Assembly: GCA_022567555.1 (NCBI GenBank)
Contig: JADFGT010000015.1
Location: 1 to 39,422, forward strand
Length of the DNA stretch: 39,422 bases
From: Armatimonadota bacterium
Lineage (GTDB): Bacteria; Armatimonadota; Fimbriimonadia; Fimbriimonadales; ATM1
Reading direction: 5' to 3'
The position numbers and the translations under genes were made by a program. Under the pieces are notes generated by a model. It was given only the letters and a program-made list of their open reading frames with translations, did not search any database and was not told the origin of the DNA. Below, piece after piece: positions 1 to 39,422 of this stretch. Position 1 is the first letter of the stretch; every line of letters starts with the position of its first letter.

Positions 1-82
1 GATAACGAACATCGTGGACGAGGATCTGGCGGCCGACGCGGTCGCGAAGGTCCGCGATTCGGCCAAGCAGGCAAAACGATGA
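1..82 (+). CDS. C-terminal tail of an unidentified protein (partial)
   Basis: An open frame beginning at base 2 runs for 26 codons and stops at TGA 80-82. The visible tail is charged and helix-like (reads ...VDEDLAADAVAKVRDSAK...). The stop overlaps the start of the next gene in an ATGA arrangement, as expected for an upstream member of the same operon. The tail is too short to assign a family or function. That it is a real coding end is inferred from the overlap and the plausible composition. Confidence 0.45.
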   Translation, partial: ITNIVDEDLAADAVAKVRDSAKQAKR

Positions 83-810
83 TGACAAAGACCAGCGTGT
101 TTGCGGGGATTGTGGCGGCGGCATTTGCACTCTCGTGCGGGCCGTCGAACTCCGGTCCTGTGACCGGCGCCAAGACCCCAGTGATAGACAACGTTGCGGA
201 AAGCGCACACGACCTGTTTCCGCTCACGGAGGGCAATGATTGGACGTACTCCTCGCAAAGGCGACAATCGTTCCCCGGCCGGCCATCGCAGACCGACGTG
301 TCTGACCGGGTCCTCATGGTCACCAAGGTCACGGAAACGGGCCAGGGAACGGACGCCGAAATCGAAGTGACCGGCGAAGACGCCGCCGACACGTTGTTGC
401 TTCTGTACCGAATCACGGACGACGGGATTTACCAGCTCGGGCATCGCCGCGGAGATGACAAGCTGATGTACAGCGAGCCTTTCCTCCTTCTGCCATGGCC
501 TATCAAGGAAGGTGAGACTTTTTCCTGGGAAGGCAACGGTCCGCTGCTGGGCACCGGGGCGGTCGGACCGATGAAGACAACCGTTTTGGTCAGAGGATAC
601 ATAGAGGTGGACACACACACGGACAGGTACAAAGCGTGCCGAGTCGAAGTTACCGAAACGTACACGTTCGACGACGTTGAATATAACACGGCGAAGGTGT
701 TTTGGTTTGCGCCTCGCGTCGGCCTCGTCCGATACAATGAATCCGTCAGAGCAGACACAGGAGCGGCCCACGAAGCCCTGCTCGAACTCACGAGCCACAC
801 AATAAAATAG
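79..810 (+). CDS. Predicted lipoprotein, member 1 of a four-gene paralogous array
   Basis: A 243-residue exported protein. The N-terminus has a short charged region, a hydrophobic stretch and a lipobox-like ALSC, so Cys20 is the probable lipidation site and the product is probably membrane-anchored. Just after the signal region is a FPLTEGNDWTY motif, and near the C-terminus a VFWFAPRVGLVRY motif. The same two landmarks recur, in weaker form, in the next three genes. This FPL..G..W.Y plus W(F/Y)A.GVG(L/I)V pattern is familiar from uncharacterised beta-rich exported proteins; no biochemical role is known to me. ATG 79 overlaps the upstream stop; ATG 82 is an equally possible start. The next gene begins 16 bases downstream, so they are probably cotranscribed. 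Confidence 0.75.
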   Translation: MMTKTSVFAGIVAAAFALSCGPSNSGPVTGAKTPVIDNVAESAHDLFPLTEGNDWTYSSQRRQSFPGRPSQTDVSDRVLMVTKVTETGQGTDAEIEVTGEDAADTLLLLYRITDDGIYQLGHRRGDDKLMYSEPFLLLPWPIKEGETFSWEGNGPLLGTGAVGPMKTTVLVRGYIEVDTHTDRYKACRVEVTETYTFDDVEYNTAKVFWFAPRVGLVRYNESVRADTGAAHEALLELTSHTIK

Positions 811-826
811 GTCGGAAAGAACACGC

Positions 827-1630
827 ATGACGAGGCGACTGTTTGGCTGCATCGTAATCCTAACCTTCATTGCCGCCCTCGCGGGCTGCAACCGCGGCGG
901 CGACGAGGCGATCGAGACGGCATTAAAAAAGGATGCCCTTCCCGTCAACTCCGCCGAAAACGCAGACGGCGATTCCGAAGAGCCGATCTTCGAACCGATC
1001 GAAGTCCCAGAGGAACTGATGACCCCGGCGCTGCGCGCCATGGGCGGACCCTCTTTCCAGGCGGTCCGTTACCGGGTCATCGGGCTTCCGGGCAGCGGCG
1101 GGGACGCCTCGGAGGGCGAGGAGGAGAGGTTTGGCGCGCGCATAACACGGGTCACGTCTGTCGAAGGCGGCAAAGTAACCTTCACCGTGCTCTGGACCGG
1201 CGGTCTTCAACAGTTTCGCAGTGAACAGTATGAATCCACCGCCGAGGGGCTCACCGCCGTCCGGTGGCTCGGCGTGCCGATTGACCCGCCCTTCACGTAC
1301 CTCGACGCCGACCTCACAGAAGGCAGGACCTGGAGCGACGAGTTCTCACTCGAAATGGACCCCGAGACGGGCACCGTCTACTTCTCGATCCGGTACACGG
1401 TGCTCGGGCGGCAGGAGGTGACTGTGCCCCTGGGAACCTTCGATGCGATTGTCATCGAGGAGGAGGGTCGCGCAAGCGCGAAAGAAATGAACATCCGCGT
1501 GAAAGGGCGCACCTGGTTTGCCGAAGGCGTCGGCATCGTCAAGGCGACCTCCGAGCAGAACGGCACGCGCCGGGGCGAGACAATCTCAGAAGAGTTTGAT
1601 CTGGTGGCGATTCCGCCCGAGGAGGATTGA
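827..1630 (+). CDS. Predicted lipoprotein, member 2 of a four-gene paralogous array
   Basis: A 267-residue protein with a clear lipoprotein signal peptide: MTRR, a hydrophobic core, then lipobox LAGC with Cys21 as the lipidated residue. Residues 22-60 are acidic and low-complexity, a likely flexible linker. The rest is a beta-rich domain with a VPLGTFDAIVIEEEG segment and, near the end, TWFAEGVGIVK, the family's C-terminal landmark shared with the flanking genes. It lies 16 bases after member 1 and 3 bases before member 3, so it is surely in one transcript. Function is unknown; an envelope location follows from the signal peptide. Confidence 0.78.
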   Translation: MTRRLFGCIVILTFIAALAGCNRGGDEAIETALKKDALPVNSAENADGDSEEPIFEPIEVPEELMTPALRAMGGPSFQAVRYRVIGLPGSGGDASEGEEERFGARITRVTSVEGGKVTFTVLWTGGLQQFRSEQYESTAEGLTAVRWLGVPIDPPFTYLDADLTEGRTWSDEFSLEMDPETGTVYFSIRYTVLGRQEVTVPLGTFDAIVIEEEGRASAKEMNIRVKGRTWFAEGVGIVKATSEQNGTRRGETISEEFDLVAIPPEED

Positions 1631-1633
1631 ACG

Positions 1634-2245
1634 ATGTTAGCCGTATTGGCAGTTGTGTCGCTTGCCTTGCCCGCTCAGACAGCAGACTACTTCCCCCTTA
1701 AGCCCGGCCTGGAGTGGGAGTACCGTGTCGCCGTTGGACGGTTCCAGGCCGAGTTCCGCCAGGTCCATCGGATTCTCGAGGCCGTTGAGATCGAAGGAAA
1801 GAGCGTCACTCCCATGGAGGTTCTGGTAAACGGTGAAATCAGCGGAGTGACCTATTACGCCGTGCATGACGGATTTGTGCATCTCATGGCGACAGAACCA
1901 GATGCTCTTCTTGCCGTCCCGGTCCCCGTGGTGCCCATGGAGCCCAAACGGGGACAAAAATGGGAGTTCAAAGGACCTACGCCGTTCCTCGGAAGCATGG
2001 CGCGCGCTGTTGTAAAAAGCCGCGTTGCCGGGTTTATGAAGGCCAAGGTCATCGGCGAAGAGATGGAGGTCTTGAAGGTGGTCACCGAATCCCAGTTGGG
2101 CGAAGGCAAATTGTCATACAAGATTCGCACAACTGAACTGTACGCCCGCGGAATCGGAATGGTCTACACTAAGAAGGAGGTTCTGCGGAAAAACGGCGGC
2201 GTTGCCGAATTCACCTTGACGCGATTCAAGGGGGACGCTCCTTGA
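1634..2245 (+). CDS. Predicted secreted protein, member 3 of a four-gene paralogous array
   Basis: A 203-residue protein with a short N-terminal hydrophobic segment (MLAVLAVVSLALPAQTA), best read as a type I signal peptide since no lipobox Cys is present. The mature part begins DYFPLKPGLEWEYRV, matching the FPL..G..W.Y landmark of member 1, and ends with an ELYARGIGMVYTKKE segment, the C-terminal landmark. A good ribosome site (GGAGG at 1621-1625, inside the end of the preceding gene) sets the ATG at 1634. The stop overlaps the TTG start of the next gene. Unlike its neighbours it appears soluble in the periplasm; its role is unknown. Confidence 0.75.
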   Translation: MLAVLAVVSLALPAQTADYFPLKPGLEWEYRVAVGRFQAEFRQVHRILEAVEIEGKSVTPMEVLVNGEISGVTYYAVHDGFVHLMATEPDALLAVPVPVVPMEPKRGQKWEFKGPTPFLGSMARAVVKSRVAGFMKAKVIGEEMEVLKVVTESQLGEGKLSYKIRTTELYARGIGMVYTKKEVLRKNGGVAEFTLTRFKGDAP

Positions 2246-2877
2246 GGCTGCGCCCCTCCCCCTGGATCCTCGCGCTGAGCGTCGTGTCCGTTGTATTCGG
2301 GTGCACCTGTGGCGAGGGCCTAAAGCAGGGGACCCTCATCAAGCGGCCTGACAAGTTCTTCCCCGACACTTGGAAACACGCCCCGGCCTCCCTGGTTTTC
2401 CCCGGCTTCGAAGTGGACGCGGAGTTGGAACTGATGATTGATGGGACGCGCCGCACACTTCGCGCGCTGCGCGACGGGGACCTGATGGACGAAGAGGTCT
2501 ACATCGTCACTACGGAGGTCATCGAGATTGAGCAGATACCGCCGGGCGCGGGAGAGCGCTTCGATCCTCCGATCCCGCTCCTCTGGTCTTCGATGCGCAT
2601 CGGCGACGAACGCGAATGGAAGGGCAAAGTGCTCTACGGGAAGCAGGGCATTCCGACGGAGGCGACTGTAAAGACCAGCGTCGAATCCGTGACCCTGGCC
2701 ACCGGGCCCGCGGAGACGGTGTACGTCGAAGTTAACCTGAGAATGGATGACGGCTCCCCGAAGAAGGCAGAACGGCGCCTCCGCTTCTGGTTCGTGAAAG
2801 GCGAGGGGCCGGTCAAGCGCGACTTCGGCGAGCAGGTTCGGGAGCCGCGCGCCGAATCGGACGCCGACGCCGGTTAG
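2242..2877 (+). CDS. Predicted lipoprotein, member 4 of a four-gene paralogous array
   Basis: A 211-residue protein starting at TTG 2242, which overlaps the TGA of member 3 (TTGA), a translational-coupling arrangement. The signal peptide ends with VFGC, making Cys21 the likely lipidated residue. The N-terminal FPL landmark is eroded (KFFPDTWKHAPASLVFPGF), but the C-terminal RFWFVKGEGPVKRDF segment still matches the family. It is the most divergent copy. The gene ends with an Asp/Ala-rich tail. It is followed by a 179-base gap before moxR. Confidence 0.72.
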   Translation: MRLRPSPWILALSVVSVVFGCTCGEGLKQGTLIKRPDKFFPDTWKHAPASLVFPGFEVDAELELMIDGTRRTLRALRDGDLMDEEVYIVTTEVIEIEQIPPGAGERFDPPIPLLWSSMRIGDEREWKGKVLYGKQGIPTEATVKTSVESVTLATGPAETVYVEVNLRMDDGSPKKAERRLRFWFVKGEGPVKRDFGEQVREPRAESDADAG

Positions 2878-3056
2878 GGCCTGCGGGTTCCGGTTCTCCA
2901 TCATGGGCACCTCTGGGCCGGTGTAGCGGCGACTCGCCGGGCTTAGCGCCTTCGATATGGACGGCCGAGAGTCGCCCAAGGGCCCCGCTGACTTCAGCGA
3001 CGCGCCCCCAAAAAAGAAGGATTGTGGGCGCGGACCGCCAATAACCGGAATCACGC
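2878..3056. other. Short intergenic gap before moxR
   Basis: No plausible gene is seen here. The gap separates the lipoprotein array from moxR and could hold a separate moxR promoter. I see no clear -35/-10 pair and no T-tailed terminator. The ORFs crossing it on the - strand are antisense shadows. Confidence 0.4.
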
Positions 3057-4004
3057 ATGACGGTTGAACAGGCTGCCGATAAAATCAGGACGGAAGTCGC
3101 CAAAGCCGTCGTCGGCCAATCCCAGCTGGTGGAGCATGTGCTGGCGGCGATATTCGCGGACGGTCACGTTCTGTTGGAGGGCGTGCCCGGGGTTGCCAAG
3201 ACGCTGCTGGTCCGCGTCTTGGCCAGGTCGCTCTCGCTTGAGTACCGGCGAATCCAGTTCACGCCCGACCTAATGCCCAGCGACGTGGTCGGCACGAACG
3301 TTTTCAATCAACAGACGGGCGAGTTCGTCCTGAGGAAAGGCCCGATCTTCACCTCGATACTCTTGGCGGACGAGATCAATCGCACACCACCCAAAACGCA
3401 GGCCGCGCTCTTGGAGGCGATGGAGGAGCGCAAGGCCACGATTGACGGCGTGCCTTATAAGATGCCCTTTCCGTTCGTGGTCTTCGCCACGCAGAACCCG
3501 ATTGAGTTCGAGGGCACCTACCCGCTGCCCGAAGCGCAGCTGGACCGCTTCCTTTTGAAGCTGCTCGTCCCTTATCCCGAAGAGCACGAGGAGATAATTG
3601 TGCTGCAGCGGTATTCGGCAGGATTCCGCGCCCAAGACCTGGACAAAGTCGGCATACAGGAGGTGCTCACCGCGGAGGACCTTGCGTCGCTGCGCGAAGA
3701 GGTGAACCGCGTGCGGGTGGATGAGAAGATTCTGGATTACATCAATAAGGTGGTCCGGGCAACGCGGACCTCTGAGATGATCGCAGTCGGCGGGTCGCCG
3801 CGCGCGGGGATCGCCATTCTTCTATGCTCCAAAGGGCTGGCTGCGATAAGAGGCCGCGACTTCGTGACGCCGGACGACGCAAAGGAGGTCGCGCTTCCGG
3901 TTCTCCGCCACCGAGTTTTGTTGCGCCCGGAGGCGGAGATAGAAGGCCTGACCCCCGACCAGGTTGTCCTTAGCCGGTTCGAGGCGATTCCGGTGCCTCG
4001 GTAA
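3057..4004 (+). CDS. moxR: MoxR-family AAA+ ATPase
   Basis: A 315-residue protein of the usual MoxR length. Walker A is GVPGVAKT at about residues 42-49, Walker B is ILLADEINRT at about 101-110, and the sensor-1 region reads FATQNPIEFEGTYPLPEAQLDRF. MoxR ATPases act as chaperone-like ATPases, often with VWA-domain partners, in activating or assembling cell-envelope and metalloenzyme complexes. No VWA protein is encoded in this window. The last 18 codons are repeated at 4623-4679, beyond an inserted toxin-antitoxin cassette. The present stop is TAA at 4002-4004; the ancestral stop was probably the downstream TGA that overlaps the dacB start. Confidence 0.92.
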   Translation: MTVEQAADKIRTEVAKAVVGQSQLVEHVLAAIFADGHVLLEGVPGVAKTLLVRVLARSLSLEYRRIQFTPDLMPSDVVGTNVFNQQTGEFVLRKGPIFTSILLADEINRTPPKTQAALLEAMEERKATIDGVPYKMPFPFVVFATQNPIEFEGTYPLPEAQLDRFLLKLLVPYPEEHEEIIVLQRYSAGFRAQDLDKVGIQEVLTAEDLASLREEVNRVRVDEKILDYINKVVRATRTSEMIAVGGSPRAGIAILLCSKGLAAIRGRDFVTPDDAKEVALPVLRHRVLLRPEAEIEGLTPDQVVLSRFEAIPVPR

Positions 4005-4081
4005 GAGAACGGCTGGCCTCCCCTCGCAGGCATATCATCCCATGCCAGAATCTATACTGTCAGGCAGGGACGCCGAGACGG

Positions 4082-4316
4082 ATGGAACTGCGCTTCTGGA
4101 AGAATTCGGAAACTGGGGAGCCGCACATCTGCGACCACGGCGTCTCAAAAGATGAAGTAGCCTATGTTCTCGACAACCCAGGCGAGGTCCGATGCGGGCC
4201 GATACCTGCTCGTCGTGTACGTCCCCGACCCCGGCGGCAAGAGCGCCTTCGTCATCACGGCCAGGCAGCTGACCGGGAAGGCATTGAAGGCCTACAGGCG
4301 TCGTATGAAGAGATAA
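4082..4316 (+). pseudogene. Frameshifted toxin gene of a BrnT/DUF4258-like toxin-antitoxin pair
   Basis: The N-terminal half is read from ATG 4082 (MELRFWKNSETG, then a HICDHGVSKDEVAYVLDNPGE segment). The C-terminal half is in another frame from about 4197 (GRYLLVVYVPDPGG, then KSAFVITARQLTGK and a basic KAYRRRMKR end) and stops at TAA 4314-4316. Together these are the two ends of a small toxin-like family in which HGV..DEV..VL.NPGE is normally followed by a short loop and then GRYL.V.YVPDP. That loop (roughly a dozen residues) is missing, so a small internal deletion with a +1 frame change explains the break. The antitoxin begins 4 bases after the stop. The frameshifted product would lose the conserved C-terminal half and is probably inactive. 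Confidence 0.72.
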
Positions 4317-4320
4317 ACAG

Positions 4321-4602
4321 ATGAGTGAACAAGAACTGCCGAAAGGATGGTCGGAGGAACGGGTGAAGAGGGTCGCTGACCATTATGATAATCTCTCAGA
4401 CGAAGAACTTGCCGCGGAGATCGAGGGCACTTCTGAAGAGGATGAGGCCGCCCCGGTCTCTCCCGAGCAGGCCCGCGAGTACCTTCGGGAGCACATGGCA
4501 ATCGCGGCGAGGATGATCGAGAAACTGGCGGATCAGGACGCCGTGGAACTTTATCGCCAGGCCCGCGCAATGAAGCGAATAGCAAAGGAGCAGTCGGCGT
4601 AG
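4321..4602 (+). CDS. Antitoxin partner of the broken BrnT-like toxin
   Basis: A 93-residue acidic protein whose N-terminus (LPKGWSEERVKRVADHYDN) matches the antitoxins that usually follow this toxin family, in which a LP.GW.EERV..V..HY signature is typical. The C-terminal half (VSPEQAREYLREHMAIAARM...) is different from the usual short tail and looks helical. It starts 4 bases after the toxin stop, the usual toxin-first order. The frame is intact although its partner is broken, so it may be a surviving orphan that still acts as a DNA-binding or neutralising protein, or simply the slower part of the cassette to decay. Confidence 0.7.
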   Translation: MSEQELPKGWSEERVKRVADHYDNLSDEELAAEIEGTSEEDEAAPVSPEQAREYLREHMAIAARMIEKLADQDAVELYRQARAMKRIAKEQSA

Positions 4603-4675
4603 CCGCCGTCGCGCAACTGATCCTTACCGCTGATCAGGTTGTTCTCAGCCGGTTCGAGGCAATACCTGTCCCTCG

Positions 4676-6064
4676 GTGAGTAGGCTCTTCGCTGTGACCC
4701 CGCTGCTGCTGCTCTCTACTCTGGTCCAAGCCGACATATCCGCCGACCTGGACGCGCTCCTTTCCGATGCGGTCTTGGCAAGGGCCACTGTCGGCGTTTA
4801 TGTGAAAGAACTCGGAGGCGACGCGCTTTACGAAAAAAACGCGGACAAGCGGTTGATTCCGGCCAGCGTGATGAAGTTGATCCCCACTGCACTGGCTTTC
4901 GAGCGCCTCGGTCCCGACTATACGCCGGTCACGCTCGCGTGGCGCGACGAGAAGGGCGTGTACCTGCGCGGCGGCGGCGACCCCGGCCTGACCATCGAGG
5001 AACTGGCCACTCTGGCCGAAAAGATGGGCCTGAAGCCGGACGACGAAGTGCATTTCGACGACGGTCTGTTCGGCGAAGAGCGGTTCGCACCGGGCTGGGA
5101 GGTGGGCGACCTTCCGTTCGGCTTCTCCGCGCCGATCTCCGCCCTCACCGTAAACGGCGGCCGCGCCGAACTGTGGGCCGAGCCGGGAAACGCATTCTTG
5201 AAGCCGCGCAACTTCGGCGTTAGGGTGGAGGGGAAACCGAAAGCCGGGAACGGTCAACTCCGCATCCGGCGTGCCCCGAATGGCTGGACCGTTCGCGTGA
5301 GCGGTTCCTTAGCCAAAGGCCCGGCCAGGCGAATCGCCGGCGTCAGCCTTCCCGACCCCGGCCTGTGCGCGGCGCGCGTGTTTCATCCCAAAGCGAAGCG
5401 CGCGCTCGGCTTGAAGCGGCCCAAGAACGTCTTCTTCACCGAGGAGCCGATCAGCGTGGTTACGGTGGGTCCGTCTCCGATGATCGGAACGATCCGCGCA
5501 CGAAACGTCGAGGCGCTCGTGCGCCACACGCTGCAAGAAAGCGACAACATGTATGCGGAGACGCTGCTCCGTTTGTGCGGCGCGGAGACGGGCGACTCCG
5601 GCTCCTGGGAGGACTCCCTGAAACTGGCCGTGGAGATGCTGGCGCGCTTCGAAATCCCCGAAGACGCCTATCGGCTGAGCGACGGCAGCGGACTATCGCG
5701 CTCGAACATGATGACCGCGCGCGCCGTGGTCCAACTGCTGGAGCAGGTCCTGATGGCCCACAACGGCGAACGATTCCTGAACTCATTCGCAACGCCGGGA
5801 GTGGGAACGCTGGAAAAACGATTGGAGGGCGTCACGGTTTGGGCGAAGACCGGCACGCTCACCGGCGTTTCATGTATTGCGGGCGTTGTGGAAACCCACC
5901 CGCCCGTACGCCGCTTCGTCTTCGCGATTCTTATGAACAACTACGCGGGCAAGGCGAAACGCCCGCGCGAAATCCAGGACGCGATCATCCGTCGCTTGAG
6001 CCAGGAGGCGGCGTTCCGGCCTGTCGGGGCGGGTTCAGTGGCGAGAACGGCGCCGCGATACTAA
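4676..6064 (+). CDS. dacB: PBP4-type D-alanyl-D-alanine carboxypeptidase/endopeptidase
   Basis: A 462-residue class C penicillin-binding protein that trims or cuts peptidoglycan peptide cross-links in the periplasm. The signal peptide is MSRLFAVTPLLLLSTLVQA. The three catalytic motifs are present: SVMK (nucleophile Ser64, Lys67), SDN near residue 288 and KTG near residue 389, with the large insert between the first and second motifs typical of the PBP4 (peptidase S13) family. It starts at GTG 4676, which overlaps the TGA of the displaced moxR tail, suggesting that moxR and dacB were once translationally coupled before the cassette separated them. It converges with the STN gene at 6061. Confidence 0.92.
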   Translation: MSRLFAVTPLLLLSTLVQADISADLDALLSDAVLARATVGVYVKELGGDALYEKNADKRLIPASVMKLIPTALAFERLGPDYTPVTLAWRDEKGVYLRGGGDPGLTIEELATLAEKMGLKPDDEVHFDDGLFGEERFAPGWEVGDLPFGFSAPISALTVNGGRAELWAEPGNAFLKPRNFGVRVEGKPKAGNGQLRIRRAPNGWTVRVSGSLAKGPARRIAGVSLPDPGLCAARVFHPKAKRALGLKRPKNVFFTEEPISVVTVGPSPMIGTIRARNVEALVRHTLQESDNMYAETLLRLCGAETGDSGSWEDSLKLAVEMLARFEIPEDAYRLSDGSGLSRSNMMTARAVVQLLEQVLMAHNGERFLNSFATPGVGTLEKRLEGVTVWAKTGTLTGVSCIAGVVETHPPVRRFVFAILMNNYAGKAKRPREIQDAIIRRLSQEAAFRPVGAGSVARTAPRY

Positions 6065-8202
6065 GGCACTCCGCCGGGCGGCGGGGGACGATACTCTATC
6101 TTCTGCCTAAGCGCCCCCGGCAGCGACGCATAAGGCCTGAAGGGCACGCTGGGATCGCTCGTCGCAGACCGAACGATCTCGCCTGTGACCAGCCCAAGCC
6201 GGAGCCGGAACGTGAACATGTATTTGCCGACGATTGCAGGTTTCCATTCCCTTTCAAACAGAGTTGCCCTCCGCTCCTCAGATCTCCATCTGTCTTGCGC
6301 GTTCATCAAATTGAGATACGCAGCCGGGTGGCGGCCATTCGGCTTCTCGAACAAGCCCTCTCGCTTCACGAATCGAAGTTCGATCGTTGACTGGGCTAGC
6401 GGACCGCTCGGAAGCAGTTGCGTGATCTCGCTGTCGTCCCCCTGTTCGCGTGCGGTCCAGGTCGCCTGCGCCCACTCGAAGTCCTCCTTCTGGTCGGGAT
6501 CTCCCCGTACTGGTCCGCCCGCGGCGTTAGCGGTCGTTCTGCTTCGGTAGACGACGTCGCCGAAGCGCGCCTCGGCCGCTGGGCCCAGGCGGCCGTATTC
6601 CAGTTGCCCGCCCTCCAACAAGACTTTGCGTTGAACCGGTCCCAGAGCATTCCACAGGCGGAGCATGTATAAGCCCGCTTCGCTCCATGCCGGCCATAGG
6701 AGAATTCCCAGCGTGTGTTCGAGAATCGGTGACGAAGCCTGATAGTCGTTCAGTTTCGCCGCCAGGGAAGCCATCTGGTCGAAGGTGAGCCCCACCTGCC
6801 CCAGGAAAAGGTCTCGCGTGCTGAATAGAAGAGGCTGCGGCACGCTCTCGTATCGAGCCAGCGGCCACTCGACCGTTCGCACCTTCACCCAGCCGCGGTC
6901 AAGTTTCCACGCGGCGCGCATCGCGTTCGAGACAGCGTCGAGCAACGCGCCCGGCGCGGTGTCTTGCACAGTGACGGCGGACGCCGCCCAATAATGCACG
7001 TCGTATAGATCGCACACAAGCGAAACGTTCGCAGCCCCCGCGACCTCGCACAGAAGCGCGCCCAGTCCGCTCCTCGGGTCCACCGAAGAGCCTTTTTCAA
7101 AGAAAGCCTTCCTGCGCGCGAGCGGAAGGGCCAACCGCCCTCGTTCGTTTCGCTCTAAGACTTTCTTCAATCCCTCCGTTAGCGGGGTTTCTTCGTCAAG
7201 ACGGTTCTTTTCCCGAACAGGCGGCTCTTCACCCTCCTTCCAACCGGCGATGCGCCGCCCCCCCCATTGACTCGCGAAGTTAAGGCCCCCTCCGGTCGCA
7301 ACGACCTTGCCATCACGTCCCAACAGAGTGACCCACGCCGTCGCCGGATAATCCACATGGCCGCGCCGGCCCGGAGAGAGACGAAACTCCACGCGCACGT
7401 TTGCGACGTCATCTGCCGCCAAAGGCTGCGAGGACGGATCGGTCGGCGTTCTTCCCGTTCTCTCTTCGATTTCTCTCCATCGCTTCTCCCGCTCACGCGC
7501 CGCTTCTTCGATCAGCGTTCTTAGAGCGTCCGACGAAACGTTCAGCCGGTGTTGCGACGGCGTAGGGTCGTATGCGAACACAAGCCGCGACCTTCTGTCC
7601 AACTCAAGAAGTCGCTCGCGGGAGAGGCCTACGAAGACCTCGTTGACAAACCGCGACCAGTGAGAGACCAAGCCCTGCTGCCAAAGCATCTGGCGACTCA
7701 GGTCCGTCCACCGCTCCCAATCACCGGCCTGAAGCGCGGCGTTGTAACGCTCGGTCAGCGCGGCGATCTCTTTCTCGACCGCCTCCCGGTCCGCCTTTTC
7801 CGTCTCCTTCAACTGCTTCTTGGCCTTCTTCTGAAGGTCCAGGTATGGCTTCAAGATCAGTTCTTCTAACTGCTTCCGCTCCTCTTTCTTGGACGCGGTG
7901 GTCTGATAGAGTCGATAGCCGTCGTCTTCTTTCTTCCAGGTCCAATCGAAGTGCTCGGCGATGACCGAAAGAACTTCGTGCGCCGGGCGGTCTTTGGCCA
8001 GGAGGATAATCAGCTCCTCCTCCAGCGCCCCGGACGCCGCCAGCCGCACGCCGATGTCCTCCGACAGCCGCTTCAGTACAACCCGGACCGTCTCAGCCTC
8101 GGCACGTACTGTGACCGTGCCGGCAAGACGACCGTCGGCCGACAGGTCAGCGGGGCCCTGCCCCGCGAACAGCGCGGCCAAGACGACAACCGGTGTGGTC
8201 AT
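6061..8202 (-). CDS. STN-domain (secretin-like) exported protein, tandem copy B
   Basis: A protein of about 713 residues from ATG 8200-8202, chosen because it overlaps the stop of the upstream paralogue (ATGA) and opens directly with a signal-like segment (TTPVVVLAALFAGQG). The frame stays open further upstream, but that extension lies inside the paralogue. After the signal comes an STN-like fold: VTVRAEAETVRVVLKRLSED, then a segment ending in HFDWTWKKEDDGYRLYQT. STN domains occur at the N-terminus of secretins and TonB-dependent receptors. Here no secretin pore or beta-barrel follows; instead there is a Lys/Glu-rich coiled-coil stretch (about residues 110-180) and a long domain I do not recognise, with a QLLPSGPL...STIELRFV segment shared with copy A. 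Its role in the envelope is unknown. Confidence 0.82.
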   Translation of the reverse strand: MTTPVVVLAALFAGQGPADLSADGRLAGTVTVRAEAETVRVVLKRLSEDIGVRLAASGALEEELIILLAKDRPAHEVLSVIAEHFDWTWKKEDDGYRLYQTTASKKEERKQLEELILKPYLDLQKKAKKQLKETEKADREAVEKEIAALTERYNAALQAGDWERWTDLSRQMLWQQGLVSHWSRFVNEVFVGLSRERLLELDRRSRLVFAYDPTPSQHRLNVSSDALRTLIEEAAREREKRWREIEERTGRTPTDPSSQPLAADDVANVRVEFRLSPGRRGHVDYPATAWVTLLGRDGKVVATGGGLNFASQWGGRRIAGWKEGEEPPVREKNRLDEETPLTEGLKKVLERNERGRLALPLARRKAFFEKGSSVDPRSGLGALLCEVAGAANVSLVCDLYDVHYWAASAVTVQDTAPGALLDAVSNAMRAAWKLDRGWVKVRTVEWPLARYESVPQPLLFSTRDLFLGQVGLTFDQMASLAAKLNDYQASSPILEHTLGILLWPAWSEAGLYMLRLWNALGPVQRKVLLEGGQLEYGRLGPAAEARFGDVVYRSRTTANAAGGPVRGDPDQKEDFEWAQATWTAREQGDDSEITQLLPSGPLAQSTIELRFVKREGLFEKPNGRHPAAYLNLMNAQDRWRSEERRATLFEREWKPAIVGKYMFTFRLRLGLVTGEIVRSATSDPSVPFRPYASLPGALRQKIEYRPPPPGGVP
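7914..8106. repeat. Near-identical STN-coding segment, copy B side
   Basis: Bases 7914-8106 align without gaps to 10085-10277, with about 16 mismatches by my count and an uninterrupted identical run of 77 bases (8018-8094). Outside this window the paralogues are clearly more diverged, and most mismatches inside it are clustered near 7965-7981. Confidence 0.85.
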
Positions 8203-10388
8203 GGCGCCATCTCCATTCCGGGCGGCGGCCCGCCCCTTCTCCCGCCGCGAAACTCCTCTTCGTACCGGGCAATCTTCTGTCGCAGACCCTCCGCCAGCGC
8301 GGAGAAAGGTCCGAACGGCACGTTTGGATCGCCGATCGCCGACCTCAGAACGACGCCTCGAACGACGCCCGGTCCGGGACGAAACGTGAACATGTGCTTT
8401 CCGAAAACCGCCGGTTTGCACTGCTGAGAGTACATCCGCTCCCGCCAGCCCTCACGCGTCGAGCTGCCGGCGAAGTTCTGGAAGTTATAGAACTTGAACC
8501 GGTCCGATTCCGGCTTCAGGAACAGCGCCAGCCTGTCAACTTGATACAGTTCTACTGTCGAGTCCGGCAGAGGCCCGCTCGGCAAGAGTTGGGTGATTTC
8601 TTGGTCACCCTTTGCCTCTAGTGCACCGGTACCCCATGCCGCCCTTGCCCACGCAAGGTCCGCTATCTCGTCCGGGTCGTCCGTTATGATGTCGCCGGCC
8701 GCGTAGATGAGTGTGTTGGACAGATAAACGACTTCGCCGAAGCGGGCCTTCGCCTGCGGAGTAAGACGCCGGTATTCCAGCCGGCCGCCTTCAGACAGAA
8801 GCCCTCTTCCCGTGACCCCTATTGCGTCCCACAGGCGGAGCGTGGGCAACTTGACGGCTCCCCCCACTACCCATATCCAGCCCAAGATCCCCACCAGAAC
8901 CGGCGAGTCGGCCTGATAGTCGTTTACGCCGGCAGCCACCGCCGCCGCCTGGTCGAGAGTTATGCCGACCTGTTTCAGATACAGATCACGCGTGCCCAAC
9001 AGCAGTCTGCGAGGAACGGTCGCGTACCGATAAAGCGGCCACTCGCGCGTCCGCACCTTGACCCAGCCACCGTCCAACCTCCAATCGGCCCGCATCGCTC
9101 CGCAAACCGTGTCGAGCAAATCGCCGACCGTTGTCTTTTCAACCCTGATGCCGCCCGAGGCCAACGAGTGATAGTCATAAACGTCCGCGATAATTGCCGT
9201 GTCGCCGCCTTCGGCAATCGCGGTCAGCAGCGTTCCGTAGCCTGTGAGTGGGTCCCGGTCGCTCGTCCCTTTCAAGAACGCAGCCCTTGCCTCCAGGATT
9301 ACGCGGAGGTTCCCATATTGGTCCTGCCTGTCCAAGAGGACCCTAAGTTCTACGGTGGCGGGCGTGTCGTCCAGCCGGTTTTTCTCGCGCTTGGGCGCCT
9401 CCTCCAGCAGGTCCCAGCCGTAGCGGGGCCGCCTGTAGGGCTCAAGGTCAAAGCCCCTGCTCGCGGTCAGGCGTACTCCGTCAGCGTCGAACATCTCCAC
9501 CCGGATGTCGAAGTCCGCTGATGGCCGGCTATACAGGTTAGGGAAACTGACTGTGATTCGGACGTTTGCCACGTCCGCCGCTGAAAACCGCCTGACGCCG
9601 GTAGGCGTCCGTCCGGAGGACTCTTCGATCTGCCTGATCCTGTCTTCGCGATACGCTACTGCCGCGACGATAAGCTCCGCAAGTTCAGACTGCCGAATCG
9701 GCAGAGCATATTGAGACGGCGTCGGGCGCAGAGCGAAAACGAGCCGCTGTCGCCGGTCCAGTTCCAAGAATCGGCTCGGCCCCAGCGACAGTAGAAATGT
9801 ATCCGCGCACCGAGTCCATGGGTCGAGCAAGGCGCGCAGTTCGGTGATTTTCCGGCGGAGTCTGTCTATCTCGCTCCCTTGGGTGATAACGTTCCTGCCG
9901 CGCCTCTGCTCGGCGTACGCTTCTTCGAGCCATTCGATCTCCTTTTCGACCTGTTCTCTTTCTGCCTTTCCCGCCTCTTCAAGCCGCTCGCGAGCCCGTT
10001 TCTGCGCTTCCAGGTATGGCCTTACAATAAGTGTCTCCAGTTGCCATTGCTCCTCCCGCCGGGACGACACAGTCTGATACAGCCGATAGCCGTCGTCCTC
10101 TTTCTTCCAAGTCCAATCGAAGTGCTCGGCGATGATAGTCAGGATTTCTCGAGCCGGGCGGTCTTTGGCCAGGAGGACAATCAGGTCGTCCTCCAGCGCC
10201 CCGGACGCCGCCAGCCGCACGCCGATGTCCTCCGACAGCCGCTTCAGTACAACCCGGACCGTCTCCGCCTCGGCCCGGACGCTGACCGCCTTCTCCAGCC
10301 GCGCATCGCCCTCGAACTGCGCCTGCGCGCAGGCCGAGGCGATCAGCAACGACGACATGATCCCGAGGGCTTTCATCAATGGGCGCAC
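8199..10388 (-). CDS. STN-domain (secretin-like) exported protein, tandem copy A
   Basis: A 729-residue paralogue of the following gene, starting at GTG 10388 (an internal ATG at 10376 is an alternative). The signal peptide reads MKALGIMSSLLIASACAQA. It has the same architecture as copy B: an STN-like domain, a charged coiled coil, then a long shared domain with matching landmarks (REKNRLD, a D.QA.SPVL.. segment, GQLEY/GRLEYRRL, ITQLLPSGPL). Over most of the length the two proteins are only moderately similar, but the STN-coding DNA is nearly identical. The stop TGA overlaps the ATG of copy B, so the two are translated together and probably act together. Function unknown. Confidence 0.82.
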   Translation of the reverse strand: MRPLMKALGIMSSLLIASACAQAQFEGDARLEKAVSVRAEAETVRVVLKRLSEDIGVRLAASGALEDDLIVLLAKDRPAREILTIIAEHFDWTWKKEDDGYRLYQTVSSRREEQWQLETLIVRPYLEAQKRARERLEEAGKAEREQVEKEIEWLEEAYAEQRRGRNVITQGSEIDRLRRKITELRALLDPWTRCADTFLLSLGPSRFLELDRRQRLVFALRPTPSQYALPIRQSELAELIVAAVAYREDRIRQIEESSGRTPTGVRRFSAADVANVRITVSFPNLYSRPSADFDIRVEMFDADGVRLTASRGFDLEPYRRPRYGWDLLEEAPKREKNRLDDTPATVELRVLLDRQDQYGNLRVILEARAAFLKGTSDRDPLTGYGTLLTAIAEGGDTAIIADVYDYHSLASGGIRVEKTTVGDLLDTVCGAMRADWRLDGGWVKVRTREWPLYRYATVPRRLLLGTRDLYLKQVGITLDQAAAVAAGVNDYQADSPVLVGILGWIWVVGGAVKLPTLRLWDAIGVTGRGLLSEGGRLEYRRLTPQAKARFGEVVYLSNTLIYAAGDIITDDPDEIADLAWARAAWGTGALEAKGDQEITQLLPSGPLPDSTVELYQVDRLALFLKPESDRFKFYNFQNFAGSSTREGWRERMYSQQCKPAVFGKHMFTFRPGPGVVRGVVLRSAIGDPNVPFGPFSALAEGLRQKIARYEEEFRGGRRGGPPPGMEMAP
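10085..10277. repeat. Near-identical STN-coding segment, copy A side
   Basis: Partner of the segment at 7914-8106, in the same orientation and 2171 bases away. It encodes the core of the STN-like domain, from RAEAETVRVVLKRLSED to the DWTWKKEDDGYRL motif. Confidence 0.85.
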
Positions 10389-10446
10389 CCCCTGCCTTCA
10401 TTCTACAGGATAACGGACCGGATTGCGACCCGGAGAGTAACGGCGA

Positions 10447-10478
10447 GGCGGGGCTCTACGTCTTTGCAGAACCCCGCC
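10447..10478 (-). terminator. GC-rich stem-loop between the small ORF and the STN pair
   Basis: GGCGGGG at 10447-10453 pairs with CCCCGCC at 10472-10478, and the stem extends by several pairs if the RNA is made from the - strand, using G-U pairs. There is no T-tract after it, so it may be a weak or factor-assisted terminator, or an mRNA-stabilising hairpin, rather than a classic Rho-independent terminator. It sits between the small hypothetical gene and the STN genes, all on the - strand. Confidence 0.45.
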
Positions 10479-10508
10479 GCGATTCACGTCCATTCGCCCG
10501 CCGCCGAA

Positions 10509-10826
10509 TCATTTCATCGGCTGCGCGGGGAAGGGAATGATCGGTTCATAGGCCGGGCCCGGATGCCGGGCGTCGGCCAACACTTGTCGCGCGCGGTCCA
10601 TCACCTCACGGTTCAGGTCCGCAAGCCGCTGCATCGCTTTCCGCAGCCGCTCCGCCTGGTCGTCCATGCAGTCGCGCGAAAGAATGGCCACGCCGTGCCC
10701 CAACTTGCGGGCCTCGCGGCGCACCAGACGCGCAATCGCAAGGAGTTTGCGGGCCTTGCGCATTGGATGCAGGCTCAAACGCTCAATCTCCGCCAACTGG
10801 CGGCGAACGTCGAATACAGTCAGCAT
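10509..10826 (-). CDS. Small helical protein of unknown function
   Basis: A protein of 105 residues if started at the ATG at 10824-10826, which has a GGAGG site 8 bases upstream (10835-10839 on this strand). A longer frame from 10853 exists but lacks a ribosome site. The product is rich in Arg, Lys, Glu and Leu, with heptad-like spacing over most of its length, and ends with a Pro-rich tail (HPGPAYEPIIPFPAQPMK). No signal peptide or membrane segment is seen, and I do not recognise a family. It precedes the STN genes on the same strand with a stem-loop between them. Confidence 0.5.
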   Translation of the reverse strand: MLTVFDVRRQLAEIERLSLHPMRKARKLLAIARLVRREARKLGHGVAILSRDCMDDQAERLRKAMQRLADLNREVMDRARQVLADARHPGPAYEPIIPFPAQPMK

Positions 10827-10853
10827 ACGCAGTACCTCCACGAACTGAGTCAT

Positions 10854-11113
10854 GGAGCATCTTCGTCGGCACCACTATGTGCCTCGCGACGACGCTCTCG
10901 ATGCGCCTACGGAGTTAGCTGAAGGGTTAGGGCCAAGAGCTACCCCTCCCGCGCGGTTGCGGGATGCACCCCACCAGATTTGGTTCCTCCGTCCCGGGCT
11001 CTGCCCAGGTTCGGCTTGCTGTTATTATACACGAAAAGTCGCCGCCTTGTGGCGGGAATCTTTGTGCCCGTGGCGAAAGACCCAAATGTACGTATATGAA
11101 CCGGAGAGGAACT
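10854..11113. other. Divergent intergenic region upstream of the DUF2961 gene
   Basis: About 260 bases without a convincing gene. It should contain the promoter of the DUF2961 gene: an AT-rich GTTATTATACACG patch near 11022-11035 is the best -10 candidate, but no good -35 matches it. ORFs crossing the region lack start signals. Confidence 0.35.
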
Positions 11114-13144
11114 GTGCAAGTTTTCAGCAAATTCCGTAACTTGTTGGCATCAAGTCTGGTTTTCGCCGCCGTGGCTGCCGTCCCCGCCCAGGAGATATCC
11201 ATTCGCTCCTTGCTTCTGGAGATGGCGGATCTCGAACGGCTCGCCCACGCGCCTTCCCCGACATATATAACGCGTCAGGCCAGCAGTTATGACAGGGCCG
11301 CGAAATCTCCTGAAGAAAACTGGTTCGCCAACGGCGACCGTGGCAACTTTATCAGGGTGGAGCGCCGGCAGGGCCGCAACGAACATGTGATGGCCGAACT
11401 GAAAGGTCCGGGCACAGTTGTTCGCATCTGGTCCGCGAATCCGCAGGGAAATATCCGCTTTTACGTTGACGGAAAGACGGTGTCTGAACTCGTCGTCCCT
11501 ATGGAAACGCTGACTACGGGTAAACATCCTGACTTCCCGCCGCCGTTCAGCGGCCTGCACGGACGCGGCGCGAATCTTTATTATCCAATTCCGTATGAGC
11601 GAAGCCTGAAGATAACCGCCGATAACGTGAACGCGCGGCCGGAAACGCTTTACTATCAGGTCAACTACCGCACTTATGAACCGGGAACAAAGGTGCGAAG
11701 TTTCAGCATGGCGGACGTAAAGGACGCTGCGAAACTTGCCGAGGATGTCTCGAACCGTCTCACAGATCCCAGGCCCGCGAAATCCTTTCGTGCTCGCGTG
11801 GTGAGCGCTCTGCGCGTGTTGCAGCCGGGCCAGATCCTGGCCGTGCGGACTCCCGCCGGTTCGGGCGAGGTCCGCCAACTCAGCGTGCGGGCGGTTGGGT
11901 ATGCGCCCAATTCCGCAGACCCCGGTTCGCTGGGCGAACCGCTGCCTCATGAGCAGACCCTCCGAAAAGTGCTCTTCGAGGCGGACTTTGACGGGACCTC
12001 CGCGATAGTGGCCCCCTTGGGCGACTTCTTCGGCTCCGCGCCGGGGCTGAACGCGTACCAGTGCCTTCCGTTCACCGTATATGAAGAGACCGGCTACATG
12101 GTCTCCCGCTGGGTGATGCCCCAGAAACAGGTCGGGCGGCTCTTTTTCACGAACCATGCCGACCATCCGGTTGAGGTATCGGTTGAGATCGTATGGGTTC
12201 CGAAACGTTGGGAGGATGACACCCTTTATTTCCGCGCGAAATGGCGGCGCGAAACCATGCAGACGCGGCCTTTCCGCGACTGGAACTTCCTTACCGCGAC
12301 AGGCTCCGGACGATTTGTGGGGACGGCGATGTTTATCTCGAACCCGGTCACTAACTGGTGGGGAGAGGGCGATGAGAAGATATACATTGACGGCGAAAAG
12401 TTCCCGTCAACTTTCGGAACGGGAACCGAGGACTATTTCGGTTACGCATGGGGGAGCCCACAGATCTTTCACCACCCGTATCACAACCAGACGCGATGCG
12501 ACGGACCGGGAACTCGCGGATACACTGCCGTCAATCGCTTTCAGATACTCGACGACATGCCGTTCACCGCGTCGTTCCGCTTCGACATGGAGATCTGGCA
12601 TTGGGCGGAGGTGACTGCTGACTTTGCGGAGATCGCATATTGGTATCAGAAGCCGGGCGGCAGCGACGGGTTTGAGCCGCTAAGACGCGAAGACTTGTAC
12701 ACATTCCCGATACCGGAACCGCCGCACGTAAAGGGCGCCATCGAGGGCGATGCCCTGAAACTGATCTCCAAGACCGGGGGCGACGTGCTGGAACAGTCGC
12801 TGGGCGACAAATGGTCGAACTTCCGGCAGGTCTGGTGGCGGGACGCAAAGCCGGGCGACCGAGCGAATTGGGAGGTGAAAAGCGACAGGACCGGCCGCAT
12901 GAAACTGACCGGGCGCTTCTGCGTTGCCGGCGACTATGGAATCGTTCAGATCTATTGGAACGGCCGGAAAGTGGGCGACCCGACCGATTTCTATCGTGAG
13001 GCTTTAGGCCTGGTTACGGTAGAGTTCGGCGAAGTGGAGGTGCTGGAGACGAACGTTTTCGAAGCGGAAATCGTCGGCGCGAATGAGAAGGCGGTCAAGC
13101 GTCACATGTTCGCGATTGACTATCTGCTGTTGGAGAGCACGTAG
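11114..13144 (+). CDS. Secreted DUF2961 (glycoside hydrolase 172-type) protein
   Basis: I start it at GTG 11114, which has GGAG at 11103-11106 and opens with a good signal peptide (QVFSKFRNLLASSLVFAAV, then AAVPAQ); ATG 11096 is possible but has no ribosome site. The product is about 676 residues. It has the DUF2961 core: ELKGPGTVVRIWSAN, IRFYVDGK, APLGDFFGSAPG, a GTGTEDYFGYAWG block, and HHPYHNQTRCDGPG with a later FRFDMEIWHW. Characterised family members (GH172) act on fructofuranose- or arabinofuranose-containing glycans. The C-terminal 150 residues look like a separate beta-sandwich. It stands alone, so the substrate cannot be told from context. Confidence 0.85.
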   Translation: MQVFSKFRNLLASSLVFAAVAAVPAQEISIRSLLLEMADLERLAHAPSPTYITRQASSYDRAAKSPEENWFANGDRGNFIRVERRQGRNEHVMAELKGPGTVVRIWSANPQGNIRFYVDGKTVSELVVPMETLTTGKHPDFPPPFSGLHGRGANLYYPIPYERSLKITADNVNARPETLYYQVNYRTYEPGTKVRSFSMADVKDAAKLAEDVSNRLTDPRPAKSFRARVVSALRVLQPGQILAVRTPAGSGEVRQLSVRAVGYAPNSADPGSLGEPLPHEQTLRKVLFEADFDGTSAIVAPLGDFFGSAPGLNAYQCLPFTVYEETGYMVSRWVMPQKQVGRLFFTNHADHPVEVSVEIVWVPKRWEDDTLYFRAKWRRETMQTRPFRDWNFLTATGSGRFVGTAMFISNPVTNWWGEGDEKIYIDGEKFPSTFGTGTEDYFGYAWGSPQIFHHPYHNQTRCDGPGTRGYTAVNRFQILDDMPFTASFRFDMEIWHWAEVTADFAEIAYWYQKPGGSDGFEPLRREDLYTFPIPEPPHVKGAIEGDALKLISKTGGDVLEQSLGDKWSNFRQVWWRDAKPGDRANWEVKSDRTGRMKLTGRFCVAGDYGIVQIYWNGRKVGDPTDFYREALGLVTVEFGEVEVLETNVFEAEIVGANEKAVKRHMFAIDYLLLEST

Positions 13145-13283
13145 TTTGTGGTTTGAAGTTCCTGATTCCGCACCCACTCCACCCGGTCGCGGAGCCGCGC
13201 GTGAGCGGAGCGGGCGTGACATAAAACGCCGAGTGTCAAGGGACAATCGGCAATTGTGAATCGTCTATCGAATCTGACACGAC

Positions 13284-13679
13284 ATGAGTGACCGCAAACG
13301 CATCTCCGGCCCTTCGCCCTATGAAAAGAGCGTCGGCTTTTCGCGCGCGGTGCGCGTGGGCGACCAGATATATGTGAGCGGCACCGCGCCCATAGGCGAA
13401 GACGGCCAGAGCGCGTGCCCGGGCGACCCGTATGGGCAGACCCTGCGCTGTCTGGAGATCATACGCCAAGCGCTGGAAGAGGCGGGCTCGCGCATAGAAG
13501 ATGTCGTCCGCACGCGCATATTCATCACCGACCGCGCCGACTTCGGCCCCGTCTGCCGTGCGCACGCCGAGGTGTTCGGCGAAATCCGCCCCGCCTCCAC
13601 GCTTGTCATCGTGGAGCGGCTGCTGGAGGAGGAGTGGCTGGTGGAGATCGAGGCGGAGGCGGTTGCGTCAGACGCTTAG
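13284..13679 (+). CDS. ridA: RidA/YjgF/YER057c/UK114-family protein
   Basis: A 131-residue protein of standard RidA length. Characteristic segments are VGDQIYVSGTAPIGEDG, the QT..CLEII..ALEEAGS helix, VVRTRIFITD and RPASTLVIVERL. RidA proteins hydrolyse reactive enamine/imine intermediates of PLP enzymes to keto acids plus ammonia; the Arg in VRTRIF and the Glu near the C-terminus (LVEIEAEAV) are in the positions expected for the trimeric active site. The gene stands alone after the DUF2961 gene (140-base gap). The sequence is of a divergent RidA subfamily, so substrate range is uncertain. Confidence 0.88.
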   Translation: MSDRKRISGPSPYEKSVGFSRAVRVGDQIYVSGTAPIGEDGQSACPGDPYGQTLRCLEIIRQALEEAGSRIEDVVRTRIFITDRADFGPVCRAHAEVFGEIRPASTLVIVERLLEEEWLVEIEAEAVASDA

Positions 13680-13827
13680 AGCGGCAGCACAGCGCAGGCG
13701 TGCCTTCTAATGCCGCAGACTCTCCGCCGGGGCGCGGTGCTAACAATCTCGGCTCGCTCAGGTACGAAGACGGACGCCCACAACGATCCGGAGGGGAAAC
13801 CCCCCTAATTCTACAGATATCCAATGC

Positions 13828-13833
13828 TATAAT
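13828..13833 (+). promoter_or_regulatory. Candidate -10 box for the RHH antitoxin/mazF operon
   Basis: A TATAAT hexamer sits 29 bases upstream of the antitoxin GTG, in an AT-rich pocket (13806-13862) within GC-rich DNA. A matching -35 is not clear. The pocket also holds a CATAATATAG stretch that could be part of an operator. Confidence 0.4.
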
Positions 13834-13862
13834 CAGGTGCCGCTTTATGGCATAATATAGTT

Positions 13863-14120
13863 GTGCTGGAGCGTAAACGTTACAAGTCCATGAATCTCCG
13901 CATGCCGGCCGGTCTCCACGACCGGGCCAAACGCATGGCCGCGAGCCGCAACGTCAGCCTCACCAAGTATGTTCTCAACGCGGTGGAACAAGAGACGAAG
14001 CGCGAGCAGCGCGCACGCCTGGCCGCGGGGTTTGCACGCCTGGCGAAAGACCCCGACCACGCCAGCGTAGATTACGCCTTTGACGCGCAGGCAGAGGTCG
14101 TACTTGGCAACGATTCGTAG
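13863..14120 (+). CDS. Ribbon-helix-helix antitoxin (MazF partner)
   Basis: An 85-residue basic protein. KSMNLRMPAGLHDRAK followed by MAASRNVSLTKYVLNAV is a typical ribbon-helix-helix (Arc/MetJ-type) DNA-binding fold. The C-terminal tail (HASVDYAFDAQAEVVL) is the likely toxin-binding part. I use GTG 13863 because the RHH strand needs residues before the internal ATG at 13890. It overlaps the toxin start by 17 bases. It would neutralise the toxin and repress its own promoter. Confidence 0.7.
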   Translation: MLERKRYKSMNLRMPAGLHDRAKRMAASRNVSLTKYVLNAVEQETKREQRARLAAGFARLAKDPDHASVDYAFDAQAEVVLGNDS

Positions 14121-14469
14121 GCCGGTACGCCGCGCCCAAATCTGGTGGGTGGACTGGAATCCTGCGCGTGGCTCCGAACAGGCGGGAAGAAGACCCACGC
14201 TGATCGTGCAAACGGACGCGGCGAACGAGCAGGACGAGTACAACCTTGTGATCGTCACACCGATCAGCGGAGGAGGCCATGCTGACGTCCCAACGCACAT
14301 TGCTATCCGCGCCTCGCAGGCGAACGGGCTCGAAAAGGACGGCTTCGTTCGGTGCGAGCAGATCCTGACCATCACCCGGGACCGGCTTGATGGATACATA
14401 GGTTTCCTGGAACCCGCATATATGAAGCGGGTTGGCGAAGCACTGAGGGCAGTACTGGACTTGGATTGA
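14104..14469 (+). CDS. mazF: MazF/PemK-family endoribonuclease toxin
   Basis: A protein of about 121 residues from TTG 14104, selected for its AGAGG site at 14093-14097; a longer frame from 14080 runs inside the antitoxin gene. The MazF core is plain: RRAQIWWVDWNPARGSEQ, GRRPTLIVQTDAAN, then a TPISGGG segment, and VRCEQILTITRDRL near the end. MazF toxins are sequence-specific endoribonucleases that cut mRNA and arrest growth; the conserved Arg of the GRRP segment and the Thr of VTPIS correspond to catalytic positions. All motifs look intact, so this pair is probably functional. It converges with the STN gene at 14481. Confidence 0.88.
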   Translation: MATIRRPVRRAQIWWVDWNPARGSEQAGRRPTLIVQTDAANEQDEYNLVIVTPISGGGHADVPTHIAIRASQANGLEKDGFVRCEQILTITRDRLDGYIGFLEPAYMKRVGEALRAVLDLD

Positions 14470-14480
14470 CAGGCCTGGCG

Positions 14481-16223
14481 TCAAAGGGAGTTCTTGACCC
14501 GCTTTCGGTCCCCGACATAGTAGGCGATATACATAGAGCCAACCGGCGGTTGGTGAGTGCGAGGCTCTACTCTGAACAGAACTCTTCGGGAGGTCTCGTG
14601 AAAGTATGGCGGCGGAGCGGAAAGCAACTCCTCGGGGTCCGTTGATCCGTCCCAAGACACCCGCTCGCTCCCGTCTTCATTTGACAGTTTGAGGAAGTCA
14701 ACGAAAGCAATCCGCAATTGGCAGCGGCCAGCCGACGCGGGGTTCACTCCGACGGATGAGAGAAGGATGTCTCGGACCCTCAAGTCCAGGCTTTCGACCG
14801 GCAGGCCGGAGCCGAGCATGGACAAGAACTGGGCTTGTGAAATAAGACTAAGTGCCCGCGCGATCCGGGGAGAGTCCTTGTGGAAATCGGTCCCGAACTT
14901 CACGTCGAGATCGAGCAGAGAAAGCCCTGCCCGGTGCTTCGGGTCCGTGCGCGCGTAGAGCCGCGAGAAGTCGTGCAGCCAACTGTTCTTCCTGCGATTG
15001 AGCGTCTCGAACGCCTCCGCCAAATCAGACGGCGGGTCGTACTCCCGCAGAAGCCACGCGTTTACGCAGCGAACGATCAGGTAATCGCCATGAAAGGACA
15101 GCCGATACGGCGTCTTCTCCGACAGGTATTGGGCGAAACCGCCGAGGGTCTTGGCGGGCGGAGCGTCCAGTTTGACCTTCTCATAGAACGTCTCGCCGAC
15201 CACCTGCAACCCGGTCGTTCTATGAATCTCTCCCAACATAGCCGGAAGTCCGCGTCGCGCCGAGGACCAGACGGACGCACTCAGCGGGATGTCCCATCGT
15301 ACATCCGAATCGTCCCCCGCAGATCGCTCCTCCAGGAACCGCCACGCTTCGGGGTCCTCCTTTTCAACGTCAACGAATCGGATCTTTCGTTTGCCGGCGA
15401 TTTCAGTCGGCGGGAACCCGAAATAGTGGTTGGGCCAGACCGCCGATTCCGGACCGTGCATGAAGCCGCCCCCAAGTGCTGACAGAACCAGCAGCGCAGG
15501 GTCGAAGTCCAGAACCAGTTGGATAAAACCGCACGGGGCTGGGCCGAACTCGTCAACGATGTAACCCCTGTGTATGAGCGGCACGGCCCCCGAAGGAATG
15601 ACCCCGGAATCGCCTGAGGAAACCACGATGGGCTCTCCGCTGAACAGCCGCGCACGCTGTCCGGCCGACAGGGCAGCGAGCATTGTGCCGTAGCCGAGGT
15701 CGCCGTTGCGGTCGAACTGAAAGACGCGCTTAATCTCCTCAAGGTTTGCGGTGTCTTCGCGGAGGCGATAGATTTCCGTCATCCATCGTTCCGTCTCCTG
15801 CACCCGCTGTCTGCCCTCGACCGCCACGTTCAGCAGTTGATCCACGCGGTCCTGAAACTGCTTTTCTCGTTCGGCATCGTTTCGCGCGCTCAGCCGGGAG
15901 AAGACGTCGCGAACGCCGGCGGGCTCCCGCAAGCGATGTCCAGCGGTGTCTTGGGCCCACTCGCCGTCCACGGCTTTCGCGACGGCCTCCCGGAGGGCGT
16001 CCACGGAGACGTCGCGCACGAAGACCGTCAGTTTGACGTCTTCATAGGCCGCGTCACGCGAGTGGACCACCCCGGCCTCGCGGGTTAGCCCGCTCAAGAC
16101 CTCGTCGAGCGGCACGCGCTCCTCCTGAACGGACAGCGGGAGCGCAACCGAAGCCGCGAACAGGCTGGCCCAGACCACGGCAACATTATGCGCTCTATAT
16201 CCCCTACCTGTCGGCGAGGCCAC
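14481..16223 (-). CDS. STN-like exported protein, third divergent paralogue
   Basis: A 580-residue protein from ATG 16223 (a GTG about 16 codons later, before VWASLFAASVALPLS, is an alternative and gives a cleaner signal peptide). After the signal comes a fold like the STN domain (RVPLDEVLSGLTREAGV, VKLTVFVRDVSVDALREAV), a charged segment with MTEIYRLRED, and further domains including LGYGTMLAALSAGQRARLF, which echoes the LG.LL segment and AR.. blocks of the tandem pair. A second STN-like block (LPAMLGEIHRTTGLQVVGE, then a LGGFAQYLSEKTPYRLSF run) lies at about residues 320-390. No secretin pore follows. Role unknown; periplasmic or envelope location is inferred. Confidence 0.72.
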   Translation of the reverse strand: MASPTGRGYRAHNVAVVWASLFAASVALPLSVQEERVPLDEVLSGLTREAGVVHSRDAAYEDVKLTVFVRDVSVDALREAVAKAVDGEWAQDTAGHRLREPAGVRDVFSRLSARNDAEREKQFQDRVDQLLNVAVEGRQRVQETERWMTEIYRLREDTANLEEIKRVFQFDRNGDLGYGTMLAALSAGQRARLFSGEPIVVSSGDSGVIPSGAVPLIHRGYIVDEFGPAPCGFIQLVLDFDPALLVLSALGGGFMHGPESAVWPNHYFGFPPTEIAGKRKIRFVDVEKEDPEAWRFLEERSAGDDSDVRWDIPLSASVWSSARRGLPAMLGEIHRTTGLQVVGETFYEKVKLDAPPAKTLGGFAQYLSEKTPYRLSFHGDYLIVRCVNAWLLREYDPPSDLAEAFETLNRRKNSWLHDFSRLYARTDPKHRAGLSLLDLDVKFGTDFHKDSPRIARALSLISQAQFLSMLGSGLPVESLDLRVRDILLSSVGVNPASAGRCQLRIAFVDFLKLSNEDGSERVSWDGSTDPEELLSAPPPYFHETSRRVLFRVEPRTHQPPVGSMYIAYYVGDRKRVKNSL

Positions 16224-16248
16224 GCTTTCCGATGACGTGCCCCCGGAC

Positions 16249-16273
16249 CCACACTCGGGTGGAACGAGTGTGG
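16249..16273. repeat. Perfect 9-bp inverted repeat in the STN/imuB divergent spacer
   Basis: CCACACTCG at 16249-16257 and CGAGTGTGG at 16265-16273 are separated by 7 bases. The same ACACTC/GAGTGT core occurs in the hairpins at 21102-21159, so this may be a member of a small intergenic repeat family. Confidence 0.55.
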
Positions 16274-16312
16274 CATCAAGAAGCGGTGGACTTCTACCAT
16301 AATTCCGGGTGC

Positions 16313-16334
16313 ATAGTAGACGCCAGTCTACTAT
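16313..16334. promoter_or_regulatory. Perfect 22-bp dyad operator upstream of imuB-dnaE2
   Basis: ATAGTAGAC at 16313-16321 and GTCTACTAT at 16326-16334 form perfect 9-bp arms with a 4-base centre. The right arm overlaps a TATTAT hexamer at 16332-16337 that could serve as the -10 box. The dyad lies 35 bases before the imuB start. A repressor dimer bound here would block transcription. Since imuB/dnaE2 units are usually SOS genes, LexA is the natural candidate; that assignment is inferred. Confidence 0.7.
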
Positions 16335-16369
16335 TATGAGGTAGCCTACCCGCCAGAGGAGAGCGTGGC

Positions 16370-17575
16370 ATGAGCGCCATCGCGTTCGTGACCTTCGATG
16401 GATTCTATATAGCCTGCCTGGTCCGGTCCTGCCGGGGACCGGGCGGACAGCCGCTCGTGGTCCTGAAGGACCGGAGGGTGCTGGACTCTTGCGCCCAGGC
16501 CCGGAAATACGGCGTGCGGCCGGGCATCACCGCGCCGGAGGCCCGATACGCCGCCCGAGGCCACAGCCCTGCGCCCAGGTTCATAGAGTTCAAGGAGGAG
16601 GATTACGCGGCGCTCTCAAGGAGCTATCTGAACGTCTGCGCCGAATACGCTTCGGCGGTCGAACCGGTGTCGCCGCACTGCGCCTTCTTAGACCTCAGCC
16701 TGCTCCCCGGGGCGCGGCAGACGGCCCATCCCTTAGCCGCCGACATCTATCACGCGGTGCGCCTCTGCCCGCAGATCGGCATCGCAGGCAGCCGTCTGAC
16801 CGCCTGCCTGGCGGCGGAATGCACGCAGGGCCGGGCCACGGTCCTGCCGCCCGGAGGCGACGCCCGGTTCCTTGCGCCCCTGCCGATAGAAACCTTGTGG
16901 ACCGCCCGCCCCGAAATCTTGCGGCGGTTGCGGCACATGGGCTATCGCACGGTCGGCGCGGCGGCGTCCTTGCCCGCGCACCTGCTGAAAAAGCATTTCG
17001 GCGACGAAGGGCTCAGGGTTTCGCAATGGGCGAAAGGCATAGACCGCACACCGGTGCGCGCTCTCTACCCGCCGGACGAGGTCGCCTCGGCGCTCCAGTT
17101 TCCCCAGCCGGCGCGGCTTTCCCAAGAGATCGAGGCCGGACTGCGGCGCCTCGCCGAGCGCCTGAGCGCCGGGTTGAGGGCGCGCGACCGCCAGGCGTCC
17201 GAGATCGAACTGGAGGTCGGTTTTGAAGGCTCCCTTGCCCAAACGGCCCGCCGCTCTTTCACGCGCCCGATAGGCAGTTTCGGCGCGCTTCTTACCGGGC
17301 TGCGGCTCACCCTCAGAAAAATCCCGCTGGACGGCGACATTCAATCGCTAAGCGCAAGGCTGCACGAACTGCGCGGCCGGGAGGAAACACAGATGCGGAT
17401 TGCGGACACTTCACGGCAGGAAACCGACGGCAAAAAACAGTTTGAACACACTATGAAACGCCTAAAAGGTGCGTTTGGAGAAAACACGATTCGCAAGGCG
17501 GACGAGATACCGCTTCCTCGCCGCGTTGAGCTGCTGAAAACGTGGAGAGAGGCGACGGGGTGGATTGAAGTGTGA
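16370..17575 (+). CDS. imuB: ImuB-like Y-family DNA polymerase homologue, catalytic residues lost
   Basis: A 401-residue Y-family protein with palm, fingers, thumb (helix-hairpin-helix region LRRLRHMGYRTVGAAASLP) and little-finger domains in order. The first metal-binding motif, normally D.D.FY, reads TFDGFY (residues 8-13), with Thr in place of the first Asp. The second, normally S.DE..LD, reads SPHCAFLD (101-108), lacking both the Asp and the Glu. It should therefore not polymerise DNA, which is what is known for ImuB, a scaffold linking the DnaE2 polymerase to the clamp. AGAGGAGAG precedes ATG 16370. I see no obvious clamp-binding motif in the C-terminus (QETDGKKQFEHTMKRLK). dnaE2 follows after 45 bases. 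Confidence 0.82.
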   Translation: MSAIAFVTFDGFYIACLVRSCRGPGGQPLVVLKDRRVLDSCAQARKYGVRPGITAPEARYAARGHSPAPRFIEFKEEDYAALSRSYLNVCAEYASAVEPVSPHCAFLDLSLLPGARQTAHPLAADIYHAVRLCPQIGIAGSRLTACLAAECTQGRATVLPPGGDARFLAPLPIETLWTARPEILRRLRHMGYRTVGAAASLPAHLLKKHFGDEGLRVSQWAKGIDRTPVRALYPPDEVASALQFPQPARLSQEIEAGLRRLAERLSAGLRARDRQASEIELEVGFEGSLAQTARRSFTRPIGSFGALLTGLRLTLRKIPLDGDIQSLSARLHELRGREETQMRIADTSRQETDGKKQFEHTMKRLKGAFGENTIRKADEIPLPRRVELLKTWREATGWIEV

Positions 17576-17620
17576 AGTTTCGAGTAGGCGATCAACTACA
17601 AACTACAAACCATAAACGAC

Positions 17621-20600
17621 ATGACAATTCTTGCACACTGGAAAGAGACCGGAAAATGGTGGGAGGGCGAACCGGAGCGCGAGTTCCGCCGCTTTCTTGA
17701 CCAAAAGGGCGTTGTGCGCCAAATGGAACGCAAGCACGCCTGCATCGCGCAGGCAGCGCCGCATACGCCGCCCACCGCCGCCGACCTCGCCGATGCGGTG
17801 AGCGCCGACTATGAACTGCTTAAGCGCGGAGCGCGTATCGTTCGCGAAGAGACGGAAACATTCGCGGAGGGGGGGCAGAAAAACCGTGCCTCGCCGTTTG
17901 TGCCGCTTCACTGCGTTTCCGCCTGCTCCTTCGGTCGAAGCACGCTTTCGCCGGAGCGAATCGCGGCGCTCGCTTGTTCGCGCGGCATGAGGGCAGCCGC
18001 GCTCGCCGACCGCTTCTCCCTCGCCGCCGCCGCCGCTTTTGCCAGGGCGTGCGCCAAGGCGGGGATAAAACCGATCATAGGCGCTTCGGTGGAGATGGAA
18101 ACCGGGGGCGAACTGGTACTGCTTGTAAAAAGCCCGCGCGGATACAGCAATCTCTGCCGGCTGATCACCCGCTGCCACTTAGAGGAACCGCGTCTATTTC
18201 CGCTTTGCACTTGGGAACGTCTCGGCGTATGTGCGGAAGGCCTTATCTGTTTGACGGGGGGGCATAACGGACCAATCAATCTTTTACTGATGGGGGACAA
18301 ACACGAGGCGGCGCAATCGTTTATAAAACGTCTCTGCGGAGTGTTTGGAAATGAACACGTTTATGTTGAGATCGAGCGCTGCTTCGTTCCGTGGGAACTC
18401 TCGGTGAACAGGCGCCTCTTGTCGCTTGCAAAAGAATGCGAAGTTTGCGCGGTGGCCGGAGGGATTATCACCCATGCCGGCCGGGACGACTTCCCGAGCC
18501 AAGACGCGCTTCTTTGCGCCGAGACCCTCTGCACAGTGGAAGAGGTGATAGGCCGCAAGCCACACCGAGACAAATCCCAGCCGCAGGCCGAGCCGAGACC
18601 GTTGCGGTCTATGAACGCCGAGAGGTTCTTTCGCTCAGGCGAACAGTTTGAAAACCTGTTCTCGGACATGCCCGAACTTATCGTAAACAGCCGCGAAATA
18701 GCGGAGCGGATGCCGGACGACCCATTCCCCCCCCGGCCGCAGTTCCCCCGGTTCTACGATGAGCCCGAGGCGATCCTGCGATACGCGGTGATGAAGGGCG
18801 CTTCCGGCCGATACAAGCGCCTTACATCGAAGGCGGTCCAGCGAATCGAGGGGGAACTGGACCGCATCTGCGAACTCGGCTTCGCCAGCCACTTTCTTGC
18901 AATCTGGGAGGCGTGCCGCTGGGCGAAGCGCAAAGGGATTCTGTTCAGCGCGCGCGGCTCCGTGGTGGACAGCGCCGTGGCATATTGCCTCGGCCTTTCA
19001 CGAATTGACGCCATCGAGCATGACCTTCATTTCGATAGGTTTCTTCCCGAAGACGGCAGCAAGAGGCCGGACATTGACATTGATTTCGAAGCGGCGCGCC
19101 GCAATGAGGTGCGCGACTTCTTTGTGAAACGTTACGGCAAGGAGCACGTGGCCGGGATCGCCGCCATCTCCACTTTTAGGGGCCGAGGAATCGTGCGCAT
19201 GATCGGCAAGGCGCTCATGATTCCGGACGACGTCCTCGGCTGTTTAGCAAAACGCCTTCACGGATCAGTGACCGGAAACAACCTGGAAGCCGCCTTTTCC
19301 GCAAGGCCCGAACTGCGCGACAGCGGTGTGCCCATAGAGCGGTTCCGGCTCCTGTTCGACATCGCGCGCCGCATTGACGGCCTGCCGCGACAGATGGCGG
19401 CGCACGCCTCCGGCCTCATTCTTTCCGCGACGCCCATTTGCGAGACCGTGCCGCTTATGGAGTCCGGGCTCGACCGTTTTCCGATGATTCAGTGGGACAA
19501 ATACAGCGCAAAGCATTTCTTCGACAAGTTCGACATCCTTTGCCTACGAGGGCAGGACGTCCTGTCCGGCACGCAGTACGCAGTAAGAGAAAACCACCCG
19601 GATAAACTCAATTTCGACGTCGGAAGGATCGCGCTCGATGATAAAGAGGTTTACGCGGTCTTTCAGACCGGCGACCTGATAGGGATCCCTCAAAGCGCAT
19701 CGCCCGCGATGCGGCAGGCACACGTGCGCCTGCGCACGGAGAACCTGCACGACGCGAGTTTGGTGCAGGCCGGCATACGCCCCGGCGTCGGAGGCGCCGT
19801 GAAAATAAACGCGCTCATCCGCCGCCGCAGGGGTCTGGAAACATATGAATATCCCCATCCGTTGCTCGAAAAGATTCTCGGAAAATCGTACGGCATCATC
19901 GTTTTTCAAGAGCAAGTGGACCAACTCTTGCAGGAGTTCTGCGGCTACACAGCGGGCGAAGCGGAAGAGATTAGGGAAAACATTTACCGCCTGCGCGCGC
20001 ACGATTGGGGCCGCACGATTCACGAAACTGTCGTTTCGCGATGCCTTGAGCGCGGTTTCCCGTCCGACGTCGCAGAGCACGTGTTCGAACTCGTTTCCGG
20101 TTTTCGCGGCTATGGGTTTGCGCAGGGGCACGCGCTTGCGTTCGCGGATATCTCCATTCGTTGCGTTCATCTGCTGCAAACTTATCCGGCTGAATATTTC
20201 GCGGCCCTCCTTTCGGCACAGCCGGCCGGTTATTACGGCCCCGGAACCATCGCCAACGAGGCCCGCCTACGCGGTGTGCAAATCCTTCCGGCGGACGTGA
20301 ACGCCTCGGGCGAACAGTTCAGCGTGGAAAACGGAAACATCCGCGTCGGTCTGGCGCAACTTCACGGGCTTTCCCAAAGAACCATGCGGCGGGTAATCGA
20401 GCGTCGCGCGGAACGCCCGTATAAATCAATCTTCGACTTCTGCGAACGAGCGCGCCCGCCTGCGGACGAATTGGAGTTTCTTATTCTTTCCGGGGCGCTC
20501 GATTCGCTTCATTGCAACCGCCGCGCGCTTCTTTGGGCGATTCCCGACGCGTTGGACGCCGCGCACGCCGGAACGGGCGGGGGCAAACTTTTCCGAGAAC

Positions 20601-21100
20601 CTGTCGGCGGAACAGTTCCGGACAACGTCGCGGACTTCTCGGATTATGAAAAGGCGGTCCTCGATCGCGCGATGCTGGGGCTGGACGTTAGAACGCATCT
20701 GATTGCGTTTGAACGCAATACAATCCTGGAAGGGGGGGGGATCACCTGCGCCGAAGCGCCACGATTGAAACCGGGAACGAAGGCGATTGTGGTCGGGCTC
20801 GCGATGCGCCTGCGGTTTCCGCCGACCGCCTCCGGCCGGCGCATTGTCTTCTTCGACCTCGAAGATGAATCGGGGCTCTTGAACGTGACCTGCTTCGACG
20901 AAACGTACCGCCGGGACGGGCACGCCATCATCTGTTCCCCGTTCGTCACTCTTCGCGGAATCGCCCAAGACCGCGATGGGCACATAGCGTTTCTGGCAAA
21001 CCGCGTCTTCCCATACGCGCTGACCGTGGACAAAGAGAATGTGGCCGAAGAACGGGGCGCGGTCCACGCCGAAGACTTCCTCGATCGCCGGGGGCGGTAG
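17621..21100 (+). CDS. dnaE2: Error-prone DnaE2/ImuC-type DNA polymerase III alpha subunit with an N-terminal extension
   Basis: A 1159-residue C-family polymerase. Residues 1-92 are an extra module opening MTILAHWKETGKWWEGEPER that is not part of normal DnaE; it resembles the short GWW..EP.R.. module (DUF6504-like) usually found near or at the end of ImuB. The PHP domain starts near residue 93 (FVPLHCVSACSF), but its metal ligands are eroded (PLHCV for HLH.H, LADR for TDH). The polymerase site is intact: PDIDIDF near residue 484 and FDKFDILCL near 636. An OB-fold lies at about 1045-1135, and the long clamp/tau-binding tail of replicative DnaE is absent. This fits translesion synthesis with ImuB. 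No imuA is seen. Confidence 0.88.
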   Translation: MTILAHWKETGKWWEGEPEREFRRFLDQKGVVRQMERKHACIAQAAPHTPPTAADLADAVSADYELLKRGARIVREETETFAEGGQKNRASPFVPLHCVSACSFGRSTLSPERIAALACSRGMRAAALADRFSLAAAAAFARACAKAGIKPIIGASVEMETGGELVLLVKSPRGYSNLCRLITRCHLEEPRLFPLCTWERLGVCAEGLICLTGGHNGPINLLLMGDKHEAAQSFIKRLCGVFGNEHVYVEIERCFVPWELSVNRRLLSLAKECEVCAVAGGIITHAGRDDFPSQDALLCAETLCTVEEVIGRKPHRDKSQPQAEPRPLRSMNAERFFRSGEQFENLFSDMPELIVNSREIAERMPDDPFPPRPQFPRFYDEPEAILRYAVMKGASGRYKRLTSKAVQRIEGELDRICELGFASHFLAIWEACRWAKRKGILFSARGSVVDSAVAYCLGLSRIDAIEHDLHFDRFLPEDGSKRPDIDIDFEAARRNEVRDFFVKRYGKEHVAGIAAISTFRGRGIVRMIGKALMIPDDVLGCLAKRLHGSVTGNNLEAAFSARPELRDSGVPIERFRLLFDIARRIDGLPRQMAAHASGLILSATPICETVPLMESGLDRFPMIQWDKYSAKHFFDKFDILCLRGQDVLSGTQYAVRENHPDKLNFDVGRIALDDKEVYAVFQTGDLIGIPQSASPAMRQAHVRLRTENLHDASLVQAGIRPGVGGAVKINALIRRRRGLETYEYPHPLLEKILGKSYGIIVFQEQVDQLLQEFCGYTAGEAEEIRENIYRLRAHDWGRTIHETVVSRCLERGFPSDVAEHVFELVSGFRGYGFAQGHALAFADISIRCVHLLQTYPAEYFAALLSAQPAGYYGPGTIANEARLRGVQILPADVNASGEQFSVENGNIRVGLAQLHGLSQRTMRRVIERRAERPYKSIFDFCERARPPADELEFLILSGALDSLHCNRRALLWAIPDALDAAHAGTGGGKLFREPVGGTVPDNVADFSDYEKAVLDRAMLGLDVRTHLIAFERNTILEGGGITCAEAPRLKPGTKAIVVGLAMRLRFPPTASGRRIVFFDLEDESGLLNVTCFDETYRRDGHAIICSPFVTLRGIAQDRDGHIAFLANRVFPYALTVDKENVAEERGAVHAEDFLDRRGR

Positions 21101-21101
21101 G

Positions 21102-21159
21102 CCCGACACTCTTGTCGGGGCCTGAAACCTCCAACTCCGATGCGCGACAGGAGTGTCGC
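21102..21159. repeat. Pair of related hairpins in inverted orientation
   Basis: CCCGACA/TGTCGGG (21102-21108 and 21113-21119) forms one hairpin and GCGACA/TGTCGC (21144-21149 and 21154-21159) a second. Their centres read CGACACTCTTGTCG and, reversed, CGACACTCCTGTCG, so they are inverted copies of one unit. The element lies directly after the dnaE2 stop; the first hairpin may act as a weak terminator, but no T-tract follows. Confidence 0.6.
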
Positions 21160-21189
21160 ACCCACCAAGATGGAGATAGAATCCACGCA

Positions 21190-22161
21190 ATGTCCCAGAT
21201 GCTTGCGGAGATGCGGGAGCAGCCACGGCTGTTGAAGGAGCGCGCCGGGCCGCTCTTTGAGCAGGCCCGCGAGGCCGCTCCGAAGGAACGCCCCAGCCTC
21301 ATCCTCTTCGTCGCCAGAGGCAGCAGCGACAACGCCTGCCTCTATGCCCGCTACCTTTTCGAGGCAAGGCTCGGGGTCCCCGTGTCGCTTGCCGCGCCGA
21401 GCGTGATCACCCGCTACGGCTCCGATCTCCGGTTCCCTTCGCCGAGCCTCGTTATCGGCGTTTCGCAGTCTGCCGCCGCTCCGGACGTCGCCGAGTTCCT
21501 GGGCCACGCCCGCGAAAGGGGATGCCACACGCTTTCCGTCACGAACGCAGAAAAGGGCCCTGTGGCCGACGCCGCCGAGCACCGCATCTTTCTGGGCGCG
21601 GGAGCGGAAAAGGCGGTGGCCGCAACCAAAACGTTCACGCTCTCCCAACTCGCGCTTTACCAACTGGCGCGGGCCATGGGCGCGCCTTTGCCCGAGCCGG
21701 ACCTGGCGGAGGCCTCCGAGCGAGCCCTGTCAGACTCGGACGGCGATGCGTTCGCCGAAAAGATCGTCAAAGCCGACCTCTCCTTCACGCTGGGCCGCGG
21801 CTTCCATTTCGGCGTGGCCTACGAGGCGGCGCTCAAACTGATCGAATGCGCCTTGGTTCCGTGCAAGCCGTACAGCCTCGCCGATTTTGCGCACGGCCCA
21901 ATGGCGCTTGCCGGCCCGGCGTCCTGCGCGCTCCTGTTCGGCCTGGACCGCACCGACTCCACCGCCAAATCTGTGAAGCGGCGCCTTCGCTCGACAGGCG
22001 CTTCCCTCTTGCAAGCCCCGACGGAGACCTCGCTGCCCGAAGAGCTGAGGCCCATTCCGGCCGTGATCTTCGCCCAAAGAGTCGCCCACGCGGCCGCCAT
22101 GGGACGCGGGCTGGACCCGGACCGGCCCAGGCACCTGCACAAGGTTACGCGAACTTGGTGA
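21190..22161 (+). CDS. SIS-domain sugar-phosphate isomerase/deaminase-like protein (GlmS C-terminal type)
   Basis: A 323-residue protein from ATG 21190, which matches the family's usual opening (MSQMLAEMREQPRLLKE). It has two SIS domains: LILFVARGSSDNACLYARYL with a VIGVSQSAAAPDV loop, then SFTLGRGFHFGVAYEAALKL followed by CKPYSLADFAHGPMAL. These match the isomerase half of glucosamine-6-phosphate synthase; the glutaminase half is absent. Related stand-alone proteins are amino-sugar isomerases/deaminases (AgaS/NagB-II type) or frlB-like enzymes. Whether it makes or degrades an amino-sugar phosphate cannot be told here. A frame open back to 21112 runs through the hairpin pair and is not used. 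Confidence 0.85.
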   Translation: MSQMLAEMREQPRLLKERAGPLFEQAREAAPKERPSLILFVARGSSDNACLYARYLFEARLGVPVSLAAPSVITRYGSDLRFPSPSLVIGVSQSAAAPDVAEFLGHARERGCHTLSVTNAEKGPVADAAEHRIFLGAGAEKAVAATKTFTLSQLALYQLARAMGAPLPEPDLAEASERALSDSDGDAFAEKIVKADLSFTLGRGFHFGVAYEAALKLIECALVPCKPYSLADFAHGPMALAGPASCALLFGLDRTDSTAKSVKRRLRSTGASLLQAPTETSLPEELRPIPAVIFAQRVAHAAAMGRGLDPDRPRHLHKVTRTW

Positions 22162-22336
22162 ATCCTGGGTGCCGCCGTGGAGTAGAATGCCGCCGTCCAG
22201 AACGGACATGACGCAGTATGAAAACCGGTCGAAAACGGCTCGGAGGGCCGAGTGCAAGGTCGAACACCGCGCCCCGTCAATGCAATGATGAGAGCGCTCC
22301 GCGGCGGCGCGTACGCGGCTGGGAGCCACAGGTTTC
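22162..22336. other. Intergenic region upstream of the Doc-like gene
   Basis: About 175 bases without a gene I can support. A 40-codon frame from ATG 22218 ends in a TGA that overlaps the ATG of the Doc-like gene, but it has no ribosome site and an unlikely composition. No antitoxin of the usual Phd type is seen. Confidence 0.35.
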
Positions 22337-22780
22337 ATGATTCATTATCTTACGGTTCAGGACATCCTATGGATTAACGGCCAGGTCACCGATAAGGTGA
22401 ACCCGTTCAAATACGCGCAGTTGGAAGAGGGAACGTTTTTTCAATACGGTTACGGAAAGAGCGAGGACGTATTGGGACAGGCGGGCAATTTCCTACAAGG
22501 GTTCATTCGACTGCGACCTTTCAGCGAAGGCAACCGCGCTACCGCGTTGGTCAGCGCCCTCACATTTTTGGTGATCAACGGCTACGATGTCACTTTGGAA
22601 CCTGAAAAGGCAGCGGAGTGGGCAATGGACGTCGCAACGAAGCAAAGAACAGGCGCGGAAGCCATAAAGGAGATCGCAGTGCCGGGTGGGCGTCCCGTCG
22701 AACTGAAACCTGTTCTGAGAACCGAAGTGCGCGTCATAGTCGCCCGCTATAAGGACGCTATTGACAAGGTAGGCGACTAA
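22337..22780 (+). CDS. Doc-like (Fic-fold) protein with degenerate active-site motif
   Basis: A 147-residue protein with the layout of Doc toxins: MIHYLTVQDILWINGQVTD at the N-terminus and the active-site helix LRPFSEGNRATALVSALTFL at about residues 59-78. Active Fic/Doc enzymes have HPF..GN.R; here His is replaced by Arg and the GN.R spacing is broken (GNRAT). The catalytic His is essential for AMP or phosphate transfer in the family, so the protein is probably not a standard transferase. It may be a decayed toxin or a lineage-specific variant. Its last 4 bases overlap the convergent TolB-like gene. No Phd-type antitoxin precedes it. Confidence 0.7.
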   Translation: MIHYLTVQDILWINGQVTDKVNPFKYAQLEEGTFFQYGYGKSEDVLGQAGNFLQGFIRLRPFSEGNRATALVSALTFLVINGYDVTLEPEKAAEWAMDVATKQRTGAEAIKEIAVPGGRPVELKPVLRTEVRVIVARYKDAIDKVGD

Positions 22781-24069
22781 CCCCGCGGACTGAATCTCGG
22801 GCTCCTAAAACTGCCCTTTCCTTGCGTCAAGTTCTTCTCGCCCGTGCCGTCACGGTTCACCGTCCAGATGTCTCCGTCACGTACGAACGCCAGCGTTTGA
22901 CCGTCCGGCGACCAGCACGGTTCACGAACGCGCCCGCTCGCAACCTCGCGCGCCTCCACGATCCCGCCCTCCTTCAGCGGCGCCACGAGCAACCGGGACC
23001 GGTCCGGGTTCCATTCGCCGTCAACGGATTCCATCTGAACCAGGGCCACTTCGCTGCCGTCCGGCGATATCGCAGGCGAAACCACGGCTTCCTCCGCCTC
23101 GAATGTAAGGAAAATCGGGACGGCCGCGCGAACTCCCTCCCCGGAGAAGAACTTGTCCAAGTGCAGAACAATGACCGCGTTCACGAATGGCCGCTCTATC
23201 GTTCCGTCCGGGCGGATCATGTCTTCGGGGATCGCCGCCCGAATCGGATAACGGAAATTGCGAATCGCCACGACGGCCACCGGCTCTGTCGGGTGCATGG
23301 CAACATCAACTCTCTCACCCGCCCACGGCGCCGCCGGCCCTACGACTGCTGATGGGTCGGCAGGCAGATACTGGACCACGAGAGCCGACCCGCGCGCCGT
23401 CGCGTATATGCCGACGAAGTACCGGCCGGAACGGTCCAAGAACCCTTGCTCAAACGCGTCGCCCTCGAGTGCCGAAGCCAGTTCGTTCCATAACCGCGCA
23501 ATGATGTCGTGCTCTTGCTCCCCATCGTGCGAGTGGGTCACTTCGCCTTCGGCGCCGGCCAGCGGGTTCGGGTCGTTGCTGGGCGGAAAGACGCGGTGGA
23601 AGTCTCCCTTCGGGTAAGCGACCCCAAACACTTGCCCCTGGCTGACAATCAGCAGGCGTTCGCCGCCGGGACTGAACCACGGGTTGCGCCGGTCCGCGCC
23701 GTTCGGGGTCAACTGGTACGGATCGTTGTCCCGGTCCGGCAGCCAGTCGAATAACTGAAAGGACCCGTCCGATGCCCGATTGCTTATGAAGATCACCCGC
23801 TCGCCTTTGGGCTGATGCCAAACAAACTCCTTGTCTTCGGTTTCGCCGCCGCCTCCGGTGCGGCGGACCGCGCCGTCCGGCGCGATCGTCACCAGGCGCT
23901 CGACGCCCGAGTCCAACTCCATCAGGGCCGATATCATCCCCCGGCTATTCACCGGAGGAATCACGACCCACAGCCGGTCCTGAGGCCGGTTCAGAATCCA
24001 ATAGATGCCCGAACCGGCGGCAAGGACCAGCACAAGAAGGACGGCGGCACGGATGTTTACTCGACGCAC
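22777..24069 (-). CDS. Membrane-anchored TolB-like beta-propeller protein
   Basis: A 430-residue protein. Residues 8-26 are a single hydrophobic segment (AAVLLVLVLAAGSGIYWIL) without a lipobox, probably an uncleaved anchor with the rest in the periplasm. Several propeller blades of the TolB/WD40-like type are visible: KGERVIFISNRASDGSFQLF, PWFSPGGERLLIVSQGQVFG, AISPDGSEVALVQMES and PCWSPDGQTLAFVRDGDIW followed by TVNRDGTGEKNLTQG. Such propellers usually mediate protein-protein contacts. It is transcribed divergently from rarA with an 80-base spacer. Confidence 0.82.
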   Translation of the reverse strand: MRRVNIRAAVLLVLVLAAGSGIYWILNRPQDRLWVVIPPVNSRGMISALMELDSGVERLVTIAPDGAVRRTGGGGETEDKEFVWHQPKGERVIFISNRASDGSFQLFDWLPDRDNDPYQLTPNGADRRNPWFSPGGERLLIVSQGQVFGVAYPKGDFHRVFPPSNDPNPLAGAEGEVTHSHDGEQEHDIIARLWNELASALEGDAFEQGFLDRSGRYFVGIYATARGSALVVQYLPADPSAVVGPAAPWAGERVDVAMHPTEPVAVVAIRNFRYPIRAAIPEDMIRPDGTIERPFVNAVIVLHLDKFFSGEGVRAAVPIFLTFEAEEAVVSPAISPDGSEVALVQMESVDGEWNPDRSRLLVAPLKEGGIVEAREVASGRVREPCWSPDGQTLAFVRDGDIWTVNRDGTGEKNLTQGKGSFRSPRFSPRG

Positions 24070-24149
24070 GGCAGAGTTCCTCGCTCCTACTTACGTTACC
24101 CGCGCGGCGCGCGTGGCAGGCGCGGGGCACGCTGGTATCCTGCCCACGG

Positions 24150-25451
24150 ATGAGCCTGTTCGAGGAGCCCAAGATCGAGGAACGGGCTCCATTGGCCGCA
24201 AGAATGAGGCCTCGGAGCCTGGACGAGTTCGTCGGGCAGGAGCACCTTGTCGGGCCCGAGTCTCCCATTCGCAGGGCGGCCGAGGAGGGCGCCCTCGGCT
24301 CGGTCATCCTCTGGGGACCGGCCGGATGCGGCAAGACCACATTGGCCCGCATCTTCGCAACCTACGCCGGGGCGCATCTGGAGGAGGCCAGCGCCGTCAG
24401 TTGCGGCGTGGCCGACGTCAAGAAGGTCGCCGCCGCGGCCCGGCACCGGGCACAGGCCACTCTCCTCCTCCTGGATGAGATACATCACTTCACGCGGACG
24501 CAGCAGGACGCACTGCTTGCATTCGTGGAGGACGGCACCCTCACACTAATCGGCGCGACGACGGAGAACCCGACTTTCAGTCTTGCGGCTCCGCTCCTCT
24601 CCCGCTGCCGGGTTCTGGTTCTCAAGGCGCTGGCCGACGACGATATCCGGCAGATACTGCGCCGGGCCGCGCGGGAACTGAAAGTCGCCGTCACCGAAGA
24701 TGCCGAGGCGCACCTGACGCGATGGGCCAACGGCGACGCCCGCGTGGCCCTCAACGGTCTGGAACTCGCCGCCCAACTTGCGCACCCGGCGACGCGCATA
24801 GAACCGGAGCTGGTTTCTCAGGCGATGCAGCGCCCGATGACAAGATACGATGCGCGCGGCGACCAGCATTACGACATCATTTCCGCGTTCATCAAGTCGG
24901 TGCGGGGCAGCGACGTGGACGCCGCCCTTCATTATCTGGCGCGAATGGTCCTGGCCGGCGAGGACCCGCGCTTCATCGCCCGCCGCCTCGTCATCCTGGC
25001 GAGCGAAGACATAGGCAACGCCGCCCCGATGGGCCTGCTGATAGCGACGGCGGCCTTCCACGCGGTCGAACGAATCGGCTGGCCGGAGGGGCAAATCGTG
25101 CTCGCCCAAGCCACGGTCTTCCTGGCCGCTTCGCCCAAGTCGAACTCCGCGTATGAGGGGATCGGCCGCGCACTCGCCGACCTCAAACAGAAGCCCGCCC
25201 CGCCCGTCCCCGACCACCTGCGCGACCCGAGGTCGAAACTGTATGAGGAGCGCGGCGTGGCCCCCGATTCAGAGAGAACGGAAAGCCTGTATCCGCACGA
25301 GTTCGGCGGCTGGGTGGCCCAGAATTACTTGCCGGAGGGGCACGGGCTTTCCCTCCCCTATTACGTGCCTATTCCGAGCGGATACGAGACTAAGATGAAG
25401 GAGTTTCTGGAATCTTTGGGCCGGGCGCCGGGGGGAAGGGAAGCCGATTGA
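24150..25451 (+). CDS. rarA: Replication-associated recombination protein A (RarA/MgsA), AAA+ ATPase
   Basis: A 433-residue protein of normal RarA length. It opens with LAARMRPRSLDEFVGQEHLVG, a clamp-loader-like start. Walker A is GPAGCGKTT (about residues 56-64), Walker B is LLLLDEIHHF (about 107-116), followed by GATTENPTFSLAAPLLSRC with the sensor and arginine-finger region. The C-terminal MgsA domain carries DPRFIARRLVILASEDIGNA and the ending YPHEFGGWVAQNYLPEG. RarA acts at stalled replication forks. Its position near the imuB-dnaE2 unit is probably chance, since several unrelated genes intervene. Confidence 0.95.
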   Translation: MSLFEEPKIEERAPLAARMRPRSLDEFVGQEHLVGPESPIRRAAEEGALGSVILWGPAGCGKTTLARIFATYAGAHLEEASAVSCGVADVKKVAAAARHRAQATLLLLDEIHHFTRTQQDALLAFVEDGTLTLIGATTENPTFSLAAPLLSRCRVLVLKALADDDIRQILRRAARELKVAVTEDAEAHLTRWANGDARVALNGLELAAQLAHPATRIEPELVSQAMQRPMTRYDARGDQHYDIISAFIKSVRGSDVDAALHYLARMVLAGEDPRFIARRLVILASEDIGNAAPMGLLIATAAFHAVERIGWPEGQIVLAQATVFLAASPKSNSAYEGIGRALADLKQKPAPPVPDHLRDPRSKLYEERGVAPDSERTESLYPHEFGGWVAQNYLPEGHGLSLPYYVPIPSGYETKMKEFLESLGRAPGGREAD

Positions 25452-25561
25452 CGGTAGCCGATAGCCGCCTATAGATAACCACACAATGAACGAGGCCGCT
25501 TCCGATTCTCTGTATCCATGCCGGGCGTCCCCAGCGTGGCTTCAGCAGGCCCGGCCAGAAG

Positions 25562-25847
25562 GGCTTTCGCAACTCTCACTAAGCCTCCGGGCGAACCCGT
25601 CGGCTCCGCTTGATTCGCTCTGCCCTGACCCTGCGAGTCGCCTTCGAATCGGCAGAAGCCTCGTTGCGAGGCTCCCGCCGGTCCCGCTTCTCCGCAACCG
25701 AACATGCTCGGCTTTAGATCCGCTGTTCCCAACTTGCGCCGGGAAGGCTTCGCAATTCTCACTGAGCGTCCGGGTTGCCCCGGCTGCTGCGGCTTGATTC
25801 GCTCTACCCCGGCTCTTGCGAACCGCCTTGGGTCCGGCAGAAGCCTC
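25562..25847. repeat. Two imperfect direct repeats of about 100 bases, period about 184
   Basis: Unit 1 (25562-25662) and unit 2 (25746-25847) share TTCGCAA.TCTCACT.AGC, GCTTGATTCGCTCT and GGCAGAAGCCTC in the same order. The offset between them grows from 183 to 185 through two single-base indels. Unit 1 ends in a perfect hairpin (AGCCTCG/CGAGGCT, 25657-25673). Confidence 0.7.
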
Positions 25848-25913
25848 TGAATATAATATAACACAGATTTTCAGAAATGGAAAAAGTTTTTTTGAGAAAA
25901 TGCAGTTTCTTTT

Positions 25914-25947
25914 CGTATGGACGTAATTTCCACTCGTTTTCCATACG
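25914..25947. repeat. 8-bp inverted repeat in AT-rich patch
   Basis: CGTATGGA at 25914-25921 and TCCATACG at 25940-25947 flank an 18-base spacer within DNA much richer in A+T than the surroundings. It is directly followed by TTTTCCACA (25948-25956). Confidence 0.5.
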
Positions 25948-26235
25948 TTTTCCACAAGGGCCGTAAAGGAGACAGATGGATAGGGCCTTTCGGCGAGCGC
26001 CATGGCGACCCGCCGGCCGCTGAGGATTCCGACCCAGCGGCTGTCTTCCCATGGGCCAAGAGCGTCCCAAAGCGGCGGATGACGCTATGCCGATACGGTT
26101 CGTCGGTCTCGGCCGGAGCCTTCCTCATTCCCTCATTGCCGGGGTTGGCCGCCACCTCGCCGAGTGGCGCGGGTCGGCGCGGCGTTTTGCGGCGGGCCGC
26201 CGTCCTTACCGTGATTGCCCAATACGGAGGTGCCC

Positions 26236-26508
26236 ATGGCTTGCCTGGACGGCGACCTGTGGAGATTCAACGTCGTCAAGATCACGATCGTGGACGTCAC
26301 GGAAGACTATCGCACGATGCAGGACCCTCTTCCTGCGATCCTCTACCCGATCCTCAAGGAGGTCTGGCTGCCCAAGCACCGCCTCCAGGAGCGACTTCTC
26401 GCCGAACCGCTCCTCTCCGGTTATCAGTACGACCGGCATGAGGGACAGTCCGACCCTCCGGAAGAGGAGCACTGGTACGTAGGCGTTGTAAGCAAGCGGC
26501 TCTCCTGA
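26236..26508 (+). CDS. Small conserved-looking protein of unknown function
   Basis: A 90-residue protein. ATG 26236 is fixed by GGAGG at 26226-26230 with 5-base spacing. The product (MACLDGDLWRFNVVKITIVD..., ending EEEHWYVGVVSKRLS) is acidic in its C-terminal half, has no signal peptide or membrane span, and carries no motif I know. Good codon use and the strong ribosome site support a real gene. It converges on hslV with a GC-rich hairpin between them. Confidence 0.6.
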   Translation: MACLDGDLWRFNVVKITIVDVTEDYRTMQDPLPAILYPILKEVWLPKHRLQERLLAEPLLSGYQYDRHEGQSDPPEEEHWYVGVVSKRLS

Positions 26509-26518
26509 ACGCCGGTCT

Positions 26519-26539
26519 CCCGCCCGGAGCGCGGGCGGG
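26519..26539. terminator. GC-rich hairpin between convergent genes
   Basis: CCCGCCCG (26519-26526) and CGGGCGGG (26532-26539) form a perfect 8-bp stem with a 5-base loop, in the 43-base gap between the convergent small gene and hslV. It could serve both directions. There is no T-tract on the + strand side, so termination efficiency is uncertain. Confidence 0.55.
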
Positions 26540-26551
26540 CGGGCCTGCTCC

Positions 26552-27085
26552 TTATATCGTTTCCACTACGATCTCGTCGTTCGTGTAGATGCAGATCTCG
26601 CTCGCCAGTCGTAAACTCTCGGTGGCGACCTCCTCGGCGGAGAGGCCGGTGTGCCTGATCAGCGCCCGCGCCGCCGCCAGCGCATACGGCCCGCCGGAGC
26701 CGATCCCGGCTATGCCGTCGTCCGGTTCGATGACGTTGCCGTCACCCGACACGAGCAGCAGCGTTCCCGGCTCGGCCACAAGCAGCATCGCGTTCAGGTG
26801 CCGAAGCAGGCGGTCCGTGCGCCAGTCCTTCGCGAACTCCACGGCTGCGCGCTTCAGGCTGCTGCTATATTTCTCCAACTTCTGCTCGAAGCGGTCCTGC
26901 AGCGCCTGCGCGTCCGCCACGCTGCCGGCGAAGCCGGCGAGCACCTTATCCCCGGCCATGCGGCGCACCTTTCGCGCCAAGTGCTTGACCACCGTGCCGC
27001 CCTCGCCCAAAGTCACCTGACCGTCGGCGGCGATCGCCACCTTTCCGTCGCGCATAACACCCAGCACAGTTGTTGACAAAAGCAT
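26552..27085 (-). CDS. hslV: HslV (ClpQ) proteasome-like peptidase subunit
   Basis: A 177-residue protein from ATG 27083-27085. The family core is clear: [53 protein letters not shown] and [15 protein letters not shown]. HslV forms double hexamers that degrade proteins fed by the HslU ATPase, with an N-terminal Thr as nucleophile. Here the Thr follows MLLS, so about four residues must be removed to free it, rather than Met alone as in E. coli. HslU is not in this window, unlike the usual hslVU operon. It is divergent from the histidine kinase with only about 44 bases between. Confidence 0.92.
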
Positions 27086-27129
27086 CCGGGGCGATTCTAC
27101 CGCCCGGCTCCCGGTGCCAGAATGCAGCC

Positions 27130-28380
27130 GTGGCGCGAATGCCGGATGCCCGACGCCTGCGTAACTTCGCCTCGTTCGCCGGGGCGCTCGTTCTGATCGC
27201 TCTGGCGGTCGGACTGTTCGGCAACGCGTCCGGCGGCTTATGGCTGGCGGTCGGGGCCCTTTGCGCCTCGCTGGCGATGCTGGGTGTGGTCTGGCGCCTC
27301 GCCGCTGTCGCCCAAGAATGGCTTCGCGAGCTGCGCTCGACACGCTCCGAACTCAAACGCACTTTGCAGCGCGCCACGCGTGCCCAGAACCTTCTTCGGT
27401 CCCTTACGGACCGCCTTGAGACACCGATCTTCATCTGCGACTCTCAGGGCGCGGTCCGCTTCTCAAACGCGGCCGCCCGAAGTATGTTCGACTTTGACGA
27501 CCCGGTCGGCCGCTCTCTATTGGAGGTGACGCTCTCTTACGACTTGCAGCAGTTCTTGGCCGAAGGCGGCCCCGGTTCGCCTCGCACTGCGGAGATCTCC
27601 CTAAGCCACCCGGAGGAACGTGTGGTCCGAGCAGCGACCTGGAGCGCTGAAGCCGAGCCGGAGACGGTCTTCGTGGCGTTGCATGACCTGACGGAACTGC
27701 GGCGGCTCGAAATCGTCAGAAGCGACTTTGTGGCGAACGTAAGCCACGAACTGCGAACCCCTATGGCCGCGATCAGGGCCATGACCGAGACGATCCTCGA
27801 CGACCAGACACTGGCAGATGACACCCGGGGCGATTATCTGAACAAGATCATCAGCGAAGTGGACCGGCTCACCCTCCTGTCCGACGACCTCCTGGCGCTC
27901 TCGGCCGCCGAATCGAAGCCGGCGGAGAAGCAAGAGGTGGACCTCGTGCAGATCGTTCGCTCCGTCGTCCAGCAGACCGAGCCGCATATCAGAGACCGTA
28001 GCCTGAGCCTGAATCTTGAACTGCCCGAAGACATGGCAATCCACGGCGATGGAGCGCAGCTGATCCAGGTTGTCATGAACCTGATGAGCAACGCCATTCG
28101 TTACACTGAGGAAGGCTCAATTACCGTGAGCCTGCGACAAAAGGACGGAGAGGCGCTCCTGGAGGTCCGCGATACGGGCATCGGCATTCCGAGCGAGCAC
28201 CTGCCCCGAATCTTCGAGCGCTTCTACCGCGTAGACCGAGCGCGCTCCCGCGCAACCGGCGGCACCGGCCTGGGACTCAGCATCGTCCGCCACATCGTGG
28301 AGGCGCACGGCGGCCGGGTGGAAGTGGAAAGCGAACTGAACGTGGGCAGCACCTTCCGTGTGCTGCTTCCGATTCGCTAA
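27130..28380 (+). CDS. PhoR-like membrane sensor histidine kinase
   Basis: A protein of about 416 residues from GTG 27130 (ATG 27139 also possible). Two close hydrophobic segments ([19 protein letters not shown] and [19 protein letters not shown]) form a short membrane hairpin with almost no periplasmic loop. A PAS domain follows ([20 protein letters not shown]), then the HisKA box [20 protein letters not shown] with the phosphorylated His, and the ATPase boxes N ([13 protein letters not shown]), G1 (VRDTGIGIP), F ([10 protein letters not shown]) and G2 ([10 protein letters not shown]). No response regulator is adjacent. Lacking a large sensor loop, it may sense through the PAS domain or a partner protein. 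Its stop overlaps the convergent anti-sigma gene by 4 bases. Confidence 0.9.
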
Positions 28381-28589
28381 ACCGAGCCGTTCAGGGCCCG
28401 GTGGAGGCGCGGCCGCAGACCGAGCGGCGGCTTCGGGGCCGGCTCGCATGCGCACGCTTCGTCGAACCGCTTGAGTTCAAGCAGCAGTTGGCGGCAATGC
28501 GGGCACGAGGCCAGGTGCTGCCGCACGCGAAATGCGGGCCGCCTGTGAAGGACGGCGTCGAGTTCTCGCTGAACGTCTCTGCAACTCAA
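28377..28589 (-). CDS. Zinc-finger (zf-HC2) anti-sigma factor
   Basis: A 70-residue protein from a TTG at 28587-28589, preceded by GGAGAG about 7 bases upstream. MSCRDVQRELDAVL followed by QHLASCPHCRQLLLELKRFD is the zinc-binding anti-sigma domain (H...C..C, with Cys3 as the probable fourth ligand). It has no transmembrane segment, so it would act in the cytoplasm, possibly as a redox- or metal-responsive partner. It follows the sigma factor by 24 bases on the same strand, the standard sigma/anti-sigma order. Confidence 0.8.
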   Translation of the reverse strand: MSCRDVQRELDAVLHRRPAFRVRQHLASCPHCRQLLLELKRFDEACACEPAPKPPLGLRPRLHRALNGSV

Positions 28590-28613
28590 ATCGGGCTCTC
28601 CGCCGCGAATGGG

Positions 28614-29204
28614 CTATGCGCCCAACGCGACGTCATCGAGGTTACGATTCGTCTCCATAATCGGTTGCAGTTCGCGCCGCAGGATCGCCCGCGCGCGGAA
28701 CAGCCAGCTCTTTATCGTGCCTTCCGGCGCTCCGACCACCTCGGCGATCTCCTCCACGTCCATCTGCTCGTAATGCCTTAGCACGATGATGCGGCGGTAC
28801 CGCTCGGGGAGGCGCCGGATGGCGCTCCGTATGGTGCGCTGCAGTTCGGCCTGCTCGGCGGCGGCCTGCGGGCGCTCGCCGCCCTCCAGCATGTAGGCAT
28901 GCTTCTCCAGCGAATCGTCGCTCCGGTGCCTGCCTCGGGCGATGTCAATGCACGCGTTCCCGCAGATGCGAGACAGCCAGGGGCGGAAAGGCCTGGAGGT
29001 GTCGAATTCGCCGATGGAGCGATGCGCCTTCATGAACGCTATCTGCGTGGCGTCCGCGGCATCGTCCGGATTGCCCAGCATTCGGTAGGCGTGGGCGTAG
29101 ACGCCGCGATAGTGGCGGTCCACGATCGCGTCGAACGACTCGCGGCAGCCCCGGGCCGCCCGCTCGACTAACTCTCTCTCGGTGTATGTGAGTGTGCTGG
29201 TCAT
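28614..29204 (-). CDS. ECF-type RNA polymerase sigma factor (RpoE-like)
   Basis: A 196-residue protein from ATG 29202-29204, chosen for the strong GGAGGAGAG just upstream; the longer frame from 29243 is not needed. Region 2 is RESFDAIVDRHYRGVYAHAY with MLGNPDDAADATQIAFMKAH and the RPWLSRICGNACID segment; region 4 is LPERYRRIIVLRHYEQMDVE with EIAEVVGAPEGTIKSWLFRA. It would direct RNA polymerase to a small regulon and be held inactive by the downstream zinc-finger protein. Confidence 0.93.
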   Translation of the reverse strand: MTSTLTYTERELVERAARGCRESFDAIVDRHYRGVYAHAYRMLGNPDDAADATQIAFMKAHRSIGEFDTSRPFRPWLSRICGNACIDIARGRHRSDDSLEKHAYMLEGGERPQAAAEQAELQRTIRSAIRRLPERYRRIIVLRHYEQMDVEEIAEVVGAPEGTIKSWLFRARAILRRELQPIMETNRNLDDVALGA

Positions 29205-29241
29205 CTTTCTCTCCTCCCCGCCGATGGGGAACGACGTATCC

Positions 29242-29271
29242 ATTGTAGGCTAAATCTTCAAGGCCTGTCTA
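29242..29271 (-). promoter_or_regulatory. Candidate sigma-70-type promoter of the ECF sigma gene
   Basis: Read on the - strand, TAGACA (29266-29271) and TACAAT (29242-29247) are separated by 18 bases, each one base from consensus. The box pair lies about 40 bases upstream of the sigma-factor start. Confidence 0.5.
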
Positions 29272-29274
29272 CAG

Positions 29275-29309
29275 ATCTCTTAGGATATAGGCCTTTAGAC
29301 CTAAGAGAT
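29275..29309. repeat. Perfect 10-bp inverted repeat upstream of the sigma-factor promoter
   Basis: ATCTCTTAGG (29275-29284) and CCTAAGAGAT (29300-29309) surround a 15-base centre that itself contains AGGCCT. It lies between the end of the relE-like gene and the sigma-factor promoter. It may be an operator for the sigma gene or a terminator of the toxin operon; there is no T-tract. Confidence 0.65.
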
Positions 29310-29386
29310 ATTGGTAATGGATCAGTTTGAGCCTTGAGATTCTTGAAGTTCGACCTCAATAATCACGGAACCAGGAGAGAGACGCG

Positions 29387-29677
29387 CTAAGGGTGCTTCG
29401 TGATCGCAACCACTGTGATCTCGCCCCTCTCAGGGCCGTAGTGCCAGAAAACCCTAAACGCAGCAGGAGTCTTGTTCTCGGCGTAAGATTCCCAGATTCT
29501 CTCCCCATCAACATCGTCCAACGCTTCGTAACGGTGCGAGTGGAGCACGGGGTGTTTCGGGTTAGTCTCCAGTTTGCCCAAGCAGGACAGCACCTTCCGG
29601 TGCTTTCTCTTGTCGGCCCTCTCAAGCGCGGCCAACTGCTCCTCTGCCTCAGGCTGGAAGAGGAGAGAGAACGACAT
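29387..29677 (-). CDS. RelE/ParE-superfamily toxin
   Basis: A 96-residue protein with the RelE-type layout: FSLLFQPEAEEQLAALERAD, a helical KRKHRKVLSCLGKLETNP, then SHRYEAL and the C-terminal strands RIWESYAENKTPAAFRVFW and GEITVVAITKHP. RelE toxins cut ribosome-bound mRNA and ParE relatives poison gyrase; this sequence does not decide which. The ATG overlaps the antitoxin stop by one base (TAATG), so the two are translationally coupled in antitoxin-first order. Confidence 0.8.
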   Translation of the reverse strand: MSFSLLFQPEAEEQLAALERADKRKHRKVLSCLGKLETNPKHPVLHSHRYEALDDVDGERIWESYAENKTPAAFRVFWHYGPERGEITVVAITKHP

Positions 29678-29955
29678 TAGTCTAATTCGTCGTCTGCGTG
29701 TTCAGCGAAGGAGCCCAACTGGCGTCCCCGGCCGGCCTTAGATTGCTCGATGCCACGCCGGACGCTGGCCAGCGCCTCGGGGTTCTTCAACAGCCAAGCC
29801 TCCCGTTCGTGGACATGGGCCCGGGCCGAGAGGAGGATGTCGCCGTTTGACCGGTGGCGGACAGCGTAGAGTTTCCGGGCAAACTTCTTGCCCAGAACGA
29901 GCCGACCAGACTTGTCTACCGTCTTCAACTCGTCGTATTCCTGTGGGGCGCTCAT
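29677..29955 (-). CDS. AbrB/RelB-like antitoxin
   Basis: A 92-residue protein. The N-terminus (LKTVDKSGRLVLGKKFARKL) is a swapped-hairpin AbrB-type DNA-binding pattern, and the C-terminal part (WLLKNPEALASVRRGIEQSK) is the helical toxin-binding region common in RelB-type antitoxins. GAGGAG lies upstream of ATG 29953-29955. A palindrome-flanked promoter sits directly before it, consistent with self-repression. Confidence 0.75.
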   Translation of the reverse strand: MSAPQEYDELKTVDKSGRLVLGKKFARKLYAVRHRSNGDILLSARAHVHEREAWLLKNPEALASVRRGIEQSKAGRGRQLGSFAEHADDELD

Positions 29956-29969
29956 CGTATACTCCTCGG

Positions 29970-30025
29970 CAGGATGGCATTATGCCTATCTGCCACATTC
30001 ATTATAGACGCATAATGCCATCCTG
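29970..30025 (-). promoter_or_regulatory. Operator-promoter of the antitoxin/toxin operon
   Basis: CAGGATGGCATTATGC (29970-29985) and GCATAATGCCATCCTG (30010-30025) are perfect 16-bp inverted copies, 24 bases apart. Each also contains its own small palindrome (GGCATTATGCC on the left, GCATAATGC on the right). Between them, on the - strand, is a consensus TATAAT (30001-30006). Binding of antitoxin dimers to both sites would bracket the -10 box and silence the operon. Confidence 0.75.
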
Positions 30026-30174
30026 GTTATCCCAAAACCCCATAAACCTCGCCAGATGTCTCAAAACCCAGTATTATTGCGGGCTCTACCTCAATATCCC
30101 GATCACGTCCTCAATGCTCCAAGCCCGCACAGAGGCCGCTGCCGTGACCGCCGAATGCGTGCCACACTGGCGCA
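30026..30174. other. Short intergenic region
   Basis: I see no gene, terminator or repeat here beyond the flanking operator. Confidence 0.35.
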
Positions 30175-30405
30175 GTGCCTAAGCGGTCAAGAAAGCGCGA
30201 CCTCAACGTGACCGCTGCCGAAATCGTGCGGGACGCCACATCCGAAGAGCCTGACGAGCAGGAGACGCCGGAAAAGGACCCTGCGGCAGTCTCACTCGGG
30301 CGTCGGGGCGGCAAGAAGGGCGGAAAGGCCAGAGCCGCGATTGTGGCGGGTCTGGTGGAGGGCAACAGTATTCGGGCGACCGCCCGAATGACGAGGGCGG
30401 CGTGA
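30175..30405 (+). pseudogene. Chimeric small ORF: basic KGGKARA protein fused to a transposase-like helix-turn-helix fragment
   Basis: A 76-codon frame from GTG 30175. The first two thirds (MPKRSRKRDLNVTAAEIV..., AAVSLGRRGGKKGGKARAA) match a type of small basic protein whose usual ending is a helix such as a LSPE-R-EIAKKAA-ARW segment. Here that ending is replaced by IVAGLVEGNSIRATARMTRA, which resembles the N-terminal helix-turn-helix of IS1-type transposases (..LVEGNSIRATARMTG...). The frame stops soon after. I read this as a junction between a host gene and a transposase remnant, so it is probably not functional. Confidence 0.5.
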
Positions 30406-30437
30406 AGAGAATCGGAGGGTGGCAATAGGGCCTGCGC

Positions 30438-30443
30438 TATAAT
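30438..30443 (+). promoter_or_regulatory. Candidate -10 box for the homogentisate dioxygenase gene
   Basis: A TATAAT hexamer 24 bases before the start codon of the dioxygenase gene. No convincing -35 is seen. An AAGGAGG ribosome site (30455-30461) follows. Confidence 0.4.
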
Positions 30444-30467
30444 CCTGCAAGCCTGAAGGAGGCAGAC

Positions 30468-31625
30468 ATGCCGCGCTACGTCGCACTCGGGAAACTTCCG
30501 CCTAAGCGCCACATCCAGTTCCGCAAGCCCGACGGGGGTCTGTACGCAGAGGAGGTCTTCGGAACCAAAGGTTTCGTCGGTATCCAGAGCATCCTGTATC
30601 ACATCAACCCGCCCACGCGCGTGAGTGGATGGCAAGCGAAGGGGTGCGTGCAGCCGCACTTCGTGGACCATGAACCGATACGCCATAGGCACCTCACGAC
30701 GGCGAAGATGAAACCGTGCGGCGACCCGATCAGCGGCCGGGTCGCCTTGTTCGGAAACTCCGACGTCGTCTGGCAGATGTGCCTCCCAGCGGAGCAGATG
30801 GAGCATTTCTTCAAGAACGCCGACGGCGACGAACTGATATTCATTCACGAAGGGAGCGGGGCGCTGGAATCGCAGTTCGGCACCGTGCCATACAAGCCGG
30901 GCGACTATTTGATGGTCCCTCGCGGAACGGTCTACAAACTGAACATGGACGAAACGCCGCAGCGTATGATCGTGATCCTCGCGTTTTCGCACATCGAAAC
31001 GCCCAGGCGATATCGCAACGAATACGGCCAGTTCTTGGAGCACTCCCCGTTTTGCGAACGCGACATGCGGCCGCCGAGCGAACTGAAAACACATGATGAA
31101 AAGGGCGAGTACAAGGTGTTGGTCCGCGCCCGGGGGGAACTGACGGAATACACTTACGACTACCACCCTCTCGACGTAGCAGGTTGGGACGGATTCGTAT
31201 ATCCGTGGGCGTTCAGCATAAACGACTTCAGCCCGATTACCGGCAAGGTTCACATGCCGCCTCCGATTCACCAGAACTTTCAGGCGAACAACTTCGTGGT
31301 GTGCAGTTTCTGTCCGCGCGCGCTCGACTACCATCCGGAAGCCATACCGGTTCCGTATAGCCATTCGAACGTGGACAGCGACGAGGTTCTTTACTACGTA
31401 AACCGCAGGTTTGGATCGCGAAAGGGCATCGAGGAAGGCTCCATCACGCTGCATCCGTCCGGCATCCCGCACGGCCCTCAGCCCGGCGTGACCGAGGCGT
31501 CTCTGGGCGCCACCAAGACCGAAGAACTCGCAGTGATGCTGGACACGTTCCGGCCCCTGAAACTGACCCGCGAAGCGCTGGAGATAGAGGACGAGAGTTA
31601 CTGGAAGAGTTGGAAGGGGGATTGA
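30468..31625 (+). CDS. hmgA: Homogentisate 1,2-dioxygenase
   Basis: A 385-residue cupin-fold enzyme that opens the ring of homogentisate to maleylacetoacetate in tyrosine/phenylalanine breakdown, using Fe(II). Family landmarks are a cupin strand block (GDELIFIHEGSGALESQFG, then YKPGDYLMVPRGTVYKL), DVAGWDGFVYPWAFSINDF, a FCPRALDYHPEAIPVPYSHS block and SITLHPSGIPHGPQPG with the metal-binding region. It is shorter than the roughly 430-residue proteobacterial enzyme, as in many other bacterial homologues. A strong AAGGAGG precedes ATG 30468. The partner genes (fumarylacetoacetase, isomerase, HPD) are not in this window. Confidence 0.9.
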   Translation: MPRYVALGKLPPKRHIQFRKPDGGLYAEEVFGTKGFVGIQSILYHINPPTRVSGWQAKGCVQPHFVDHEPIRHRHLTTAKMKPCGDPISGRVALFGNSDVVWQMCLPAEQMEHFFKNADGDELIFIHEGSGALESQFGTVPYKPGDYLMVPRGTVYKLNMDETPQRMIVILAFSHIETPRRYRNEYGQFLEHSPFCERDMRPPSELKTHDEKGEYKVLVRARGELTEYTYDYHPLDVAGWDGFVYPWAFSINDFSPITGKVHMPPPIHQNFQANNFVVCSFCPRALDYHPEAIPVPYSHSNVDSDEVLYYVNRRFGSRKGIEEGSITLHPSGIPHGPQPGVTEASLGATKTEELAVMLDTFRPLKLTREALEIEDESYWKSWKGD

Positions 31626-31885
31626 TTTCGGATCCGGGTTCTGCTGCGCCCGCCACCGCCTCGGCCAGGAGAGGCGCCGTCCCTGGCTGAGCGCTCACCA
31701 CAGGTTGGGCCGAGGGGGCTGAAACCGGGCGGGCGCCCGCCTATGTGGGCCGGGCCCACGGCCACAGTCTGCTTTGGTCCCCCACAACCGGCCCAGACTC
31801 CATGAGACCCCTCGTGCGAGATGCCGATACTTGAAGGATAGATGGGTCTCTCCGCGGGCGGCTCAGCGTGGGGCGGTGACGCCGC
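31626..31885. other. Intergenic region with two strong GC hairpins
   Basis: About 260 bases without a supportable gene. GGCGGGC/GCCCGCC (31728-31741) and GTGGGCC/GGCCCAC around a single central G (31745-31759) are adjacent perfect palindromes. They may terminate the dioxygenase transcript, though without a T-tract, or structure the leader of motA. No known riboswitch signature was recognised. Confidence 0.45.
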
Positions 31886-32743
31886 ATGCTGATTGTTGGC
31901 CTCGTAGTCGTGATGGGCGCCGTGATCGGCGGCTTCATGATGGCCGGCGGTCACATCATGGTGCTGGTCCAGGTGGCCGAGTTCGTCATCATCGGGGGCG
32001 CCGCCCTGGGCGCCATTCTCGTCGGCAACCCGCCCTCGTTCTTACGCGACATCATGCGCGAGACGACGGCGCTGCTCAAGCCGAGCACCTACACAAAGGA
32101 GTCCTACCTGACCCTTTTCAGGATGCTTTTCACGATGTTCAACCTGGCCCGGCGAGACGGCCTGTTGGCGCTGGAGAGCCACGCGGAACACCCCGAAGAC
32201 AGCGAGATCTATAGGATGTGCCCCGACCTATTAGAGAACACAAGCGCACTCTTGTTCATCAGCGACACGAGCAAGGTAATGCTCACAGGCGCGGTCGGCC
32301 CGCATGACCTGATGGAGATGATGGAGATCGACCTTGAGGTTTTCGAACATGAGCAGGACCGAGTTGCCCACGTGATGCAGACCACGGCCGACGCCATGCC
32401 CGGTTTCGGCATCGTCGCGGCCGTGCTCGGCATTATCGTCACTATGGCGTCCATCGGAGGGAACCCCGCCGAAATCGGCGCCCACATAGCAGCGGCGCTG
32501 GTCGGCACGATGCTCGGCGTTCTGCTCTGCTATGGCGTGTTCGGTCCAATCGCGTCGGCAATGGTGAAGCGAAACAAGGCTGGGCTCCAGTATATGCACT
32601 GCATCCGTTACGCCCTCTTCAGTTTTGCCCGTGGTGAGAGCCCGATAACTTGCATAGAGTTCGGCCGCCGCAATGTGGAACCGGACGTGCGGCCCAGTTT
32701 CACCGAGATGGAGATCCACGTGCGGCAGAGGGACGTCGCCTAA
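31886..32743 (+). CDS. motA: Flagellar motor stator protein MotA
   Basis: A 285-residue MotA of normal length. Two N-terminal membrane spans (IVGLVVVMGAVIGGFMMAGG and VQVAEFVIIGGAALGAILVG) precede a cytoplasmic loop with the FRMLFTMFNLARRDGLLALE segment that contacts the rotor. Two further spans follow: MPGFGIVAAVLGIIVTMASI and HIAAALVGTMLGVLLCYGVF, each carrying a conserved Pro. MotA forms the ion-driven stator with MotB, encoded just downstream. No other flagellar gene lies in the window, so the pair may be a scattered motor locus. Confidence 0.93.
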   Translation: MLIVGLVVVMGAVIGGFMMAGGHIMVLVQVAEFVIIGGAALGAILVGNPPSFLRDIMRETTALLKPSTYTKESYLTLFRMLFTMFNLARRDGLLALESHAEHPEDSEIYRMCPDLLENTSALLFISDTSKVMLTGAVGPHDLMEMMEIDLEVFEHEQDRVAHVMQTTADAMPGFGIVAAVLGIIVTMASIGGNPAEIGAHIAAALVGTMLGVLLCYGVFGPIASAMVKRNKAGLQYMHCIRYALFSFARGESPITCIEFGRRNVEPDVRPSFTEMEIHVRQRDVA

Positions 32744-32764
32744 TGAAAGATTGCAGTCTGTAGT

Positions 32765-32810
32765 TTGTCGTTTGACGTTGTAGCAGCAAACGACAACCGC
32801 AAAACGACAA
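32765..32810. repeat. Perfect 10-bp hairpin with an extra direct copy between motA and motB
   Basis: TTGTCGTTTG (32765-32774) and CAAACGACAA (32787-32796) form a perfect hairpin with a 12-base loop; AAAACGACAA follows at 32801-32810 as an additional near-copy of the right arm. It lies between motA and motB, just before the motB start, and could affect relative translation of the two subunits. Confidence 0.65.
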
Positions 32811-32818
32811 GCGAAACC

Positions 32819-33697
32819 ATGAGCGACCAGCGAATCATCGTCAAAAAAGTCCGGAAGGTCGGGAAGGCGCCCGCCGCCGGAACCTGGAAAGTCGCGTTCG
32901 CCGACTTTATGACCGCCATGATGGCGTTCTTCCTGGTCATGTGGATCATCGGCCTGGATGAGAACACCCGGAGCGCGATAGCCGGCTATTTCAACGACCC
33001 GCTCGACTTCAATAAGAAGGCGAAGGGAAGCACATTGGACGATCTGCTCAGCCCGAAGGTAGTCGACCCCGGGAATCCGGCAAGCGTTCACAACCCCGAA
33101 GGCCTGAGATGGCAGGACGAAGAAAGGGCGGAACTGGAACGGATCCGCCGCGAATTCGAAACGGCCGTTGCGGAGGACCCTGATCTCAAGGAGATAGAGG
33201 CGTTTGTGGACAGCCGGATTACGGACGAGGGTCTGGTGATTGAGTTCCTCGAAGGCGTGGGTAACGTCTTCTTTGAAACCGGCAGCGCGACAGTCCGTCC
33301 GATCGCCCGTAAGATCTTCGTGCAGCTCGGCGAGGTCCTTGCAGAGGCGGAGAGACACATCGCAATAGACGGGCACACCGACTCCAGACCGTATCCGCCT
33401 GGGGCGCGATATGACAACTGGCACCTATCTCAGGATAGAGCCCTCGCCACGTTGACCGTAATCCGCTCGGCCGGAGTCAAGGATAGGAACGTGCTGGCTG
33501 TGCGCGGATTCGCCGACCGGCGGCTTCGTTTCCCCGAAGACCCGCTTCACTTCTCAAATCGGCGCGTGACCGTTCTCCTGCCGTTCCGCTGGATGGAAGA
33601 ACGGGTGGTGGGCTCCGCCCGCGAACTCAAAAGGCCGCTCCAAGCGCACGTCGCAAAGCCGATAGACATCCGCTCGCCTCAGAAGCCGTCAGAATAG
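32819..33697 (+). CDS. motB: Flagellar motor stator protein MotB
   Basis: A 292-residue protein from ATG 32819. A basic N-terminal tail precedes a single membrane span with the essential proton-carrying Asp (AFADFMTAMMAFFLVMWIIG; Asp at about residue 29). A plug/linker region leads to an OmpA-like peptidoglycan-binding domain: NVFFETGSATVRPIARKI, IAIDGHTDSRPY and SNRRVTVLLPFRW. It anchors the MotA stator ring to the cell wall. The stop is 5 bases before the desulfurase start, suggesting cotranscription. Confidence 0.92.
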   Translation: MSDQRIIVKKVRKVGKAPAAGTWKVAFADFMTAMMAFFLVMWIIGLDENTRSAIAGYFNDPLDFNKKAKGSTLDDLLSPKVVDPGNPASVHNPEGLRWQDEERAELERIRREFETAVAEDPDLKEIEAFVDSRITDEGLVIEFLEGVGNVFFETGSATVRPIARKIFVQLGEVLAEAERHIAIDGHTDSRPYPPGARYDNWHLSQDRALATLTVIRSAGVKDRNVLAVRGFADRRLRFPEDPLHFSNRRVTVLLPFRWMEERVVGSARELKRPLQAHVAKPIDIRSPQKPSE

Positions 33698-33702
33698 AGG
33701 GC

Positions 33703-34878
33703 GTGCAGCGCATCTACCTGGATCACGCGGCGACCGCGCCGCTGGACGCCGCCGCCCGGGAGGCCATGCGGCCCTGGCTGTCCGACAGGTTCCAAAACCC
33801 GAGCAGCCTCTACGAGGGCGGACGCCGTGCTCGCATGGCCCTCGACGAAGCCCGCGAAACGCTGGCCGAAGCGCTGCGCTGCCTGCCGGGAGAGGTCGTT
33901 TTCACATCGTCAGGAACGGAGGCCGCCAACCTTGCACTTATAGGCGTGGCGCTGGCGAGGCGCGATGGAAAGCGCAACCGCGTCCTCTTCGGTGCGACCG
34001 AACACCATTGTGTCCTTAGCACTGCGCCGCTCCTCGAATCGTTCGGTTACACGGTAGAGATGATCCCAGTCGGTCCGGACGGGCGGGTCAAACGTGAGTC
34101 GCTGGAGGAGAGACTTGGAGACGACGTCCTGCTTCTCAGTGTGATGCACGCGAACAATGAGACCGGTGTCATCTCCGACGCAGCCGCCATAGGGGGGGCA
34201 TGCAGGGAGCGGGGCATTCTTTATCACTGTGACGCTGTTCAGACTTTCGGACTGCTGCCGGTTTGCGCAGACGACCTAAATGCCGACCTGATATCGGTCT
34301 CCGCCCATAAACTGTACGGGCCGAAGGGAGCCGGTGCGCTCTATGTGCGCGCAGGCGTGAAGCCGCAGCCGATGACGGTCGGCGGCGCGCAGGAGCGTGA
34401 GGTGCGGGCCGGCACTGAGAACGTCCCGGCGATTGTGGGCTTCGCGGCTGCGGTTCAAGTCGCGCTGAAGGACACGAGCCGGGCAGACCGCTTCGCAGCA
34501 GTCCGTGACCGGTTTATGGAAAAGACCGCCTCCGCATTCAGCGCCGCCTGCCTGCCCGAACCCATATACACGGTACCGGGAACCGTCGGTCGCCGGATGC
34601 TGCCCGGCCACGCCCACCTGCGGGTTCCGGGCGCGGACGCCGAGGCGACCCTCATCAACCTGGACCGCCTGGGCGTTGACGCCGGAAGCGGCGCGGCATG
34701 CAGCAGCGGCAGCATCGAGCCGTCGCACGTGCTGCAGGCGATGGGCTTCTCGGAAAAGGAGTCGCGCGAGGGACTGCGGTTCACGTTCGGCAAAGACTCG
34801 ACGGTCGAAGAGGCGGACGAAGCTGCGAGGCGCTTGGCCGAAGGCGCGGGCCAGGTCCTGGCCGTTCAAAAGGGATAG
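33703..34878 (+). CDS. Cysteine desulfurase (NifS/IscS-like, class V aminotransferase)
   Basis: A 391-residue PLP enzyme from GTG 33703. The opening QRIYLDHAATAPLD, the MHANNETGVISD block, the PLP-lysine motif SVSAHKLYGPKGAGALYVRA (Lys near residue 202) and the catalytic-Cys loop GSGAACSSGSIEPSHVL (Cys near 333) are all present. It takes sulfur from cysteine for iron-sulfur clusters or tRNA thiolation. The length and active-site loop are of the IscS/NifS type rather than SufS. No scaffold gene (iscU, sufU) or mnmA is adjacent, so the sulfur acceptor is unknown. Confidence 0.92.
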   Translation: MQRIYLDHAATAPLDAAAREAMRPWLSDRFQNPSSLYEGGRRARMALDEARETLAEALRCLPGEVVFTSSGTEAANLALIGVALARRDGKRNRVLFGATEHHCVLSTAPLLESFGYTVEMIPVGPDGRVKRESLEERLGDDVLLLSVMHANNETGVISDAAAIGGACRERGILYHCDAVQTFGLLPVCADDLNADLISVSAHKLYGPKGAGALYVRAGVKPQPMTVGGAQEREVRAGTENVPAIVGFAAAVQVALKDTSRADRFAAVRDRFMEKTASAFSAACLPEPIYTVPGTVGRRMLPGHAHLRVPGADAEATLINLDRLGVDAGSGAACSSGSIEPSHVLQAMGFSEKESREGLRFTFGKDSTVEEADEAARRLAEGAGQVLAVQKG

Positions 34879-34908
34879 CCCTGGGTTGCAAGCAAGAAGC
34901 GCAACACA

Positions 34909-35805
34909 TCAGTTCCCCATCCGCTTCCACGCATCCGCCCCCTGGGAAGCGCCGCTACGGCCGCGGTCGAGGAACTCGAGGGCCGGGCGGTCCCCCCACT
35001 GCTCCCTCTCGCGGGTGCCCTCCACCACTTCCAACGGCTGATCGGGAGCGAACGCCGTCTCGCCGGGCTTCATCGGCACGCCGATCAGCGCCTGCTGCGC
35101 CGCAGCGATCACCATCTTGGCCGCCGTCTCCCGCAGGTCGTCCCCTATGCCGAACATCTCATATTCCGCAAGGTTGAACTTCGATAGCCCGCGAGTGCTC
35201 ACCCACCACCCGTCCTTCAGCCGAATCAACTTGACGGCGCCGATGTCGCGGAAATCGATGCGGGGGTCCATTCGCCCCGGTGCCCGCATCTCGTCCGGAA
35301 GCCGGTAAGTTTCGGCCTGTGGGTCGGCCACGAGGCCCTCCGTTAGGAGAGCCAGCCTCCGCGCCACGTCCAACATGAACTGCACGGCCGGATACACCTC
35401 TGAGCTGTATCCTTCGAACATCAGGTTTAGGAGATGTTCCGCCTCCTCGGCCCGGCGAAGCCTCTCGCCGACAAGACCCGCCGCCCCCAACATCTGCGGG
35501 TCGTCGGGCAGGCGAAACTGTTTCACCTCTGCGCGGCGAAAGACGTCCAGCCGCACGACGTCCTTTTTCTCCGGTGTCGTCAACGCGTAACTGCCGCGTT
35601 GCAACGGCTTATTCAGAAGGTCGCGGCTTGCGCCTTTCATCAGCGGTGCGCCATATCCGCGCACAGCCTCATTGCTTCCGTCCGGATTGATGACCTCGAG
35701 CAGCGTCGGCAACGCCCCGGGCCCGCCCAAAACCGACAGATAAAAGTTCCGGTTGATGGTAAGGCCGGAGGCTGCGGCACGCTTCCGGAACGGCCAGAGC
35801 GGCAT
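34909..35805 (-). CDS. Protein of unknown function, last gene of the envelope operon
   Basis: A 298-residue protein with no signal peptide or membrane span that I can see. It opens MPLWPFRKRAAASGLTINRN and includes a long helical middle (LGAAGLVGERLRRAEEAEHL, then FMLDVARRLALL) and a LIRLKDGWWVSTRGLSKFNL segment that reads as a beta hairpin. I recognise no family. It begins 9 bases after the ABC ATPase stop on the same strand, so it is probably cotranscribed with it. Confidence 0.65.
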   Translation of the reverse strand: MPLWPFRKRAAASGLTINRNFYLSVLGGPGALPTLLEVINPDGSNEAVRGYGAPLMKGASRDLLNKPLQRGSYALTTPEKKDVVRLDVFRRAEVKQFRLPDDPQMLGAAGLVGERLRRAEEAEHLLNLMFEGYSSEVYPAVQFMLDVARRLALLTEGLVADPQAETYRLPDEMRAPGRMDPRIDFRDIGAVKLIRLKDGWWVSTRGLSKFNLAEYEMFGIGDDLRETAAKMVIAAAQQALIGVPMKPGETAFAPDQPLEVVEGTREREQWGDRPALEFLDRGRSGASQGADAWKRMGN

Positions 35806-35814
35806 GCCGCCAGT

Positions 35815-36933
35815 CTACCGAATCGCGTCTCCGGTGCCCGGATCGAAGAAGTGCACGTCTTCCGGAAGAATCCAGAGAGGCAGTTCCGCTCCCTCAGGCG
35901 TCGGGACGTCGGCCCGCAAGGAGGCTGTGAGATCGGATTCCCCCAACCGCAGATAAACGGTTTTCGTCGCGCCGAGCGGCTCCACCACGTCCACCTTAGG
36001 CTTCAGTTGCACGCCGGGGCCCTGCGGCCGGAACGCCTCGGGGCGAATCCCAACGAGCACGCTTGCAAGCGACCGGGCGCCGTCCGGAACGGGCAGTTCC
36101 GCGCCTGCTACCAGCGCGACGCCGTCTCGCACTTCCGCCTCCAATTGATTCATCGGCGGCGTACCGATGAATGAGCCGACAAACGCGTTCGCCGGTTGTC
36201 GATACAACACGTCGGGAGTAGCGTATTGTTGCAGCACGCCGCCTTTGAGTACGGCGATCCGGTCGCCCATCGTCATCGCCTCCACCTGGTCGTGGGTCAC
36301 GTAAACGGTTGTAATCCCGAGCTGCCGGTGGAGGCGCATCAGTTCGGAGCGCATCTGCACTCGCAGTTTCGCGTCCAGGTTGCTCAGCGGCTCGTCCATC
36401 AGGAACACCTGCGGCTCGCGTACGATGGCCCGTCCGAGCGCCACACGCTGCCGCTCGCCTCCGCTCAGCTGGCGCGGGCGGCGTCGCAGGAGGTCTTCGA
36501 GCCCGAGCAGCCGGGCCGTTTTGCGCACCAGCGATTCAATGCGCTCGCGTCGCTTGGCCGCCTCCTTCGGGTGCGACATCCGCCACCAAAAGGAGCGCAG
36601 CAGCCGGATTCGCAGGCCGAAGGACATGTTCTCGAAAACGTTCATGTGCGGGTAAAGGGCGTAACTCTGGAACACCATCGCGATGTCCCGGTCCTTCGGC
36701 GGCACGTCATTCACGACCCGTCCGCCGATGGTTATTTCTCCTGCTGTGAGTTCCTCCAGTCCTGCGATCAGGCGGAGTGCTGTCGTTTTTCCGCAGCCGC
36801 TCGGCCCGACGAGGACCGCGAACTCGCCCTCATTCACCTCAAGCGAGAGGTTCTCCACGGCGGTTACGTCGCCGAACCGCTTGGTCACGCCCCTAAGGCT
36901 CACACCCGCCACGAAGTTCAATGTACCCGCCAT
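35815..36933 (-). CDS. Sugar-type ABC transporter ATP-binding protein (UgpC/MsmK/MalK family)
   Basis: A 372-residue ATPase. Walker A is GPSGCGKTTALRLIAGLEEL, the signature is LSGGERQRVALGRAIVREP, Walker B is VFLMDEPLSNLDAKLR and the H-loop is YVTHDQVEAMTMGDRIAVL. After the ATPase come the TOBE-type regulatory domains usual in this family. There is an extra basic insertion before the signature (LLRSFWWRMSHPKEAAKRRE). No permease or solute-binding gene is nearby; such orphan ATPases can power several sugar importers. It starts 6 bases after the preceding glycosyltransferase stop. Confidence 0.92.
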   Translation of the reverse strand: MAGTLNFVAGVSLRGVTKRFGDVTAVENLSLEVNEGEFAVLVGPSGCGKTTALRLIAGLEELTAGEITIGGRVVNDVPPKDRDIAMVFQSYALYPHMNVFENMSFGLRIRLLRSFWWRMSHPKEAAKRRERIESLVRKTARLLGLEDLLRRRPRQLSGGERQRVALGRAIVREPQVFLMDEPLSNLDAKLRVQMRSELMRLHRQLGITTVYVTHDQVEAMTMGDRIAVLKGGVLQQYATPDVLYRQPANAFVGSFIGTPPMNQLEAEVRDGVALVAGAELPVPDGARSLASVLVGIRPEAFRPQGPGVQLKPKVDVVEPLGATKTVYLRLGESDLTASLRADVPTPEGAELPLWILPEDVHFFDPGTGDAIR

Positions 36934-36939
36934 CGCGAG

Positions 36940-37977
36940 TCACACCCGACGCAGTTTCCTTACGACCTCCTCCGGCTCGATGGCCGGCAAGCCGTCAGGT
37001 CCCTGATAAAGCGCAGAATCCCTGCGTCCGAAAGGCCCGGTGCGCGCCGGGTCGGTCGGGCCCATTATCGCCACCACCGGCTTTCCGAGAGCCACGGCGA
37101 TGTGCAGCGAGCCTGTGTCGCCCGCGACGTGCGCGTTCGCACAAGAGAGCAGAGCGACGAGTTCCGCCAGGCTCGTCCGCCCAACCAGGCTCGGGGGGGG
37201 CACGTCCATCTGCGCGCACAGTTCATCGTAAGTTTCTGTGTCGCCCGGACCGCCGATCACAAACGGCGCCCAGCCCTCATCGCGGAGCATCGGGATCAGC
37301 CGCGCGTAATGCGAGACCGGCCATCGTTTCTCCGGTTTGCCCGCGCCGAGGTTTATCGCGAGCGAGCGGCCGTGGAGACTCAGCGCGTCCAGTTTCGCCT
37401 TGGATGACGCAAGCGCGTCCGGCTGCGGCTCAAGATCAAACTCGACGGGCGTTTGCCGTCTGTCGTTCGGAGGCTTGACGTGAAACAACTTGTCTGCGAC
37501 CGCCAAGTATTGTTCTATCACGTGCATTCCTTCTTCCCGAGGCTTCACTCCACGGCTGAAAAGCCACGAGAACTCGCGCTGCCAATGAAAACCTAACTTA
37601 CGCTTGGCGCCGCTCAGCCAGACGATTCTTGCGCTCTTGAACAGACCCTGCATGTCGAGCGCGGTCGTGTACCTCTCGGCACGCAGGCGTTCTCGCAACG
37701 CAACCAAGTCGCGCAAACTTGGGCGGCGCGGGACCTCGATTAACTCATGTATGGCCCGGTGGCCCCGCAACAGATCGGCGAAGTTCTCCTGCACGACCCA
37801 ATGCAACTCGGAGTCGGGCAGCGCTCTCCTTATCGCAACGGCAGACGGCAGCGTGTGTATGATGTCGCCGATTGCGGAAAGGCGTACGAGGAGGATCTTT
37901 TCTGGCCGGCCCTCCGCAGGAGTCTCTTCTTCAAACAGATTTCTCAGTTCTTCCTCCGGATCACTCTCTCGCGACAT
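36940..37977 (-). CDS. Family-9 glycosyltransferase (heptosyltransferase-like), second copy in the operon
   Basis: A 345-residue GT9 protein. An acidic 27-residue N-terminal extension precedes the family opening ILLVRLSAIGDIIHTLPSA; the nucleotide-sugar region reads GDTGSLHIAVALGKPVVAIM with a GPTDPARTGPFG loop. GT9 enzymes transfer heptose or related sugars onto the LPS core on the cytoplasmic face of the inner membrane. The acceptor and donor cannot be told from sequence. It overlaps the end of the upstream GT9 gene by 17 bases and shares only family-level similarity with it. Confidence 0.88.
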   Translation of the reverse strand: MSRESDPEEELRNLFEEETPAEGRPEKILLVRLSAIGDIIHTLPSAVAIRRALPDSELHWVVQENFADLLRGHRAIHELIEVPRRPSLRDLVALRERLRAERYTTALDMQGLFKSARIVWLSGAKRKLGFHWQREFSWLFSRGVKPREEGMHVIEQYLAVADKLFHVKPPNDRRQTPVEFDLEPQPDALASSKAKLDALSLHGRSLAINLGAGKPEKRWPVSHYARLIPMLRDEGWAPFVIGGPGDTETYDELCAQMDVPPPSLVGRTSLAELVALLSCANAHVAGDTGSLHIAVALGKPVVAIMGPTDPARTGPFGRRDSALYQGPDGLPAIEPEEVVRKLRRV

Positions 37978-38941
37978 GGCCCGCCCTCAATCGCATTAGG
38001 CACTTCTCAAGCACCGCGTCCGCCCTCACCGACAAGATGTCCCCCCCCGACTCCACCACCGCTTCCGGCTGGCCGAACGGGTGATAAACCGACGGTGACA
38101 TGTGGCCGAACACCGTTACGCACGGCACCCCGAACGCGGCGGCGATGTGCGCGGTCCCGGTGTCGCCGCTGAGGTGCAGGCGACTTCGTCGAATAACTTC
38201 GGCGGTCTGCAGCAGAGTCGTCCTACCGACCCAGTCGTCGGCCTCGGCGGCCGCAAGGTACCGGTCGCGCAGGGCCTCCTCTCCTCGACCCCCAACCAGC
38301 ACGACCCGCAGACCCTCGGTCCGCAGCGCGCGGCCAACTTGAGCAAATCGCTCCGGCGGCCACAGTTTCTCCGGTGTAGTGCTTCCGAGATGTACGGTCG
38401 CCCAGCCGCCGGGTCCCAGCCGCCCGTCCACGAACTTCGCTTGTTCCGGCCCAACCGGAATCCCGAACTCGTAACTGCGCGTACGGAAACCGGCCGCGCC
38501 GACGGCCTCGATGTAGGCGTCAACGGCGTGGAGGTCGGCGGCGGGCATTACAACGCGTCCGCCCACGGACCTTGAGAACGGGTCGGTCGGATTCAGAATG
38601 AACTTTTTCCGTGCTCCGCAAAAAAGCATTGCAAGGGCCGTCTTGCCGTGGCCGTGCATGTCAATCGCCGTGTCCGGTTTGAAGCGCCGCACCTGAAGGT
38701 AACCCCGCAACTGTTCTCTCCATGTCAGCGGGTTCCAGCCCGAGCTCCGGTATCGGCCGCGGTCGAAGCAGAAAACGCGATCAATAGCGGGATGTCCTCG
38801 CACCAACTCTCGAAAGCGTGTCTCCACAAACCACGCAACTTCCGCATCCGGATCGGAAGCGCGCACCGTGGCGGCGGCGGGGAGCGCCATTACGATGTCC
38901 CCGATCGCGCTCCACCGTATCAGCAGAACACGCTCAGGCAT
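37961..38941 (-). CDS. Family-9 glycosyltransferase (heptosyltransferase-like), first copy in the operon
   Basis: A 326-residue GT9 protein opening VLLIRWSAIGDIVMALPAAA, with the C-terminal GDTGTAHIAAAFGVPCVTVF and SPSVYHPFGQ segments of the donor-binding domain. Presumed role: adding a core sugar to lipid A-linked oligosaccharide. Its ATG (38939-38941) overlaps the stop of the upstream acyltransferase by 8 bases. Neighbouring lipid A-type acyltransferase and second GT9 support an LPS-assembly operon. Confidence 0.88.
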   Translation of the reverse strand: MPERVLLIRWSAIGDIVMALPAAATVRASDPDAEVAWFVETRFRELVRGHPAIDRVFCFDRGRYRSSGWNPLTWREQLRGYLQVRRFKPDTAIDMHGHGKTALAMLFCGARKKFILNPTDPFSRSVGGRVVMPAADLHAVDAYIEAVGAAGFRTRSYEFGIPVGPEQAKFVDGRLGPGGWATVHLGSTTPEKLWPPERFAQVGRALRTEGLRVVLVGGRGEEALRDRYLAAAEADDWVGRTTLLQTAEVIRRSRLHLSGDTGTAHIAAAFGVPCVTVFGHMSPSVYHPFGQPEAVVESGGDILSVRADAVLEKCLMRLRAGHVARE

Positions 38942-39422
38942 CCAGAAGCCCCTTTCGGCGCGCAGCCTTCCAGCGGTCGTGCATCCAGAGCCACTGCTCA
39001 GGACTCTGCCGGATCATCTGTTCAAGGGCCTCGTTTACGGCGGTCATTATCCGTTTTATGTCCTCGTCACGGTCTCCGGAAAGATCCGGCGTCTTCAGAG
39101 GCCGGACTTCAAGACGGTAGCGGCCACCATCGGTTTGCATGCAAAAACAGCTGAGGATAGGCGCGCCGGTTCTAAGATGGAAAACAGCGGGACCGCTAAC
39201 AGTGCCGGCGGGGAATCCGAAGAACGGCACGTAGATCTCCCATGTGTTTTGGTCGGGCAGGATGCCGACGACTTCGTTCCGATTGAGGCGCCGAAGGATC
39301 TCGCGCGCCGCGCTCCCGCGGACGAAAAGGCCCACGCCTTCAAGGCGCCGGACGCGGTTCACCAGTCGCGTGAGCCGGGCGTCGTTCGCGTCCCTCACAA
39401 CCACGCCCACCCCGTCGCCCCT
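38934..39422 (-). CDS. Lipid A biosynthesis-type (LpxL/HtrB-like) lysophospholipid acyltransferase, partial
   Basis: The frame is open to the right edge, so the N-terminus and the HX4D catalytic box lie outside the window. The visible 162 residues include VVGILPDQNTWEIYVPFFGF, PAGTVSGPAVFHLRTGAPIL and the ending RQSPEQWLWMHDRWK, all standard for this family. These enzymes add secondary acyl chains to lipid A in the inner membrane. GTG 39408-39410 is unlikely to be the true start, because codons before it stay in frame and fit the family. Confidence 0.85.
   Translation of the reverse strand, partial: RGDGVGVVVRDANDARLTRLVNRVRRLEGVGLFVRGSAAREILRRLNRNEVVGILPDQNTWEIYVPFFGFPAGTVSGPAVFHLRTGAPILSCFCMQTDGGRYRLEVRPLKTPDLSGDRDEDIKRIMTAVNEALEQMIRQSPEQWLWMHDRWKAARRKGLLDA

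Follow-up and report, generated by a model that had tools for sequence, protein, structure and literature searches.

The moxR–dacB junction

The window, by which we mean the whole analysed stretch of 39,422 nucleotides from an Armatimonadota bacterium, contains a complete moxR gene followed by a small cassette, a second copy of the moxR 3' end and dacB (table 1). The two tails form a direct repeat (3947-4005 and 4622-4680; 59 nt, 81% identity), the longest identical run of which is 14 nt. When the tails are compared codon by codon, 11 of the 57 bases differ, nine of them at third positions; the differences comprise eight silent changes, one replacement of proline by alanine and a change of stop codon (TAA versus TGA). 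The eight silent codons, the differing stops and the 17 equal residues out of 18 are exactly as reported by an earlier reading of this DNA made without database searches (the sequence-only reading). Within its own genome the moxR tail is represented by these two copies only, the next matches (E ≥ 0.2) being short chance matches.

Table 1. Features at the moxR–dacB junction, with positions in the window.
Feature	Position	Strand	Evidence
moxR (AAA ATPase), complete target gene	3057..4004	+	Pfam AAA_3, E 5e-64, and AAA_lid_2; same-order orthologues with 56-77% identity
In-gene copy of the moxR tail, LTPDQVVLSRFEAIPVPR then TAA	3948..4004	+	Repeat and codon comparison
Inserted cassette between the tail copies	4006..4622	+	Not found at relatives' moxR loci
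Broken DUF4258-like toxin gene, about 41 nt missing near 4175	4082..4316	+	Halves match the intact G022 toxin
Antitoxin gene, open frame; family N-terminus, differing C-terminus	4321..4602	+	Alignment of homologous antitoxins
Displaced second moxR tail, LTADQVVLSRFEAIPVPR then TGA, start codon absent	4623..4679	+	Repeat and codon comparison
dacB (S13 D-Ala-D-Ala carboxypeptidase), GTG start	4676..6064	+	Pfam Peptidase_S13, E 6e-62; TIGR00666 above cut-off

The TGA of the displaced tail (4677-4679) overlaps the GTG of dacB (4676-4678) as GTGA at 4676-4679, an overlap that had likewise been described correctly. The frame of the displaced tail is open from position 4446 and contains no ATG, GTG or TTG; the downstream copy is thus not a part of another intact gene, and its role as a translated leader of dacB was ruled out, as a usable start codon is absent. 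Microhomology, in the form of the trinucleotide CCT, is shared at the 4622 junction only and is not decisive. Beyond dacB, the window (6061-10388) bears two adjoining paralogous large minus-strand frames (786 and 729 residues) with long repeats in common.

Two moxR tails could also arise artificially, by the joining of two strains in a metagenome-type assembly, and the genome does consist of 179 contigs with 2.9% contamination, two alleles being present. However, the junctions at 4005 and 4622 lack any long exact overlap that an assembler might have used (the longest run being the 14 nt given above), and the same arrangement is met again in other genomes (see below). An artefact of this kind is hardly credible.

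The cassette and its cargo

The only frames between the tails are those of a toxin and an antitoxin, and no integrase gene was found in the cassette. The toxin gene falls into two halves (the first from 4082, the second as far as 4316) that lie in different frames because about 41 nt are missing in comparison with intact homologues; these halves match the intact toxin from genome G022 at residues 1-44 and 48-92. All eight toxin-family members compared with Pfam match DUF4258 (PF14076), and the partner of a distant plasmid homologue of the toxin is annotated as a CopG family antitoxin. The window antitoxin has the N-terminal segment common to nine homologous antitoxins and lacks their conserved C-terminal segment; at 4321-4602, a different C-terminus of about 45 residues replaces the conserved EVPxxLVPxVRELIAKH.

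The cassette therefore belongs to a small family of toxin-antitoxin pairs and is in decay. Homologous gene pairs elsewhere (in G022, G204, G213 and at six Chloroflexota loci) uphold its identification as a toxin-antitoxin cassette by the sequence-only reading, with the correction that the toxin is not intact. The family resembles DUF4258-like/CopG type II systems in the DUF4258 matches of the homologous toxins and in the CopG-annotated partner on a plasmid; the window pair, as predicted from its sequence, differs from such systems in its broken toxin and in the loss of the conserved antitoxin C-terminus.

The moxR locus in related genomes

An orthologue of moxR (56-77% identity) is present in most of 60 related genomes, all from outside the genus, in none of which was the cassette found at moxR; the 29 moxR junctions that were read out are all free of it. 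The relatives, then, do not all carry the cassette and both tails. The only good homologue of the toxin or antitoxin among these 60 genomes lies in G022, at another gene. Adjacency of moxR and dacB without the cassette exists in the family: in G006, which belongs to another genus of the same family, moxR has one tail and its TAA ends 2 bases before the dacB ATG. In G003 moxR overlaps a different gene by GTGA, with dacB about 1 kb further on; in G002 dacB does not adjoin moxR, and in G004 no dacB was found. The ancestral moxR–dacB overlap postulated by the sequence-only reading is therefore backed by G006 as to adjacency, albeit with a 2-nt gap, but not as to the overlap itself, the exact GTGA with dacB being seen only at the window's own displaced copy.

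The window tails are more similar to each other (46/57 bases) than to the tail of any of the 29 relatives (at most 42/57), and both contain SRFEAIPVPR, residues of which are absent from the relatives. A scan of genome contigs for moxR gave remote homologues only. Further copies of the 57-base tail beside other small cassettes, for which a search had been suggested, were not found in this genome, and the homologous cassettes carry the tails of other genes. One may also think of a tandem duplication of moxR, the second copy of which was mostly replaced by the cassette and left only its tail; this would yield two tails evolved under selection in one genome. Yet two adjacent moxR orthologues occur in no relative, and the same course of events would need repeating at three unrelated genes, each time with a short tail left over, which makes it improbable.

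Homologous cassettes at other loci

We surveyed ten homologous cassettes besides the window, drawn from 291 genomes of the phylum, where good homologues were restricted to G022, G204 and G213, and from 400 Chloroflexota genomes, which provided seven. A flanking gene-end duplication is present at two of the ten (G022 and G407, the latter in another phylum than the window), and the other eight have no flanking repeat. In G022, the duplicated stretch is the 3' end of a gene for a DNA methylase, stop codon included, which recurs after the antitoxin (46 nt, with four bases differing), and the repeat runs 7-8 bases past the methylase stop into the end of a convergent mreB. In G407, a dehydrogenase E1 gene ends directly at the cassette, which lies in the opposite orientation; on the far side of the cassette 38 E1 codons (ELFDE...ADVE) recur in frame, beside a mandelate-racemase-like gene, with 28 base and 11 residue differences over 114 codon-aligned bases. 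Like flanks are thus found at two genes unrelated to moxR and to each other, and the moxR locus is one of three independent cases in a single toxin-antitoxin family rather than a lone curiosity.

Along the target gene the order is the same in all three cases, namely the whole gene, the cassette and the displaced tail, with the cassette in either orientation. The length of the repeat differs by locus (59 nt in the window, 46 nt in G022 and about 114-116 nt in G407). The spacer between the repeat and the toxin start measures about 210-230 nt in G022 and G407 and 77 nt in the window, and that between the antitoxin stop and the far flank about 33-37 nt and 20 nt, respectively. No common motif is visible at the termini of the three cassettes. 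An empty site corresponding to G022 was not found in its family, where the methylase gene and mreB are not neighbours. The downstream copy in G022 reads HEC where all relatives read out have HEY, with a conserved tyrosine, and is therefore probably decaying. Comparison of the flanks by tblastx gave only noise in this GC-rich DNA. No relatives of the toxin were found in phages and viral contigs, and plasmids provided the two distant homologues of it.

Two loci of the family may be recorded here. At L152:6542-6953 (G677), a homologous pair with a truncated toxin lies between pdxS and pdxT in a conserved operon, without tail duplication. At L133 (G204:C284), a degenerate second copy of the toxin is found about 1.2 kb upstream of an intact pair, with small frames in between.

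To gauge chance, we placed random 600-bp pseudo-cassettes and counted equally strong flanking repeats within 400 bp; these occurred at 0.3% of positions in this genome (727 kb) and at 0.09% in other bacterial loci (360 kb). Against the rate of 0.3%, two flanked loci out of ten have a binomial chance of about 4e-4 (a hand calculation that leaves out the window, since it was chosen for its repeat).

The succession of gene, replacement tail, cargo and displaced tail is the arrangement of known integrating elements in protein-coding genes, such as icd of Escherichia coli, whose end these elements restore. The sequence-only reading had noted a likeness to elements that restore the end of their target gene, and the cassette could be what is left of an element of the tyrosine-recombinase type, which would have repaired the 3' end of moxR, its integrase having been lost afterwards. 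It shares with the icd-type elements the complete gene, the cargo and the displaced variant tail, but differs from them in having several unrelated targets and neither an integrase nor a shared core. A site-specific element is very unlikely, because the integrase and a common core (given the 14-nt longest run) are absent and because one cassette family sits at three unrelated genes in both orientations; the proposed likeness is not supported.

Origin of the two tails

When the displaced copy was allowed to drift freely in a simulation, at most one residue change among ten coding differences was obtained with P = 0.002; the calculation covers 18 codons and uses a simple mutation model. As the displaced tail has no start codon and is not translated on its own, selection on it at its present place is unlikely. 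The tails differ almost only silently, and the event was therefore most likely one in which DNA from two sister lineages was joined; judged from this pattern, the two window tails probably come from such lineages and were brought together by recombination. The view that the tails evolved under selection in different genomes, and not through a recent tandem duplication, was already that of the sequence-only reading, and the simulation supports it.

The main alternative is a plain long duplication of the target in place, in which about 59 nt would have been duplicated by staggered breakage or template copying and the copies would later have diverged within the lineage. Long and variable duplications have been reported for restriction-modification genes (PMC3874152 and PMC1643837), the G022 copies differ at just 4/46 bases, and the length of the repeat is not constant among loci. 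The G022 locus, with its near-identical copies and its downstream change at the conserved tyrosine, fits duplication and decay. The moxR locus does not fit so well, for its displaced copy, in spite of being startless, shows only one changed residue in 18 and has nine of its 11 differences at third positions; in G407, too, the frame was kept over 38 codons, although the same kind of simulation makes this a weak test (P = 0.04). We consider duplication in place unlikely as an explanation of the moxR locus.

As to which tail is the newcomer, the upstream tail has a GC content at third codon positions (GC3) of 0.78, the same value as the remainder of moxR, against 0.50 for the downstream tail (P about 0.008), and nowhere in moxR is a GC3 as low as 0.50 found in a block of 18 codons. 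From this single test on 18 codons there is a hint of the downstream tail being the immigrant, opposite to the assignment made by the sequence-only reading, according to which the upstream tail was the replacement.

A possible route of insertion

The explanation that we favour, and hold to be reasonably likely, is that an addiction module came into the moxR–dacB junction through a recombination event in which the 3' end of moxR was duplicated and two sister lineages were joined. A module of toxin and antitoxin, devoid of a transposase or integrase of its own, would have entered the junction of overlapping moxR and dacB genes. The donor fragment, consisting of the cassette and one moxR tail, would have recombined with the resident junction, one end being joined through homology in moxR or its tail and the other either illegitimately or by crossing over within the short tail; the toxin would have decayed after the insertion. 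Homologous exchange at about 80% identity is inefficient, and eight of the ten surveyed homologous cassettes, having no flanking repeat, speak against this explanation. The duplication leaves moxR whole together with the sequence leading into dacB, and therefore neither gene is lost. Joints inside the next gene would destroy that gene and be lost, and selection may therefore enrich tail duplications at overlapping genes (moxR–dacB and methylase–mreB). Transfer between lineages, a recombinational route and selection sparing both neighbours are what we infer from the arrangement.

Relation to known insertions

Homology-facilitated illegitimate recombination, in which one homologous and one illegitimate end insert short foreign DNA beside a homologous segment, is a laboratory process (PMC3240628), whereas here the product alone is seen. 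Insertion with long target duplication is known for restriction-modification systems (Nobusato et al. 2000, Gene 259:99, as summarised in PMC1643837, PMC3031569 and PMC3874152). Such insertions resemble ours in involving a transposase-free addiction module and long, variable direct repeats derived from the target (of the order of 100 bp). They differ in that the cargo here is a toxin-antitoxin pair, the repeats are gene 3' ends and the window copies have diverged mostly silently, pointing to two lineages.

Addiction-module cargo between direct repeats without a transposase is a feature of the window, G022 and G407 alike, with the copies being 91% identical in G022, 81% in the window (with the silent pattern) and about 75% in G407. 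The three flanked cases suggest long target duplication upon insertion as the way in which addiction modules of this kind spread with no transposase. Full-text searching, incomplete in its coverage, found no literature on toxin-antitoxin cassettes with gene-tail duplication. Insertions of this kind are known for restriction-modification genes; that they also occur with toxin-antitoxin cassettes, and that the two tails have diverged silently, appears to be new as far as the literature could be searched.

These observations touch on an open question, the movement of chromosomal toxin-antitoxin modules in the absence of any visible mobile element, the duplicated gene tail being a readable scar of insertion. 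They also link toxin-antitoxin pairs with an older observation on restriction-modification genes, their long target duplication, which lacks a mechanistic explanation. Should tail duplication recur, insertions could be counted and polarised (the whole gene versus the displaced tail), and recombination between sister species could be tested against transposition. It is conceivable, though we put it forward only tentatively, that members of this toxin-antitoxin family travel as minimal cassettes without a transposase and, on insertion, regularly capture or duplicate the 3' end of the gene next to them; insertion into tightly packed gene pairs would then be harmless. If so, toxin-antitoxin and restriction-modification genes would share a mobility by recombination and addiction.

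Other flanking repeats

A generally repeat-rich genome was considered as a cause of the moxR arrangement and rejected: a scan of 774 kb did reveal flanking repeats at other places, of which the examined ones proved to be pieces of RHS type, repeats that were palindromic or dispersed, or paralogues. At L226:4821-6317 (contig C128), the 3' end of a gene for 614 residues (58 nt, 91%) recurs 1.4 kb downstream, past two inserted frames; this repeat is hairpin-rich and has only residue-changing differences. On contig C5 of this genome (L182:7921-8996), an RHS-like direct repeat of 80 nt and 95% identity (MAVTNYFTVNGEIIGEE) flanks a frame of 297 residues and possibly represents displaced RHS C-terminal parts.

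Follow-up and report, generated by a model that had tools for sequence, protein, structure and literature searches.

The dyad at 16313-16334 of the window, i.e. the complete stretch of 39,422 nucleotides analysed here, is very probably a LexA SOS operator; the predicted motif, GTAGAC-N4-GTCTAC, would be that of Fimbriimonadales (Armatimonadota), a group that has been little studied. The motif recurs before SOS genes across the order and is tied to one type of LexA, and the LexA protein of the genome retains the residues for cleavage. The motif is new, the regulatory system is known, and no new kind of system is involved. The contributing features are as follows.

16313..16334, no strand: dyad ATAGTAGAC-GCCA-GTCTACTAT, predicted LexA operator (sequence; recurrence at recA, a small HTH gene, imuB and lexA in relatives)
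16316..16331, no strand: core GTAGAC-N4-GTCTAC, the best-conserved part of the dyad across genes and genomes
16357..16361, + strand: AGGAG, probable ribosome-binding site (read from sequence)
16370..17575, + strand: imuB, Y-family, non-catalytic type, first gene of the operon (Pfam IMS 7e-13, IMS_C)
17621..21100, + strand: dnaE2-type C-family DNA polymerase alpha subunit (Pfam DNA_pol3_alpha 9e-60, PHP, HHH_6)

The full dyad reads ATAGTAGACgccaGTCTACTAT, and the matrix information content peaks at the GTA/TAC positions of its core. Perfect 9-bp arms, a 4-base centre and a distance of 35 bases to the imuB ATG at 16370 had been described in an earlier, sequence-only reading, and the sequence agrees on each point. 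The same reading took TATTAT at 16332-16337, which overlaps the end of the dyad, for a -10 box. This assignment is unsupported, as no recognisable sigma-70-type promoter was found at the imuB dyad. Conversely, the identification of the operon as imuB-dnaE2 is borne out by Pfam (IMS and IMS_C for the first gene, a C-family polymerase alpha subunit for the second). A related Y-family polymerase from the same bacterial family retains acidic residues (FLDLNAYF, SIDE) that are absent from the window protein, a loss to be expected of ImuB. The window dnaE2 product scored 577 bits against the NCBIfam model for error-prone DNA polymerase (PRK05672), under the cut-off of 939. With imuB and then dnaE2 behind a predicted SOS operator, the locus resembles the imuA-imuB-dnaE2 SOS mutagenesis cassette; it differs in that imuB comes first, no imuA being recognised directly upstream.

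It is the position of the sites and not their number that carries the case, because genome-wide counts exceed the control only modestly. In the pattern searches on which the genome-wide statistics are based, 89 sites with at most 2 mismatches were obtained for 61 genomes summed, compared to 60 for a reversed-pattern control, a modest excess, and an exact-core search across the phylum revealed no enrichment by number. In the genome of the window, only 2 sites match the 18 fixed positions with at most 3 mismatches (control 0), and the chance expectation of a match with at most 1 mismatch is 0.0004. The second, near-perfect copy, ATAGTAGACATATATCTACTAT, closely precedes the ATG of the gene for a 148-aa HTH protein. 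Within the family to which the window belongs (8 genomes), 14 of 15 sites with at most 2 mismatches are found just upstream of a recurring gene set, namely imuB (4), the HTH gene (5), recA (1), a Y-family polymerase (1), DinB-superfamily genes (2) and a VOC gene (1). The dyad is kept at imuB in G001, G002, G003, G006 and G007, and sites before imuB or a Y-family polymerase are present in G001, G002, G005, G007, G039 and G046, with imuB assigned by position in several other genomes. In other families, sites precede recN-like, ribonucleotide reductase small chain (nrdB-like), dnaE2-like and CI-like S24 repressor genes. Copies in front of repair genes such as lexA and recA had been proposed as the signature of an SOS operator; they exist for recA, imuB, Y-family polymerase, recN-like, nrdB-like and DinB-superfamily genes, and for lexA in part.

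At lexA itself, the GTAGAC half-site was found in 29 of 31 Fimbriimonadales promoters (null about 5%), directly after TTGAC in 20 of the 31. The full dyad occurs in few of them, and the genome of the window and most of the order lack the second arm. The expected copy at lexA is represented by a half-site in Fimbriimonadales, where the whole dyad is usually absent; in a sister class the dyad is complete or almost so. The half-operator suggests a weaker autorepression of lexA in Fimbriimonadales. The lexA gene of the window's genome encodes a canonical protein (TIGR00498, 184 bits, cut-off 111; Pfam LexA_DNA_bind and Peptidase_S24), and the Ala-Gly cleavage pair and the active-site Ser and Lys, invariant in 14 aligned LexA proteins, are kept in it. 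In the sister class of Armatimonadota, many genomes have more than one LexA type, the types being distinguished by SLRG and SSSS recognition helices (L318-L347). All 10 promoters of SLRG-type lexA genes in that class contain TTGAC(A)-GTAGAC-N4-GTCT/C, whereas none of 12 other LexA paralogues has the site in its own promoter (p=1.5e-6). The lexA promoter of G179, TTGACAGTAGACCTATGTCTACTATATAATG, contains the exact core dyad, and the TTGACA-GTAGAC arrangement is also seen before lexA at two named Chthonomonas loci (L235, L237). The recognition helix is SLRGVTVHLDAL here, compared to SSSSTVHAHL in the other LexA paralogues of the phylum. Because of the 10/10 versus 0/12 distribution over paralogue promoters, the motif is tied to the SLRG-type LexA. 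Together with the recurrence at SOS genes, this tie supports the earlier suggestion that the dyad may define the LexA motif of the lineage.

The small HTH gene (G000:C79:2115-2558; L002 1537-1983) encodes 148 aa with a weak match to the sigma70-region-4 HTH; the family assignment is a Pfam match below cut-off, with no NCBIfam match. Homologues were detected in 42 of the 61 genomes searched, and a version of the dyad is present within about 135 bp upstream of all 30 homologues examined (including L004-L032). The mean best match in these upstream regions was 13.5/16, compared to 8.8 in shuffles. A site upstream of 30/30 homologues is the pattern expected of an autoregulator, and with a sigma70-region-4-like HTH present, the small protein could itself bind the dyad and repress or activate its own gene and imuB-dnaE2, leaving LexA uninvolved. 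This reading is very unlikely. The presence of recA and lexA among the targets indicates LexA, the site of the sister class follows one LexA type (10/10 versus 0/12), and the recA promoters separate the two candidate binders. When these were scored with a matrix trained on HTH-gene sites only, with the threshold set at 99% of the null, 39 of 50 relatives with lexA were above it, and 11 had no site above it. Sites above the threshold were found in 26 of the 36 genomes that have LexA as well as the HTH gene, in 13 of the 14 in which LexA is present and no HTH gene was detected, and in neither of two genomes lacking LexA (G054 and G055, from one genus). In these two genomes of a single genus, the site is missing along with LexA. 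On account of the HTH-minus and LexA-minus genomes at recA, the HTH protein was set aside as the binder. In the genome of the window, the recA promoter, TTGACA-N17-TAGAAT, which is better defined than that of imuB, is overlaid by TAGTAGAATGCTGTCTACCT, with the -10-like TAGAAT falling within its left arm. G054 and G055 are 1.5-Mb genomes of the order that have no S24 (LexA) protein, no imuB match and no recA operator; the SOS response appears to have been lost from them.

The dyad could also be bound by a second S24 repressor of the phage (CI-like) type in place of canonical LexA, and in G035 and G056 a site does lie before a gene for an HTH_3 and S24 repressor. This is less probable still, since canonical LexA is the sole strong S24 match in the genome of the window (a second is weak), and the paralogue comparison in the sister class links the site to SLRG-type LexA. 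In G035 and G056 (L124 2060, L125 2033) the dyad is located between divergent genes for the CI-like HTH_3 and S24 repressor and a sigma70-region-2 protein, and the genus of these two genomes is without the small HTH gene.

A perfect 9-bp dyad alone is not beyond chance; it is because of its recurrence at SOS genes that this dyad is far beyond it. The window holds 6 perfect 9-bp dyads with spacers of 0-10, compared to an average of 1.75 after shuffling. A functionless chance palindrome, for which this background of about 1.75 per shuffled window and the absence of a consensus promoter at the dyad would speak, is nonetheless next to impossible and has, for practical purposes, been disproved by the genome comparisons, as the same 16-18 base word stands at recA, the HTH gene and imuB in this and related genomes and is kept at imuB in five of them (see above). 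Another of the perfect 9-bp dyads, CCACACTCG-N7-CGAGTGTGG, lies at 16249-16273, 40 bp upstream in the same intergenic region.

For the LexA operator, we infer binding, repression and damage induction at the dyad along the following lines. A LexA dimer with the SLRG-type recognition helix would bind GTAGAC-N4-GTCTAC over the promoter and keep imuB-dnaE2 silent. RecA-stimulated self-cleavage is established for LexA. Upon DNA damage, RecA on single-stranded DNA would trigger this reaction and free the operator, so that the mutagenic polymerase pair ImuB-DnaE2 could be made, in addition to RecA, the HTH protein and other products. Whether a second step follows is a more speculative matter: LexA may control the sigma70-region-4-like HTH protein, and this protein may in turn adjust RNA polymerase or late SOS genes as a further SOS regulator, a two-step circuit that we consider possible but rather doubtful. 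In any case, the motif draws attention to an HTH gene that is widespread, uncharacterised and linked to the SOS response.

In agreement with the sequence-only reading, the dyad is neither the CTGT-N8-ACAG box of E. coli nor the GAAC-N4-GTTC box of Gram-positive bacteria, both words being absent. It shares with the latter (Bacillus, Actinobacteria) a palindrome with a 4-bp centre and arms ending in AC/GT, the location over recA, lexA and polymerase-gene promoters, and a repressor of the same family. The arms are different, with CGAAC there and GTAGAC here. The Xanthomonas LexA box is TTAGTAGTAATACTACTAA, with TTAGTA-N7-TACTAA spacing. With this motif as reference, the proposed closeness to the Xanthomonas type holds for the outer TAGTA...TACTA arms and fails for the spacing (TAGTA-N7-TACTA compared to TAGTA-N10-TACTA here), and the inner GAC/GTC is missing from the Xanthomonas box.

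Lineage-specific changes of the LexA-type motif, with recA and error-prone polymerases still controlled, are likewise found in Balneolaeota and Bacteroidetes. The Balneolaeota motif is a direct repeat, TTACACATATTTTWTACATA (PMC7739468), and thus differs from the palindrome described here in both sequence and architecture. The Bacteroidetes motifs, GGA-N5-TCC and CTAA-N5-TTAG, are also of other sequence and are read by non-canonical LexA proteins (PMC8565304), as opposed to the canonical TIGR00498 LexA of the present genome. The tally of distinct LexA motifs stood at 17 in a 2021 paper (PMC8565304); the new motif would extend it by one in which the 4-bp spacing of the Gram-positive box is kept and the arms are changed. 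No description of a LexA motif or regulon for Armatimonadota was found in the literature searched, a body from which subscription papers were mostly absent. The predicted SOS operator makes the regulon of the group predictable. Moreover, a sister class with two LexA types and the motif in the promoter of only one of them provides a natural test of whether LexA duplication drives motif change.

Two further groups of genes stand behind the dyad. A recurrent protein of 240-305 aa with the motif RRAKLFEAGDYPDKG is encoded just after it at L061, L140, L181, L185 and L190 (G015, G017, G046, G050 and G041, respectively); it gave no Pfam match, and a PHROGs match to head maturation protease is marginal only (E 0.06). 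Genes of the DinB superfamily (YfiT-like) and of the VOC/glyoxalase type are repeatedly found after the dyad in several genera (L129, L131, L134, L137; L127, L133, L188) and look like regular members of the SOS regulon.
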